64,000 nt of DNA from Serinicoccus sediminis (GTDB lineage Bacteria; Actinomycetota; Actinomycetes; Actinomycetales; Dermatophilaceae), in NCBI RefSeq assembly GCF_004153545.1, contig NZ_SDVA01000010.1, positions 1-64,000 on the forward strand, written 5' to 3'. Below the pieces are notes generated by a model. The model did no database searches. It saw nothing but the letters and a program-made list of their open reading frames with translations, and was not told the origin of the DNA. Of this stretch, positions 1-64,000 are shown piece after piece. Position 1 is the stretch's first letter. Every line of letters starts with the position of its first letter. The translations under genes were made by a program, and so were the position numbers.

Positions 1-77
1 CGAACCCGGAAGCTAAGCCTGACAGCGCCGATGGTACTGCACTGGGAACGGTGTGGGAGAGTAGGACACCGCCGGAC
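1..77 (+). rRNA. rrf: 5S ribosomal RNA, 3' part
   Basis: The first 77 bases read as the 3' two-thirds of a bacterial 5S rRNA: the conserved CGAACCCGGAAG-type loop and the terminal GGGAGAGTAGGACACCGCC helix strand are present. The 5' part, and presumably the 23S and 16S genes, lie upstream of the window. The exact 3' end is set to the last base expected to pair in helix I and may be off by a few bases. No tRNA gene follows before the terminator. Confidence 0.93.
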
Positions 78-86
78 CACCCTTCA

Positions 87-120
87 CGAAAGGGCCCGCC
101 CACCAGGGCGGGCCCTTTCG
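87..120 (+). terminator. Terminator of the rRNA operon
   Basis: A perfect 14-bp stem (CGAAAGGGCCCGCC, 87-100, against 107-120) closes a 6-base loop directly after the 5S rRNA. The 3' arm itself contains TTT but no longer U tract follows, which is common in high-GC actinobacteria. Position and strength make it the end of the rRNA transcript. Confidence 0.85.
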
Positions 121-194
121 CATGCCCACCGGCCGATGGGCCCGGCGGACCTGCCAGACTGAGCATCCCAGCCTGCTACCGAGAGGACCTCCCC

Positions 195-1247
195 GTGAAC
201 CAGGACCGACGCCCGCCCGCGCCCGGCCGGGGGGACGACGACAGGTCGCGGCGGAGCCCGCTCGACCGCGGTGAGCGTCCGCAGCGAGGCGATCGTCCGC
301 AGCGGGACGGCGGGGACCCGCGCCGGGGACGAGGCCCGTCGGACCGGGACCGGCGCGACGACGGTCGTGGCCGTCGGGGGGAGCGGCGCGGACGTGACGA
401 GGGTGGCGCGCGCCGCGGTTCCGACCGGTCCACCGGGGGAGACCGCCCCGACGTGCGCCGGCCGCCCCGCATCCCGGAGCCGCCGCTGCCCGAGGACGCC
501 GACGCGGGCGGGCTCGACCGCTCCCTGCGCGCCGAGCTGCGCACCCTGAGCAAGGAGAACGCCGAGGGCGTCGGCGGCCACCTCGTCATGGTGGGGCGGT
601 TGCTCGACGCCGAGGACTTCGACCTGGCCCTGGCGCACGCCGAGGCGGCGGCCCGCCGCGCCGGCCGCGTGGCGGGTGTGCGGGAGACCCTCGGCATCGT
701 CTACTACCGGCGCGGTGAGTGGGCCAAGGCCCTGGCCGAGTTCCGCACCGCCCGCAGGCTCAGTGGGTCCCAGCACCTGCTGCCGCTCATGGCCGACGTC
801 GAGCGCGGTCTGGGCCGTCCGGAGCGCGCCGTCGAGCTCGCCGCATCGCCCGAGGCCGCCCAGCTGGCGGCGGCCGAGCAGGTTGAGCTGGCCATCGTCG
901 TCACCGGTGCGCGCGCCGACCTGGGCCAGCACGCGGCGGCGGTCCAGCAGATCGAGAGGCTGGCCCAGGCCAGCACGGCCCGTCAACCATGGGCAGCCCG
1001 GGTCCGGTACGCGTACGCGGCCGCGCTGGAGGGCGTCGGCCGCAGCGACGAGGCGATGCAGTGGTACGCCCGCGCCGCGGAGGTGGATGTCCACGGTGAG
1101 ACGGACGCTGCCGAGCGGCTGGGCACCAGCGACGAGACCTGGGTGGTCGACCTGGGCGACGACGACGGGCCGGAGTCCGCGGCGGAGCGCCCGCGGACGG
1201 GCCCGTCGCGCCCGGACCAGAGCCGCCGGCCGCCGGGGTCGCCGTGA
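195..1247 (+). CDS. Tetratricopeptide-repeat protein with Arg/Gly/Asp-rich N-terminus
   Basis: A 350-residue protein. GTG at 195 is chosen because GAGAGG stands 8 bases upstream and the open frame before it runs through the 5S gene and terminator. Residues 1 to about 85 are low-complexity and rich in R, G, D and P (for example DRGERPQRGDRPQRD). The rest is helical with TPR-like units such as YYRRGEWAKALAEF, so a protein-interaction scaffold is likely. The partner is unknown. Its stop overlaps the next start in a GTGA, so it heads the run of coupled genes that follows. A weak -10-like CAGACT lies at 155-160. Cytoplasmic by absence of a signal peptide or membrane segment. Confidence 0.8.
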   Translation: MNQDRRPPAPGRGDDDRSRRSPLDRGERPQRGDRPQRDGGDPRRGRGPSDRDRRDDGRGRRGERRGRDEGGARRGSDRSTGGDRPDVRRPPRIPEPPLPEDADAGGLDRSLRAELRTLSKENAEGVGGHLVMVGRLLDAEDFDLALAHAEAAARRAGRVAGVRETLGIVYYRRGEWAKALAEFRTARRLSGSQHLLPLMADVERGLGRPERAVELAASPEAAQLAAAEQVELAIVVTGARADLGQHAAAVQQIERLAQASTARQPWAARVRYAYAAALEGVGRSDEAMQWYARAAEVDVHGETDAAERLGTSDETWVVDLGDDDGPESAAERPRTGPSRPDQSRRPPGSP

Positions 1248-2074
1248 TCCGCGGCCTCCTCTGCGACCTCGACGGGGTCGTCTACCGCGGCGACGAGGCG
1301 TGCCCGGGCGCCGTCGAAGGCCTGCAGCGGGCGAGGGACGCCGGCGTCGACGTCCTGTTCATGACCAACAACGCCTCACGGACCCCTGAGGTGGTCGCCC
1401 GTCAGCTGACGGCGCTGGGCGTGCGCGCGGAGGAGCACGAGATCCTCACCGCCTCGCAGGTCGCGGCGCAGGTGCTGCGGGAGGAGCACCCGGAGCTGGT
1501 GGGGTCCGTCCCCGTGCTCGCGGTGGGTGGTGAGGGTGTCGCGCACGCGTTGCGCGCCGCCGGTTTCGAGGTCACCACCCCCGAGGCCGTGGCTGCGGCC
1601 GCCGCGGACGGTGGTCCGCCCGGGCTGGGCGCCGTCGTCCAGGGCTACGGTCCCGACCTGGGGATCACCGACCTCACGGAGGCCGCCTACGCCATCCGGG
1701 CCGGCAGCCCGTGGTTCGCGACCAACGACGACGCCACCCTGCCCACCGCCCGAGGCCTCGCCCCGGGCAACGGCTCGCTCGTAGCAGCCGTGGCGCACGC
1801 CACGGGACACCGGCCGACGGTCGTCGGCAAGCCGCACCAGCCGGCCTACACGGTGGGGCTCGAGCGGCTCGGCCACGCGCGCGAGGAGACCCTCATGGTC
1901 GGGGACCGGCTCGACACCGACATCGCCGGTGCCCGGGCCGCCGGCCTGACCAGCGCGCTGGTGCTGACCGGGGTGTCCGGCCAGGACGAGGCCGAGCGGG
2001 CGCCCGAGGAGCAACGCCCGGACCACGTCGTGCGCACCCTCGTCGACCTGGCCGACCTGTGGGGCGAGTCGTGA
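1244..2074 (+). CDS. HAD-IIA family hydrolase (NagD-like phosphatase)
   Basis: A 276-residue haloacid-dehalogenase phosphatase. Motif I is CDLDGVVYRGD near residue 7, motif II is MTNNAS near residue 38, the family IIA cap follows, and the conserved GKPHQP and MVGDRLDTDIAGA motifs (III/IV) lie near residues 192 and 217. These residues support Mg-dependent phosphate-ester hydrolysis. Relatives act on phosphoglycolate, nitrophenyl phosphate or nucleotides, and the true substrate cannot be read from sequence. It overlaps its upstream neighbour by a GTGA and its downstream one by another GTGA, so it is co-translated with the TPR protein and tlyA. Confidence 0.92.
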   Translation: MIRGLLCDLDGVVYRGDEACPGAVEGLQRARDAGVDVLFMTNNASRTPEVVARQLTALGVRAEEHEILTASQVAAQVLREEHPELVGSVPVLAVGGEGVAHALRAAGFEVTTPEAVAAAAADGGPPGLGAVVQGYGPDLGITDLTEAAYAIRAGSPWFATNDDATLPTARGLAPGNGSLVAAVAHATGHRPTVVGKPHQPAYTVGLERLGHAREETLMVGDRLDTDIAGARAAGLTSALVLTGVSGQDEAERAPEEQRPDHVVRTLVDLADLWGES

Positions 2075-2325
2075 GCACGGGAGCACAGGACGAGGGCGCC
2101 GCCGTCGACGTGCCCGATCCGCGGACGGACCTCCCCGCCGTCCCGACCACCGGCGACGACCAGGTGGACGCCACGCTACGGACCCTGCGGCAGGAGCTGG
2201 ACCGGGGCGACCCCGGTGCGGCCGCGGACGCCCTCGCCGCGGCCCACCGGTCGCTCCAGGCACGGCTCACGAGCCCGGAGGTCGACGAGCCGGGTTCGCC
2301 GGGGGCCAGGCCGCGACCACGGTGA
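2071..2325 (+). CDS. Small hypothetical protein between HAD hydrolase and tlyA
   Basis: An 84-residue acidic protein read from GTG 2071, which overlaps the stop of the HAD gene (GTGA), and ending inside the GTGA start of tlyA. It has no recognised domain. Residues 30 to 68 (from DDQVDATLRTLRQELDRG onward) look like an amphipathic helical pair, flanked by Pro/Asp-rich ends. The coupled placement at both ends argues it is a real gene rather than chance. Function unknown; the position suggests only that it is expressed with tlyA. Confidence 0.7.
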   Translation: MSTGAQDEGAAVDVPDPRTDLPAVPTTGDDQVDATLRTLRQELDRGDPGAAADALAAAHRSLQARLTSPEVDEPGSPGARPRPR

Positions 2326-3191
2326 GCAGCCGCCTGGACCAGGCCCTCGTCGCCCGCGGTCTGGCCACGAGCCGTACCCAGGCCCAGCTCCTCGTCCGTG
2401 ACGGTCTGGTGCGGGTGCGGGGCCGCGTCGTCCGGCGTCCCGCGCACCAGGTCGGCGATGCCGACGTGGTCACGGTGCACGGGTCGGGCGCCGGCACGGA
2501 GGCCGCGTGGGTGCGACAGGGCTGGGTCGGCCGCGGCGCGGTCAAGCTGGCGCACGCGCTCGACTCCTGGCCCGACGTCGCCCGGCGCGCCGTGGGCTGC
2601 CGAGCCCTGGACGTGGGGGCGTCCACAGGGGGCTTCACCCAGGTGCTGCTCGAGCACGGGGCCGGGTCCGTGGTCGCGCTCGACGTGGGACACGACCAGC
2701 TCGCGCCCGCTCTGCGCGACGACCCGCGCGTGGCGGACCGGTCCGGTCTCTCCGTCCGGGACGCCACCCCGGTGGACCTGGGAGGCCCGTTCGCGGTGGT
2801 CGTCGGGGACCTGTCGTTCATCTCGCTGTCCGTCGTCCTGCCGCACCTGGCGTCGCTCGCCGCGCCCCACGCCGACCTCGTGCTCCTCGTGAAGCCGCAG
2901 TTCGAGGTGGGCGCGCAGGCCCTCGGTCGCGGCGGCGTCGTGCGCTCGGCGGAGCAGCGTGAGCGGGTCCTGCGCCGGCTGGACGCCGAGGCACGAGGTC
3001 TCGGGCTGAGCCCGCAGGACCTCCTGCGCTCCCCGCTGCGTGGCGGCAGCGGCAACGTCGAGTACCTGTGGTGGCTGCGCCGGTGCGCCCACCCGGGGCC
3101 GGGTCCGGGTCAGGAAGGCATGATGGGCTGTGCACCCGGGCCGGCGGACATGACGGCCCTGATCAGGGCCCGAGCACAGGAGGACGGATGA
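2322..3191 (+). CDS. tlyA: TlyA-family 2'-O-methyltransferase (16S/23S rRNA)
   Basis: A 289-residue protein with an N-terminal S4 RNA-binding domain (SSRLDQALVARGLATSRTQA, residues 2-21, onward) and a C-terminal FtsJ-like methyltransferase with the SAM-binding motif LDVGASTGGFTQVLL near residue 98. The family 2'-O-methylates cytidines in 16S and 23S rRNA and underlies capreomycin susceptibility in mycobacteria. Start GTG 2322 overlaps the previous stop. The C-terminus extends about 30 residues past the core and ends in the ATGA shared with nadK. Conserved neighbourhood tlyA-nadK-recN supports the call. Confidence 0.95.
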   Translation: MSSRLDQALVARGLATSRTQAQLLVRDGLVRVRGRVVRRPAHQVGDADVVTVHGSGAGTEAAWVRQGWVGRGAVKLAHALDSWPDVARRAVGCRALDVGASTGGFTQVLLEHGAGSVVALDVGHDQLAPALRDDPRVADRSGLSVRDATPVDLGGPFAVVVGDLSFISLSVVLPHLASLAAPHADLVLLVKPQFEVGAQALGRGGVVRSAEQRERVLRRLDAEARGLGLSPQDLLRSPLRGGSGNVEYLWWLRRCAHPGPGPGQEGMMGCAPGPADMTALIRARAQEDG

Positions 3192-4117
3192 GCCGACGGA
3201 TCATGCTCGTGACCCACCCGACGCGCTCGGACGTGCCGCACCTCGCGAGCCGCTTCGCCGAGCTCCTGGGCCGGCATGGGATCGAGGTGGAGGTCGTGCC
3301 CGAGGCCGACCCCACGCACCAGGTCGTCGGTGACAGCGAGGTGGTCGCCCTCAAGAGCCCGGTGCCCGCGCACGTCGACGCGACCGGGTACGAGCTCGTC
3401 GTGGTGTTCGGCGGCGACGGCACCATCCTGCGCGGGGCGGAGATCGCGCGACCCGCCGGGACGCCCCTGCTGGGCGTGAACCTGGGACGCGTCGGCTTCC
3501 TGGCCGAGGCCGAGAAGGACGACATCGAGGCCATCGTCGCCCGCATCGTCGACCGCGACTACCTCGTCGAGCGGCGGATGACCCTCGAGGTGGACGTCGT
3601 CCACCACGGTCGGGTCGTCTGCCACAACTGGGCCCTCAACGAGGCCAGCGTGGAGAAGTCGGCCCGCGAACGCATGCTCGAGCTGGCCGTCGAGGTGGAC
3701 GGCCGCCCGCTGTCCACCTGGGGGTGCGACGGGGTCGTCATGTCCACCCCGACCGGGTCCACCGCCTACGCCTTCTCCGGTGGCGGCCCCATCCTGTGGC
3801 CCGACGTGCAGGCCCTGCTCGTCGTGCCCATCTCCGCGCACGCCCTCTTCGCCCGCCCGGTGGTCCTCGGACCGGACACCCACCTGGCGGTCGAGGTGGT
3901 GCCGAACAGCCACGTCACCGGGGTGATGTGGTGCGACGGCCGCCGCACCGTGGAGCTGCCCCCCGGCGCCCGGATCGAGGTCCGCCGGTCGGCCACCCCC
4001 GTCCTGCTGGCGCGGATGGGCACCGGCCCGTTCACCGACCGCCTCGTCGCGAAGTTCGCGCTCCCGGTCTCCGGCTGGCGCGGTCCCGCGGGGGGTCAGT
4101 CCGAGGCGACGGCGTGA
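3188..4117 (+). CDS. nadK: NAD kinase
   Basis: Phosphorylates NAD to NADP. ATG 3188 is preferred over upstream in-frame starts because AGGAGG sits at 3178-3183 and it shares an ATGA with tlyA; this gives 309 residues, normal for actinobacteria. The GGDGT motif (VVFGGDGTILRGAE, near residue 75), the NLGRVGFLAE segment and the diglycine-rich PTGSTAYAFSGGGPI motif are all intact. It lies between tlyA and recN, the usual actinobacterial order, and its stop overlaps the recN start by a GTGA. Confidence 0.97.
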   Translation: MSRRIMLVTHPTRSDVPHLASRFAELLGRHGIEVEVVPEADPTHQVVGDSEVVALKSPVPAHVDATGYELVVVFGGDGTILRGAEIARPAGTPLLGVNLGRVGFLAEAEKDDIEAIVARIVDRDYLVERRMTLEVDVVHHGRVVCHNWALNEASVEKSARERMLELAVEVDGRPLSTWGCDGVVMSTPTGSTAYAFSGGGPILWPDVQALLVVPISAHALFARPVVLGPDTHLAVEVVPNSHVTGVMWCDGRRTVELPPGARIEVRRSATPVLLARMGTGPFTDRLVAKFALPVSGWRGPAGGQSEATA

Positions 4118-5913
4118 CCCTGCGCCGCATCCGGCTCCAGCAGCTCGGCGTCATCGAGGAGGCCGAGCTCGACCTGGCCCCCGGCCTCAACGTCATCACC
4201 GGCGAGACGGGTGCCGGCAAGACGATGGTCGTCAGCGGCCTCGGGCTGCTGCTGGGTGCGCGGGCCGACGTCGGTCTCGTGCGCGCCGGCGCCACCCGGG
4301 CCGTCGTCGAGGGTGAGGTCGACGTGACCCCCGACCACCCGGCCTCCCACCGGGTGGAGGAGGCCGGCGGGGACGTGGCGGACGGGCTCATCCTGGTGCG
4401 CTCCGTGGCCGCCGAGGGCCGCTCCCGCGCGAGCGTGGGCGGACGCAGCGCTCCGGTCTCGGTGCTGGGCGAGGTGGGGGAGCACCTCGTCGCGGTCCAC
4501 GGCCAGGCGGACCAGTGGCGGCTCCGCGACGCCGAGCAGCATCGGGTGCTGCTCGACGCCGCCGGCGGTCCCGACCTCGCCACCGCGGCGCAGGAGTATG
4601 CGGTGGCCTGGGAGGCCTGGCAGCACGCCCGGTCCCGGTGGGCCGAGCTGACCAGGACCAGCACCGAGCGGTCGTTGCGGGTGGCCGCGCTGCGCACCGC
4701 GGTGGAGCAGATCGAGCAGGTCGACCCGGCTGCGGGGGAGGAGGTCACGCTGCGGGCGGAGGCGGAGCGGCTCACCTATGCCGAGGAGCTGCGCAGGGCC
4801 GCCCACGACGCCCACGAGGCGCTCGTCGGGGCGGACCCGGCCACCGGCGCCGTCGACGGCCCGTCGGTGGCCGGGCTGCTGGGTGCGGCCAGCGCCGCGC
4901 TGACCCCCGCCTCCGACCACGACGAGGAGCTGGCCGCCCTGCTGGCCCGGGTGCAGGACCTCCTCTACCTCGCGACCGACCTCGGCCCCGACCTGGCCGG
5001 CTACGCCTCCGGGGTCGAGGTCGACCCGGAGCGGCTGGAGGCGGTGCACGCGCGCCGCGCGGAGCTCGGCGGTCTGCTGCGGCGGTACGGCTCGAGCACC
5101 GAGGAGGTCCTGGCCTTCGGCCAGCGGGCGGCGGCCGAGCTGGACGAGATCGACGTCACCGACGAGGACCTGGCCGAGCTGCGCGAGGAGGTCGGCCGGC
5201 TGGGGCAGGAGGTCGGGCGGCGGGGGGCCGCGCTGGGGGCGGCCCGTCGACGCACCGCCGAGCGGGTCGCCACCCAGGTCACCGAGGAGCTCGCTCACCT
5301 CGCGATGGGGTCGGCGACCGTCTCCATCGACGTCGCGCACCGCCCGGCCGGTGCCGGGTCGACGGATGCGGCGGTGGACCCGCCTTCCTCGGCCCCGGGG
5401 CCAGAGCCGGTGGTGGAGCTGCCGGACGGCACCCTCGTCCGCGCCGCGCGCTCGGGACTGGACACCGTGGAGATCCGGCTGGCGGCCAACCCGGGGGCGC
5501 CGGCCCGGTCGGTCACCCGGGCGGCCTCGGGGGGCGAGCTCTCCCGGGTCATGCTGGCGCTGGAGCTCGTGTGCGGCGACGGGACGGTCCCCACCTACGT
5601 CTTCGACGAGGTCGACGCCGGGGTCGGGGGAGCGGCGGCGCTGGACCTCGGGGCCCGGCTGGCCCGCCTGGCGCGCTCCTCCCAGGTGGTCGTCGTGACG
5701 CACCTGGGGCAGGTGGCCGCCTACGCCGACCGCCACCTCGTCGTGCGCAAGAGCACCGACGGGCAGGTCACGAGCAGCGGGGTGAGCGTCGTCGAGGGGG
5801 ACGAGCGCGAGGCGGAGCTGGCCCGCATGCTCGGGGGTGTCGCCGACTCCGACGCGGCCCTGCAGCACGCACGGGAGCTGCTCTCCCGCCGTGCGACCAT
5901 TGACGCCGGATGA
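4114..5913 (+). CDS. recN: DNA repair protein RecN
   Basis: SMC-like ATPase of double-strand-break repair, 599 residues from GTG 4114 (overlapping the nadK stop). The Walker A motif GETGAGKTM lies near residue 30, a long helical/coiled-coil middle spans about 150-390, and the C-terminal ABC signature ASGGELSRVMLALE and Walker B TYVFDEVDAGVGG are intact, followed by the VTHLGQVAAYAD switch region. The open frame extends about 390 bases upstream inside nadK, which is shadow coding. Co-translated with nadK and steA by overlapping codons. Confidence 0.96.
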   Translation: MTLRRIRLQQLGVIEEAELDLAPGLNVITGETGAGKTMVVSGLGLLLGARADVGLVRAGATRAVVEGEVDVTPDHPASHRVEEAGGDVADGLILVRSVAAEGRSRASVGGRSAPVSVLGEVGEHLVAVHGQADQWRLRDAEQHRVLLDAAGGPDLATAAQEYAVAWEAWQHARSRWAELTRTSTERSLRVAALRTAVEQIEQVDPAAGEEVTLRAEAERLTYAEELRRAAHDAHEALVGADPATGAVDGPSVAGLLGAASAALTPASDHDEELAALLARVQDLLYLATDLGPDLAGYASGVEVDPERLEAVHARRAELGGLLRRYGSSTEEVLAFGQRAAAELDEIDVTDEDLAELREEVGRLGQEVGRRGAALGAARRRTAERVATQVTEELAHLAMGSATVSIDVAHRPAGAGSTDAAVDPPSSAPGPEPVVELPDGTLVRAARSGLDTVEIRLAANPGAPARSVTRAASGGELSRVMLALELVCGDGTVPTYVFDEVDAGVGGAAALDLGARLARLARSSQVVVVTHLGQVAAYADRHLVVRKSTDGQVTSSGVSVVEGDEREAELARMLGGVADSDAALQHARELLSRRATIDAG

Positions 5914-7088
5914 GCACCAGGCGTCGAGCTGCCCCCCGCCACGCCGGTCCCGTCGCGGGGCCGGTGCGCGTCGACGCGCGCACCAAGCGGCTGACGGCCC
6001 GGCTGCAGGCGGGTGACGTCGCCGTCATCGACCACGCCGACCTCGACCAGGTGAGCGCCGCCGCGCTCGTGGCCTGCGCCCCCGCGGCCGTGGTCAACGC
6101 GGCGGCCTCGACCACGGGTGCGTACCCCAACATGGGCCCGCAGATCCTCCTGGACGCGGGCATACCCCTGCTGGACGCCGCCGGGGCGGACGTCATGGCC
6201 CTGCCCGAGGGCGCGACGGCGACCGTGTCCGGGGAGCAGGTGCTCATCGAGGGCGCGGTCGTGGCGGAGGGGACCCGGATGACCCGGGAGCTGGTGCGGG
6301 ACCAGCAGGAGCGGGCCCGCAGCAACCTCTCGGAGCAGATCGAGGCCTTCTCGCACAACACGATGGAGTACGTCCGCGCCGAGCGGGAGCTGCTCCTCGA
6401 CGGCATCGGCGTGCCCGACCTGCGCACCAGCTTCACCGGCCGCTACGCCCTGGTCGTCGTGCGCGGCTACCACTACAAGGAGGACCTGCAGACACTGCGG
6501 CCGTTCCTGCGCGAGGCCCGGCCGGTCCTCATCGGGGTGGACGGCGGGGCCGACGCGCTGCTGGAGATGGGGCACACCCCCGACCTCGTCGTGGGTGACA
6601 TGGACTCCGTCTCCGACGCGGCCCTCACCTGCGGTGCCGAGCTCGTGGTGCACGCCTACCGTGACGGCCGCGCCCCCGGCCTGGAGCGGGTGGAGGCGCT
6701 GGGGGTGGACGACGCCGTCGTGCTGCCGGCGCCCGGCACGAGCGAGGACATCGCCATGCTGCTGGCCGACGAGCTCGGTGCCGAGCTCATCGTGGCGGTC
6801 GGCACGCACGCCACGCTCGTGGAGTTCCTCGACAAGGGCCGGCAGGGGATGGCCAGCACCTTCCTCACCCGGTTGCGGGTCGGCAGCAAGCTGGTGGACG
6901 CCAAGGGGGTGAGCCTGCTCTACCGCTCCCGCATCCCGACGGTGTCGCTCGTCTGGCTGGTGCTGGCAGGTCTCCTGGCCCTGCTCGTGGCGCTCGCCGT
7001 CACCCCTGGTGGCAGGGCCCTGCTGGGGGTGCTGGCCGTACGATGGGACGACGTCTGGGCCTGGATGGAGGGGCTGTTCTCACCGTGA
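5910..7088 (+). CDS. steA: Putative cytokinetic ring protein SteA
   Basis: A 392-residue protein matching the SteA family of Corynebacterium and Mycobacterium: GPVRVDARTKRLTARL near the N-terminus, AASTTGAYPNMGPQILLDAG (residues 68-87), and a thiamin-pyrophosphokinase-like core with GVDGGADALLEMGHTPDLV and GDMDSVSD. One membrane helix lies near the C-terminus (about residues 345-368). In C. glutamicum SteA and SteB form a complex linked to cell separation and peptidoglycan hydrolase control; that role is family knowledge. Overlaps the downstream steB-like gene in a GTGA, matching that partnership. Confidence 0.9.
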   Translation: MSTRRRAAPRHAGPVAGPVRVDARTKRLTARLQAGDVAVIDHADLDQVSAAALVACAPAAVVNAAASTTGAYPNMGPQILLDAGIPLLDAAGADVMALPEGATATVSGEQVLIEGAVVAEGTRMTRELVRDQQERARSNLSEQIEAFSHNTMEYVRAERELLLDGIGVPDLRTSFTGRYALVVVRGYHYKEDLQTLRPFLREARPVLIGVDGGADALLEMGHTPDLVVGDMDSVSDAALTCGAELVVHAYRDGRAPGLERVEALGVDDAVVLPAPGTSEDIAMLLADELGAELIVAVGTHATLVEFLDKGRQGMASTFLTRLRVGSKLVDAKGVSLLYRSRIPTVSLVWLVLAGLLALLVALAVTPGGRALLGVLAVRWDDVWAWMEGLFSP

Positions 7089-8152
7089 TCGACTTCCGCT
7101 ACCACCTCGTCTCGCTGGTCGCGGTCTTCATCGCCCTGGCGGTCGGGATCGTGCTCGGCGCCGGTCCGCTGCGGGAGGGGATCTCGGACACCATCGACGA
7201 GGAGGTCGCCCAGCTGCGGACCGAGCGCACCGAGCTGCGCACCGAGCTGGACGTCCGGTCCCGGCAGGCCGCCGCCAAGGACGAGGCGGTCGCCCTGCTC
7301 AGCCCGCGCGGCGTGGCCGGCACCCTCAACGGCACCCGGGTGGGCCTGGTCGTGCTGCCCGGGGCCGACCGCAACCACGTGGCCCTCCTGGAGGACCGGC
7401 TGGGCGAGGCCGGCGGTGCCGTGGTGCTCCAGGTCGAGGTCGACGGGTCCTTCGACGCCGCCGAGCTCGACGCCGGGGTCGTCGAGCGGCTCGCGACCAC
7501 GCTGGAGGTGCCGGAGGCCCGCGGCCTGGACGACGGCAGCATCGGAGCCCTGCTGGGGGCCACCCTGGCCGGCGCGGACCGCGAGGGCGACGTCGGGGCC
7601 TGGCTGGCGGCCGCCGAGCGCCTGGAGGACGAGGGGCTGCTCGACCTGCGCTGGCAGCAGCCGGACGCGCAGGTGACCGACCGGCGCCCCCCCGACGCGC
7701 TCATGGTCGTGGGCGGGGGGCTGCCGGTGGCCGACGGCGACGACGTCGACCCTGACGCGGAGACGCGGTTGCGCACCCGTCTCGACCTCGTCCGTGCGCT
7801 CGCGGCGCTGGGGCAGCCGCTCGTCGTCGCGGCGGCCGGGACGGAGACCGACGCGCTGGCCGAGGGCGGTGGCGAGGACGGCCTGGTCGGGGCGGTCCGG
7901 GACGACGGTGCCCTGCGTGACGACGTCTCGACGGTCGACGACCTGGAGAGCCACAGCGGACGGGCCGCGGCGGTGCTCGCCGTGGCCTGGGAGCTGCAGG
8001 AGGAGGCGGGGCACTACGGGCTGGGTGAGGGTGCCGAGGCCCCGGTGCCGGCGCCACCGCCGCTGCGCCTCGGCACGACCCCCGGCACGGCGGAGCGGGC
8101 CCCCGCGCCCGAGCCGGTGCCGGACGACGCCGAGACCACGTCGGACCCGTGA
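7085..8152 (+). CDS. steB: SteB/MctB-family membrane-anchored protein
   Basis: A 355-residue protein from GTG 7085. It begins IDFRYHLVSLVAVFIALAVG, a single N-terminal membrane anchor typical of the MctB (copper transporter)/SteB family, followed by a short coiled coil (EVAQLRTERTELRTELDVRS) and a long extracytoplasmic domain. Family members are annotated either as copper efflux proteins (MctB of M. tuberculosis) or as the SteA partner SteB. Here the overlap with steA favours the SteB role. The acidic, Pro-rich tail after residue 315 has no known function. Confidence 0.85.
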   Translation: MIDFRYHLVSLVAVFIALAVGIVLGAGPLREGISDTIDEEVAQLRTERTELRTELDVRSRQAAAKDEAVALLSPRGVAGTLNGTRVGLVVLPGADRNHVALLEDRLGEAGGAVVLQVEVDGSFDAAELDAGVVERLATTLEVPEARGLDDGSIGALLGATLAGADREGDVGAWLAAAERLEDEGLLDLRWQQPDAQVTDRRPPDALMVVGGGLPVADGDDVDPDAETRLRTRLDLVRALAALGQPLVVAAAGTETDALAEGGGEDGLVGAVRDDGALRDDVSTVDDLESHSGRAAAVLAVAWELQEEAGHYGLGEGAEAPVPAPPPLRLGTTPGTAERAPAPEPVPDDAETTSDP

Positions 8153-8961
8153 GCGGGGCCCGTCCGCAGGGCCGCCCACCGAGGCCCGGCGTCGTGCTGC
8201 CCGCCGCCGCGGTGGTCACCGCCGGCGTGGCCTGGCTGGACCGGCGCGGCGCCCTGCCCGGTGGCGGGCGGCGGTGGGTGCGCCTCAACCACCGCGGGGT
8301 CGAGGTCACCCTCGTCGAGGGCGTCGCCGTGGCGCTGGGCACCGCCACGCCGCTCGCCGTCGTGGAGCCGGCCTCGGCCGCGGTCGTCCTGCTGGCCGCC
8401 GGCGCCGGCGCGGTCGACGACCTGGGCGGTGACGGCGGCGTCAAGGGCCTGCGCGGCCACCTCGGGGCGCTGCGGCACGGCACGGTCACCACCGGCGTCC
8501 TCAAGATCGGTGTGCTGGGCGCCGCGGGGCTGCTGGCCGCCTGCTCGGTCGACCGGGACCGGGGACGGGGACGGCATACCCTCGCGGCCGCGGGGCTCGT
8601 CGCCGGTGCCGCCAACCTGGCCAACCTCCTCGACCTGCGCCCCGGCCGGGCGCTCAAGGCCGGGCTGCTCGTGGGCCTGCCCCTCGCGGGCGGTCAGCCG
8701 GCCGCAGCCGCCTGCACCGGTGCTGCGCTCGTGGCCCTGCCCGAGGACCTGCGCAGCCGGAGCATGCTCGGCGACACCGGCGCCAACGCCCTGGGCGCGG
8801 CGCTCGGGGTCGCGGCCGCGCGCCGGCTGTCACCGCGGGGGCGGTGGGCCTGGCTGGGGGTCGTCACCGCACTCACCCTCCTCAGCGAGCGGGTGAGCTT
8901 CTCCCGCGTCATCGACGCGACCCCGGGGCTGCGGCAGCTGGACCGCTGGGGCCGCGAGTGA
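8149..8961 (+). CDS. MraY/WecA-like glycosyl-1-phosphate transferase family membrane protein
   Basis: A 270-residue multi-pass protein with the Asp-Asp motif in GAVDDLGGDGG (near residue 87), the NLANLLDLRPGRALK segment (near residue 146) and the catalytic LGDTGANALGAALG motif (near residue 205). These are hallmarks of the polyprenyl-phosphate GlcNAc/MurNAc-1-phosphate transferase superfamily. It is shorter than MraY or WecA (about 320-360 residues) and has fewer membrane spans, so substrate and activity are uncertain. It overlaps steB and murJ by GTGA junctions, and a GT4 enzyme follows murJ, suggesting a lipid-linked glycan step in envelope growth. Confidence 0.8.
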   Translation: MSGARPQGRPPRPGVVLPAAAVVTAGVAWLDRRGALPGGGRRWVRLNHRGVEVTLVEGVAVALGTATPLAVVEPASAAVVLLAAGAGAVDDLGGDGGVKGLRGHLGALRHGTVTTGVLKIGVLGAAGLLAACSVDRDRGRGRHTLAAAGLVAGAANLANLLDLRPGRALKAGLLVGLPLAGGQPAAAACTGAALVALPEDLRSRSMLGDTGANALGAALGVAAARRLSPRGRWAWLGVVTALTLLSERVSFSRVIDATPGLRQLDRWGRE

Positions 8962-10595
8962 CCCCGCCGGGGCCGAGCACCCGGATCGCCGGCCAGGGGC
9001 TGCTGGCCGCGGCTGGGGTCGTCGCGGCCACGACGTTGCTCGCCCGGGTGGCCGGGGTCGCGCGGTGGGTGGCCTTCTCCGAGGCGGTGGGGACCACCTG
9101 CCTGGGCGGGGTCTACGTCACGGTCAACCAGGTCCCCAACGTCCTGTTCGAGATCGCCGCCGGTGGTGCGCTCGCCGCCGTGGCGGTGCCCCTGGTCGCG
9201 CGGCACCTGCAGGCGGGCGACGAGGAGCAGGCGGACCGGACCGCGTCGGCGCTGCTCGGCTGGGCCCTGCTCGTCCTCGTCCCGCTCACCCTCCTGGCGG
9301 CGTTGCTCGCCGGGCCGCTCACCACGGCGCTGCTGACCTCCACCGGCGCCGGCGGCTGCGACCCGGTGGCGGCGGAGCGGGCGGGTCGTCTCATGCTGCT
9401 CCTCTTCGCGCCGCAGGTGGTGCTCTACGGCGTCGGCATCGTGCTGACCGGCGTGCTGCAGGCGCACCGCCGCTTCCTCGCCGCGGCGGTGGCCCCGCTG
9501 CTCTCCAGCGTCGTGGTCATCGCCGTCTACCTCGCGGTCGGCGCCACCGTCGACGCGGACGTCCCGCTGGCCCAGGTGCCCGACCGCACCCTGCTCCTGC
9601 TGGCCGGCGGCACCACGCTCGGGGTGGCCGCCCTCAGCCTGCCGCTGCTCCTGCCCGTCGCCCGGGCCGGGGTGCGCTGGCGACCGACGCTGCGCTTCCC
9701 GCCCGGTGCGGGACGCGCGGCCGGCGCGCTGGCCCTCGCCGGGGTGGTGACCGTGGGGGCCCAGCAGGTCTTCACCGTCGCCGTGCTGGTCGTCGCCAAC
9801 AGCACCGGCGTCGGCGGCATCACCGTCTGGACCTACGCCCAGACGGTCTACCTGCTCCCGTACGCCGTGCTGGTGGTCCCGCTGGCGACCGCCGCCTTCC
9901 CCCGCCTGGTGGGCGAGGCGCAGCAGACCCGGCCGGTGCTGCGGCGGACGGTGACAGCTGTCGTGGTGGCGGGGGTGGCGGGGGCCGCGGCTCTCGTCGC
10001 GGCGCGGGCGGAGGTGGGCGCCGCCTTCCTGGCTCTCGACGCCGGTGCCGAGGGGGCGGGGCAGGAGGCGCTGCAGGCCCTCCCTGCCGCCCTGGCCACC
10101 CTCGCGCCCGGCCTCGTCGGCTTCGGGCTCGTCGCGTTGCTCACCCGGGCGCTCTACGTCGTCGGGCGGCCACGGGCGGCGGCGGCCGGGGCTGCCTCCG
10201 GCTGGGTCCTGGCGGCCGTGGTGGGTCTGGCCGGGGCGCAGACGGCGGCCCGAGAAGGGGTCACCGGGGTCCTGGTCCTGCTGTCCGCCGCGTCGTCGGT
10301 GGGCATGCTCGTCTCCGCGCTGGTCCTCGCGTGGTCGGTGCGGCGGGCCTGGGGCGCCGACGCGCTCGCCGGGCTGCCCCGCGCCCTGCTCGTGTCGCTG
10401 GCGGGTGGCGTCGTCGGGGTGCTGCTGGCGGGTCTGCTGCCGGGCGCTCCCGCCGGTCTGGCCGGTGCGGTCGGCCTGGGCGTGGTGCGTGGCCTGCTGG
10501 CCCTGGCCGCGGTCCTCGGTCTCGTGCTGCTGCTCGACCGGGAGGCGGCGGCACCGATCCGGGACCGGCTCCGACGGCGGGCCGGTCGCGGGTGA
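8958..10595 (+). CDS. murJ: MurJ/MviN-family lipid II flippase
   Basis: A 545-residue polytopic membrane protein. From GTG 8958 (GTGA overlap) it carries the MviN signature region GVARWVAFSEAVG and YVTVNQVPNVLFEIAAGGAL, then about 14 hydrophobic segments, including an ALAGVVTVGAQQVFTVAVLV span and WTYAQTVYLLPYAVLVVPLA. MOP-superfamily members of this type move lipid-linked peptidoglycan precursor across the membrane. Located between an MraY-like transferase and a glycosyltransferase. Actinobacteria often encode a second MurJ near the origin with a kinase-like tail; this one lacks such a tail and could be a paralogue. Confidence 0.88.
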   Translation: MTPPGPSTRIAGQGLLAAAGVVAATTLLARVAGVARWVAFSEAVGTTCLGGVYVTVNQVPNVLFEIAAGGALAAVAVPLVARHLQAGDEEQADRTASALLGWALLVLVPLTLLAALLAGPLTTALLTSTGAGGCDPVAAERAGRLMLLLFAPQVVLYGVGIVLTGVLQAHRRFLAAAVAPLLSSVVVIAVYLAVGATVDADVPLAQVPDRTLLLLAGGTTLGVAALSLPLLLPVARAGVRWRPTLRFPPGAGRAAGALALAGVVTVGAQQVFTVAVLVVANSTGVGGITVWTYAQTVYLLPYAVLVVPLATAAFPRLVGEAQQTRPVLRRTVTAVVVAGVAGAAALVAARAEVGAAFLALDAGAEGAGQEALQALPAALATLAPGLVGFGLVALLTRALYVVGRPRAAAAGAASGWVLAAVVGLAGAQTAAREGVTGVLVLLSAASSVGMLVSALVLAWSVRRAWGADALAGLPRALLVSLAGGVVGVLLAGLLPGAPAGLAGAVGLGVVRGLLALAAVLGLVLLLDREAAAPIRDRLRRRAGRG

Positions 10596-10605
10596 GGAGC
10601 GTGTC

Positions 10606-11763
10606 ATGAGGGTGCTGCTCGTGGTCGGTGTCGTCGGTGGCGGAGTGGGCCGCCACGTGCGACAGCTGGCGGAGGACCTCGTGTCCAGCGGGCACCAGGT
10701 GGTGGTCGCCTGCCCGGAGGTCGTGGCCGACCGGTTCGACCTCGCCGCCACCGGGGCCACGGTGCGGCCGGTCGAGGTCGGCGTCGCCGCACCACCGGCC
10801 TGGGCCCGCGCCCTCTCGGGTCTGCGCGTGCTGGCGCGCGGGGCCGACGTGGTGCACGCCCACGGTGTCCGCGCCGGAGCGGCTGCGGCCCTCGCCGCGG
10901 GCGGCGGCCGGCGGGGGACACCTCCGCCCGGCGACGCGGCTTCATCCCCGCGGACCCCCGTCGTGGTCACGAGCCACAACGGCCCACCCTCCGGGCGCTC
11001 CGCAGGCCTGGTGTATGCCGTGCTCGAGGCCGCCGTCTGCCGCCGGGCCGACCTCGTCCTCGGGGTCTCCGCGGACCTGGTGGAGCGGGCCCGCAGGCGC
11101 GGGGCCCGGGCGACGCTGCTCGCCGTCGTGCCGTCCACGGCCGCCGCGCCGACGACCGACGCGCAGCGGCACGACGCGGCGCGCACGCTGCGGGCCGAGC
11201 TCGGGGTGGCGCCCACCGCCGCCGTCGTCCTCACCGCCGGCCGGCTGGCGGAGCAGAAGCGGGTGGACCTGCTCGTCGAGGCCCACCGGCGGCTGGTGTC
11301 CGAGGCCCGGCCGGGTGACGCGCCGGTGCTCATCGTCGCGGGCGACGGCCCGCTCGCCGGCGAGCTGCGGGAGCAGGCGGCCCGGGGTGGGGGAGAGGTG
11401 CGCTTCCTCGGGCACCGCGACGACGTGCCGGCGCTGCTCGCGGCGGCGGACGTGGTGGTGTCGTCGGCGGACTGGGAGGGGCAACCGCTGGTCCTGCAGG
11501 AGGCGCTGGCCGCGGGCGCACCCCTGGTCGCCACGGACGTGGGGGGCACGGCCGACCTCCTGGACGGTGCCGGGGTCCTGGTCCCGGCGGGTTCGCCGGG
11601 GGCGCTGGCCCGGGCCGTCTCCGGCCTGCTGGCCGACCCGGCGGCCCGGGCAGACCTGTCCGCCCGGGCCCGGGCCCGCGCCGACCGGCTGCCCTCCCGG
11701 CAGGACGCGCTCGACGCCGTGCTCACGGCATACCGCGCCGTGCTGCCTCCCCCGGTCGCCTGA
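10606..11763 (+). CDS. GT4-family glycosyltransferase
   Basis: A 385-residue GT-B glycosyltransferase. The N-terminal domain begins MRVLLVVGVVGGGVGRHVRQ. The C-terminal domain has VLTAGRLAEQKRVDLLVEA, the FLGHRDDVPALLAAADVVV segment and the E-x7-E nucleotide-sugar motif in EGQPLVLQEALAAGAPLVAT. ATG 10606 lies 10 bases after the murJ stop with GGTGAGGAG as ribosome site. Sugar donor and acceptor are not readable. The placement after an MraY-like enzyme and MurJ suggests decoration of a lipid-linked envelope precursor; that link is inference. Confidence 0.88.
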   Translation: MRVLLVVGVVGGGVGRHVRQLAEDLVSSGHQVVVACPEVVADRFDLAATGATVRPVEVGVAAPPAWARALSGLRVLARGADVVHAHGVRAGAAAALAAGGGRRGTPPPGDAASSPRTPVVVTSHNGPPSGRSAGLVYAVLEAAVCRRADLVLGVSADLVERARRRGARATLLAVVPSTAAAPTTDAQRHDAARTLRAELGVAPTAAVVLTAGRLAEQKRVDLLVEAHRRLVSEARPGDAPVLIVAGDGPLAGELREQAARGGGEVRFLGHRDDVPALLAAADVVVSSADWEGQPLVLQEALAAGAPLVATDVGGTADLLDGAGVLVPAGSPGALARAVSGLLADPAARADLSARARARADRLPSRQDALDAVLTAYRAVLPPPVA

Positions 11764-11803
11764 GCTCCGGCCCTCCCGACCCCGCGCCGGGACGCCGCCG
11801 TGA

Positions 11804-13575
<1,772 letters not shown>

Positions 13576-13576
<1 letters not shown>

Positions 13577-14178
13577 TGACGCTCTCCGCACCCCGCCTGG
13601 ACCTCACCCAGCTCGTCGACCTGCCCGGGTCGCGCCGCGTCCGGCACTCCGAGGTCGCGATGCACGGCGCCGTCTGGGACGTCCACCGTGACGAGGTCGA
13701 GCTCGACGACGGCCCGGCGAGCCGGGAGTACGTCCACCACACCGGGGCCGTCGCTGTCCTGGCCGTCCGCGAGGACCGGGGCGCGCCGGAGATCTTCGTC
13801 ATCCGCCAGTACCGCCACCCCATCGCCGCCGAGGACTGGGAGGTCCCGGCCGGGCTGCTGGACGTCGAGGGCGAGCCGCCGGTGGAGGCGGCGCGCCGCG
13901 AGCTGGCCGAGGAGGCGGACCTGCGGGCCGAGCACTGGGAGCCACTGGTCTCGTTCACGCCGTCCCCGGGCGGCCTGGACGAGACGATCCACGTCTTCGT
14001 CGCCACCGGGCTCGCCGACGTGCCCGAGTCGCAGCGGCACGCCCGTGAGGGCGAGGAGGCGGGTATGCCGTCCGGCTGGGTCCGCCTGGACGACGCGGTG
14101 ACCGCGGTGCTCACCGGGCAGGTGCACAACGGTCCGCTCATGCTGTCGGTCCTGGCGCTGCATACCCGCCGGTCCTGA
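13576..14178 (+). CDS. Nudix hydrolase (ADP-ribose pyrophosphatase type)
   Basis: A 200-residue Nudix enzyme. The Nudix box reads GLLDVEGEPPVEAARREL followed by AEEADL (near residue 95), with all catalytic Glu residues, and an upstream VRQYRHP-like segment (VIRQYRHPIAAEDWEVPAG) typical of ADP-ribose pyrophosphatases. It likely hydrolyses ADP-ribose or related nucleoside diphosphates. Coupled to pyrG by a one-base TGATG overlap, the usual actinobacterial order. The xerD-parA-scpA-scpB genes that commonly follow are absent here. Confidence 0.92.
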
Positions 14179-14245
14179 GGGAGGCCACCGGCGCGTCCCG
14201 ACGCGCCGACCCCCCACCGTGCTCCCGACGAGGGGATGTGTCAGG

Positions 14246-14260
14246 CTGACGTGACGTCAG
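14246..14260. promoter_or_regulatory. Palindromic operator candidate before sugar porter
   Basis: CTGACGT-G-ACGTCAG is a perfect 7-1-7 inverted repeat, 41 bases upstream of the sugar porter ATG, overlapping a weak -10-like CAGGCT at 14242-14247. A site differing at only 2 of 15 positions occurs at 50281-50295 before the peptide ABC operon. The binding protein is unknown. Confidence 0.5.
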
Positions 14261-14300
14261 GCGGGGGACCGTCACCGTCATCGTCGGCAAGGGAGCAGAC

Positions 14301-15680
14301 ATGTCACCACTCGTCCTGCGCAGCGCGATCATCGCGGCCCTGGGGGGTCTGCTGTTCGGCTTCGACACGGCCGTCATCTCGGGCACCACCTCGGACCTGA
14401 CCGAGGTGTTCGGGCTGTCCGGCTTCGCGCTCGGCTTCACCGTCGCCACGGCCCTCATCGGGACCGTCATCGGGGCCGCCTACGCCGGGCTCGGCAAACC
14501 GGCCGACCGCTTCGGCCGCAAACCGGTGCTCATCGTCATCGGGGTGCTCTACGTGGTCTCGGCGCTCGGCAGCGCCCTGGCGACCGACTGGGTCGTCTTC
14601 ATGGTGTTCCGCTTCGTCGGCGGTCTCGGGGTCGGGGCCGCCACCTCGGTGGCGCCCATCTACAACGCCGAGGTCGCGCCGCCGCGGCACCGGGGCCGTC
14701 TCGTCGGGCTCTTCCAGTTCAACATCACGGTGGGCATCCTGCTGGCCTACGTCTCCAACTTCGCCATCCTCAACCTCTTCCCGGAGGAGACCGCGTGGCG
14801 GTGGATGTTCGGGGCGGAGGCGCTGCCGGCGCTGGTCTTCGCGCTGCTGGTGTTCCTCGTCCCCGAGAGCCCGCGGTGGCTCATGGCGGTGGGCCGCGAC
14901 GACGAGGCCCGCGAGGTCATCGAACAGCTCTCCTCCGACGAGGAGGAGGCGCGGGTGCAGCGCGAGGAGATCAAGGAGGCGCTCGAGGTCGAGGGCGACA
15001 GCGCCAAGGTGCCGTTCTTCACCCAGGGGCACCGGAAGGTCATCCTGCTGGCCTTCGCGATCGCCGCCTTCAACCAGCTGGGTGGCATCAACGCGGTGCT
15101 CTACTACGCCCCCTCGATCTTCGAGAGCGCCGGGCTCGGCGAGAGCGCGGCCTTCCTCAACAGCGCCGGCGTGGGGCTGGTGAACCTGCTGGCCACCATC
15201 CTGGCGCTGACCCTGATCGACAGGGTCGGGCGACGCTTCCTCATGCTGGTCTGCTCGGCCGGCTACGTCCTGACGCTCGGTCTGCTGACCGTGCTGTTCT
15301 TCGCCTACGAGGGCAGCTTCAGCGGGGTCACGAGCGGGCTCGTGGTCGCCAGCACGATGCTCTTCGTCGGGGTGCACGCCTTCGGCCAGGGCGCGGTCAT
15401 CTGGGTCTTCATCGCCGAGATCTTCCCCAACGCCATCCGGGCGCGCGGTCAGTCCTTCGGGGCGCTCACCCACTGGACCTTCGCCGCCGCGATCTCCTGG
15501 TCGTTCCCGGCGATCGCCGGTGGTCTCGGTGGCGGGGCCGCCTTCCTGCTCTTCTTCCTCGGCGGGGTCGCCATGACGGTGTGGACCATCAAGGTCATGC
15601 CGGAGACGAAGGGCATCCCGCTGGAGGAGATGCAGGAGAAGCTCGACCTGTCCGGCAGCGCCGCCATGGAGGCGCGGTAG
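14301..15680 (+). CDS. MFS sugar porter
   Basis: A 459-residue, 12-helix major-facilitator transporter of the sugar porter family. Signatures: GGLLFGFDTAVISG in helix 1, GKPADRFGRKP in the 2-3 loop, PESPRWLM before the central loop, QLGGINAVLYYAPSIF in helix 7, DRVGRRFLM, and PETKGIPLEEMQ at the C-terminus. Substrate is likely a hexose, pentose or inositol taken up with protons (family knowledge). ATG 14301 has AAGGGAGCAG upstream. It is monocistronic, following a 120-base intergenic with an operator-like palindrome, so it is probably regulated separately from the pyrG run. Confidence 0.93.
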   Translation: MSPLVLRSAIIAALGGLLFGFDTAVISGTTSDLTEVFGLSGFALGFTVATALIGTVIGAAYAGLGKPADRFGRKPVLIVIGVLYVVSALGSALATDWVVFMVFRFVGGLGVGAATSVAPIYNAEVAPPRHRGRLVGLFQFNITVGILLAYVSNFAILNLFPEETAWRWMFGAEALPALVFALLVFLVPESPRWLMAVGRDDEAREVIEQLSSDEEEARVQREEIKEALEVEGDSAKVPFFTQGHRKVILLAFAIAAFNQLGGINAVLYYAPSIFESAGLGESAAFLNSAGVGLVNLLATILALTLIDRVGRRFLMLVCSAGYVLTLGLLTVLFFAYEGSFSGVTSGLVVASTMLFVGVHAFGQGAVIWVFIAEIFPNAIRARGQSFGALTHWTFAAAISWSFPAIAGGLGGGAAFLLFFLGGVAMTVWTIKVMPETKGIPLEEMQEKLDLSGSAAMEAR

Positions 15681-15693
15681 GGAGCACCTCGCC

Positions 15694-15760
15694 CGGGCGT
15701 CGGCGCGGCTGGGCTCCTGCCGGCCCGGTCGACGCCCGTGGTCTCCCCCTCAGAGGGGGA
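15694..15760. terminator. Convergent-gene terminator candidates
   Basis: Between the converging sugar porter and the - strand gene lie a 9-bp stem (CGGGCGTCG 15694-15702 with 15730-15738, 27-base loop with internal pairing) and a tight hairpin TCCCCCT-CAG-AGGGGGA (15744-15760) that overlaps the - strand stop codon. Neither has a U tract, so assignment rests on position and pairing only. Confidence 0.4.
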
Positions 15761-16574
15761 TGACGGTGACCCCGAGCAGCCAGCTGAGCAGCTGGGCGCC
15801 GGCCGTCAGGAGGAACGAGCCGAGCAGCAGGACGGCGAAGCCGTAGCCACCCGTCGACCGCTGCTGCGGTGCCGGCGTGCGGTGGTCGCGCCAGCCGCCC
15901 TCCTCCCAGATCGCGTAGGCCAGCACCCCCAGGCCCGCCGGCAGGCCGATCAGCCAGAACCAGAACCACCGGGTGCCGTGCACCGGGGCGCGCCCGAACA
16001 CGACGCGCAGCAGCATGCTGAGCGCCAGGACGAGACCCAGCAGGCCGTGCGCCTGGGCGACCGAGCCCCGCCCGGACGCCGCGACCGTGGAGGGCAGCCC
16101 GCTGGTCACCAGCTCCGCCTCGATCCACTCCATCTCCGACTCCGTCCAGGACCCCCAGCCGGTCGTGCTCAGCGCCAGGCGGTCCGGGACCACCAGGCGC
16201 GGCCGTGAACCGGCCACGGTGTAGACCACGACGGCCGTGCCGGTGCGCACATCCTCCACGGACGCCGGGGCCAGATCCTGTCCCGTCCACCACCCGGCGG
16301 TCGAGGAGCTCACCCCTCCGGGCCGGTCCGCGACCAGCTCGAAGCTGGTCATCCTGCCGTACGACAGGTCCTCCACCGCCTGGCTGTGGTGGACCAGCTG
16401 ATGACCGCCCAGGAGCGACAGCAGGGCCCACGCCGCCCAGAGCAGGATGACCGCGATGCCGGCGATGCGGCGGGCCCACCGGTCAGCACCCTGGCGACGG
16501 CCCGGCGCCCCGCGACCCCGGGCCGGCTCGGGGGAGGCATACCCCGGTCCCTGCCCGGCACGCGTCGTGGCCAC
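15750..16574 (-). CDS. Orphan membrane protein, function unknown
   Basis: A 274-residue protein from a GTG start at 16574. A charged, Gly/Pro/Arg-rich cytoplasmic tail (1-35) is followed by a membrane helix ([20 protein letters not shown]), a roughly 105-residue extracytoplasmic domain with [19 protein letters not shown] and [13 protein letters not shown], then three hydrophobic helices near the C-terminus including [21 protein letters not shown] recognise no family. It is transcribed against its neighbours and sits alone between the sugar porter and aspS. Confidence 0.7.
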
Positions 16575-16676
16575 CCGATCGTCCCGCCCTCGATCCGTGC
16601 CTCAGGGTGGCACGGCATCCCGCCCGCGGCAGGTCGACGCGGCCCGCTCCGGTGCCGGACGTCGCCCGTCGACCCG

Positions 16677-16682
16677 TAGACT
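16677..16682 (+). promoter_or_regulatory. -10 element of the aspS leader
   Basis: TAGACT, identical to the elements before pyrG, efp and metK. Transcription would begin near 16689, three bases before the first paired base of the T-box stem I, which supports both calls. No good -35 is visible. Confidence 0.65.
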
Positions 16683-16691
16683 GGTCCCGTT

Positions 16692-16929
16692 CCCGGGGCG
16701 GAGTGACGACCCGCCGGGGTGGACGAGGACCGAGGCGCAGGCATACCTCGCGACCGTGACACCCGCCCGGGGCCGCGCGTCCGGCGAGACCGACGAGAGG
16801 CCGAGGTCCCCTCGGCGAAGGTGTGGTGGCACCGCGACCTGGCCCCCGCCCACACCTCCCGGGCTGCCTTGGCGGGCCGGGTCGTCGCATCGACAGATCC
16901 TCCGGCGCGCCGCACCGAGAGGAGAGATC
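16692..16929 (+). ncRNA. T-box riboswitch (Asp specifier) in the aspS leader
   Basis: Stem I: CCC(16692-16694) and GGGCGG(16696-16701) pair with CCGCCC(16763-16768) and GGG(16769-16771), leaving an AGTGA / GACAC internal loop whose specifier is GAC (16758-16760), an Asp codon followed by A. A short arm CGAGG/CCTCG (16731-16750) caps it. A hairpin GCCGAGG-TCC-CCTCGGC (16800-16816) resembles stem III. The T-box core has GGTGTGG (16820-16826) paired with CCACACC (16850-16856), GCG (16834-16836) paired with CGC (16847-16849), and a 7-base bulge TGGCACC (16827-16833). TGGC complements GCCA, the 3' end of tRNA-Asp with discriminator G. Downstream, GATCCTCC (16896-16903) can sequester the SD in GGAGAGATC (16921-16929), and there is no terminator, so control is probably translational. 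Stem I is short, as in actinobacterial ileS T-boxes. Confidence 0.88.
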
Positions 16930-18726
16930 ATGCTTCGCACCCACGAGTCGGGCACCCTGCGGCCCGAGCACGTCGGCCAGACCGTCACCCTCACCGGCTG
17001 GGTGGCCCGACGCCGCGACCACGGCGGCGTCGCCTTCATCGACCTGAGGGACGCCAGCGGCGTCGTCCAGGTCGTCGCGCGTGACGAGGTGCTGACCGGC
17101 ACCGCGCACGACCTGCGCAGCGAGTACTGCGTCAAGGTCGTCGGTGAGGTCACCGCCCGTGCCGAGAAGGACGTCAACCCCGAGCTGCCGACCGGGGGCA
17201 TCGACGTCGTCGCCACGGAGATCGAGGTGCTCAGCGCCTCGGCGCCGTTGCCCTTCCAGATCGACGAGCGGGTCAGCGTCGGCGAGGAGGCGCGGCTGCG
17301 CCACCGCTACCTCGACCTCCGCCGGCCCGGTGCCGGCGCGGCGGGTCAGAACCTGCGCCTGCGCTCGAAGGTCAACGCCGCCGCCCGCACCGTGCTCGCC
17401 GAGCGCGACTTCGTCGAGGTCGAGACGCCGACCCTGACGCGGTCGACCCCGGAGGGCGCCCGCGACTTCCTCGTGCCGGCGCGCCTGCAGCCGGGCAGCT
17501 GGTACGCCCTGCCGCAGAGCCCGCAGCTGTTCAAGCAGCTGCTCATGGTGGCCGGCATGGAGCGCTACTACCAGATCGCCCGGTGCTACCGGGACGAGGA
17601 CTTCCGGGCCGACCGGCAGCCGGAGTTCACCCAGCTCGACATCGAGATGAGCTTCGTCGAGCAGGACGACGTCATCGAGCTCGGCGAGGCCGTCGCGGCC
17701 GCCGTGTGGCGGACCATCGGGGTCGAGCTCACGACGCCCTTCCCGCGGATGACGTATGCCGAGGCCATGCGGCGCTACGGGTCGGACAAGCCGGACCTGC
17801 GGTTCGGGGTCGAGCTCGTCGAGTGCACCGACTACTTCGCGGAGACACCGTTCCGGGTGTTCCAGGCCGAGTACGTCGGGGCGGTCGTCATGCCCGGCGG
17901 GGGCAGCCAGCCGCGACGCCAGTTCGACGCGTGGCAGGAGTGGGCCAAGCAGCGGGGCGCCAAGGGCCTTGCCTACGTCACCGTGGGCGAGGACGGCACG
18001 CTGGGCGGACCGGTGGCCAAGAACCTCACGGACGCCGAGCGGGACGGGCTCGCCGCCCACGTGGGTGCCGAGCCCGGGGACTGCGTCTTCTTCGCCGCCG
18101 GCGCCACCAAGGCCTCCCGTGCCCTGCTGGGCGCGGCGCGCCAGGAGATCGCCGAGCGGGTCGGGCTGGTGGACGAGGACGCGTGGAGCTTCCTCTGGGT
18201 CGTCGACGCGCCGCTGTTCGAGCCGGCCGGCGACGCCGTCGCCGCGGGGGACGTGGCCGTCGGCGCCGGGGCCTGGACCGCGGTGCACCACGCCTTCACC
18301 TCGCCCAAGGCGGAGTTCCTCGACTCCCTGGAGGAGGACCCGGGCGCCGCGCTGGCCTACGCCTACGACCTGGTGTGCAACGGCAACGAGATCGGGGGCG
18401 GGTCCATCCGTATCCACCGCCGCGACGTGCAGGAGCGCGTCTTCGCCATCATGGGGCTCTCCCCGGAGCAGGCGCAGGAGAAGTTCGGGTTCCTCCTGGA
18501 GGCGTTCAAGTTCGGCGCCCCGCCGCACGGTGGGATCGCCTTCGGCTGGGACCGCATCGTCGCGCTGCTCGCCGGCACGGACTCCATCCGCGACGTCATC
18601 GCCTTCCCCAAGTCGGGGGGTGGCTTCGACCCGCTGACCGCCGCACCGGCGCCCATCACGCCGGAGCAGCGCAAGGAGGCGGGTGTGGACGCCGAGCCGG
18701 AGCCGGAGCAGCCCGAGACCGCCTGA
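16930..18726 (+). CDS. aspS: Aspartate--tRNA ligase
   Basis: Class II aminoacyl-tRNA synthetase, 598 residues. N-terminal OB-fold anticodon-binding domain ([20 protein letters not shown]), motif 2 around [20 protein letters not shown], the bacterial GAD insert domain (about 310-420) and motif 3 [19 protein letters not shown] 16930 is set by GAGAGGAG at 16918-16924 and by the OB-fold start; the longer open frame runs through the leader RNA. Whether it also charges tRNA-Asn (non-discriminating) cannot be decided here. Preceded by a T-box that should raise translation when tRNA-Asp is uncharged. The C-terminal tail is acidic and overlaps a tandem repeat. Confidence 0.98.
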
Positions 18727-18740
18727 GACCGCCTGAGACC
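18711..18740 (+). repeat. Three 10-bp tandem copies across the aspS stop
   Basis: GCCCGAGACC, GCCTGAGACC and GCCTGAGACC stand head to tail. The second copy supplies the aspS stop codon TGA. One unit more or less shifts the frame end by 10 bases, so the array looks like a slippage duplication that created or preserved the stop. Confidence 0.7.
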
Positions 18741-18742
18741 TG

Positions 18743-18774
18743 GTGGCCGGCTGCGAGGTGGAGCGGCCGGCCAC
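18743..18774. terminator. Hairpin after aspS, possible bidirectional terminator
   Basis: GTGGCCGGC (18743-18751) pairs perfectly with GCCGGCCAC (18766-18774) around a 14-base loop. It lies between the converging aspS and HNH genes. There is no U tract. Confidence 0.45.
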
Positions 18775-18912
18775 GGGGCCTGCGTTCGAGCAGGGTCGCC
18801 CGGACGGTAGGAGTTCTAGGTCTGGGCAGCCGGCCAGATGATGGCCCACGAGGCGGGTCAGGGTGACGGGGGCGCCGGACCGGCCTCCGGTCCGCCCCGC
18901 CCCTGCCCAGCG

Positions 18913-18996
18913 GCGGCCGACACCGACCCCACGGCGGGCGACATCGGCCCCGCGGCGGGCGACACACGCCCGGCGGCGGGCGACACCGGCCCCTGC
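18913..18996 (-). repeat. 21-bp tandem repeat in HNH gene 3' end
   Basis: Four copies with exact 21-base spacing (starts at 18913, 18934, 18955, 18976), each beginning GCGG(G/C)CGAC. They encode 7-residue units PVSPAAG, RVSPAAG, PMSPAVG and SVSAAAG at the C-terminal tail of the endonuclease, after the HNH domain. Confidence 0.8.
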
Positions 18997-19365
18997 GCGC
19001 CATGGCCGTTTTGCCCGACCCGCGGCGAGATCCTCGGGAGCACAGCGCTCGCACGGAGGTAGAGGGTCGGGGGCACGGCGGCCTGCCGGGGACGCTCGCG
19101 GGCCTGGTTGCAGCGCTGGCACAACCCCTGTCCGTTGCTGAGATCGGTCGAACCGCCGTCTCGGTGCCGGACCCGGTGGTCGACGTGCCGGATGGGAGCG
19201 CCGCACCACGGCGTCCGGCAGGAGCGGTCCCGGCTGACGACGAGCGCCCGCTGCGCCTCGCTGAAGAACCGTCGACGGCTGTCCCGCGCGAAGACCTCTC
19301 CCGAGAGCGGGTCGGCGTACAACCGGCGGACGAAGACCCGGGCAGCGGTGACGTCGGCGTCGGGC

Positions 19366-19449
19366 AGCGAGCCGTCGTCGGAGAGTGGGCCGTCGGCGGG
19401 TAGCGAGCCGTCGTCGGAGAGTGGGCCGTCGGCGGTCAGCGAGCCGTGG
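19366..19449 (-). repeat. 36-bp tandem repeat in HNH gene linker
   Basis: Copies start at 19366, 19402 and 19438 (third partial), nearly identical, each containing AGCGAGCCGTCGTCGGAGAG. They encode 12-residue units such as DGPLSDDGSLPA in the linker between DUF222 and the HNH domain. Copy number changes would keep the reading frame. Confidence 0.82.
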
Positions 19450-20587
19450 TCCTGCCGCCGGCCCTCCGGCACCCCGTGCGCCCGGAAGCACGACGCCTTC
19501 GTGCAGCGGGGCTCGTCCTGACAGGGCCTGCCGACGTCGCCGTCAGGCGTGGGCCCACCCGGTCGCCGTGTGGCTGCCTCCCGGTCGCGTGGCGTCAACA
19601 GGTCTCGGGCCGTCTGCGCCGGGAGCGGCCCGTAGCCGTCGAGGTGCGCAGCCACCGTGTCGCCGGCCATGAGCGAGGCATCGGTCATGACCAGGCTGAG
19701 GTCGATGTCGGGCAGTCGGCCCGGGTCCCGCCCGGTGACGTGGGCGTAGAGCGTGTCGGCCATGATCTTGCCCTGGCTCCGTGGGTCGCCGGAAGCGCGG
19801 AGCAGCTCGGCGTGACGCTTGAGCGCGGCATACACCGCGACGCCCTGGGCCGCCGGAAGCATGGCGGAGACCACGCACATGACGTCGGGCGCGGGGCGCA
19901 TGGACACGTAGGCGTCCTCGGCCGCCCGGGCGGCGCGGCGCACGTGGGCCTGCGGGTCCAGCTCGTCGACGAGGGCGGTCACCGTGGCACGCAGCTGCTG
20001 GGTGGACAGCCCGGCGAGCCGGCCGACGAGCTGCTCGTCGACGAGCCTTCGGTCCTCCGGCGACAGGCACGCCGTGGCCCGGGTGAGGGTCTCGGCCTGG
20101 TGACCGTCGATGACGCCGCCGGCCAGGGCCGCCAGGGTCGACGGCGTCTCGCGGGCGAGCGCCCGCGAGCAGGCCAGGCGGTTCGAGGAGCGGGCCGGGG
20201 ACGCCTTGCTCGCCACCGCCAGGTCGTCGGCGACCCCCGATCCGACGAGCGCGGGTGCACCCCCTCCGCCGCCTGCTGCCGCCGCTGCGACCGGTCGAAC
20301 TCGTCCGACAGCACGGCATGTGCCGCCGCGGACGCGCGGTTGAGATCCTCGAGCGCCCGGACCAGCTCGAGTCGCTCGGCGTCAGACGCGTCCGGCCGGG
20401 GCAGCGCGAGACGATGAGCCAGCGCCCGGATCTCGGCGCACCCCGCGGCCTCTCCTGTCGACGACGGCTCCTCGGCCGACCACACATGGTTCGACACGTC
20501 CCCCACCCCCTCGATGGCTTCTGCCTCCAGTTCATCGAACAGATGTTCGACATGCAAGGGTGGTGAGCGGTCGTTTTGGGGATCGCC

Positions 20588-21352
20588 TCAGGCGAGCATC
20601 CGGGAGTGCCAGGCGCGCGCCGTGCGGTAGCCGAGCCGGGCGTAGACCGTCCTGGCGGCCGCGTTGTCGCTGAACATCCCTAGCGTGCAGGCCCCGTGAC
20701 CCGCCAGCGCCCACCGCGTGAGGGCCGCGCTGACCACCGTCGCGAGCCCGGTGCCGCGGTACCGCGTCGAGGTGACGATCCCGGCCAGGTGCGGGACGCC
20801 GGTCGGCTCCCGCTCGGCCCCGCCGACGGCGAGCAGATCTCCGTCGGGCCCGCGCAGGCCGACCCAGTGGTGCACCCGCCCGGTCCCGATCTCGGTCCAC
20901 ACGCGAGGGTTGTGGGTGTGGGTGAACGCCTCCAGCTCGGCGGCGTCCGCCCGGTCGTCGAGGTGTATGACGTGCCGCTCGCGCGGGTCGACGCGCGGCA
21001 CCACGGTGGTCCACATCCAGTCCCAGTCACCTCCGTCAGCGAGGTCGAGGACGTCGTGCGCGACGGCGGCGTGCTCGCGCGGCACGGAGACCGCGCGGGC
21101 TCCCAGCCGCACGAGGTGGCCGTCGTCCCGCAGCCGGCACAGGGCCGCCCGCACACGGGCCGCCTCGTCCGCCATCGCACCCGGCCGCAGCGGCGCCACC
21201 CAGAACCCCGGCCGGTCACCGAGCCGCTGCACGAGCGCGACGCCCTCGTGCACCCATACCTCCCCGTGCAGCGGGTCGGGGAGCGCCCACCGCACCCACG
21301 GGTCGTCGCCGGACAGCGTGAGCAGCTGGGCGTGCGCGGTCAGTCGGTCCAC
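20588..21352 (-). CDS. GNAT-family N-acetyltransferase
   Basis: A 254-residue protein starting at GTG 21352 and reading away from rarA. The C-terminal half is a GNAT fold: [20 protein letters not shown], the acetyl-CoA loop [20 protein letters not shown] (Q/RxxGxG/A type), and [16 protein letters not shown]. The N-terminal 110 residues form a second, degenerate domain. Substrate unknown. A longer open frame extends antisense through rarA and is not coding. The start codon lies 18 bases from that of rarA, so the two promoters must overlap. Confidence 0.85.
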
Positions 21353-21370
21353 GGCGTTAGCCTGACATGC
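21353..21370. promoter_or_regulatory. Shared divergent start region of rarA and the GNAT gene
   Basis: Only 18 bases separate the two start codons. TAGCCT at 21358-21363 is spaced as a -10 for a leaderless rarA mRNA beginning at GTG 21371. No ribosome site is visible for either gene. Upstream promoter elements for each must lie inside the coding sequence of the other. Confidence 0.5.
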
Positions 21371-22759
21371 GTGTCCGACCTCTTCACCTCCGCCGCGGAC
21401 GCCACGACCGGCGGTCCTGCGGGTGCCGGTGACGCCCGTGGCGCGCTGCTGGCCCCGCTGGCGGTCCGGATGCGTCCGCGCTCGCTGGACGAGGTCGTCG
21501 GGCAGCGCGACGTGCTCCGCGCGGGCTCGCCGCTGCGCCGGCTCATCGAGGGCCACGGCGGCGCCGCCGGTCCGCTGTCGGCGATCCTCTGGGGGCCTCC
21601 GGGGACCGGCAAGACCACCCTGGCGCACCTCGTCGCCCAGGCGGCCGACCGCACCTTCGTCGAGCTGTCGGCCGTCACCGCCGGCGTCAAGGACGTCCGG
21701 GCGGTGATGGACCACGCCGTCCAGGAACGCTCCCTGCACGGCCGCCAGACCGTGCTCTTCCTCGACGAGATCCACCGTTTCACCAAGGCGCAGCAGGACG
21801 CCCTGCTCCCCGGTGTCGAGAACCGCACCGTCATCCTCGTCGCGGCGACCACCGAGAACCCGTCGTTCTCGATCATCGCCCCGCTGCTGTCGCGCTCGGT
21901 CCTGGTGACGCTGACCTCCCTTGACGACGAGGACGTGCGCGGCGTCGTGGGGCGTGCGCTCGCCGACGACCGTGGCCTCGACGGGGCGTTCACCCTGGCC
22001 GAGGACGCCACCGAGCACGTCGTCCGGATGGCCGGGGGCGACGCCCGACGCGCGCTGACCACCCTCGAGGCGGCGGCCGGGGTGGCCGCCGACGACCGGC
22101 CGGCCGGCCGCGAGGACGACGTCACCGAGATCACGCTGGCGCAGGTCGAGCAGGCGGTGGCGCAGGCCGCTGTCCGCTACGACCGCGCCGGCGACCAGCA
22201 CTACGACGTGGCCAGCGCCTTCATCAAGTCGATGCGCGGCTCCGACGTTGACGCGGCGCTGCACTACCTCGCCCGGCAGCTCGAGGCGGGGGAGGACCCG
22301 CGGTTCATCGCCCGGCGCATCGTCATCGCCGCCAGCGAGGACGTCGGCATGGGTGACCCCACCGCGCTGCAGACCGCGGTGGCCGCGATGCACGCCGTCG
22401 CGCAGATCGGGATGCCCGAGGCCCGGATCATCCTGGGCCAGGCGGTCGTCCACAACGCGCTGGCGCCCAAGTCCAACGCGGCCTACTCCGCGGTCAACGC
22501 GGCGGTCGCGGACGTCCGCGCCGGCAAGGGCGGCCCCGTCCCGGCGCACCTGCGGGGGAGCGGGTATGCCGGGGCCGCCCGCCTCGGCCACGGCGAGGGC
22601 TATCGCTACACCCACGACGAGCCGGCCGGCGTGGGGGAGCAGCAGTTCCTGCCCGACGACCTCGCCGAGGCCGACTACTACCAGCCCACCTCGCGGGGCT
22701 GGGAGGAGCGTCTGGGCCCGCGCTGGCGCGAGCTGCGCCGCATCATCCGCGGCCGCTGA
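21371..22759 (+). CDS. rarA: Replication-associated recombination protein A (MgsA-type AAA ATPase)
   Basis: A 462-residue clamp-loader-like AAA+ ATPase acting at stalled forks. N-terminal [17 protein letters not shown], Walker [15 protein letters not shown] (near residue 78), Walker [21 protein letters not shown], sensor TTENPSFSI, and the C-terminal MgsA domain with [14 protein letters not shown] and [15 protein letters not shown] 21371 is chosen because the frame before it is antisense to the GNAT gene. The rarA-alaS-ruvX-mltG order is the standard actinobacterial one. Confidence 0.95.
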
Positions 22760-22810
22760 GCCCGCCCCGCCCCGGGGCGTCGGGGTTCGGCCGGTGCCGG
22801 TGGGGTCGTC

Positions 22811-22856
22811 TAGAGTGGATGAGCCCTGTCGCACCGCCGGCGCACCCTGGCGCCGG
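22811..22856 (+). promoter_or_regulatory. alaS promoter and leader hairpin
   Basis: TAGAGT at 22811-22816 is a good -10. The about 50-base leader holds a 7-bp hairpin, CCGGCGC (22837-22843) with GCGCCGG (22850-22856), followed by the ribosome site GAGGAG before ATG 22872. No T-box core or specifier loop is visible, unlike the aspS leader. Confidence 0.55.
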
Positions 22857-22871
22857 GCCTACGAGGAGATC

Positions 22872-25556
22872 ATGGAAACCGCCGAGATCCGCCGCCGCTG
22901 GCTGTCCTTCTTCGAGGGCAAGGGCCACGTCGTGGTGCCGAGCGCCTCGCTGGTCAGCCAGGACCCGACGCTGCTGTTCACCGTCGCCGGCATGGTGCCG
23001 TTCATCCCCTACCTCACCGGTCAGCAGACGCCCCCGTGGAAGCGGGCCACGAGCGTGCAGAAGTGCGTGCGCACCCTCGACATCGAGGAGGTCGGCAAGA
23101 CCACCCGGCACGGCACCTTCTTCCAGATGAACGGCAACTTCTCGTTCGGCGACTACTTCAAGGAGGAGGCGATCTCCTACGCGTGGGAGTTCGTCACCGG
23201 GTCGCAGTCGCAGGGCTGCCTCGGGTTCGACCCGGAGAGCATCTGGGTCACCGTGCTCAAGGGCGACGAGGAGGCCGCCGAGATCTGGGGGCGGGTCGCG
23301 GGGCTGCCGCCGGAGCGCATCCAGGAGCGCGGCCTGGAGGACAACTACTGGCACACCGGAGTCCCCGGCCCGGGCGGGCCCTGCAGCGAGATCTACGTCG
23401 ACCGCGGCCCCGAGTTCGGCCCGGACGGCGGGCCGGTGGTGGACGAGGACCGGTTCCTGGAGATCTGGAACCTCGTCTTCATGCAGGAGGAGCTCTCCGA
23501 GGTCCGGTCCAAGACCGACTTCGACGTGACCGGTGAGCTGCCGAGCAAGAACATCGACACCGGCATGGGCCTGGAGCGGGTGGCCTACCTCCTCCAGGGC
23601 GTGGACAACCTCTACGAGATCGACGAGGTCTACCCCGTCATCGAGCGCGCAGAGGAGCTGAGCGGCCGCGCCTACGGCGCCGACGACGAGGACGACGTGC
23701 GCTTCCGCGTGGTCGCGGACCATGTGCGGTCCGGCCTCATGCTGCTCGGCGACGGCGTCGTGCCCGGCAACGAGGGCCGTGGCTACGTCCTGCGGCGACT
23801 GCTCCGGCGCGCGGTGCGCTCCATGCGGCTGCTGGGGGTGGAGCAGGCCTCGCTGACCGAGCTCCTCACGGTGAGTAAGGACGTCATGCGCACGTCCTAC
23901 CCCGAACTGCAGGAGCAGTGGGAGCGGATCAAGGAGGTCGCGGCGGCCGAGGAGGAGGCGTTCCGGCGCACCCTGGCCAGCGGGACGACCATCCTCGACG
24001 ACGCGGTGGCGCGCGCCCGGTCCGCCGGCGCGACGCGGCTCGGCGGGGCCGAGGCGTTCGCGCTGCACGACACCTACGGCTTCCCCATCGACCTGACCCT
24101 GGAGATGGCCTCCGAGCAGGGGCTGACGGTCGACGAGGACGGCTTCCGTGCGCTCATGAGCGAGCAGCGCGAGCGCGCCAAGGCCGACGCCAAGGCCAAG
24201 AAGTCCGGGCGCGGCGGGGCGGGGGCCTACCGCGGCCTCGCCGAGCGGCTCGGGACGCAGACGGTCTTCACCGGCTACGAGCAGATGACCGGCGAGGACC
24301 GGGTCCTCGGCCTGCTGTCGGAGGGGCGCGAGGTCGAGGGCTACCGGTCGCACGGCGACGACGCCGGTGCCGAGCTCGAGCTGGTGCTCGCCAGCACCCC
24401 GTTCTACGCGGAGGCCGGAGGCCAGCTGGCCGACCACGGCACCATCCGCCTCGGCAGCGGCGGGCTCTTCGAGGTCACCGACGTGCAGCGGCCGGTGCCG
24501 GGCCTGGTCGTGCACCGCGGACGGCTGCTCGAGGGCGAGGTGCGCGTGGGCGAGGACGCGCACAGCGAGATCGACGTCGCCCGCCGGGCCTCGGTGTCGC
24601 GCGCGCACACCGCGACCCACATCGTGCACAAGGTCCTCCGTGAGACGCTGGGGGAGAGCGCGACCCAGGCGGGCTCGGAGAACGCGCCCGGCCGGCTGCG
24701 CTTCGACTTCCGGGCGACCCGGGGGCTGGACGCCGCCGAGCTGGCCGCGGTCGAGGCCCGCATCAACGAGCGCCTCATGGCCGACCTGCAGGTCAGCGCT
24801 GCCGAGATGAGCTTCGCGGAGGCGCGGGAGATGGGCGCGATGGCGCTCTTCGGGGAGCGGTACCCCGACGTCGTCCGCGTCGTCTCGGTGGGCGGCCCGT
24901 GGAGCCTCGAGCTGTGCGGAGGCACCCACGTGCAGGGCAGCTCCCAGCTCGCGCTGGTCAAGATCATGGGTGAGTCCTCGATCGGCTCCGGCGTGCGTCG
25001 CGTCGAGGCGCTGGTGGGCGCGGACGCCTATGCCCACCTCGCGCGGGAGAACGTCATCGTCAACCAGCTCACCGACACCCTCAAGGTGCGGCCGGACGAG
25101 CTGTCCGACCGGGTGGCGCAGCTGGTGGCCCGGCTCAAGGACGCCGAGAAGGAGATCGCGCAGGCCAAGGCCTCGCAGGTGCTCTCCGCCGCGTCCGGGC
25201 TGGTCGACCAGGCGCGCGACGTGGCTGGCACGACATACCTCGGGCACGACCTCGGCGACGGCGCGGGCGGGGACGACCTCCGCCGGCTCGTCACCGACCT
25301 GCGGGCCCGGCTCGGCAACGAGCGCCCGGTCGTCGTGGCGCTGACCGCGAGCGCGGGCGGGCGCCCCTCGGTCGTCGTGGCCACGAACGAGGCGGCGCGC
25401 CAGCGTGGCACCAAGGCCGGTGCCCTGGTGCGGGTCGCCGCCCAGGCCCTCGGCGGCGGGGGCGGAGGCAAGGACGACCTGGCCCAGGGGGGCGGGCAGG
25501 ACGCCGGCGCGACCGGAGCGGCGCTGACGGCCGTCGAGGACGCCCTCCGGGCATGA
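22872..25556 (+). CDS. alaS: Alanine--tRNA ligase
   Basis: 894 residues, full-length class II AlaRS. It starts METAEIRRRWLSFFEGKGH; catalytic core KCVRTLDIEEVGKTTRHGTF and FQMNGNFSFGDYFKEEAI; editing domain with zinc-type motifs HTATHIVHKVL and CGGTHVQGSS; C-terminal oligomerisation/C-Ala domain ending in a DHHA1-like, glycine-rich segment (QALGGGGGGKDDLAQGGGQD). ATG 22872 follows GAGGAG. The stop overlaps the ruvX start in ATGA. Confidence 0.98.
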   Translation: METAEIRRRWLSFFEGKGHVVVPSASLVSQDPTLLFTVAGMVPFIPYLTGQQTPPWKRATSVQKCVRTLDIEEVGKTTRHGTFFQMNGNFSFGDYFKEEAISYAWEFVTGSQSQGCLGFDPESIWVTVLKGDEEAAEIWGRVAGLPPERIQERGLEDNYWHTGVPGPGGPCSEIYVDRGPEFGPDGGPVVDEDRFLEIWNLVFMQEELSEVRSKTDFDVTGELPSKNIDTGMGLERVAYLLQGVDNLYEIDEVYPVIERAEELSGRAYGADDEDDVRFRVVADHVRSGLMLLGDGVVPGNEGRGYVLRRLLRRAVRSMRLLGVEQASLTELLTVSKDVMRTSYPELQEQWERIKEVAAAEEEAFRRTLASGTTILDDAVARARSAGATRLGGAEAFALHDTYGFPIDLTLEMASEQGLTVDEDGFRALMSEQRERAKADAKAKKSGRGGAGAYRGLAERLGTQTVFTGYEQMTGEDRVLGLLSEGREVEGYRSHGDDAGAELELVLASTPFYAEAGGQLADHGTIRLGSGGLFEVTDVQRPVPGLVVHRGRLLEGEVRVGEDAHSEIDVARRASVSRAHTATHIVHKVLRETLGESATQAGSENAPGRLRFDFRATRGLDAAELAAVEARINERLMADLQVSAAEMSFAEAREMGAMALFGERYPDVVRVVSVGGPWSLELCGGTHVQGSSQLALVKIMGESSIGSGVRRVEALVGADAYAHLARENVIVNQLTDTLKVRPDELSDRVAQLVARLKDAEKEIAQAKASQVLSAASGLVDQARDVAGTTYLGHDLGDGAGGDDLRRLVTDLRARLGNERPVVVALTASAGGRPSVVVATNEAARQRGTKAGALVRVAAQALGGGGGGKDDLAQGGGQDAGATGAALTAVEDALRA

Positions 25557-26092
25557 GTGCCGCGCAGGACCGGGACCGCGTGGGAGACGCCACCGGTGTG
25601 CTGCTCGGCGTCGACGTCGGCGAGGTCCGGGTCGGTCTCGCCGCCTCCGACGCCCTGGGCATGCTGGCCCACCCGGTGACCACGCTGCGGCGCGACCACG
25701 AGGGCGGGACCGACCTCGAGGAGATCGCCGAGGAGGTCCGTCGACGGGACGCCGTGCTGGTCGTCGTCGGGATGCCGCGATCGCTCGACGGGACCGAGCG
25801 GGTGGCGGCGCAGCGGGCCCGCGGGTACGCTGAGCGGCTGCAACGGTGCCTGGAGGTGCCGGTACGGCTCTGGGACGAGCGGATGTCCACGGTCGACGCC
25901 CACCGGGCGCTGCACAGCAGCGGTGTCCCGGGACGCGAGCAGCGTGGTGTCGTCGACCAGGTGGCGGCCGTGCTCATCCTCCAGGCCGCCCTGGACGCAC
26001 GTCGCGCCGGCCGTCCCGCCGGCACCCCCGTGACGACGCGCAAGCCCCGGGCCCGACGGTCCCGCCACCCTGACGCGAAGGACGCCACATGA
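25553..26092 (+). CDS. ruvX: Holliday junction resolvase RuvX (YqgF)
   Basis: 179 residues with an RNase H-like fold: LLGVDVGEVRVGLAASD near the N-terminus supplies the first acidic residue, VVVGMPRSLDGTE follows, and DERMSTVDAHRAL carries the last conserved acidic region. The family is implicated in Holliday junction cleavage and pre-16S rRNA processing. The C-terminal 20 residues are basic. Linked by ATGA overlaps to both alaS and mltG, as in most actinobacteria. Confidence 0.94.
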   Translation: MSAAQDRDRVGDATGVLLGVDVGEVRVGLAASDALGMLAHPVTTLRRDHEGGTDLEEIAEEVRRRDAVLVVVGMPRSLDGTERVAAQRARGYAERLQRCLEVPVRLWDERMSTVDAHRALHSSGVPGREQRGVVDQVAAVLILQAALDARRAGRPAGTPVTTRKPRARRSRHPDAKDAT

Positions 26093-27360
26093 GCCAGCCC
26101 CCCGAGGACGACTGGGACGAGCACGACGCCCGCGGTGTCGCGCGACGCTTCGACGACGACCTGCTCGCCCTGCGGGGCACCCGGCACCACGACGAGTCGC
26201 TGGCCGACCACGTGCTCGACCCGGGAGACCCTGGGCACCACGACGACCCCCACCTCGACCCCGGCCACCGGCCGCGGCGTCGTCGGCACCGCAGCCCCTG
26301 GCTCGTCGCGCTCGCCCTGGGCCTGGCGGGGGTGGTGGTGCTGGTGGCCGCCGTCTACTCCCTCGGCTCCCTCCGCTCGCTGGTGCCGGACCTCGCCGCC
26401 GGCGGTGAGGACGTCTCCACCGCCGACTACGAGGGCGAGGGCAGCGGGGAGGTGATGGTCGAGATCCCCGAGGGGGCGGCGGGCGCGCAGATCGCCCAGA
26501 TCCTCGTCGAGGAGGACGTCGTCGGGTCGGTGTCCGCGTTCTCGACGGCGCTCCAGGCCGACCCGGACTCCGCCGCGATCCAGCCGGGGACCTACCGGAT
26601 GGCCAACCAGATGAGCTCCGAGGCGGCCCTGGAGCGCCTCCTCGACAGCGAGTACCGCGAGTTCAGCGGGGTCACCGTGCGCGAGGGTCTCTGGGTCGAC
26701 GAGACGTTCACGGTCCTGGCCGAGGAGACCGGTCACGAGGTGGCCGACTACGAGGCCGTGGACCCCGAGGACCTCCAGCTCCCCGCGGCGGCGCGGGGAG
26801 AGCTGGAGGGCTTCCTCTACCCGAGCACCTACGAGTTCGGGCCGGACACCACGCCGCAGGAGCAGCTGCAGGCCATGATCGACCAGGGCGTCCAGGTCTA
26901 CGACGAGATCGGCATCCCGGACGACCAGCTGCGCGAGGTGGTCATCAAGGCCAGCATCGTGCAGGGCGAGGGGCAGTTCGCCGAGGACCTGCCCAAGATC
27001 GCCCGGGTCATGGAGAACCGCATCGAGGGCAACTCCGAGACCAACGGCCTCATGCAGATGGACTCCACGGTCCACTACATCTACCAGGAGCGCGGGCGCG
27101 CCGGGACGACCGAGGAGCAGCGCTCCAACGACAGCCCCTACAACACCTACGTGCACCCGGGGCTGCCCCCGGGGCCCATCAACAGCCCCGGCGAGGCGGC
27201 GCTGCGCGCCGCGATGGAGCCCGAGCCCGGTGACTGGGTCTACTTCGTCACCGTCGACCCCTCGACCGGCGAGACGAAGTTCGCCGAGACCTACGAGGAG
27301 CACCTCGTCAACCAGGAGGAGTTCCTCCGGTGGTGCGAGGACAACCCGGACCAGTGCTGA
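26089..27360 (+). CDS. mltG: Endolytic peptidoglycan transglycosylase MltG
   Basis: 423 residues. A cytoplasmic tail rich in His/Asp and then Arg (1-63), one membrane helix (WLVALALGLAGVVVLVAAVY), then the extracytoplasmic LysM-like and YceG domains. Conserved segments: FLYPSTYEF, the active-site helix KASIVQGEGQFAEDLPKIAR and VNPG-type end MQMDSTVHYIY ... YNTYVHPGLPPGPINSPG. In the Gram-negative motif SIVEKE the first Glu is Gln here, while the second is kept, a pattern I believe is common in actinobacteria. It cuts nascent glycan strands and so helps set their length. Overlaps ruvX (ATGA) and aroE. Confidence 0.94.
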   Translation: MSQPPEDDWDEHDARGVARRFDDDLLALRGTRHHDESLADHVLDPGDPGHHDDPHLDPGHRPRRRRHRSPWLVALALGLAGVVVLVAAVYSLGSLRSLVPDLAAGGEDVSTADYEGEGSGEVMVEIPEGAAGAQIAQILVEEDVVGSVSAFSTALQADPDSAAIQPGTYRMANQMSSEAALERLLDSEYREFSGVTVREGLWVDETFTVLAEETGHEVADYEAVDPEDLQLPAAARGELEGFLYPSTYEFGPDTTPQEQLQAMIDQGVQVYDEIGIPDDQLREVVIKASIVQGEGQFAEDLPKIARVMENRIEGNSETNGLMQMDSTVHYIYQERGRAGTTEEQRSNDSPYNTYVHPGLPPGPINSPGEAALRAAMEPEPGDWVYFVTVDPSTGETKFAETYEEHLVNQEEFLRWCEDNPDQC

Positions 27361-28184
27361 CCCGCGCGGGCGTCGTCGGCTCGCCCGTGGCCCACTCCCT
27401 GTCCCCGGTCCTGCACCGCGCGGCCTACGCCGCTCTGGGTCTGGAGGGCTGGTCCTACGACCGCGCCGAGGTGCCGGCCGGCGAGCTGGCGGCGCACGTC
27501 GCGGCGCTGGGCCCGGACTGGGCGGGGCTGTCGGTCACCATGCCCGGCAAGGAGGAGGCGCTGTCGCTGGCCGTCGAGGCCAGCGCCCCCGCCGTCGCGG
27601 TCGGCGCCGCCAACACGCTCGTCCGTCGACGCGCGGGGTGGTATGCCGACAACACCGACGTGGACGGGCTCCGGGCGGCGCTGGTCGAGTCCGGGGTGGT
27701 CGAGGTGCACCACGCGGTCGTGGTGGGCGGCGGGGCCACCGCGCGCTCGGCGCTGCTGGCGCTGCGGGACCTCGGCGTCCGGTCGGTGCGGATCCTCGTC
27801 CGCGACCGCCTGCGGCCGCCGACCGCCCGGCTCGTCGAGTCCCTCGGCCTCGACGTGCGGGTCGGGCGCCTGGCGGACGGGCTACGGCTGGACGACGCCG
27901 AGGTGGTGCTGAGCACCCTCCCGGGCGGCACGCCGGCCCCGCCCGTCCTCCGGGCCGGCGCGCCGCGGGCGACCGTGATGGACGTGAGCTACGCCCCCTG
28001 GCCGAGCCCGCTGGCCGACGCGGTGGACCAGGCCACGCAGGGTAGGGTCCCGGTCGTGAGGGGAACGCGGATGCTGCTGCACCAGGCGGCGCGGCAGGTC
28101 GAGCTCATGACCGGTCGGGACGCACCCACCTCGGCGATGGACGAGGCGCTCGGACGTGCGCTGGCCGGGCGGACCCCCCGGTGA
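27354..28184 (+). CDS. aroE: Shikimate dehydrogenase
   Basis: Reduces 3-dehydroshikimate to shikimate with NADPH; 276 residues. GTG 27354 gives the family N-terminus (LTRAGVVGSPVAHSLSPVLH); an upstream ATG at 27330 is in frame but would add residues inside mltG. Substrate residues in SLSP and the catalytic Lys in SVTMPGKEEAL are present, as are GAANTLVR, NTDVDGLRAAL and the nucleotide-binding VVGGGATARSALLAL. It overlaps the mltG stop and, by GTGA, the peptidase downstream. Confidence 0.95.
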   Translation: MLTRAGVVGSPVAHSLSPVLHRAAYAALGLEGWSYDRAEVPAGELAAHVAALGPDWAGLSVTMPGKEEALSLAVEASAPAVAVGAANTLVRRRAGWYADNTDVDGLRAALVESGVVEVHHAVVVGGGATARSALLALRDLGVRSVRILVRDRLRPPTARLVESLGLDVRVGRLADGLRLDDAEVVLSTLPGGTPAPPVLRAGAPRATVMDVSYAPWPSPLADAVDQATQGRVPVVRGTRMLLHQAARQVELMTGRDAPTSAMDEALGRALAGRTPR

Positions 28185-28900
28185 CCGACCTCGTCCTGCC
28201 CGTCGCCGTCGCGGTCGTGGTCGCCGTGCTCGGCGTCCCCGTGGCGCGCTGGCTGCAGCAGACGACCTACCGCAAGCCGGACGAGGTCGACGAGCCCTCG
28301 CCAGGACGCCGCTGGTGGGTGCCGTTCGCCCTCGCCCTGTCGGCGGCGGCGGTGATGCACCGCGTGTGGCAGGTCCCCGACGACGCCGTCCCGGGCTGGC
28401 CGGTCGCGGCCGTCCTCACCCCCACCCTGCTCATCGTCACGCTCGCCTGCGTCTGCCTGGCGGCGATGGACCTCGACGTGCACCGGCTGCCCGACCGCAT
28501 CATGTGGCCCACCATGGGCACGCTGCTCGTCGGGCTGCCGCTGGCGGCGCTGGTCGGCGGGGGGATGGAGCCGCTCGTGCGGGCCCTGCTCGCCGGGCTC
28601 GCCGCCGGGGGCTTCTACCTGCTCATCGCGTTGCTCTCCCTCGCCCGCGGCTCGCTCGCGCTGGGCCTCGGCGACGTCAAGCTCGCGGCCGTCCTGGGCA
28701 CCGGGCTCGGGTGGTTCGGCTGGGCCGAGATGATGCTCGGGATCTACGCCGGCTTCATCGTGGGCGGCCTCTTCGCCGTCGGGCTGCTGCTCTCGCGCCG
28801 GGTGAGCTGGAAGGGCGACTTCGCCTACGGCCCGGCCATGATGGTCGGCGCGCTGGTCGGGCTGCTGCTGGGAGGAACGACCCTGACCGGGCTGGCCTGA
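28181..28900 (+). CDS. A24-family prepilin peptidase
   Basis: 239 residues with about seven membrane helices. The two catalytic Asp motifs are [14 protein letters not shown] (near residue 88) and [13 protein letters not shown] (GxGD, near residue 163). The N-terminal zinc/methyltransferase domain of bifunctional PilD is missing, as in TadV/CpaA-type enzymes. It would cleave type IV or Tad pilin leaders, but no pilin or secretion genes occur in the window. GTG 28181 overlaps the aroE stop. A peptidase gene at this spot between aroE and aroC recurs in actinobacteria. Confidence 0.9.
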
Positions 28901-28955
28901 CCGCGCCCCTGGACCGGCCCGGGCACGATGCCCGGCGCGTGGGAGGATGGCGGCC

Positions 28956-30218
28956 ATGCTGCGTTGGTTGACCGCCGGGGAGTCGCACGGACCCGCACTC
29001 ACCGCCATCCTGGAAGGGCTCCCGGCCGGGGTGCAGGTCGCCCGGGCCGACGTCGAGGGGGCCCTGGCCCGCCGGCGCCTCGGCTACGGCAGGGGCGCGC
29101 GGATGAGCTTCGAGGCCGACCGGCTGCACTTCCTCGGGGGCCTGCGCCACGGCGTCTCCCTGGGATCGCCCCTCGCGCTGCAGATCGAGAACTCCGAGTG
29201 GCACAAGTGGCAGGCGGTCATGGGGCCCGAGCCGGTCGACGCGACGTCGCTGCAGGGCGCCGACGACGTGGGGGCTCCGCAGGAGCTCGCCCGCAACCGT
29301 CCGCTGACCCGGCCCCGGCCGGGCCACGCCGACCTGGTCGGGATGACGAAGTACGGCTTCGAGGAGGCCCGGCCCGTGCTGGAGCGGGCCTCGGCCCGGG
29401 AGACCGCGGCGCGCGTCGCCCTCGGGGCGGTGGCGGCCGCCTTCCTCGACCAGGCCCTGGGGGTCCGGCTCGTGTCGCACACGGTGAGCATCGGCCGGGC
29501 CGGGGTGCCCGGCATCGACGACGACGCCCCGGACCCGGGCTCGCTGCCCCGCCCGGAGGACGTGCACCGGGTGGACGCGGACCCGGTGCGGACCCTCGAC
29601 GCCGCGCGCTCGGCCGCCATGGTCGCCGAGGTGGACGCCGCGAAGAAGGCCGGCGACACCCTCGGGGGTGTGGTGGAGGTCCTGGCCTACGGCCTGCCGC
29701 CCGGGCTGGGCTCCCACGTCCACTGGGACCGACGGCTCGACGCCCGGCTGGCGGCGGCCCTCATGGGCATCCAGGCCATCAAGGGCATCGAGGTGGGCGA
29801 GGGCTTCCGCACCGCGGCCCGCCGTGGGAGCGAGGCCCACGACGAGATCGACCGCGGCGACGACGGGCTGATCCGCCGCGCCAGCCTGCGCAGCGGCGGC
29901 ACGGAGGGCGGCATGAGCACCGGTGAGGTGCTGCGCGTGCGGGCCGCCATGAAGCCGATCTCCACGGTGCCCCGCGCCCTGCGCACCGTGGACACCGCCA
30001 CGGGCGAGGCGGGCACGGCCATCCACCAGCGCTCGGACGTCTGCGCGGTCCCGGCCGCGGGCGTGGTGGCCGAGGCCATGGTCGCGCTCGTCCTGGCGGA
30101 CGCCGTGCTGGAGAAGTTCGGCGGCGACTCGGTGCCGGAGGTGGCGCGCAACCACGCGGCATACCTGTCGGCCGTCGCCGAGCACCAGCGCACCCCGGCC
30201 ACGGAGCGCGGCCGGTGA
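28956..30218 (+). CDS. aroC: Chorismate synthase
   Basis: Converts EPSP to chorismate with reduced FMN; 420 residues. ATG 28956 ([20 protein letters not shown]) is 9 bases after GGGAGG, whereas the in-frame ATG at 28947 touches that site. Signature motifs: GESHG at the start, [39 protein letters not shown]-like region, and [20 protein letters not shown] and [17 protein letters not shown]. Full length. Overlaps aroK in GTGA. Confidence 0.97.
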
Positions 30219-30727
30219 GCGGGCCGCGCGTGGTCCTCGTCGGCCCTCCCGGGGCGGGCAAGTCGACCGTCGGCGGGGTGCTCGCCGAGCGGCTCGGTGT
30301 CCCGCTGCACGACACCGACAGCGCGGTCGAGACCGCGCAGGGCCGCTCCATCAGCGACATCTTCGTCGAGGACGGCGAGAGCGCCTTCCGCGCGATGGAG
30401 CGCGAGGAGGTGCTGCGCGCGCTCCGCGAGGAGCCGGGCGTGGTCTCCCTGGGGGGTGGCGCCGTGATGCAGGAGCCGGTGGCGCAGGCGCTGCGCGAGG
30501 ACGGGCACCGGGTCGTCTTCCTCGACGTCGGGATCGCCGACGCCGCCGGCCGCGTCGGCTTCGACGCCTCGCGGCCGCTGCTGCTCGTCAACCCGCGCGC
30601 CTCGTGGACGCGGCTGATGAACGCCCGGCGGCCGACCTACGAGGCCGTGAGCGGCCTGCGGGTGGACACCGCCGGCCGCACCCCCGAGCAGGTCGCCGAC
30701 GAGGTCCTGTCGTGGCTGCCGGGCTGA
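30215..30727 (+). CDS. aroK: Shikimate kinase
   Basis: 170 residues. Walker [27 protein letters not shown] (shikimate/Mg contact), the [20 protein letters not shown] substrate region, GGGAVM glycine loop, RPLL lid residue and R-x-PxY ([11 protein letters not shown]). Phosphorylates shikimate with ATP. Lies between aroC and aroB with overlapping codons at both ends. Confidence 0.96.
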
Positions 30728-31806
30728 GCCGCACCATCGAGGTCGGTGGACCGCGGCCGTATGCCGTCCACCTCGGCGCTGACGCCCTGGCGCGGCTGGC
30801 CGAGCACGGGTCGCCCGGGCGCCGGGTGCTCGTCGTGCACCAGACCGGGCGCGAGGCCCTGGCGCGCGAGGCTGCCGCGGTCCTGGCGGGCGCCGGGGCG
30901 GCGCCGGTGCTGGCGGAGGTGCCCGACGCCGAGGCGGCCAAGACCGCGCAGGTCCTCGCCGGCCTGTGGACCCGGCTGGGGCAGGAGGGCTTCACCCGCT
31001 CCGACCTCGTGGTCGGCGTCGGGGGAGGCGCCACCACCGACCTGGCCGGGTTCGTCGCCGCCAGCTGGCTGCGCGGCGTCGAGGTCGTGCACCTGCCCAC
31101 CTCGCTGCTGGGCGTCGTGGACGCCGCGGTCGGCGGCAAGACCGGCATCAACACCGCGGAGGGCAAGAACCTCGTCGGCGCCTTCCACCCCCCGGCGGCG
31201 GTCCTGTGCGACCCCGCCTGGACGACCACGCAGCCCCGCGCCGACTACGTCTCCGGGCTGGCCGAGGTCGTCAAGTGCGGCTTCGTCGCCGACCCCGCCA
31301 TCCTCGACCTCGTCGAGCACGACCCGGCGGCCGCGACCGACCCGGCGGGCGACCCGGCGCTCGCCCTCGAGCTGGTGGCCCGCGCCGTCCAGGTCAAGGC
31401 CGACGTGGTCACGGCCGACCTCACCGAGTCCTCGGTGCGGGAGGTGCTCAACTACGGCCACACGTTCGCCCACGCCGTCGAGCAGGTCGAGGGCTACACG
31501 TGGCGCCACGGTGACGCGGTGTCGGTGGGCCTGGTCTACGTCGCCGAGCTCGCCCACCGCGCCGGGCGCCTCGACGCCGCCCTCCGCGACCGGCACCGCA
31601 GCGTGCTGGATGCGCTCGGGCTGCCCACGGCATACCGGGCCGGGCAGTGGGCGGCGCTGCGCTCCGCCATGGGGCGCGACAAGAAGACCCGGGGGTCGAC
31701 GCTGCGCTTCGTCGTGCTGGACGGGCTGGCCCGGCCGGGCCGGCTGGAGGGCCCGGCGGAGGAGGACCTGCGCGCGGCCTACGACGCGGTGTCCGGCACG
31801 CCCTGA
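30712..31806 (+). CDS. aroB: 3-dehydroquinate synthase
   Basis: 364 residues, NAD- and metal-dependent. GTG 30712 is the only plausible in-frame start ([20 protein letters not shown]) and overlaps the aroK end by 16 bases. NAD-binding GVGGGATTDLAGFVAASWLR, substrate loop HLPTSLLGVVDAAVGGKTGI and metal ligands in EVVKCGF, NYGHTFAHAVE and WRHGDAVSVG are present. In several actinobacteria aroQ and pepQ follow, but here efp comes next. Confidence 0.97.
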   Translation: MAAGLSRTIEVGGPRPYAVHLGADALARLAEHGSPGRRVLVVHQTGREALAREAAAVLAGAGAAPVLAEVPDAEAAKTAQVLAGLWTRLGQEGFTRSDLVVGVGGGATTDLAGFVAASWLRGVEVVHLPTSLLGVVDAAVGGKTGINTAEGKNLVGAFHPPAAVLCDPAWTTTQPRADYVSGLAEVVKCGFVADPAILDLVEHDPAAATDPAGDPALALELVARAVQVKADVVTADLTESSVREVLNYGHTFAHAVEQVEGYTWRHGDAVSVGLVYVAELAHRAGRLDAALRDRHRSVLDALGLPTAYRAGQWAALRSAMGRDKKTRGSTLRFVVLDGLARPGRLEGPAEEDLRAAYDAVSGTP

Positions 31807-31852
31807 CCTGCCGCCGCGCGTCCGGGCCGACCGGCTGGTCGCGGCGCCCGGG

Positions 31853-31858
31853 TAGACT
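31853..31858 (+). promoter_or_regulatory. -10 element of efp-nusB
   Basis: TAGACT lies 53 bases before the efp GTG, after the aroB stop, giving a leader of about 48 bases with AAGGAAG as ribosome site. It marks a separate promoter for efp-nusB after the aro genes. Confidence 0.6.
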
Positions 31859-31911
31859 CGTCGGTCGATCCCTGAACCCGCCGACCGGCACACCGAAGGA
31901 AGACTGACGAC

Positions 31912-32472
31912 GTGGCTAGCACGAACGACCTGAAGAACGGCATGGTCCTCGACATGGACAACGGGCTGTGGCAGGTGCTGGAGTTCCAGCATGTCAAGCC
32001 CGGCAAGGGCCCCGCCTTCGTCCGCACCAAGCTGAAGAACGTCCTCACCAACAAGATCGTGGACAAGACCTTCAACGCGGGCACCAAGGTGGAGACGGCC
32101 ACCGTCGACCGCTCGGACTACCAGTACCTCTACAACGACGGCACCGACTTCATCTTCATGGACGAGAAGACCTACGAGCAGGTCCCGGTGAGCCCCGAGG
32201 CGATGGGGGACACCTCGAAGTACCTGCTCGAGAACAACCGGGCGATGATCGCCCAGCACGAGGGCCGCGTCCTCTACGTCGAGCTGCCCCCCTCGGTGGT
32301 CCTCGAGATCACCCACACGGACCCTGGCCTGCAGGGCGACCGCTCCACCGGCGGCACCAAGCCGGCCACCCTCGAGACCGGCGCCGAGATCCAGGTGCCG
32401 CTGTTCCTCGAGACCGGCACCAAGGTCAAGGTGGACACCCGCGACGGGTCCTACCTCGGCCGCGTGAACTGA
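31912..32472 (+). CDS. efp: Elongation factor P
   Basis: 186 residues, three KOW/OB-like domains. Domain I begins [20 protein letters not shown]; the tip loop [17 protein letters not shown] has Lys at the usual modification site position (PGKG). Domain II/III contain [14 protein letters not shown] and [16 protein letters not shown]. Relieves ribosome stalling at polyproline stretches, which are abundant in this proteome. GTG 31912 matches the conserved N-terminus. Confidence 0.97.
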
Positions 32473-32475
32473 CCC

Positions 32476-32889
32476 GTGGCCGCACGCACCCGGGCCCGCA
32501 AGCGGGCCCTGGAGCTGCTCTTCGAGGCCGAGCAGCGCGGCATCAACGTCGGTGAGCTGCTCGAGTCCCGGATCGAGACGCCGACGACGCAGCACGCGCT
32601 GCCTGACTACACCGTCGAGATCGTCCGTGGCGTCCTCGCCCACTGGGGCCAGATCGAGGAGATCCTCGCCACCTGGTCGCAGGGGTGGAGCCTGGAGCGG
32701 ATGGCCGCGGTGGACCGGGCGGCGCTGCGCGTCGGCGCGTGGGAGATCCTCTGGAACGACGAGGTGCCCGACATGGTCGCCGTCGCCGAGGCGGTGGAGC
32801 TGGTCGGCCGGATGAGCACCGACGAGTCGCCGGGCTTCGTCAACGGCCTGCTGGCCCGCATCGCCGAGGTCAAGCACACCCTCGTCTGA
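32476..32889 (+). CDS. nusB: Transcription antitermination protein NusB
   Basis: 137 residues, all-helical RNA-binding factor of rRNA antitermination. N-terminal AARTRARKRALELLFEAEQR and C-terminal DEVPDMVAVAEAVELVGRMS plus SPGFVNGLLARIAE are typical. Starts 3 bases after the efp stop at GTG 32476 with no separate ribosome site, so it is translationally coupled to efp. Confidence 0.95.
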   Translation: MAARTRARKRALELLFEAEQRGINVGELLESRIETPTTQHALPDYTVEIVRGVLAHWGQIEEILATWSQGWSLERMAAVDRAALRVGAWEILWNDEVPDMVAVAEAVELVGRMSTDESPGFVNGLLARIAEVKHTLV

Positions 32890-32907
32890 GCCGCCCGGCG
32901 GACCGGG

Positions 32908-34483
<1,576 letters not shown>

Positions 34484-34487
<4 letters not shown>

Positions 34488-35803
34488 GCCGCACACCCGC
34501 CCTGCTCGTGACGGGTGCCGACCTCGCCGGAGGGGGTGCCGGGGACGTGCTCGTCGTCGACGGCACCCTCCGCGCGGTCGGTCCCGACGCCGCCGCCGAG
34601 GCACCCGCCGGCGTGCAGCGCCTCGACGCCGACGGGCTGGTGCTGCTGCCCGGCCTCGTCGACCTGCACACCCACCTGCGCGAGCCCGGCCGGGAGGACG
34701 CGGAGACCGTCGAGACCGGGTCGCAGGCCGCCGCGGTCGGCGGCTTCACCGCCGTCCTGGCCATGGCCAACACCACCCCGGTCACGGACACCGCCGAGGT
34801 CGCCGAGACCGTCCACGACCTGGGCCGGCGCGCCGGCTACGTCGACGTCCACCCGGTCGGCGCCGTCACCAAGGGCCTGGCGGGGGAGGAGCTGGCCGAG
34901 CTCGGCCTCATGGCGCGGTCGCGGGCCCGGGTGCGGGTGTTCTCCGACGACGGGCGGTGCGTCCACGACGCCCGGCTCATGCGCCGCGCGCTGGAGTACG
35001 TCAAGACCTTCGACGGCGTCGTCTCGCAGCACGCCCAGGACCCGCGCCTGGCCGACGGCACCGCCTGCTGCCACGAGGGGGAGCTGTCCGGCCGGCTCGG
35101 GCTGCCCGGGTGGCCGGCGGTCGCCGAGGAGACCGTCGTCGCGCGCGACGTCATGCTGGCCCGGCACACCGGCTCGCGGGTCCACGTCGCCCACGTGTCC
35201 ACGGCCGGGAGCGTCGAGGTGGTCCGGTGGGCCAAGGCCCAGGGCATCGCGGTGACCGCCGAGGTCACCCCGCACCACCTCATGCTCACCGAGGCCGAGG
35301 TGGCCGGCTACGACCCGACGTTCAAGGTCAACCCGCCGCTGCGCCCGCACGAGGACACGCTCGCCCTGCGCGAGGCCCTGGCCGACGGCACCATCGACGC
35401 GGTCGCCACCGACCACGCCCCGCACGTGCGCCAGGACAAGGAGCACGCCTTCGCCGACGCCGCGTTCGGCATGCTCGGGCTGGAGACGGCGCTGCCCGTC
35501 GTCTCCACGGTCATGGTCGCCGAGGGCCTCATGACGTGGGCCGACGTCGCCCGCACCATGTCGACGACGCCCGCCCGGATCGCCCGGCTCTCCGACCAGG
35601 GTCAGGGCCTCGCCGTCGGGGCGCCGGCCCACCTCACGCTGGTCGACCCGACCCGCAGCCACACCGTGGACCGGGCGCTCTCGCGCTCGCTGTCCCGCAA
35701 CAACCCCTGGCACGGCCGCCGGCTCACCGGCGCCGTCCACCTCACCATGCTCCGGGGCCGGGTCACCGCCCGCGAGGGCCTGGTCTGGGGGGCGGACTCA
35801 TGA
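34484..35803 (+). CDS. pyrC: Dihydroorotase
   Basis: 439 residues, class I amidohydrolase. Metal-binding [10 protein letters not shown] (near residue 60), [10 protein letters not shown], conserved His motifs [11 protein letters not shown] and the ATDHAPH segment with the catalytic Asp. GTG 34484 shares GTGA with pyrB and has GGAAGGAG upstream. The region between residues 95 and 175 carries the lysine-equivalent segment. Active, full-length enzyme by motif content. Confidence 0.96.
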
Positions 35804-37008
35804 CGGACCCGACGAGAGAAGACGCAGCAGTGAGCACCCCACGCACCGAGCCCGCCCTGCTCGTGCTCGAGGACGGCCGCACCTTCCGCGGCGAGGCCTA
35901 CGGCGCCCGCGGCCATACCGTCGGCGAGGCGGTCTTCTGCACCGGGATGACCGGCTACCAGGAGACGCTCACCGACCCGTCGTACCACCGCCAGGTCGTC
36001 GTCATGACCGCCCCGCACATCGGCAACACCGGGGTCAACACCACCGACATGGAGAGCCAGCGCATCTGGGTGGCCGGCTTCGTCGTGCGCGACCCCGCGA
36101 TCCGCCCGTCCAACTGGCGCTCCCAGGGTGACCTCGAGCAGGCCCTGGAGCAGGCCGGTGTCGTCGGGGTCAGCGGTGTCGACACGCGGGCCCTGACCCG
36201 GCACCTGCGCGACCGCGGGGCGATGCGGGTCGGCATCTTCTCCGGTGAGGCCGCGGCCGCGAGCCCCGAGGAGCTGCTGCGCCAGGTCACCGAGGCGCCC
36301 CGGATGGCCGGGTCCGCCCTGGCCGCCGAGGTCTCCACCCCCGAGCCCTACGTCGTGTCCCCGCCGGAGGGCGTGCCCACCCGGTTCCGGGTCGCGGCGC
36401 TGGACCTCGGCATCAAGGGCATGACGCCCATCCACATGGCCCGCCGGGGCATCGAGGTGCACGTGCTGCCGAGCCGGACCACCGCGCAGGAGCTGCTGGA
36501 CCTCGAGCCGGACGGCGTCTTCTTCTCCAACGGGCCGGGTGACCCGGCGACCGCCGAGCACGAGGTCGAGCTGCTGCGCCAGGTCCTCGACCGGCGGATC
36601 CCGTTCTTCGGCATCTGCTTCGGCAACCAGCTGCTCGGCCGGGCGCTCGGCCTCGGCACCTACAAGCTGGCCTTCGGCCACCGCGGGATCAACCAGCCGG
36701 TGCTGGACCGGACCACCGGCAAGGTCGAGGTGACCAGCCACAACCACGGCTTCGCGATCGCCTGGCCGGACGGCATACCGACCGACCAGCCGGCGGACAC
36801 CCCCTACGGACCGGTCCGGTGCGACCACGTCGCGCTCAACGACGACGTGGTGGAGGGCCTCTCCTGCGTCGACGTGCCGGCCTTCAGCGTGCAGTACCAC
36901 CCCGAGGCCGCCGCCGGGCCGCACGACGCGGAGTACCTCTTCGACCGCTTCGTGGACCTCCTCGAGCGGCGTGCCTCCACCACCTCCCCGACGTCCCAGG
37001 AGTCCTGA
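35800..37008 (+). CDS. carA: Carbamoyl-phosphate synthase small subunit
   Basis: 402 residues. ATG 35800 overlaps the pyrC stop (ATGA); GTG 35830 is a rival start that would drop 10 residues. N-terminal domain with [21 protein letters not shown]-terminal class I amidotransferase with SNGPGDP, nucleophile Cys in [22 protein letters not shown] and the catalytic His/Glu in [13 protein letters not shown]. Supplies ammonia to CarB for carbamoyl phosphate, shared by pyrimidine and arginine synthesis. Confidence 0.97.
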
Positions 37009-37010
37009 GC

Positions 37011-40352
<3,342 letters not shown>

Positions 40353-40362
40353 GCGGGGGGCG

Positions 40363-41157
40363 ATGACCGACCGCGGGTCGGGCGGCCCGGTCCGGACCGC
40401 CGTCGTGACCCTGGCGCGGGCCGCCGGTGCCTACGACGTCGTCAGCCTCGCGGTGCCGGCCGCGCCGGGCTGGGCGTCGGCGCGGCCCGGTCAGCTCCTG
40501 GTGCTGCCCGGCAGCCCCGCACGCGGCGAGGTGCTGCCCCGGCTGCTCTGGCTGGCCGACGTCACCGTGGACCCGGTGCACGGCACGGCGGTGGAGGTCG
40601 CGGTGCCCGCGGGAGCCGGCTGGGAGGTGGGGCGGCGGCTGCGCCTGGTCGGTCCGCTGGGCCGGGGGTTCGGTGTCCCGACGGACCCCGTCCCGGCGCT
40701 GGTGGTGGGTCACGGCGGGTCGACGGTCCCGCTGCGCTGGCTGACGTCGCGGCTGCGGGCCAGGGGCTGCCCGGTGCACCTCGTGCTCTCGGCGCCCGAG
40801 CCGGACGGGCTCTTCGAGGTGGCCGCGCTGCGCCGCCAGGCGGCCTCGGTGCGCCTCACGACCGAGCAGGACCTCGCGCGGGTGACGCTCGAGGTGCTGG
40901 AGCAGGAGCCGCGCGTCGGGGTGGTGTATGCCGCCGGGCCCCGCGGTCCGGTCCGGCAGGTCGCGCAGGTCGCCGTGGGAGCGGGCCGTCCGGTGCGGGT
41001 GAGCGCCCTCGACCTGGACGAGCCCCTGCTGTGCGGCACCGGGCTGTGCGGGCAGTGCGACCTGAGGCCCGCCGGCCCGGGTGGGCCGCGGCCGCTGCGG
41101 CCGTGCCTGGAGGGTCCGGTCGTGCCCGGTGAGCAGGTGCTCGATGCGGCGCGGTGA
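40363..41157 (+). CDS. pyrK: PyrK-like dihydroorotate dehydrogenase electron-transfer subunit
   Basis: 264 residues from ATG 40363 (GCGGGGGGCG upstream; an in-frame GTG at 40342 overlaps the carB end). N-terminal FAD-binding barrel with WASARPGQLLVL; an NAD-binding middle (VPALVVGHGGSTVPLRWL); C-terminal 2Fe-2S Cys cluster CGTGLCGQCDLRP and RPCLEGPVV, matching the C-x4-C-x2-C...C pattern of PyrK. In class 1B enzymes PyrK passes electrons from the PyrD flavin to NAD. Its partner here is the degenerate PyrD-like protein downstream, with which it overlaps by 14 bases. Confidence 0.85.
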   Translation: MTDRGSGGPVRTAVVTLARAAGAYDVVSLAVPAAPGWASARPGQLLVLPGSPARGEVLPRLLWLADVTVDPVHGTAVEVAVPAGAGWEVGRRLRLVGPLGRGFGVPTDPVPALVVGHGGSTVPLRWLTSRLRARGCPVHLVLSAPEPDGLFEVAALRRQAASVRLTTEQDLARVTLEVLEQEPRVGVVYAAGPRGPVRQVAQVAVGAGRPVRVSALDLDEPLLCGTGLCGQCDLRPAGPGGPRPLRPCLEGPVVPGEQVLDAAR

Positions 41158-41974
41158 CCGCCTGCCCCCGGTCTGGGTCGCGGCGGGGGCGATCGACGAC
41201 CCCCGGGGGCTGCTGCGGTTCGGCGACCTCGGGTCGGTGCTGGTGCCCGTCGGGCCGGTCGTCGGCGGTCCGGGTGGCGGCCGGAGCGCGCAGGTGCACG
41301 GCATGGGCCCGGGTGGTGTCGAGCACGACGAGGCGCCCGGCATCGGGCTCGTCGAGGCGGTGGACCGGCTGCGCTGGTGCGCCACCCGCGACCTGCGGGC
41401 CGTGCTGGCGGTGCGCGGCACCACGCCGGGCGAGCCCGCCACCCTCGCCGGGCGGCTGTGCCGGGGGCTCGAGGGCGACGCCGTCGCGGCCGTCGAGGTG
41501 GACCTTCGTGGCGCCGACGACCAGCACTGCCTCAGGGTGCTCGCCCGGGTCCGTGAGGAGACCCCCCGCGACCTGCTCCTCCTCGCCCCGTTGTCGGCGC
41601 TGCAGCCCGACCTCGTCGGCTGCGCCCGCGGCGCGGTCGCGGGCGGGGCGGGGGCCGTCGTCGTGTGCGGGTCGGTCCCGCTGGGTGGCGGCCGCTGGTG
41701 GGCGGGCTCCTCCACGGCCGCGACGAGCCGCGCCGGCGTCCGGACCCTGGCGCAGGCCGCGGACGAGCAGCGCTGGCCCGCCGTGCCGCTCGTCGCGGCC
41801 GGGGGCGTCCACGACGCGCCCTCGGCGGGGGCCGTGCTGCGGGAGGGGGCGCGCGCCGTCCAGCTGGGCACGGCGCTGTGGGCCGACCCCACCCTGCTGT
41901 GGGCCGTGCTCGACGACCTCACCGGGACCGAGCGTCCCGGTGCCCGACCTGACGACCAGGAGGACCACGGATGA
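41144..41974 (+). CDS. Degenerate class 1B dihydroorotate dehydrogenase-like protein
   Basis: 276 residues from ATG 41144, overlapping pyrK. The fold is recognisable: VWVAAGAIDDPRGLLRFGDL aligns with the PyrD opening, and LVAAGGVHDAPSAGAVLREG then ARAVQLGTALWADP match the FMN-phosphate site at the C-terminus. But the flavin-contacting Lys (IMIKATT type) is Pro in VLVPVGP, the NISCPN substrate/catalytic motif is VDLRGADDQH, and the VKL lysine is LLLAP. By family knowledge this should not catalyse dihydroorotate oxidation in the normal way. It may be structural, have another activity, or be decaying, although the frame is intact. A functional PyrD would be needed elsewhere. Confidence 0.75.
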   Translation: MRRGDRLPPVWVAAGAIDDPRGLLRFGDLGSVLVPVGPVVGGPGGGRSAQVHGMGPGGVEHDEAPGIGLVEAVDRLRWCATRDLRAVLAVRGTTPGEPATLAGRLCRGLEGDAVAAVEVDLRGADDQHCLRVLARVREETPRDLLLLAPLSALQPDLVGCARGAVAGGAGAVVVCGSVPLGGGRWWAGSSTAATSRAGVRTLAQAADEQRWPAVPLVAAGGVHDAPSAGAVLREGARAVQLGTALWADPTLLWAVLDDLTGTERPGARPDDQEDHG

Positions 41975-42840
41975 CCCACGTCGACGACACGAGCCGCCCC
42001 GCGCCGGTCGGTGGGGACAGGTTCGGCGTGCGCCTGCACCGGGCCCTGGCCGAGCACGGGCCGCTCTGCGTGGGGATCGACCCGCACCGCGAGCTGCTCG
42101 GTGCCTGGGGCCTGCCGGACTCGGCGGAGGGGCTGCACGAGTTCTGCGCGGTCGTCCTGGACGCGGCCGCCGGCCGGTGCGCCGCGGTGAAGCCGCAGTC
42201 GGCGTTCTTCGAGCGGCACGGCGCCGCGGGCGTCGCGGTCCTGGAGGACGTGCTGGCCCAGGCCCGGCAGCGAGGGCTGCTCACCGTGCTCGACGCCAAG
42301 CGCGGTGACATCGGCACCACCATGCAGGGCTACGCGCAGGCCTACCTCGAGGACGGCGCCCCCCTGGCCGCGGACGCCCTCACCGTCAGCCCCTACCTCG
42401 GCTACGACGCGCTGCGACCGGCGCTGGACCTGGCCGCCGGCTCCGGCCGGGGCGTCTTCGTGCTGGTGCGCACCTCGAACGCCGAGGCCGCGCAGGTGCA
42501 GTCGGTCGGGCGGCCCACCGTGGCCGCCCGGGTCCTGTCCTCCGTCGGGCGCGACAACACCGGTCAGGAGCCGTGCGGCGACGTCGGCGTGGTCGTCGGC
42601 GCCACCGTCGACCTCTCCGGCGAGGAGCTGGGGCTGGGCGACTCCCTCGCCCCGGTCCTCGCGCCCGGGGTGGGCGCGCAGGGGGCGGACGAGCACGACG
42701 TCGCCCGCTCCTTCGCCGCGGTCCGCGACCGGGTGCTGGTCCCCGTCTCCCGCGGGGTGCTGGGTGCCGGGCCGGCAGGCGTGGCGGGCGAGGTCGCCCG
42801 CTGGACCGACCGGCTGGCGAGCGCCCTGGGCCGCGGCTGA
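41971..42840 (+). CDS. pyrF: Orotidine 5'-phosphate decarboxylase (type 2)
   Basis: 289 residues, the longer actinobacterial/myxobacterial type. Catalytic DAKRGDIGTTMQGYA near residue 109, CVGIDPHRELLGAWGLPDSA near the N-terminus, AVKPQSAFFERHGAAGVAVL and APGVGAQGADEHDV at the phosphate site. ATG 41971 shares ATGA with the PyrD-like gene. Last gene of the pyr operon; a 140-base gap with the mihF promoter follows. Confidence 0.96.
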   Translation: MTHVDDTSRPAPVGGDRFGVRLHRALAEHGPLCVGIDPHRELLGAWGLPDSAEGLHEFCAVVLDAAAGRCAAVKPQSAFFERHGAAGVAVLEDVLAQARQRGLLTVLDAKRGDIGTTMQGYAQAYLEDGAPLAADALTVSPYLGYDALRPALDLAAGSGRGVFVLVRTSNAEAAQVQSVGRPTVAARVLSSVGRDNTGQEPCGDVGVVVGATVDLSGEELGLGDSLAPVLAPGVGAQGADEHDVARSFAAVRDRVLVPVSRGVLGAGPAGVAGEVARWTDRLASALGRG

Positions 42841-42904
42841 CGGGCCCGGACGACCGGCGTCCGCGCCGACGGGCCGTCCCGCCGGCCCACCCGGGGGCTG
42901 CGGG

Positions 42905-42956
42905 TTGGCACGGCGGGGGGAGGGTCGCTATGTTCGTCCGCACCAGGGTTCCCTGG
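42905..42956 (+). promoter_or_regulatory. mihF promoter with downstream palindrome
   Basis: TTGGCA (42905-42910), 18-base spacer, TATGTT (42929-42934) is the best -35/-10 pair in the window. Just downstream CCAGGG-TT-CCCTGG (42943-42956) is a perfect 6-2-6 inverted repeat in the expected 5' leader, a candidate operator or stabilising hairpin. The ribosome site AAGGAG follows at 42968-42973. Confidence 0.65.
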
Positions 42957-42980
42957 CACTGGATGACAAGGAGTAGGACC

Positions 42981-43298
42981 GTGGCCCTTCCCGAGCTGAC
43001 GCCGGAGCAGCGCGCCGACGCGCTGGCCAAGGCTGCTGCCGCCCGACGTGAGCGCGCAGCCGTCAAGAACCGCCTGAAGAACTCCCAGGGCTCCCTCAAG
43101 GACGTCATCGCCGAGGGCAAGGAGAACGACGTCATCGGCAAGATGAAGGTCTCGGCCCTGCTGGAGTCGATGCCCGGCGTCGGGCGGGTGCGCGCGCGCC
43201 AGCTCATGGAGGAGATCGGCATCTCCGAGAGCCGGCGCGTCCGGGGGCTGGGCGCCAACCAGGTGCACCACCTGCTCGACCACTTCGACGGCCGCTGA
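42981..43298 (+). CDS. mihF: Actinobacterial integration host factor
   Basis: 105 residues, nucleoid-associated DNA-binding protein (mIHF/sIHF). [20 protein letters not shown] (residues 2-21) starts a basic N-terminal helix; the helix-two-turn-helix region has [20 protein letters not shown] and [19 protein letters not shown] 42981 has AAGGAG 7 bases upstream. Binds DNA without sequence-strict recognition and shapes the nucleoid; essential in mycobacteria (family knowledge). Always upstream of gmk in actinobacteria, as here. Confidence 0.96.
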
Positions 43299-43348
43299 GC
43301 ACCGCGGCGGCGCCTGCCGGGGGGACGGGCCAGGAGCGCAGGCTGGTC

Positions 43349-43897
43349 GTGCTGGCCGGGCCGACGGCGGTCGGCAAGGGCACGGTGGCCAGCTACGTCC
43401 GCGAGCACTACCCGGAGGTGTGGCTCTCGGTCTCGGCGACCACCCGCACGCCTCGCCCCGGCGAGGAGGAGGGACGCCACTACTTCTTCGTCGACGACGG
43501 CGAGTTCGACCGGCTCGAGACCTCGGGCCAGCTGCTGGAGTCGGCCACCGTCCACGGTCGCGCCCGGTACGGCACCCCGCGGGGACCGGTCGAGCAGGCC
43601 CTGGCGCAGGGGCGGCCGACGATGCTGGAGATCGACCTGCAGGGGGCCCGGCAGGTCCGGTCGGCCATGCCGCAGGCCCTCTTCGTCTTCCTGGCCCCGC
43701 CCAGCTGGGAGGAGCTGGTGCACCGGCTCGTGGGCCGCGGCACCGAGACGGAGGCCGAGCGGACCGCCCGGCTGGCGACCGCGCGCACCGAGCTGGCGGC
43801 GGCCGAGGAGTTCGACGTGACCATCGTCAACGACGATGTCGCCCGGGCCGCCGAGGAACTCGTATCATTGATGGTCGACCCCCGAACGAAGGACTGA
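43349..43897 (+). CDS. gmk: Guanylate kinase
   Basis: Converts GMP to GDP. P-loop [32 protein letters not shown] is the GMP-binding region; [11 protein letters not shown] and [13 protein letters not shown] lid follow. From the first standard start, GTG 43349 (AGGAG at 43332-43336), the protein has 182 residues but lacks the beginning of beta-strand 1 (RLVV of RLVVLAGP). The frame is open back to a CTG at 43295 that shares CTGA with the mihF stop, which would give 200 residues and a complete strand. The true start is uncertain. Confidence 0.9.
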
Positions 43898-43904
43898 GAC
43901 GAAC

Positions 43905-44174
43905 GTGAGTGGAACCGGCACCATCGCCCACCCCGACGGCATCACCAACCCGCCCATCGACAGCCTGCTGCAGCGCGCCGACAGCAAGTACGCGCTGGTC
44001 ATCTACGCCGCGAAGCGCGCCCGGCAGATCAACGCCTACTACTCCCAGCTGAGCGAGGGCCTGCTGGAGTACGTCGGCCCGCTCGTCGAGGCCGAGGCCA
44101 CCGACAAGCCGCTGTCCATCGCCCTGCACGAGATCGACCAGGGCAAGCTGCACACCAGCTCTCCCGAGAGCTGA
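43905..44174 (+). CDS. rpoZ: RNA polymerase omega subunit
   Basis: 89 residues. The conserved core [20 protein letters not shown] and [20 protein letters not shown] is complete, followed by [17 protein letters not shown] 43905 has GAAGGAC upstream and lies 7 bases after the gmk stop. A TATCAT sequence at 43863-43868 inside gmk could serve as an extra -10. Assists assembly of beta' into RNA polymerase. Confidence 0.97.
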
Positions 44175-44208
44175 CCCGGGCCTCGGGCCGGGGAGGGACG
44201 TCGACCGT

Positions 44209-45465
44209 ATGCGTGTGGTCCTGGGCGTCGCGGGAGGCATCGCCGCCTACAAGGCGTGCTCGGTCCTGCGGCTGCTGACCGAGGCCGGTCACGAGGTCAC
44301 CGTGGTGCCGACCGCGTCGGCGCTGCGCTTCGTGGGTGCCCCCACCTGGGAGGCGCTCAGCGGACGCTCCGTGGCCAGCTCGGTCTGGGAGGACGTCCCG
44401 CAGGTGCCGCACGTGCGGCTGGGCCAGCAGGCCGATCTCGTGGTCGTCGCCCCCGCCACCGCCGACCTGCTGGCGCGGGCGGCCCACGGCCTCGCGGACG
44501 ACCTGCTCACCTCGACGCTGCTCACCGCGCGGTGTCCCGTGGTGCTGGCCCCGGCCATGCATACCGAGATGTGGTTGCACGCGGCCACCGCGGCCAACGT
44601 CGAGACCCTGCGGGCGCGGGGGGTGCACGTCGTCGAGCCTGCCTCCGGGCGGCTGACGGGCGCCGACACCGGCCCGGGACGGCTCCCGGAGCCGCAGGAC
44701 ATCGTGGCCGCCGCGCTCGCCGCCGTGGGGGAGGGGGACCAGGACCGCCGGGAGCCCGGTGACCTCGAGGGCCGGCACGTCGTCGTGACCGCCGGCGGGA
44801 CCCGTGAGCCGCTCGACCCGGTCCGCTTCCTCGGCAACCGGTCCTCGGGCAAGCAGGGGTACGCGATCGCCGCGGAGGCGGCCGCACGGGGCGCCAGGGT
44901 CAGCCTGGTGAGCGCCAACGTCTCGCTCGGCGCACCGGCCGGGTGCGACGTCGTCGAGGTCGGGAGCGCGCTGGAGCTGCAGGAGGCGGTCGAGGGGCTC
45001 GTGCGCGACCGGTCCGTCGACGCGGTCGTCATGGCGGCCGCGGTCGCCGACTTCCGGCCCGCCGCCTACGCCGAGTCCAAGATCAAGAAGACGCACGGGA
45101 CGGGCGAGCCGGACGCGCCCGTCATCGAGCTGGTCCGCAACCCGGACGTCCTGGCCACGCTCGTCGCGGGGCGCGGGGGCAGCCCCCGCCCCTACCTCGT
45201 CGGTTTCGCCGCGGAGACCGGTGACGCCACCGGCGACGTCCTGTCGTTGGCGCGGGCCAAGCTGGAGCGCAAGGGCTGCGACCTGCTCGTCGCCAACGAG
45301 GTGGGGACGGACAAGACCTTCGGCCGGGACGACACGACCGTCCACCTGCTGCACCCCGGTGAGGCCGAGGCGGACACCGTCGGACCGACCACCAAGGCGC
45401 TGGTCGCCCGGGCCATCTGGGACCACGTCGCGCCAGCCCTGGGTGAGCGACCCGAGGCGGGCTGA
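44209..45465 (+). CDS. coaBC: Bifunctional CoaBC (PPC decarboxylase / PPC synthetase)
   Basis: 418 residues. The flavin-dependent CoaC half has GVAGGIAAYKACSVLRLL, the catalytic His region in PHVRLGQQADLVVVAPATAD, and APAMHTEMW; the CoaB half begins near residue 185 with VVVTAGGTREPLDPVRFLGN, has MAAAVADFRP and SKIKKT and ends with ANEVGTDKTFG. Joins cysteine to phosphopantothenate and decarboxylates the product in CoA synthesis. ATG 44209 follows GGGAGGGAC. Confidence 0.97.
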   Translation: MRVVLGVAGGIAAYKACSVLRLLTEAGHEVTVVPTASALRFVGAPTWEALSGRSVASSVWEDVPQVPHVRLGQQADLVVVAPATADLLARAAHGLADDLLTSTLLTARCPVVLAPAMHTEMWLHAATAANVETLRARGVHVVEPASGRLTGADTGPGRLPEPQDIVAAALAAVGEGDQDRREPGDLEGRHVVVTAGGTREPLDPVRFLGNRSSGKQGYAIAAEAAARGARVSLVSANVSLGAPAGCDVVEVGSALELQEAVEGLVRDRSVDAVVMAAAVADFRPAAYAESKIKKTHGTGEPDAPVIELVRNPDVLATLVAGRGGSPRPYLVGFAAETGDATGDVLSLARAKLERKGCDLLVANEVGTDKTFGRDDTTVHLLHPGEAEADTVGPTTKALVARAIWDHVAPALGERPEAG

Positions 45466-45554
45466 GCGCCGCTCTGCCGGCCAGCCGCACGCAGGAGGCC
45501 CGGGCCCTGGCCGTCGAGCGCGCCGACGCCGCGGTGCCGGGCGACGATGGGGGC

Positions 45555-46025
45555 ATGAGCCGCGTCGACGACACCGGGCCGCACCTGGGCCGCCGCACCG
45601 ACCTGTCCGGCTTCCTCTTCGGGTGCGGGATCGCGGCGTCGGTGATCGACCTGTTCCTCTTCCACCTGGTGCTGCAGTGGCACCACTTCTACGACCTGTC
45701 GACGACGCGGGTGGCCCTCACCGCCGACGGCTTCTTCCACGCCGTCGGGTGGTTCATCACCGTCTGGGGCCTGTTCCTGCTCGCTGACGTGCGCCGCCGG
45801 GCCGAGGTGGGGTGGGCCCGGTGGGCGGGCGCGGTGGTCGCGGGGGTGGGGTTCTTCCAGCTCGTCGACGGGGTGGTCAGCCACAAGCTGCTGGGCATCC
45901 ACCAGATCCGGTACGGCGTGGACCTCCTGCCCTACGACGTGACGTGGATCGGGTCCGCGGTGCTGCTGATGGTCGTCGGCCTGCTGGTCCGGCACCGGGC
46001 CGCGACCACCCGTTCCTCCTCCTGA
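45555..46025 (+). CDS. DUF2243 membrane protein
   Basis: 156 residues, four membrane helices, matching DUF2243: GFLFGCGIAASVIDLFLFH, VLQWHHFYDL, DGFFHAVGWF and DGVVSHKLLGIHQIRYGVD. The several conserved His residues near membrane faces suggest metal or haem contact, but this is unproven. ATG 45555 is used because GGGGG precedes it; a GTG at 45534 is an alternative. It stands 6 bases before the CtaG-like gene, a pairing often seen, so the two probably act together. Confidence 0.85.
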   Translation: MSRVDDTGPHLGRRTDLSGFLFGCGIAASVIDLFLFHLVLQWHHFYDLSTTRVALTADGFFHAVGWFITVWGLFLLADVRRRAEVGWARWAGAVVAGVGFFQLVDGVVSHKLLGIHQIRYGVDLLPYDVTWIGSAVLLMVVGLLVRHRAATTRSSS

Positions 46026-46031
46026 ACCGCC

Positions 46032-46907
46032 GTGCAGCACGACCACCAGCACGGCCACGACCACGGCGACGGCGACGGTCCGACGTCTTCGGTCCCGGTC
46101 GGCGGCTGGGAGGTCGCCGAGGTGCTCGTGCTCCTCGCCCTGGGGGTGGCCCTCGTCGGCTACGCCGTGGCCCGACGGGCGGCCGGGACCCGTCGTGCCT
46201 GGCCGGCACGGCGGACCCTCTGCTGGTCCGCCGGGGTGCTCTGTGCCGGTGCCGGGCTCGTGGGCCCGGTCGCCACGGCCGCGCGCACCAGCTTCACCGC
46301 GCACATGGCGGCGCACCTGCTGGTCGGGATGCTCGCGCCGCTGCTGCTGGTGCTCGGCGCGCCGGTGACCCTGGCGCTGCGCGCCCTCCCGGTGACCGGC
46401 GCGCGGCGTCTGACGCGCCTGCTGCGCACCGTGCCCGTGCGGGTCGCGACGCAGCCCGTGGTGGCCGGCATCATGAGCGCGGGAGGCCTGTGGGTGCTCT
46501 ACACCACCGGCCTCTATCCGCTCATGCACGGCTCCGTCCTGGTGCACGCGCTGGTGCACGCCCACGTCCTGGTGTGGGGCTACGCCTTCACCGCGTCCCT
46601 CGTCGGGGTGGACCCGGACCCGCACCGGTCCTCGGTCGTCGTCCGCTCGGGCGTGCTGGTCGGCTTCGTCGCGGCGCACTCGGTCCTGGCCCGGTGGCTC
46701 TACGCCCACCCTCCGGCCGGGGTCGAGGCCGTCGACGGCCGCACGGGCGCCCAGCTGATGTACTACGGCGGCGACGTCGTGGACGTCCTGCTCATCGTGC
46801 TCCTCCTGCACGGCTGGTACGTCTCCGTGCGGCCCCGAGGCGCCCTGCGCTCCACCCTCGTCCCCGCAGCGCCGAACCGTCCGGGGCCTGTCCGGGGTGA
46901 CCCGTAG
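46032..46907 (+). CDS. CtaG/caa3-type cytochrome c oxidase assembly protein
   Basis: 291 residues with about seven membrane helices and a His-rich N-terminus ([15 protein letters not shown]) that looks metal-binding. Family segments: [40 protein letters not shown] and [18 protein letters not shown]. The family helps copper insertion into oxidase. No oxidase subunit genes are nearby. GTG 46032 is 6 bases after the DUF2243 stop. Its own TAG stop is the first half of the metK -10 element. The pair interrupts the coaBC-metK order. Confidence 0.85.
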
Positions 46908-46910
46908 ACT
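46905..46910 (+). promoter_or_regulatory. -10 element of metK
   Basis: TAGACT, whose TAG is the stop codon of the CtaG-like gene. The resulting leader of about 35 bases holds GAAGGAG at 46938-46944 before ATG 46952 and has no room for a SAM riboswitch. Confidence 0.6.
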
Positions 46911-46951
46911 CACCGGGTCAGTCAGCAGCCGCTGCCCCGAAGGAGTCGTGC

Positions 46952-48166
46952 ATGATCCGCCTGTTCACCTCGGAGTCCGTGACCGAGGGCCACCCCGACA
47001 AGATCTGCGACCAGATCAGCGACGCCATCCTCGACGACCTGCTGGCCCAGGACCCGCAGTCGCGGGTCGCGGTGGAGACCATGGTGACGACCGGGCTGGT
47101 GCACGTGGCCGGCGAGGTGCGCACCCAGGGCTACGCCAACATCGCGCAGCTCGTGCGGCAGACCATCCTGGACATCGGCTACGACAACTCGCACAAGGGT
47201 TTCGACGGCCGCACCTGCGGGGTGGAGATCTCCATCGGCGACCAGTCGATCGACATCGCCACCGGGGTGGACGACGCGGTGCTCAGCCGGGGGTCGACCG
47301 ACGCCGACCCCTACGACCAGCAGGGCGCGGGAGACCAGGGCCTCATGTTCGGCTACGCCTGCGACGACACCCCCGAGCTCATGCCCCTCCCCGCCTTCCT
47401 CGCCCACCGCCTGGCCGAGCAGCTGGCCGCCGTCCGCAGGAGCGGTGAGCTCGACTACCTGCGGCCGGACGGCAAGACGCAGGTCACCATCGCCTACGAC
47501 GGGGACACCGCCGTGCGGCTGGACACCGTCGTGCTGTCCACCCAGCACGCGACCGGCATCGACCTGGCCGACCAGCTCACCCCGGACATCCGCGAACGCG
47601 TCATCACCCCGGTGCTGGAGCAGGCGCACGAGGCGGGCGTCCAGCTCAAGACCGACGGCTACCGCATGCTCGTCAACCCGACCGGCGTCTTCACCATCGG
47701 CGGTCCGATGGGCGACGCCGGGCTCACCGGCCGCAAGGTCATCGTCGACACCTACGGCGGCATGGCCCGGCACGGTGGCGGGGCGTTCTCCGGCAAGGAC
47801 CCGTCCAAGGTCGACCGCAGCGCGGCCTACGCCATGCGCTGGGTGGCCAAGAACGTCGTGGCCGCCGGGCTGGCCCGGCGGTGCGAGATCCAGGTGGCCT
47901 ACGCCATCGGCTACCCCCACCCGGTCGGGCTCTACGTCGAGACCTTCGGGACCGAGAGCGTGCCCGTGGAGTCGATCCAGCGGGCCGTGACCCAGGTGTT
48001 CGACCTGCGTCCCGCCGCCCTCGTCGACCAGCTCGACCTCCTGCGTCCCATCTACCGTCCCACCGCGGCCTACGGCCACTTCGGCCGGACCCAGGCTCCG
48101 GGGCTGGTCGACGGCTTCACCTGGGAGCGGCTGGACCGCGTGGACGCGCTGCGCTCCGCGGTCTGA
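46952..48166 (+). CDS. metK: S-adenosylmethionine synthetase
   Basis: 404 residues, forms SAM from methionine and [23 protein letters not shown] at the N-terminus, [20 protein letters not shown], the [15 protein letters not shown] loop, [30 protein letters not shown], and [16 protein letters not shown] are all present. Full length with a normal C-terminus. Followed after 13 bases by priA. Confidence 0.98.
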
Positions 48167-48179
48167 GACGCCGGGCGGG

Positions 48180-50255
48180 ATGAGCGAGCAGCTCGAGCTG
48201 GTCCCCGCGCCCACCGGCGGCGCCCCCCGCCGGCGCGCGCGCACCCCCGCGTCCGACGTGCCCCTGGCAGCAGAGGACCCGGTGGCCACCGTGCTGGTGG
48301 ACACCCCGCTCGCCCACCTCGACCGGCCGTTCGAGTACGCCGTGCCGGCCGACCTCGCGCAGACCGCCCGTCCCGGCGTCCGGGTCCGGGTCCGCTTCGC
48401 CGGCCGGGACCACGACGGGTTCCTGCTGTCGCGGACCTCGACGGCCGAGCACACCGGCCGCCTGGCCCCGTTGCGCTCGGTCGTCAGCCCGGAACCGGTG
48501 CTGACACCCGAGGTGCTGGCGCTGGCCCGGCAGGTCGCCGACCACTACGGCGGCACCCTGGCCGACACGGTGCGGCTCGCCGTGCCGCCGCGGCACGCCC
48601 GCGCGGAGCGCTCGGTGCCCCCGGCCGGCGAGGCGGCCGACCGGCGGCTGCCCGACGGCGGGTGGGAGCAGGTGTGGGCGCCCTACCCCGCGGGCGCGGC
48701 TCTGCTGCGCCGGCTCCGGGCCGGCGAGGCGCCGGCCGCGGCCTGGCTGGCCCTGCCCGGCATGCCGCCCGAGGGCGACTGGCCCCGTGCCGTCGCCGCC
48801 GCGGTCCGGGAGACGCTGCTCGGCGGGCGGGGGTCCCTGGTCGTGCTGCCGGACCGACGCGACGTGGAGCGGGTGCTGCCCGCGATCGTCGACGCCGTGG
48901 GGGAGCAGGAGGTGGTGCGGCTCACCGCGGACCTGGGGCCGGAGGCCCGCTACGCCGCCTTCCTGCGGGCGTTGCGCGGCCACGCGAGGGTGGTCGTGGG
49001 CACCCGGGCCAGTGCCTTCGCCCCCGTGCGCGACCTCGGGCTGGTGGTCTGCTGGGACGAGGGGGACGACCTGCACCAGGAACCGCGGGCGCCCTACCCG
49101 CACGCCCGCGAGACGTTGCGCCTCCGCGCCCGCGACCAGGGCGCCGGGCTGCTGCTCGGCGGGTTCACCCGCAGCGTCGCCGTGCAGCGCCGGGTCGCGG
49201 ACGGGGAGCTGGCGACGGTGGTCGCCGCGCACGACGTGCTGCGCCAGCAGGCGCCCAGCGTGGTGGTGGGCGGCGAGGGGCACCAGGAGGACCGCGACGC
49301 CGCCGCCCGCACCGCACGGCTGCCGGGCGTGGCCGTGCGGGCGTTGCGGTCCGGGCTCGAGCGCGGCCCGGTCCTCGTGCAGGTGCCCCGGCAGGGGTAT
49401 GTCCTGGGGCTGGCCTGCCAGGACTGCCGCGCCCGGCTGCGGTGCGGGGTCTGCCACGGCCCGGTGGGGGCGGGCGACCGCCGGTCCGCGGCGTCCTGCC
49501 GGTGGTGCGGCACCGAGCTCGCCGCGGACCACCCCTGCGAGGAGTGCGGCTCGCGGCGGCGGCGGACGACCGGGGTGGGGGACCGGCGCACCGCGGAGGA
49601 GCTGGGCCGGGCCTTCCCCGGCACGCGGGTGGTGTCCTCCGGCGGCGACCACGTCGTGGACGAGGTGGACGGGGCACCCGCCCTCGTCGTCGCGACCCCC
49701 GGTGCCGAGCCGTGGTGCCCGGCGGGCTATGCCGCGGTGGTCCTCGTGGACGGCTGGCGGCTGCTGGAGCGGGCCTCGCTCGACGCGGCCCAGGAGGCGC
49801 TGCGCCGGTGGTGCGGGGCCGCGGCCCTGGCCCGCCCGGCGACCACGCAGGGGCGTCGCGCGGTCGGGGTCGTCCTCTGCGGCGTCCCCCCGCACGGGTC
49901 CGTCCCGGCGGTGGAGGCTCTGGTGCGCTGGGACCCGGCGTGGCTGGCGGACCGGGAGCTCGCCGACCGCGCCGAGCTCGGCCTTCCCCCGCTCGTGCGG
50001 CACGTCGAGGTCTCCGGACCGACCGGCGCGGTCGACGAGGTGGGCCGGACGCTGGTCGCGGCGGGCCTGCACCTGCTCGGGACCCTGCGTTCCGACGACG
50101 GCCCGGACACGGACCCGCAGCCGCGGGTGCGGGCCACGCTGCGGCAGGGCACGGGGGAGGCCGCACGGGCGGTCCGGGCGGTTCGGGCCGACCGCAGCGC
50201 CCGCAAGGCGCAGGACGTCGTGCGCATCCGGATGGACGCCGACGGGGCGGTCTGA
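48180..50255 (+). CDS. priA: PriA-like primosomal protein, apparently helicase-deficient
   Basis: 691 residues. The N-terminal 3'-DNA-binding domain (VLVDTPLAHLDRPFEYAVPA, residues 39-58, onward) and the zinc-binding insert with eight Cys (CQDCRARLRCGVCHG, CRWCG, CEECGS; residues about 413-456) are kept. The Walker A expected at GxTGSGKT is replaced by LALPGMPPEGDWP, the DExH box reads CWDEGDDLH, and helicase motifs V/VI are degenerate. Actinobacterial PriA proteins of this kind are annotated as probable replication-restart proteins without helicase activity. Starts at ATG 48180 with GGGCGGG upstream. Confidence 0.92.
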   Translation: MSEQLELVPAPTGGAPRRRARTPASDVPLAAEDPVATVLVDTPLAHLDRPFEYAVPADLAQTARPGVRVRVRFAGRDHDGFLLSRTSTAEHTGRLAPLRSVVSPEPVLTPEVLALARQVADHYGGTLADTVRLAVPPRHARAERSVPPAGEAADRRLPDGGWEQVWAPYPAGAALLRRLRAGEAPAAAWLALPGMPPEGDWPRAVAAAVRETLLGGRGSLVVLPDRRDVERVLPAIVDAVGEQEVVRLTADLGPEARYAAFLRALRGHARVVVGTRASAFAPVRDLGLVVCWDEGDDLHQEPRAPYPHARETLRLRARDQGAGLLLGGFTRSVAVQRRVADGELATVVAAHDVLRQQAPSVVVGGEGHQEDRDAAARTARLPGVAVRALRSGLERGPVLVQVPRQGYVLGLACQDCRARLRCGVCHGPVGAGDRRSAASCRWCGTELAADHPCEECGSRRRRTTGVGDRRTAEELGRAFPGTRVVSSGGDHVVDEVDGAPALVVATPGAEPWCPAGYAAVVLVDGWRLLERASLDAAQEALRRWCGAAALARPATTQGRRAVGVVLCGVPPHGSVPAVEALVRWDPAWLADRELADRAELGLPPLVRHVEVSGPTGAVDEVGRTLVAAGLHLLGTLRSDDGPDTDPQPRVRATLRQGTGEAARAVRAVRADRSARKAQDVVRIRMDADGAV

Positions 50256-50260
50256 GGGCC

Positions 50261-50274
50261 CACGGCAGGCCGTG
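50261..50274 (+). terminator. Small hairpin after priA
   Basis: CACGGC-AG-GCCGTG is a perfect 6-bp stem 5 bases after the priA stop. There is no U tract and the stem is short, so at most a weak terminator. Confidence 0.35.
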
Positions 50275-50280
50275 CGGCAC

Positions 50281-50295
50281 TTGACGTGGCGTCAG
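50281..50295. promoter_or_regulatory. Palindromic operator candidate of the peptide ABC operon
   Basis: TTGACGTGGCGTCAG contains the inverted repeat TGACG-TGG-CGTCA and matches the site at 14246-14260 at 13 of 15 positions. Its first six bases TTGACG would also serve as a -35 element. It lies 174 bases before the TTG start of the binding protein. The rest of the 214-base gap holds AAAAGGGTAACGATCGCG (50310-50327), a run of eight C, and the strong ribosome site AGGAGG. Confidence 0.5.
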
Positions 50296-50468
50296 TCCTA
50301 CGGAAGTCTCAAAAGGGTAACGATCGCGTCACCGTGTGGGCACGGTGGTGGCGTCGGGCGCAGCCGCGTGCCTAAGTTGCATCTGCAACCCCCCCCGGTG
50401 CGTCACCAGAGCATGCGGTGGACCACGACGGTCCACCCCCGCGAGACGCCCATTCACTAGGAGGAACA

Positions 50469-52334
50469 TTGAAGATCAGGCGCGCGACCATGGCCGTCGT
50501 GGCCGCCGGTGCCCTGGCGCTGGCCGGCTGCACGTCCGACTCCGGGTCGGAGGACTCCGACACCGCGGCCGAGGGCGGCGGCGGCGAGGAGGACATGTCC
50601 GGGGAGACCGGTGACTCCGGCGAGGGCTCGGAGGACTCCGAGGACATGGGCGGCGAGGAGGGCGACACCGCCCGCGCCGACCTGGGTGACGTCACCCCCA
50701 ACGACGACTCGGTCTCCTTCTCCAGCGGTGCCGAGGAGTACAACGCCTACAACGGCAACACCGCGGCGACGAACTCGACCTACAACGCGGTCGTCAACAA
50801 CCAGCTGCAGTCCGGCTTCTGGTACTGGGGCACCGACGGCACCATCTACCCGAACGAGTGGTTCGGCTCCTACGAGAAGACCTCCGACGACCCGCTGACC
50901 GTCGAGTACACGATCTCCGACGACGCGGTGTGGTCCGACGGGACCCCCATCACCTCCAACGACTTCCTGCTCGACTGGGCGTCGACCAACCCCGAGTCCA
51001 TGGGTGGCGCCGAGGAGCTCGGCTTCGACCCGGTCTCGACCTGGTCGACCTACGCCACCGAGGGTCTCGAGACCGAGCCGGGCTCCAAGGAGTTCACCGT
51101 CGTCTACCCCGAGCCCTACCCGGACTGGGAGATCGCGGTCTCCGGTCCGCTGCCGGCGCACGTCGCGGCCGAGCAGGCCGGCCTGGAGCCGGACGAGCTC
51201 GCCCAGGCGATCCTCGACGGCGACGCCGAGACGGTCTCGCAGGTGTCCGAGTTCTGGAACACCGGCTGGCTGTTCCCGAACTACCAGGTCGAGGACGAGG
51301 CGCTGGTGCCCTCCTCGGGCCCGTACACCCTCGAGGGCGCGGCCTGGGAGAGCGGCAACCAGCTCGCGCTGGTGCCGAACGAGAACTTCTTCGGCCCGAT
51401 GCCGGCGACCGGCAACCTGGTCTACAAGTTCGCCGCCCCGGAGACCCACGTCCAGGCTCTGCAGAACGGTGACATCAACGTCATCGAGCCGCAGGCCACG
51501 GTCGACACCCGCCAGCAGCTCGAGGGCATGGGCGACATGGTCGCGGTCGAGGACAACCAGCAGATGACCTGGGAGCACCTGGACTTCAACTTCGCCGAGA
51601 GCTCGGTCTTCAGCGACGAGAACGGTGGCCTGGCCGCCCGTGAGGCGTTCGCCATGTGCGTCCCGCGGCAGAACATCATCGACAACCTCATCGCGCCGAT
51701 CGCCGAGGACGCCCAGGTGCTCAACGCCCGCGAGCGCTTCCCGTTCATGGAGGACTACCAGGAGCTCGTGGACGCGTCCTACGACGGCCGTTACGACGAG
51801 GTCGACATCGAGGGCGCCTCGGCCAAGCTCGAGGAGGCCGGCCTGGACAACCCCGAGGTCCGCATCGGCTACTCGGCGCCCAACCAGCGCCGCACCGAGC
51901 AGGTCGCCCAGATCAAGTCCTCGTGCGACGAGGCCGGCTTCAACATCGTCGACGCCGGCAACCCGGACTTCTTCGAGGCCGGTGGCACGCTGGAGTCCGG
52001 CGACTGGGAGGTCGCGCTGTTCGCCTGGGCCGGCTCGGGCCAGATCGCCTCGGGTGAGCCGATCTACTCGACCGGTGGCTCGCAGAACTTCGGCGGCTTC
52101 TCCAACGAGGAGGTCGACGCCGCCTGGGACACCCTGGCCAGCTCGGTCGACCCCGAGGTCCACATGGAGCAGCTGAAGGTCATCGAGAAGGCGCTGTGGG
52201 ACGAGCTGTACGGCATCCCGCTGTTCACCCACCCGGGCATCGTCGGCTACGACAGCACCCTGGAGAACGTCCGGCCGACCTCGGTCCAGACCGGTGTCTC
52301 CTGGAACGCCGACCAGTGGGTCCGCGCCAGCTGA
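50469..52334 (+). CDS. Family 5 (oligopeptide-type) ABC substrate-binding lipoprotein
   Basis: 621 residues. TTG 50469 is chosen because AGGAGG (50459-50464) lies 4 bases upstream and the resulting KIRRATMAVVAAGALALAGC is a complete lipoprotein signal with lipobox LAGC. A 50-residue linker very rich in Asp, Glu, Gly and Ser follows, then the SBP_bac_5 fold: LTVEYTISDDAVWSDGTPIT, GSGPYTLEGA-type region, LVPNENFFGP and RREAFAMCV-like helix. Binds peptides, or possibly nickel or opines, outside the membrane. First gene of the operon, set off by a strong hairpin from the permeases. Confidence 0.92.
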   Translation: MKIRRATMAVVAAGALALAGCTSDSGSEDSDTAAEGGGGEEDMSGETGDSGEGSEDSEDMGGEEGDTARADLGDVTPNDDSVSFSSGAEEYNAYNGNTAATNSTYNAVVNNQLQSGFWYWGTDGTIYPNEWFGSYEKTSDDPLTVEYTISDDAVWSDGTPITSNDFLLDWASTNPESMGGAEELGFDPVSTWSTYATEGLETEPGSKEFTVVYPEPYPDWEIAVSGPLPAHVAAEQAGLEPDELAQAILDGDAETVSQVSEFWNTGWLFPNYQVEDEALVPSSGPYTLEGAAWESGNQLALVPNENFFGPMPATGNLVYKFAAPETHVQALQNGDINVIEPQATVDTRQQLEGMGDMVAVEDNQQMTWEHLDFNFAESSVFSDENGGLAAREAFAMCVPRQNIIDNLIAPIAEDAQVLNARERFPFMEDYQELVDASYDGRYDEVDIEGASAKLEEAGLDNPEVRIGYSAPNQRRTEQVAQIKSSCDEAGFNIVDAGNPDFFEAGGTLESGDWEVALFAWAGSGQIASGEPIYSTGGSQNFGGFSNEEVDAAWDTLASSVDPEVHMEQLKVIEKALWDELYGIPLFTHPGIVGYDSTLENVRPTSVQTGVSWNADQWVRAS

Positions 52335-52385
52335 GCCGCCTCAGGTCACGGTGAGCACCGCCTCGTACCGTCGACCGCCACGCTG

Positions 52386-52418
52386 AGGGGCGGGAGGGCA
52401 TCATGCCCTCCCGCCCCT
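52386..52418 (+). terminator. Strong hairpin between binding protein and permease genes
   Basis: AGGGGCGGGAGGGCAT (52386-52401) is the exact reverse complement of 52403-52418, giving 16 perfect pairs (about 13-14 usable with a small loop). No U tract follows. It may end most transcripts or protect the binding-protein mRNA from decay, so that binding protein is made in excess over permease, as is usual for ABC importers. Confidence 0.7.
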
Positions 52419-52520
52419 GGCATGTCCCCACCCTGCCCCGGGTCCCGTCCGGCTCGCACAGGACAGAAGACCCGCGACACGCCGCCCAGGTTGCCGTAGC
52501 CCCGACTCAGCGTCAGGGGT

Positions 52521-52526
52521 TAGAGT
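52521..52526 (+). promoter_or_regulatory. -10 element before the permease genes
   Basis: TAGAGT, the same word as before alaS, lies 55 bases before the permease GTG. It could give the permease and ATPase genes their own promoter downstream of the hairpin at 52386-52418. Confidence 0.5.
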
Positions 52527-52580
52527 CTGCGGGCAGTCCGTCACACCGCCGTGGACCCTCACCGCAAAGGTTGAAACCCC

Positions 52581-54113
52581 GTGCTCCAATTCATCCTCCG
52601 CAGGATCGCGATCTCGACGCTGATCCTGTTCCTGGGCTCCGTGCTGATGTACGTCCTGACGATCAACTCGGCCGACCCGCTGCAGGACCTGCGCGAGTCC
52701 CGGGCCGAGAACCGCGAGCAGCTCATGCAGGCGCGCATCAACAACATGGGGCTGGACCTGCCGTGGTGGCAGCGCTACCTGGGGTGGCTCACCGGGGTGA
52801 GCAAGTGCTTCGTGCTGCAGTGCGACCTCGGCACGACCCGGGACGGCTCCGACGTCAACGCCCTGCTGCTCTCGTCGGCCGGAGCGAGCCTCCGGCTGGT
52901 GACCGTCGCCACCTTCCTGGCCATCTTCATCGGTGTGGCCCTGGGCGTCCTCTCGGCCATCCGGCAGTACTCCGGGTTCGACTACGTCATCACCTTCGGG
53001 GCCTTCCTCTTCTACTCGTTGCCGGTCTTCTGGGCGGCCGTGCTCCTCAAGGACTTCGGCGCCATCCGGTTCAACAACTGGATCGCCGACCCGGCGGTCT
53101 CCACCACCGCGACAGCCGTCGTCGCGCTGCTGTTCGCCCTCGCCCTGGCGTCACTGCTCGGGGGAGGGCTGCGCCGGCAGCTGGTGACCGGGCTCATCAC
53201 CTTCGTGGTGGTCTTCGGCTTCGTCTTCGCCTTCGATGAGGTCAACTGGTGGGTCCAGCCCGCCCTCGGGCTGCCGCTCATCCTGGTGGGAGCGCTGGGG
53301 GCGCTCGGCTTCATGCTCGTCATGACGGTCGGCCTGGCCAACCGCAAGATCCTGTACGCCGGGCTCGTCACCATCGGCCTGGGGCTGGTGTCGTACGTCG
53401 TCCTCGGCCCGGTCCTGGAGGACCCGGCCAACTGGTGGGTGATCCTCGCGCTCGTCGGCGTCACCGTGCTCGTGGGGGCTGCCGTCGGCTGGGTCATGGG
53501 CGGTTACGAGCGGCGCACCGCGATGGTCGTCAGCGTGGGCACCGCGTTGGGGATGGCGTTCCTCATCTTCATGGACCGCCTCCTGCGGGGGTGGGCCGGG
53601 TTCCTCGAGCTGGCCGGCAACCGCCCGGTCAGCACCATCGGGGAGAACCGCATCATCCCCGAGCGGTTCACCGGTGACTTCTGGGAGAGCATCTTCAACT
53701 GGGGGGTACAGCTCGTGCTCCCCACCATCGTGCTGACCCTGATCTCCATCGCCTCCTACAGCCGCTACACCCGCGGCTCCATGCTGGAGACCATCAACCA
53801 GGACTACATCCGCACCGCGCGCTCCAAGGGTCTCTCGGACCGGGTGGTGTTCACCAAGCACGCCCTGCGCAACGCGCTCATCCCCATCACGACCATCGTG
53901 GCCTTCGACTTCGCCGCCCTCCTGGGCGGCGCGGTCATCACCGAGACGATCTTCGGCTGGCGCGGGCTCGGCGCGATGTTCCGGCTGGGACTCGACACGG
54001 TCGATCCCAACCCGGTGATGGCCTACTACCTCGTCGCGGGCGGCGCCGCGGTGATGATGAACATGCTGGCCGACATCGCCTACGCGTCCCTCGACCCGCG
54101 GATCCGGCGGTGA
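52581..54113 (+). CDS. DppB/OppB-type ABC permease with large membrane insertion
   Basis: 510 residues, against about 310 for ordinary DppB. The N-terminus (LQFILRRIAISTLILFLGSV) and the C-terminal permease core are standard: SIASYSRYTRGSMLETINQD, the EAA-like loop YIRTARSKGLSDRVVFTKHA and ETIFGWRGLGAMF. Between about residues 170 and 370 lies an extra block with some six hydrophobic segments, for example LVTGLITFVVVFGFVFAF, LILVGALGALGFMLVMTVG and WVILALVGVTVLVGAAVG. GTG 52581 has AAAGG upstream. Forms the channel with the next gene. Confidence 0.9.
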   Translation: MLQFILRRIAISTLILFLGSVLMYVLTINSADPLQDLRESRAENREQLMQARINNMGLDLPWWQRYLGWLTGVSKCFVLQCDLGTTRDGSDVNALLLSSAGASLRLVTVATFLAIFIGVALGVLSAIRQYSGFDYVITFGAFLFYSLPVFWAAVLLKDFGAIRFNNWIADPAVSTTATAVVALLFALALASLLGGGLRRQLVTGLITFVVVFGFVFAFDEVNWWVQPALGLPLILVGALGALGFMLVMTVGLANRKILYAGLVTIGLGLVSYVVLGPVLEDPANWWVILALVGVTVLVGAAVGWVMGGYERRTAMVVSVGTALGMAFLIFMDRLLRGWAGFLELAGNRPVSTIGENRIIPERFTGDFWESIFNWGVQLVLPTIVLTLISIASYSRYTRGSMLETINQDYIRTARSKGLSDRVVFTKHALRNALIPITTIVAFDFAALLGGAVITETIFGWRGLGAMFRLGLDTVDPNPVMAYYLVAGGAAVMMNMLADIAYASLDPRIRR

Positions 54114-54177
54114 GCCGCAGCCGGTCGCTGGCAGCGGCTACCCTCCCGACCCTTCCCACCGACCTGAGGATCGTTCG

Positions 54178-55170
54178 ATGACCGACAGCAAGCGCCCGGA
54201 CGAGCCGGACCCCACCCCGGTCGCCAGCCCGGTGGAGGAGGCCTACTCGGTCGAGAAGCAGATCGACCTGAGCCAGAAGTCCTACTCCCAGGGACAGCTG
54301 GTCGTGCGCCGGTTCTTCCGGCACAAGGGCGCCATGGTCTCGCTCTTCGTGCTGGTCTTCGTCACCGTCATGGCCTTCACCTCCATCGGTTACGGCATCA
54401 TCCCGAACTGGTGGGACAAGACGTTCTACGACGCCGGGGCCACGGTCGACGGCGGGCGGCCCACGATGCAGCTGTGGCCCTTCCAGATCGGCGAGCACCC
54501 CTTCGGGCAGGACACCATCGGCAAGGACTACTTCGCCCTGACCATGCGCGGCACCCAGCGCTCGCTCATCGTGGCGTTCGCCGTCGGGCTGCTGTCGACC
54601 ATCATCGGGACGATCATCGGGGCGGTCGCCGGCTTCTTCCGGGGGTGGGTCGAGGCCATCCTCATGCGGGTCACCGACCTGTTCATCATCATCCCCCTGC
54701 TGGTCCTGGCCGCGGTGGTGGGCAAGATGGCCGAGGGCATCTGGTGGCTGGCGCTCATGCTCAGCCTGCTCACCTGGACCGGCCTGGCGCGCCTGGTGCG
54801 CGGCGAGGTCCTCTCCCTGAGGGAGCGCGAGTTCGTCACCGCCGCCGAGGCGATCGGCACCGGCCCGTGGCGGATCATCTTCAAGCACATCCTGCCCAAC
54901 ACGGTCGGCACCATCATCGTCAGCGCCACGCTGGCCATCGCGGCGACGATCCTGCTCGAGTCGGCGTTGTCGTTCCTCGGCTACGGGGTGCAGGCGCCGG
55001 ACACCTCGCTCGGGCTGCTGATCTCGACCTACCAGAACGCCTTCCTCACCCGGCCGTGGCTCTTCTGGTGGCCCGGCCTCATGATCCTGGCGATCGCCTT
55101 GTCCGTGAACTTCCTCGGTGACGGCCTGCGCGACGCCTTCGACCCCCGGCAGAACAGGACGGCCGACTAG
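54178..55170 (+). CDS. DppC/OppC-type ABC permease
   Basis: 330 residues. An acidic cytoplasmic N-terminus (1-40), helix ALV-type GAMVSLFVLVFVTVMAFTSI, a periplasmic segment with EHPFGQDTIGKDYFALTMRG (the DPLGTD-type motif of OppC), then the permease core with EAA loop REFVTAAEAIGTGPWRIIFK HILPN-type and LESALSFLGYGVQAPDTSLG. Normal length, unlike its partner. ATG 54178 follows GAGGAT. Its TAG stop shares one base with the ATPase start (TAGTG). Confidence 0.94.
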   Translation: MTDSKRPDEPDPTPVASPVEEAYSVEKQIDLSQKSYSQGQLVVRRFFRHKGAMVSLFVLVFVTVMAFTSIGYGIIPNWWDKTFYDAGATVDGGRPTMQLWPFQIGEHPFGQDTIGKDYFALTMRGTQRSLIVAFAVGLLSTIIGTIIGAVAGFFRGWVEAILMRVTDLFIIIPLLVLAAVVGKMAEGIWWLALMLSLLTWTGLARLVRGEVLSLREREFVTAAEAIGTGPWRIIFKHILPNTVGTIIVSATLAIAATILLESALSFLGYGVQAPDTSLGLLISTYQNAFLTRPWLFWWPGLMILAIALSVNFLGDGLRDAFDPRQNRTAD

Positions 55171-57023
55171 TGACGACGACGACGCAGAGCGACTCAGGAC
55201 AGCCGGTCTACACCGGCTCCGGCACGCCGACCGGCGACGAGGAGGTGGTCCTCGGCTTCAGCGACGTCGACGTGCGCTTCTCGACCGAGTTCGGCAGCGT
55301 GCACGCCGTCAAGGGCGTGGACCTCAAGGTGCGGCCCGGGGAGGTGGTCGCCCTCGTCGGCGAGTCCGGCTCGGGCAAGTCGGTCACCTCGATGACCGCC
55401 ATGCGGCTGCTGCCGCGCAACGCGACCATCGGTGGCCAGGTCGACGTCGCCGGCAAGGAGGTCGGCCGGCTCAAGGAGTCGAGCATGCGCCGCCTGCGCG
55501 GCAACGACGTCGCCATGGTGTTCCAGGAGCCGATGACCGCGCTCAACCCCGTGCTGACCATCGGCACGCAGATGGTCGAGTCGATGGAGCTGCACGGCGT
55601 GGCCCGCGGCGCGACCGCCTGGAGCCGGGCCATCGAGCTGCTCGGCATGGTCGGCATCCCCGAGCCCGAGCGCCAGATGAAGAAGTACCCGCACGAGCTC
55701 TCCGGAGGCCAGCGTCAGCGCGTGGTCATCGCCATCGCCATCAGCTGCGACCCCAAGGTCATCATCGCCGACGAGCCGACCACGGCCCTCGACGTCACCG
55801 TGCAGGCCGACATCCTCGACCTGCTCCGCTCGCTCAAGGACAAGCTCAACACCGGCATCCTGCTCATCACGCACAACATGGGGGTCGTCGCCGACATGGC
55901 CGACCGGGTGGCCGTGATGTTCAAGGGCGAGATCGTCGAGCGCGGCACCGTCGAGGAGGTGCTGCTCCACCCCAACCACGAGTACACCAAGATGCTGCTC
56001 GGCTCGGTGCCCCGGATGGGCCACGGACGTGGCCAGATGGGCATCAGCGTCAAGGAGGAGGTCGACGCCGACGCGCCCCTGGCCATCGAGCTGAAGAACC
56101 TCGTCATCGAGTACCAGCGGCTCGGCAAGGCGCCCTTCCGCGCCGTCGACGACGTCAGCTTCGACGTGCGCCAGGGCGAGATCGTCGGGCTGGTCGGGGA
56201 GTCCGGCTCTGGCAAGAGCACCATCGGCCGGTGTGCCCTCGGGCTCATCCCCGCCGCCTCCGGCGAGTTCCGGCTGCTCGGCGAGAACATCACCGGTATG
56301 AAGCGGTCGGCCCTCAAGCCGCTGCGCAAGCGGATCGGCGTCATCTTCCAGGACCCGGCGGCCTCGCTGAACCCGCGGCTGCCGATCGGGGAGTGCATCG
56401 CCGAGCCGCTCGTCGTGCACAAGGTCGGCAGCCGCAAGTCCCGGGAGGACAAGGTCTACGAGCTGCTCGACGCCGTGCAGCTGCCGCGCGAGGTCTACAA
56501 CCGGTACCCGCACGAGGTCTCCGGGGGGCAGCGGCAGCGCATCTCGGTGGCCCGGGCCCTCACCCTCGATCCCGAGCTGCTGGTGGCCGACGAGCCCACC
56601 TCGGCCCTCGACGTGTCCGTCCAGGCCAGGGTGCTGAAGATCTTCTCCGACCTGCAGGAGCAGTTCGGCTTCGCCTGCCTCTTCATCAGCCACGACCTCG
56701 CGGTCATCGACCTGCTGGCGCACAAGGTGGTCGTCCTGCAGAACGGCAAGGTCGTCGAGGCCGGGCCGCGCGAGCAGATCATGGAGAACCCCCAGCAGGA
56801 CTACACCCAGCGGCTCATCGCGGCCGCGCCGGTGCCCGACCCGGTCGAGCAGGGCCGGCGCCGCCGTGAGCGGCACGAGCTGCTGCGGGAGCAGGGCGAG
56901 GAGATCGTCGAGCTCAAGGTCGACGGCGAGCAGTTCCACCAGTCGGCGGCCCAGGCCAAGGGCGAGGCCCAGGTCGTCGAGGTCGACGACGACGGCCGCA
57001 CCGACGGCACGACCCGCCGCTGA
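55170..57023 (+). CDS. Fused DppD-DppF ABC transporter ATPase
   Basis: 617 residues with two complete ABC domains. Walker A GESGSGKSVTSM near residue 66 and GESGSGKSTIGRC near residue 345; signatures HELSGGQRQRVVIA and HEVSGGQRQRISVA; Walker B VIIADEPTTALD and LLVADEPTSALD; H-loops LITHNMGV and FISHDLAV. Each half ends with the oligopeptide/dipeptide C-terminal extension (for example HPNHEYTKMLL and NPQQDYTQRLIAAAP). Powers the permease pair encoded just upstream. The tail after residue 560 is charged. Confidence 0.95.
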   Translation: MTTTTQSDSGQPVYTGSGTPTGDEEVVLGFSDVDVRFSTEFGSVHAVKGVDLKVRPGEVVALVGESGSGKSVTSMTAMRLLPRNATIGGQVDVAGKEVGRLKESSMRRLRGNDVAMVFQEPMTALNPVLTIGTQMVESMELHGVARGATAWSRAIELLGMVGIPEPERQMKKYPHELSGGQRQRVVIAIAISCDPKVIIADEPTTALDVTVQADILDLLRSLKDKLNTGILLITHNMGVVADMADRVAVMFKGEIVERGTVEEVLLHPNHEYTKMLLGSVPRMGHGRGQMGISVKEEVDADAPLAIELKNLVIEYQRLGKAPFRAVDDVSFDVRQGEIVGLVGESGSGKSTIGRCALGLIPAASGEFRLLGENITGMKRSALKPLRKRIGVIFQDPAASLNPRLPIGECIAEPLVVHKVGSRKSREDKVYELLDAVQLPREVYNRYPHEVSGGQRQRISVARALTLDPELLVADEPTSALDVSVQARVLKIFSDLQEQFGFACLFISHDLAVIDLLAHKVVVLQNGKVVEAGPREQIMENPQQDYTQRLIAAAPVPDPVEQGRRRRERHELLREQGEEIVELKVDGEQFHQSAAQAKGEAQVVEVDDDGRTDGTTRR

Positions 57024-57029
57024 GCCCGG

Positions 57030-57971
57030 GTGCGCGTCGTCTTCGCCGGCACCCCGGCGGCCGCGGTCCCCAGCCTGCGCGCCGTCCTGGCCTCTCGGCA
57101 CCAGGTGGCGGGCGTGCTCACCCGGCCCGATGCGCGAGCGGGTCGTGGACGCGGGATGCGGCCCTCCCCGGTGCGCGAGGTCGCGCAGGAGGCGGGGATC
57201 CCCGTCGTGACGCCCCGGTCGCTGCGCGACCCCGAGGCGGTGCAGCAGGTCCACGACTGGGCCCCGGACGCGTGCCCGGTCGTCGCCTACGGACTGCTCG
57301 TGCCGCCTGAGCTGCTGACGCTGCCCGAGCACGGGTGGGTCAACCTGCACTTCTCGCTGCTGCCCGCCTGGCGCGGCGCGGCGCCCGTGCAGCACGCCCT
57401 GCGCGCCGGCGACGACGTCACCGGCGCAGTGACGTTCCGGCTCGAGGAGGGTCTGGACACCGGGCCGGTGCTCGGGCGGCTCACCGAGACCGTGCGACCG
57501 AGGGACACCGCGGGGGAGCTGCTGGAGCGTCTCGCGCAGGCCGGTGCCCGGCTGCTCGTCTCGACCCTCGACGCCCTCGAGGAGGGTGCCGTCCAGCCGG
57601 TGCCGCAGCCCGCCGAGGGGGTCAGCCTCGCGCCCAAGATCGACGTGGACGACGCCCGGGTGCCGTGGCGGCTGCCGGCCTTCGCGGTGGACCGGCTGGT
57701 CCGCGCCTGCACGCCGGACCCCGGCGCCTGGACCACCCTGGGCGCCGACCGGGTCAAGCTCGGCCCGGTGACCCCGGCGGACGATGCGGGCGCGGAGGAC
57801 CCGGCCCTGCAGCCGGGGCAGATCAGCGTCGGCCGGCGCGCCGTGCTCGTCGGCACCGGCAGCTCCCCGGTGCGTCTCGGCGAGGTGCAGGCCCCCGGCA
57901 AGCGGGCCATGCCGGCCACCGACTGGGCCCGCGGCGCCCGGCTGCAGCCGGGGGCGGTCTTCGATGCCTGA
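57030..57971 (+). CDS. fmt: Methionyl-tRNA formyltransferase
   Basis: 313 residues, formylates initiator Met-t[23 protein letters not shown] at the N-terminus, formyl-THF/catalytic segment [20 protein letters not shown] with the Asn-His...Asp arrangement ([20 protein letters not shown]), and a C-terminal OB-like domain. GTG 57030 lies 6 bases after the ATPase stop with no clear ribosome site. In most relatives fmt directly follows priA; here the ABC operon separates them. Confidence 0.96.
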
Positions 57972-59487
57972 GCCGCGACGCCGGCCCGGCGGCGACCGGC
58001 AAGGGCGCTCCGGTGGCTCCGGTGGGTCCGGACAGCGGCGAGGCCCGCGGCGCCGCTCCGCGCAGACCCCGGCCCAGCGGGCACGGCACGCCGACCCGGC
58101 GCGGGCCGTCGCGTTCCGGGTGCTGCGCCAGGTCGACACCGACGAGGCCTTCGCCAACCTGGTCCTGCCCGGGGCGCTCCGCTCGGCCGGGCTGGGGGGC
58201 CGGGACGCTGCCTTCGCCACCGAGCTGACCTACGGGACCCTGCGCCTGCAGGGGCTCTACGACGCGGTCGTGGAGAGCGCCGCGAGCCGGCCGGCCGCGG
58301 AGATCGACGGACCGGTGCTCACGGTCCTCCGGCTCGGCGCGCACCAGCTGCTCGGCATGCGGGTGCCCGACCACGCCGCCGTCAGCGCCACCGTCGCCCT
58401 CGCGCGTGAGCAGGTCGGTCAGGGCGCGGCCGGTTTCGTCAACGCCGTGCTGCGCAGGGTGAGCGAGCAGGACCGGGACGACTGGGTGGCCCGGCTGGTC
58501 GAGCCGGTCGACGACCCGGTCGCCCGGCTGGCCCTGGAGCACTCCCACCCCGAGTGGGTCGTCCGGGCGCTGCGGGCGGCGCTGGTGTCGTCCCGGGGGG
58601 CGGAGGTCGGCGACGCCGAGCTGGGGCGGCTGCTGGCCGCGCACAACACGCCGGGTCCGCTCACCCTGGTGGCGCGGCCCGGGCTGGGGGCCGACGGCGA
58701 GCTGGGGGAGGTCGGTGCGCGGCCCGCCCCGGTCGCGCCGACCGCGTGGGAGCTGCCCCAGGGCGACCCCGGCGCGCTCGCCGCGGTCCGGGAGGGGCGG
58801 GCCGCCGTGCAGGACGCCGGCTCCCAGCTCCTCACGCTCGCCCTGGCCTCCGCGCCGCTGGACGGCCCCGACGAGCAGTGGCTCGACCTGTGCGCCGGGC
58901 CCGGGGGCAAGGCGGGGCTGCTCGCGGCCCTCGCGGCCGGTGCGGGGGCGTCGCTGCGGGCCAACGAGGTCAGCGAGCACCGGGCCGAGCTGGTGCGGCA
59001 TACCCTCGTCGGGCCGGTCCACGCGGGCGCCCGGGTCGAGGTCACCGTCGGGGACGGCCGGGAGGTGGGTGCGGCGCAGCCGGGGACCTACGACCGGGTC
59101 CTCGTCGACGCGCCGTGCACCGGGCTCGGGGCCCTGCGGCGGCGCCCGGAGGCGCGGTGGCGGCGCAGCCCGCAGGACCTCACGACCCTCGGGCCGCTGC
59201 AGCGCGAGCTGCTCGGCTCGGCCCTCCAGGCCACCCGGCCGGGCGGCCTGGTCGCCTACGCCACCTGCTCGCCGCACCTGGCCGAGACCGAGCTCGTCGT
59301 GCGCGACGTCCTCAAGCGGCATCCCGGCGTGGAGCAGGTCGACGTGCGCCCGCTGCTGCTCGACCGCGCGGGGGAGCCCCTCACCGGCCTCGGGCCCGGG
59401 CCGTCGGCCCAGCTGTGGCCACACCTGCACGGCACCGACGGGATGTTCGTGGCCCTGCTGCGGCTGCCCGGGCGCTCGTTAGGCTGA
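57964..59487 (+). CDS. rsmB: 16S rRNA m5C967 methyltransferase RsmB
   Basis: 507 residues from ATG 57964, overlapping the fmt stop by 8 bases. The first 40 residues are Arg/Gly-rich. A NusB-like RNA-binding domain (about 45-180) is followed by a Rossmann methyltransferase with SAM motif [18 protein letters not shown], the motif IV Cys in [19 protein letters not shown] and catalytic Cys of motif VI in [12 protein letters not shown]. Methylates C967 of 16S rRNA in E. coli numbering. The fmt-rsmB-rpe order is usual. Confidence 0.95.
59480..59485 (+). promoter_or_regulatory. -10 element of rpe, leaderless arrangement
   Basis: TAGGCT overlaps the rsmB stop and ends 6 bases before the rpe ATG, so the mRNA would begin at the start codon. 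No ribosome site is visible between them. Confidence 0.5.
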
Positions 59488-59491
59488 CGCC

Positions 59492-60181
59492 ATGTCCTCG
59501 CCATCGTCCACGTCCCTCGTCCCGCGGATCAGCCCGTCGATCCTCGCCTCCGACTTCGCCCACCTCGCGGACGAGCTGGGTCGGATCGAGACCGCGGACT
59601 GGGCGCACGTCGACGTCATGGACAACCACTTCGTGCCCAACCTCACCCTGGGGCTGCCGGTCGTGGAGGCGCTGGCCGCGGTGAGCCCGGTGCCGCTGGA
59701 CTGCCACCTCATGATCGAGGACCCCGACCGCTGGGCGGCGGACTACGCCGAGGCCGGCGCGGGCTCGGTCACCTTCCACGTGGAGGCGGCGGCGGACCCG
59801 GTCGCGACGGCGCGGTCCATCCGTGCCGCCGGTGCCCGGGCCGCCGTCGCCATCAAGCCCGACACCGCGTTCGCGCCCTACGAGGAGCTGCTGGGCGAGG
59901 TGGACATGGTGCTCGTCATGACCGTGGAGCCCGGCTTCGGCGGCCAGTCCTTCATGGCCGACCAGCTCGCCAAGGTGCGCGCCGTGCGCGAGGCCGTCCG
60001 GCGCCGGGGGAGCGAGATCTGGGTGCAGGTCGACGGGGGCGTGTCCGCCGAGACCATCGGGCGCTGCGCGGAGGCGGGCGCCGACGTGTTCGTCGCCGGC
60101 TCGGCCGTCTACGGCGCCGACGACGTGCCCGCGGCGATCGCCGACCTGCGGGACCGCGCCCGGAGCCACCTCTGTGGCTGA
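59492..60181 (+). CDS. rpe: Ribulose-phosphate 3-epimerase
   Basis: 229 residues, TIM barrel interconverting ribulose-5-P and xylulose-5-[21 protein letters not shown], the metal-binding [16 protein letters not shown] and [25 protein letters not shown] and [20 protein letters not shown] with [12 protein letters not shown] are all intact. ATG 59492; the first ten residues are a Ser/Pro-rich extension. Spaced 15 bases from pnuC. Confidence 0.97.
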
Positions 60182-60196
60182 CGGGGGCCGCTGACC

Positions 60197-60922
60197 GTGG
60201 ACACCTGGAACGACCTCTTCTACGCCGAGCTCACGGTCCTCGGCCAGAGCGTCGCCTGGCGCGAGGTGGTCGGCAACGGCTTCGGCTTCGCCTCGGCCGT
60301 GCTCGGGATGCGCCGCACCGTCTGGGCCTGGCCGGTCGGCATCATCGGCAACCTGCTGCTCTTCACCGTCTTCATGGGCGTCTGGTTCGCCAACCCGCAG
60401 GAGCACAGCCTCTTCGGCCAGGCCGCCCGCCAGGTCTTCTTCATCGCGACCAGCGTCTACGGCTGGTGGCGCTGGCAGCGCTCCCGCCGCGGTCGCGCCA
60501 AGGGTGCCCCCGCGATCACCCCGCGCTGGGCCACGCGGGCCGAGCGGACGGCATACCTGCTGGGCGCGGCGCTGCTCGTCGTGCTCGCCCAGGGGGTCTT
60601 CGCGCAGGTGGGCGCCGGCTGGCCGGCCCCCCGCTGGTACTACTGGACCGACGCGTGGATCTTCGTCGGGTCGATGCTGGCGACCTACGCCATGGCCCGC
60701 GGCTGGGTCGACTTCTGGCTGGTCTGGATCGCGGTCGACCTCGTCGGGGTCCCGTTGCTGTGGCACTCCGGCTACTACCCGTCCGCGGTCATGTATGCGG
60801 TGTACGGAGGGCTCGTCCTGTGGGGGTTCGTCGTCTGGCGGGCCGCCGCCCGGGACGAGGCACCACAGGAGGCGGTCACCGGGGGCGGCCCGCCCCCCGA
60901 GCGGCAGGAGGTGCCGTCGTGA
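60197..60922 (+). CDS. pnuC: PnuC-family nicotinamide riboside transporter
   Basis: 241 residues with seven predicted helices. The PnuC hallmarks are TVWAWPVGIIGNLLLFTVFM, the substrate-site motif FIATSVYGWWRWQR (WxxY/GWWxW type), and FWLVWIAVDLVGVPLLWHSG. Facilitated uptake of nicotinamide riboside or a related pyridine/vitamin precursor, trapped by a kinase encoded elsewhere. GTG 60197 fits the family N-terminus. No riboswitch is possible in the 15-base gap. Overlaps the next gene by GTGA. Confidence 0.92.
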   Translation: MDTWNDLFYAELTVLGQSVAWREVVGNGFGFASAVLGMRRTVWAWPVGIIGNLLLFTVFMGVWFANPQEHSLFGQAARQVFFIATSVYGWWRWQRSRRGRAKGAPAITPRWATRAERTAYLLGAALLVVLAQGVFAQVGAGWPAPRWYYWTDAWIFVGSMLATYAMARGWVDFWLVWIAVDLVGVPLLWHSGYYPSAVMYAVYGGLVLWGFVVWRAAARDEAPQEAVTGGGPPPERQEVPS

Positions 60923-61368
60923 GCGCCCAGCAGGACCCCTACGCCCCCTTCCGCCCGGTCACCGGCGCGCGGGTCGCCCGGGCGGCCGCGATCGCCTCGG
61001 TCGTGGTCTTCGGCCTCATCGCCGTGCTCGGCCCGTCCTACGCCGGCTCGGGCGCCGCGATGTCGGTGCTGAACCGTGCCTTCATCGCCGGTTTCGGGCT
61101 GGCCATGGGCGCCTTCCTGTGGCGGTACGCCCTCATCCGCGCGGTGCCGAGCCCCTCCGGCCTGCTCGTCGTGAACCTGGTCCAGCGCCACCAGCTGGAC
61201 TGGGCGCAGGTGGTCAATGTCGGCTTCTCCGGCGGCTCGCCCTGGGTCGTGCTGGAGCTCGACGACACCGACGAGCTGGCCGTCATGGCGATCCAGCGTG
61301 CGGACGGCGCCCGGGCCCGGCGGGAGGCGGCCCGGCTGGCCGCGCTCGTCGAGCACCACCACCGCTGA
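60919..61368 (+). CDS. PH-like domain membrane protein
   Basis: 149 residues. Two membrane helices (AAAIASVVVFGLIAVLGPSY and AFIAGFGLAMGAFLWRYAL) are followed by a bacterial PH-like domain: SPSGLLVVNLVQRHQLDWAQ and VVNVGFSGGSPWVVLELDDT. Similar short proteins occur after pnuC or ribH in Micrococcales. Function unknown; the domain suggests protein or membrane-lipid contact. GTG 60919 shares GTGA with pnuC, hence co-translated. Confidence 0.8.
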   Translation: MSAQQDPYAPFRPVTGARVARAAAIASVVVFGLIAVLGPSYAGSGAAMSVLNRAFIAGFGLAMGAFLWRYALIRAVPSPSGLLVVNLVQRHQLDWAQVVNVGFSGGSPWVVLELDDTDELAVMAIQRADGARARREAARLAALVEHHHR

Positions 61369-61408
61369 GAGCTGGTCCGGTCGCGGTTCCCCGGTCGTCG
61401 ACCTCGGC

Positions 61409-62566
61409 TCAGCCGGTGGGGTCGATCTCGTCGCGGGTGGGGGGGACGCGGCGCCGGGCCTCCTGCACCGTCATGCCGGAGAGCACGAGCAGGTCGACGA
61501 CCGTGGAGCGCACCTGGGCCCGCAGCACCTCGGCCGACAGGCCGGCCCGGGAGTGGCCCCAGGTCGACTGCCGGGCCAGGTGCACCAGGTCCTCCTGAGC
61601 CGCACCGAGCGGCGCGCGGCGGGCGAGCTGCTCCTGCAGCACGGCGGCCGCCTCGGCCAGACCCTCCACCATGTCGGTGTAGGAGTCGGGCACGAACTCC
61701 CGGTTGCCCACGGCCGACTCGGCCCGGCGCGCCAGCACCCGGACGTTGCGGATGGCCAGGTCCAGGGGCTGCAGCAGCCCCTGGATCTCGAGCACCTCCG
61801 CGCGGTGCGCTCCGGAGAGCAGGGGGGCCAGTCGGGCCGCCGCGGCCGCCTCCGCCGTCGCGTCCTGCAGCGCCTTCATCTCGGCCGAGAGGCCGCGGGC
61901 CGTCGCCAGGGCCCGGGTGGCCCGGCCCTCGTCCCGGTTGCGCAGGGCCTGCGCGGTGTCGGTGAGGACCTCCGCCAGGTGGCCCACCAGGGCGATGATG
62001 CGCTCCCGGGGTCGCTGCGTGGTGGAGCGGACGGGCGCCAGCATGGCGATGGTGAGGGCGACGGCCCCGCCCACCGCCGCGTCCAGCCACCGGCTGAACG
62101 CCTCGCCGTCGCCCGCGACGAGGGTGGTGATGATGACCCCCTGGATGCCGGCCTGCATCATGAGCAGCTGGCCCGCCCCGGCCAGGACCGCCAGCGACAT
62201 GGCCACGACGCAGACCGCGAAGATCTGCCACAGGCCGGTGCCGAAGGCGTGCACGAAGACGTCACCGATGGCGACCCCGATGGCGACGCCGACGGTGAGC
62301 TCGGCGATGCGGCGCACCCTGTCCCCGTAGGTGATACCCAGGCAGACCATCGCGGTGATGGGGGCGAAGAAGGGCAGCGGGTGCCCCAGCAGGTCGTGCG
62401 CGATGAACCAGGCGAGGACCGCGCCGGTGGCGGCCTGCAGGATGAGCCAGGCCCGGGCCCGCAGACGCCGGAGGCGGGTGCGGGTGGCGCTGGTGCTGAT
62501 CTCCTCGCGCAGCGGGTCCAGCACGACGTGGCCCGCGGCGCGGGCGTGCTCGCGGGCACTGCTCAT
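61409..62566 (-). CDS. FUSC-family (aromatic acid exporter-like) membrane protein
   Basis: 385 residues from ATG 62566. The N-terminal half has about six helices with the FUSC repeat features: WLILQAATGAVLAWFIAHDL, PFFAPITAMVCLGITYGDRV, RIAELTVGVAIGVAIGDVFV and GIQGVIITTLVAG. The C-terminal half (from about 190) is cytoplasmic and helical with ALRNRDEGRATRALATARGL. Related to YccS/AaeB-type exporters, but substrate unknown. Monocistronic, convergent with the PH-like gene. Confidence 0.85.
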   Translation of the reverse strand: MSSAREHARAAGHVVLDPLREEISTSATRTRLRRLRARAWLILQAATGAVLAWFIAHDLLGHPLPFFAPITAMVCLGITYGDRVRRIAELTVGVAIGVAIGDVFVHAFGTGLWQIFAVCVVAMSLAVLAGAGQLLMMQAGIQGVIITTLVAGDGEAFSRWLDAAVGGAVALTIAMLAPVRSTTQRPRERIIALVGHLAEVLTDTAQALRNRDEGRATRALATARGLSAEMKALQDATAEAAAAARLAPLLSGAHRAEVLEIQGLLQPLDLAIRNVRVLARRAESAVGNREFVPDSYTDMVEGLAEAAAVLQEQLARRAPLGAAQEDLVHLARQSTWGHSRAGLSAEVLRAQVRSTVVDLLVLSGMTVQEARRRVPPTRDEIDPTG

Positions 62567-62612
62567 GGGTCCAGTGTGACCGAACCCGGGCCCGGGCGCC
62601 CGCGCTCGGCGG

Positions 62613-63269
62613 TCAGGCGCTGCGCCGGTGCCGGGCGAGGGCGTCCAGGTCCCGCTCCGCCCCCTCCGCCTCGACCCGCGCGACCCGCTCGCGCCCGAAG
62701 GCGTGCAGCAGCAGCTCCAGCGGGGCCCCGGTGAGGACCACCGATCCGGTGCCCTCGGGGGGCCGCCGCAGCGGCACCCGCCCGTGCCCCGGTGCGACGG
62801 CGACGACACCGCAGGGCGCCGAGCGGTAGAGCAGGCGGCCGGTGCCGCGCAAGGTCCCCCACAGCTGCTCCTGGGTCGCGGCGGGCAGCGGGGTCGGCTC
62901 CCAGCCCGGCTGCGCCCGGGCCATGTCCTCGAGGTGGATGCTGAGCTCGGCGGTGTTGACCGCACGGTCGACGGCCCGCAGCCGGGTCGGCCACCAGGGT
63001 GCAGGGCCGCCGCGCACCGTCTCGACGAGCTCGTCGAAGGGTCGCCCGGCGGCCCGGTCCTGCAGCCGCTGGGTGTGCCGCTGCAGGGCCGGCACCGGCA
63101 GACCGACGCCGGGGAGCGCGTCGACCCGCGACTCGCGGACCACGAGGTGGCCGAGCAGGTCCCGGACCGTCCACGGGTCGCACAGGGTGGGGGCGTCCGG
63201 GCCGAGCCGGGTGGCGGTGGTCGCGACCAGGTCGCGCAGGACGTCGGGGGAGTGCGGCATACCTGTCAT
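62613..63269 (-). CDS. TIGR03085-family (DinB/maleylpyruvate isomerase-like) protein
   Basis: 218 residues from ATG 63269 (ATG 63260 is an alternative). The metal-binding helical bundle signature is WTVRDLLGHLVVRESRVDAL (His in GHL) with TAELSIHLEDMARAQPGW carrying further His/Asp ligands; FDELVETVRGGPAPWWPTRL is typical of TIGR03085. The C-terminal part has VVLTGAPLELLLHAFGRERV, an SCP2-like segment. Possibly a mycothiol-linked enzyme by family analogy; no substrate evidence. Divergent from the ABC exporter gene. Confidence 0.85.
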   Translation of the reverse strand: MTGMPHSPDVLRDLVATTATRLGPDAPTLCDPWTVRDLLGHLVVRESRVDALPGVGLPVPALQRHTQRLQDRAAGRPFDELVETVRGGPAPWWPTRLRAVDRAVNTAELSIHLEDMARAQPGWEPTPLPAATQEQLWGTLRGTGRLLYRSAPCGVVAVAPGHGRVPLRRPPEGTGSVVLTGAPLELLLHAFGRERVARVEAEGAERDLDALARHRRSA

Positions 63270-63354
63270 CGAACCACGGGAAGGTCTGTCGGGCACGCGT
63301 GGTTGGATGGGTGAGTTCACTCCCTTCCCCCCTCTCCCAGGAGGCCCCTTCTCC

Positions 63355-64000
63355 ATGTCCGCCACTGCCTCCAGCGCGCCGGTGCCCCGTCCTGTCGCGG
63401 ACCGAGCCGTGCTGCGCCGGGGCCTGCGGGTCATCTGGGGCGGGATGGTCGCCCAGAAGCGCCCGGTGGGCGTCGCGGTGGTGGGCTCGGTGCTGTGGGC
63501 CGGGGCGACGGTGGCCACCGCCGGGGCCATCGGCTGGCTGACCTCCGAGGTGGTCGAGCCCGCGGTCGGCGCGCGGCGGATCGAGGCGGCGGGCCTGTGG
63601 ACGATCTTCGGGGTGCTCGTGGCGGTGCTCGTGGTGAACGTCACCGGGGTCATCCTGCGCCGGGTCTACGCCACCGTCGCCGGGTTCAACCTGCAGGCCG
63701 ACTACCGCCAGCGGGTGACCCGCCAGTACCTCCGGCTGCCGCTGTCGTGGCACCACGCCCACCCCTCCGGGCAGCTGCTGTCCAACGCGCACGCGGACGT
63801 GGAGGCCACCTGGCAGGTCTTCAACCCGTTGCCGATGGCGATCGGCGTCATCTTCATGCTCGTCATCGCGGGCACGATGATGGTGCTCGTCGACCCGCTG
63901 CTGGCGATCCTGGGTCTGCTCGTCTTCCCGGGTCTGTTCGCCGCCAACCTGGTCTTCCAGCGGGTCATGTCGCCGCGGATCACCCGGGCCCAGCAGCTGC
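63355..64000 (+). CDS. ABC exporter (membrane + ATPase type), 5' part only
   Basis: The first 215 residues of a gene that runs off the window. ATG 63355 follows AGGAGG (63339-63344). Translation shows an ABC type-1 exporter transmembrane domain: two helices around GVAVVGSVLWAGATVATAGA and TIFGVLVAVLVVNVTGVILR, the coupling segment FNLQADYRQRVTRQYLRLPL, SWHHAHPSGQLLSNAHADVE, and helices 3-4. The ATPase domain must lie beyond position 64000. It is likely a half-transporter of lipid, drug or peptide type; the substrate cannot be inferred. Confidence 0.88.
   Translation, partial: MSATASSAPVPRPVADRAVLRRGLRVIWGGMVAQKRPVGVAVVGSVLWAGATVATAGAIGWLTSEVVEPAVGARRIEAAGLWTIFGVLVAVLVVNVTGVILRRVYATVAGFNLQADYRQRVTRQYLRLPLSWHHAHPSGQLLSNAHADVEATWQVFNPLPMAIGVIFMLVIAGTMMVLVDPLLAILGLLVFPGLFAANLVFQRVMSPRITRAQQL

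Follow-up and report, generated by a model that had tools for sequence, protein, structure and literature searches.

T-boxes that control AspRS genes are known from Firmicutes, where they are long-Stem-I transcriptional elements; Saad 2012 and Saad 2013 reportedly deal with them. An aspS T-box of C. acetobutylicum is recorded in the accessible part of Wels 2008 (PMC2494555). According to the excerpted text of PMC10482949, T-box binding is augmented by the IDTM in a long Stem I, by the S-turn of Stem II, or by both, and four classes are distinguished. Class III is the short actinobacterial ileS type, in which an apical loop of 5-6 nt presents the specifier and Stem II is required. In the available portions of PMC1262725 and PMC7583486, actinobacterial T-boxes are described on ileS; the former gives candidate T-boxes before ileS and states that other amino acid pathways were examined without conserved upstream structures. 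For the TBDB, reference genomes of Actinobacteria were searched with a class II model of its own (PMC7778990, in excerpt), and some of the leaders treated below may already be catalogued there. An extra AspRS is known in Actinomycetales (PMC4206432, in excerpt). No aspS T-box in Actinobacteria is described in the accessible portions of PMC7583486, PMC7778990, PMC2494555, PMC10651847, PMC1262725, PMC10482949, PMC4206432, and PMC7927825, a statement that covers these papers.

The window, a 64,000-nt stretch of the Serinicoccus sediminis genome (3.55 Mb), carries a bacterial-type aspS at 16930-18726 of the forward strand, the strand on which all features below are located. It encodes an aspartate--tRNA ligase of 598 aa (NCBIfam NF001750, 840 bits; cut-off 443), which is 97% identical to the AspRS of two uncultured Serinicoccus isolates (L001 and L002). 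From the predicted transcript start, at about 16689, to the ATG the leader measures 241 nt (16689-16929). This leader very probably holds a tRNA-Asp-specific T-box of a stripped-down type with an ultrashort Stem I, which would control aspS. It is identified as a T-box because the bulge, the helices flanking it, the specifier, the match to the acceptor end, and Stem III are all found. The first-pass annotation had proposed just such an element, an Asp-specifier T-box with a very short Stem I on an actinobacterial aspS, and this reading is borne out by conservation, covariation, the fit of specifier and acceptor end, and AspRS neighbours at 44 of 54 loci inspected. The -10-like hexamer TAGACT that it had placed before Stem I is read directly at 16677-16682, and by eye similar hexamers occur a few bases upstream of the first helix in many leaders of the genus. 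A strict sigma-70 scan of 16600-16960 returned no full promoter. At the very start of the window, positions 1-77 hold the 3' portion of a 5S rRNA (RF00001, 45 bits), the only match of Rfam at gathering scores in the whole window.

Two alignments describe the leader. A2 is a MAFFT alignment of 25 leaders from the genus of the window and covers the specifier hairpin, spacer, IIA, purine linker, Stem III, and antisequestrator. A3 unites 59 leaders, aligned by fitting them to a covariance model, R1, which was built on the genus leaders. The leader opens with a closing helix, P1, whose 5' strand (16689-16696) pairs with 16766-16773; in the window its register is imperfect (CCCGGG/CCCGGG core). P1 closes the specifier hairpin, extends as far as the IIA hairpin, and shows double changes in 7/7 pairs of A3. 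The specifier hairpin, or ultrashort Stem I (16697-16715), consists of GGCGG, a 9-nt loop AGTGACGAC, and CCGCC, giving 5 bp. Its cells are paired at 96.8% in A2 and 97.8% in A3, with changes of C-G to U-A and A-U. A variable spacer follows (16716-16765), which in some relatives forms a plain hairpin in the Stem II position without the S-turn signature. The IIA hairpin, CCG-CGCGTC-CGG (16773-16784), has 98.7% of its cells paired in A2 and 94.0% in A3, with double changes in 3/3 pairs of A3. Its loop bases CGTC (16778-16781) could pair with GACG (16792-16795) as a IIB-like pseudoknot, which we mention as an idea only; this candidate pairing is invariant apart from four genus leaders in which it is weakened, and so gives no covariation. 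The purine-rich linker GACGAGAGG (16792-16800) precedes Stem III and lends its last G as the first base of that stem; upstream of Stem III, CGACGAGAG is invariant in 25/25 genus leaders of A2. P1, the IIA hairpin, and the invariant CGACGAGAG had gone unmentioned in the first-pass annotation.

The stem III-like hairpin that had been announced is present at 16800-16816, with 7 bp and the loop TCC. A crude strand permutation gave 18/2000 for Stem III in the genus, 685/2000 in other genera (not significant), and 43/2000 in the short leaders of the distant AspRS group described below (aspS2). Despite this weak permutation result Stem III is retained because 5/7 of its pairs show double changes in A3. 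The same permutation for Stem I gave 86/2000, 14/2000, and 0/2000 in the three sets. One aspS T-box of another genus (L164; G128 C3:469379-469512) departs from the rest in the CGCGCGU IIA module and the GACGAGAGG linker, both otherwise conserved (here CGACGCGACCGGGCACGAAAGG), and has an intact specifier hairpin, Stem III, and antisequestrator.

The antisequestrator (16819-16857) has all of its cells paired (100%) across the 59 leaders. Helix A1 joins AGGTGTGG (16819-16826) to CCACACCT (16850-16857), and helix A2 joins GCG (16834-16836) to CGC (16847-16849). The bulge between the two, TGGCACC (16827-16833), and the 3-bp helix are as first drawn; the outer helix has 8 bp instead of the 7 assigned to it. 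The bulge reads TGGCACA in a few aspS2 leaders. Being near-invariant, the antisequestrator contributes little covariation of its own. Its motif GGTGGCACCGCG occurs once in the window with up to one mismatch, where 3.66 occurrences are expected. The bare 12-mer GGTGGNACCGCG, tried as a probe of family genomes, was rejected as uninformative and not rare at such base composition: it is present in 59/59 family genomes, and the genome of the window has 13 copies against 20 for the reversed control. The motif is therefore taken as significant because of its conserved position at aspS and the compensatory changes in the helices, not because of the 12-mer alone.

The specifier is the Asp codon GAC (16705-16707), at the centre of the apical loop AGTGACGAC in the context U-GAC-R. 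A GAC codon followed by A in an internal loop of Stem I had been proposed; the conserved GAC lies in the apical loop and is followed by G. The site N-N-U-GAC-R-N-N is found in 60/60 short-type leaders (25 of the genus, 18 from other aspS genes, and 17 from aspS2), where sites were picked by TGACR and the best flanking stem, a stem of only 2 bp in two leaders. When GAC alone, centred in any hairpin, is searched for, the search lands on the same site in 54/60. The sole GACA between P1 and Stem III lies at 16758-16761; it was rejected as a conserved specifier, its context GTGACACCCG being present in only 4/25 genus leaders. The inner G-A and A-C positions of the 9-nt loop could stack on the stem and leave a pentaloop, much as in class III. 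The host tRNA-Asp has the anticodon GTC (GUC) and the discriminator G, and its CCA is not encoded (one tRNA-Asp gene, from ARAGORN on 30 of 45 tRNA matches). The complementarity of TGGC to the GCCA 3' end of tRNA-Asp, claimed from the start, is thereby supported, and codon and acceptor end both fit. Note that the discriminator of tRNA-Asn is also G, so that UGGC cannot separate tRNA-Asp from tRNA-Asn. Acceptor complementarity agrees with Asp and is no proof of it; discrimination would fall to the specifier.

The 31 genomes of the genus provide 30 aspS loci, and in 25 of these GGTGGCACCGCG is found at -91 to -113 of aspS. The five aspS genes without the motif (L136-L140) have the start codon GTG. 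Among 80 named aspS loci, of which four had less than 500 nt of upstream sequence, GGTGGCACCGCG occurs within 500 nt upstream in six (L001-L006, all Serinicoccus or Ornithinimicrobium); the antisequestrator motif is missing from the 500-nt upstream regions of the other 74. In A2, 94.9% of cells pair, compared with 39.5-48.5% when the 3' partners are slid. Double-change cells in A2 number 26 against 10.1 in shuffles (0/500), pairs with double changes are barely above shuffles (7 against 4.5; 20/500), and further pair types show no excess (18 against 18.0). In A3, 18/33 pairs have double changes, with 185 such cells against 49.6 in shuffles (0/500). Since the genus set served for the first drawing of the structure, the genus statistics lean its way; the set from other genera, whose loci were not used to find P1, is the fairer one for that helix. 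There, in 16 of 18 loci, the own strands of P1 pair on average at -12.67 kcal/mol and mismatched strands at -8.08 kcal/mol (sd 0.69), none of 2000 permutations being as low; in 8/16 no other strand is as good a partner as the own one. L150 and L164 had been dropped by the extraction rule, and L117 is retained with a mis-extracted 3' strand. Covariation in the aspS leaders of relatives, and the GAC and TGGC elements in close relatives (25/30 genus loci for the motif), had been named among the points on which the proposal would turn, and both are found. Comparison among the leaders brings out the RNA elements, their conservation and covariation, and their complementarity to codon and acceptor end.

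Model R1 was searched, with stricter filters, against 149 family and 297 order genomes, two sets that overlap. At E<=0.1 it matches 51 of the family genomes and 28 of the order genomes. Of the 54 R1 loci inspected, bacterial aspS follows 24 (six of these belong to the genus), a distant AspRS follows 20, and 10 have neither downstream; R1 thus contributed 18 aspS leaders from outside the genus and 20 leaders of the distant AspRS. At 44 of 54 loci, therefore, a bacterial or distant AspRS follows, and the other 10 are weak (E >0.003). These weak matches (L184-L192 and L194) are taken as chance with the exception of L187. This locus (G432 C1:531837-531885 and flanks; E 0.014) shows by eye a TGACG hairpin-like stretch, an IIA-like hairpin, GACGAGAGG, and a Stem III-like hairpin, with no UGGNACC bulge nearby and a downstream frame that is not AspRS, which suggests a decayed T-box or an orphan RNA. 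Twenty-three R1 matches (22 + 1) were given no locus in the search that found them; that of G015 came in as L182, those of G021 and G039 are tied to an AspRS relative by coordinates, and the rest lie outside the 54 inspected. In a phylum sample, a model R2 matches 5/396 genomes at E<=0.01, two of them (G571 and G603) with a different T-box. The short element is rare in the sampled phylum. The T-boxes of G603 and G571 (L227 and L228; R2 E 7.9e-4 and 9e-3), genomes of another family of the phylum, have the bulge UGGCACC and by eye precede a trpE-like gene.

A search with the Rfam T-box models had been suggested as a check on the proposal, and it went against it. RF00230 (gathering 93 bits) has no match at E<=10 on 16600-16980 or on five related leaders (L111, L133, L171, L175, and L176), and nothing at E<=0.001 in the genome of the window. 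Judged by its elements, the aspS leader is a genuine T-box variant outside Rfam recognition. With RF00230 (Rfam 15) and class I it shares the bulge UGGNACC with its A1 and A2 helices, Stem III, and the codon-anticodon logic; unlike them, the aspS leader lacks a long Stem I with IDTM and the S-turn signature of Stem II, and is not matched at E<=10. By inspection the IDTM is absent, Stem I being too short for it as a 5-bp hairpin with a 9-nt loop. The S-turn strand (AGUA/GUAGAR, between Stem I and the antisequestrator) is found in 0/43 aspS leaders and in 1/17 short aspS2 leaders, the latter without the GAA strand. It is found in 15/21 ileS control T-boxes, in 14 with the GAA strand before it. 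The test is one of sequence signature, not of structure, and detects only 1/5 long-Stem-I aspS2 leaders, where its absence is not interpreted. The control consists of 21 of 30 RF00230 loci, after exclusion of seven partial model matches and two aspS2 loci; each of the 21 is related to the L229 frame, which has ileS as its top-scoring family (559 bits; cut-off 621; frame cut by the locus). The distance from specifier hairpin to antisequestrator, with Stem III counted in, is as small as 43-44 nt in five leaders (L167-L170 and L182); in our view a Stem II domain does not fit into this space.

The closest described relative is the class III translational ileS T-box, e.g., that of Nocardia farcinica, as presented in the accessible text of PMC10482949. 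Both have a short Stem I without IDTM, a specifier in the apical loop, Stem III, a UGGN antisequestrator, and an actinobacterial aminoacyl-tRNA synthetase gene as the target. They differ in specificity, Asp here (GAC, UGGC) and Ile there (AUC; UGGU in the fetched ileS loci). The apical loop is 9 nt here (5 if the inner non-standard pairs form) and 5-6 nt in class III; in addition, the aspS leader has no S-turn signature, and its P1 spans from the specifier hairpin to the IIA hairpin. By the S-turn test, then, the aspS leader is apparently not a full class III T-box. Class II, glyQS, resembles it in having no S-turn Stem II domain, but keeps a long, IDTM-bearing Stem I and is glycine-specific according to the same excerpt (PMC10482949), and the aspS leader has neither property. 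In the fetched loci, two very short ileS T-boxes (L246 and L254) have AUC in the apical loop CCG-UCAUCAG-CGG, at the same central place that GAC has in the aspS form, and their Stem II carries the signature GAA...AGUAGAA. The T-boxes of Firmicutes aspS likewise control an AspRS gene; the present ones, by contrast, are ultrashort, belong to Actinomycetota, and stand before either aspS of the bacterial type or aspS2, an additional gene of archaeal type. It is possible, and close to an even call, that the leaders form a fifth T-box class without IDTM and Stem II S-turn, in which a codon-centred loop, serving as a counter-anticodon in a kissing complex, and a grip on the acceptor end would suffice to hold the tRNA, and whose module would have been exchanged between housekeeping aspS and archaeal-type AspRS. 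Relative to the excerpted literature, which has actinobacterial T-boxes on ileS, the finding extends them to tRNA-Asp and aspS and points to a T-box group invisible to the standard Rfam model. If tRNA binding is true, these leaders test the published rule of IDTM, Stem II S-turn, or both, and they offer very small T-boxes for structure work and for the engineering of tRNA sensors.

In the proposed mechanism, the GAC of the apical loop would pair with the GUC anticodon of tRNA-Asp. Uncharged tRNA-Asp would then pair through its GCCA 3' end with UGGC of the bulge and stabilise the antisequestrator, while charged tRNA-Asp would be unable to pair with the bulge. The antisequestrator would in turn raise expression of aspS, most likely because the ribosome-binding site becomes accessible. 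Binding of the tRNA, discrimination by charging, and the direction of regulation are predictions.

How the signal would be passed on is best approached from the sister leaders. When aspS2 leaders are folded with the antisequestrator forced, the Shine-Dalgarno (SD) is more unpaired in 18/18 (mean 0.34) than with the 5' strand blocked (0.04), and where folds were drawn out, CACCTCC of the 3' strand is instead paired to the SD (GGAGGTG or GGAGGA). Such behaviour in the folding models is what a translational T-box would show. For aspS itself the signal is fainter. Sequestration of the aspS SD by GATCCTCC had been suggested, and the folding model does predict an SD hairpin (16896-16924; GATCCTCC at 16896-16903 with GAGGAG at 16919-16924) in both states; the hairpin is uncoupled from the antisequestrator, with an SD accessibility of 0.17/0.17/0.17 when the antisequestrator is free, forced, or blocked, and the particular SD mechanism first suggested is unsupported. 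The minimum-energy fold of the isolated platform contains a candidate anti-antisequestrator helix (16834-16845 with 16874-16885). The platform reaches -61.4 kcal free and -56.3 kcal with the antisequestrator forced, a bistable platform with a gap of about 5 kcal. Only 8/43 aspS leaders have a gap of more than 1 kcal between the free and forced folds. Across the 43 the mean unpaired SD rises from 0.30 to 0.375, in the expected direction in 29/43, a weak effect. In 30/43 the isolated platform takes the antisequestrator form at minimum energy even unforced, and such a default fold is, in these models, not what an off-by-default switch needs. RNAalifold on the stretch from antisequestrator to start in 32 of the 43 aspS leaders gives the antisequestrator alone, with no consensus hairpin after it, and for this reason no consensus expression platform is claimed.

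Three other readings of the leader deserve consideration. The nearest keeps the tRNA-Asp T-box and changes its output to early termination of transcription, either Rho-dependent or intrinsic but lacking a U-run, in place of SD sequestration. The weak SD coupling across aspS leaders speaks for it, as does a GC-rich GGGCUGCC...GGYRGCC hairpin seen by eye between antisequestrator and SD in many leaders. The hairpin does not emerge as a consensus in the 32 leaders given to RNAalifold, the sister aspS2 leaders sequester the SD in folding models, and no terminator-like site with a T-run is found in 16600-16960, as the first-pass annotation had also said. Termination is thus unlikely, though the most serious of the three, and the folding models make a translational output rather probable. 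The earlier step from a missing terminator to translational control gains from the 18/18 sister leaders, and for aspS itself it is still indirect reasoning.

The other two readings deny a T-box altogether. Some synthetases are known to autoregulate by binding tRNA-like leaders, and a conserved leader bound by a ligand other than tRNA, e.g., by AspRS itself through tRNA mimicry, would explain why the tRNA-reinforcing modules of known T-boxes are not found. It would not explain the 7-nt bulge UGGCACC between A1 and A2, which is the signature of a T-box antiterminator, nor a specifier kept as a codon in a loop, nor the related long-form T-boxes that have the same Asp codon and precede archaeal-type AspRS genes; we consider it very improbable. 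That the leader is an ordinary one with chance G+C-rich pairings is suggested by the 12-mer, which alone is not rare at this base composition, and by the missing Rfam match. Conservation with compensatory change across genera and families, together with the AspRS neighbours at 44 of the 54 inspected loci, makes this hardly credible.

A tRNA-Asp T-box, the preferred reading, also stands before a second kind of synthetase gene. The 20 distant AspRS relatives preceded by R1 loci, the aspS2 group, have 30-34% identity, and the two that were typed score above the cut-off of the archaeal-type enzyme, aspartate--tRNA(Asn) ligase. By eye, T-boxes whose Stem I is long and whose specifier reads GAAGAC precede archaeal-type AspRS genes at five loci (L165, L166, L226, L236, and L257); the genes at L226 and L257 are typed as aspartate--tRNA(Asn) ligase, and L226, L236, and L257 match RF00230 below its cut-off. 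These long-form T-boxes appear to link the short form to recognised T-boxes. Bacterial aspS is present in 20/20 genomes checked. In 15 of them the T-box stands before the aspS2-type gene, and in none of these 15 did a motif check of 400 nt upstream find one on bacterial aspS; two loose regular-expression matches there (GGTGGGACC at -344 and GGGGAACC at -49) were not counted. The other five have it on bacterial aspS (G000 and G099) or on neither AspRS (G053, G007, and G068). The likely history is one in which a tRNA-Asp T-box became shorter and was transferred between housekeeping aspS and the extra AspRS gene. A T-box on the housekeeping AspRS in some genomes, and on an extra AspRS beside a copy without T-box in others, would allow the rewiring of synthetase regulation to be compared in natural settings. 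One genome (G283) has two short T-box copies, L181 and L193 (C1:42445-42569 and 404192-404316), each before a distant AspRS relative; downstream of the second, L193, the AspRS match has an in-frame TAG. At another locus (L258; G874 C19), which encodes a distant AspRS relative of 32% identity, a partial RF00230 match (model positions 7-103) is probably a further long-Stem-I aspS2 T-box.
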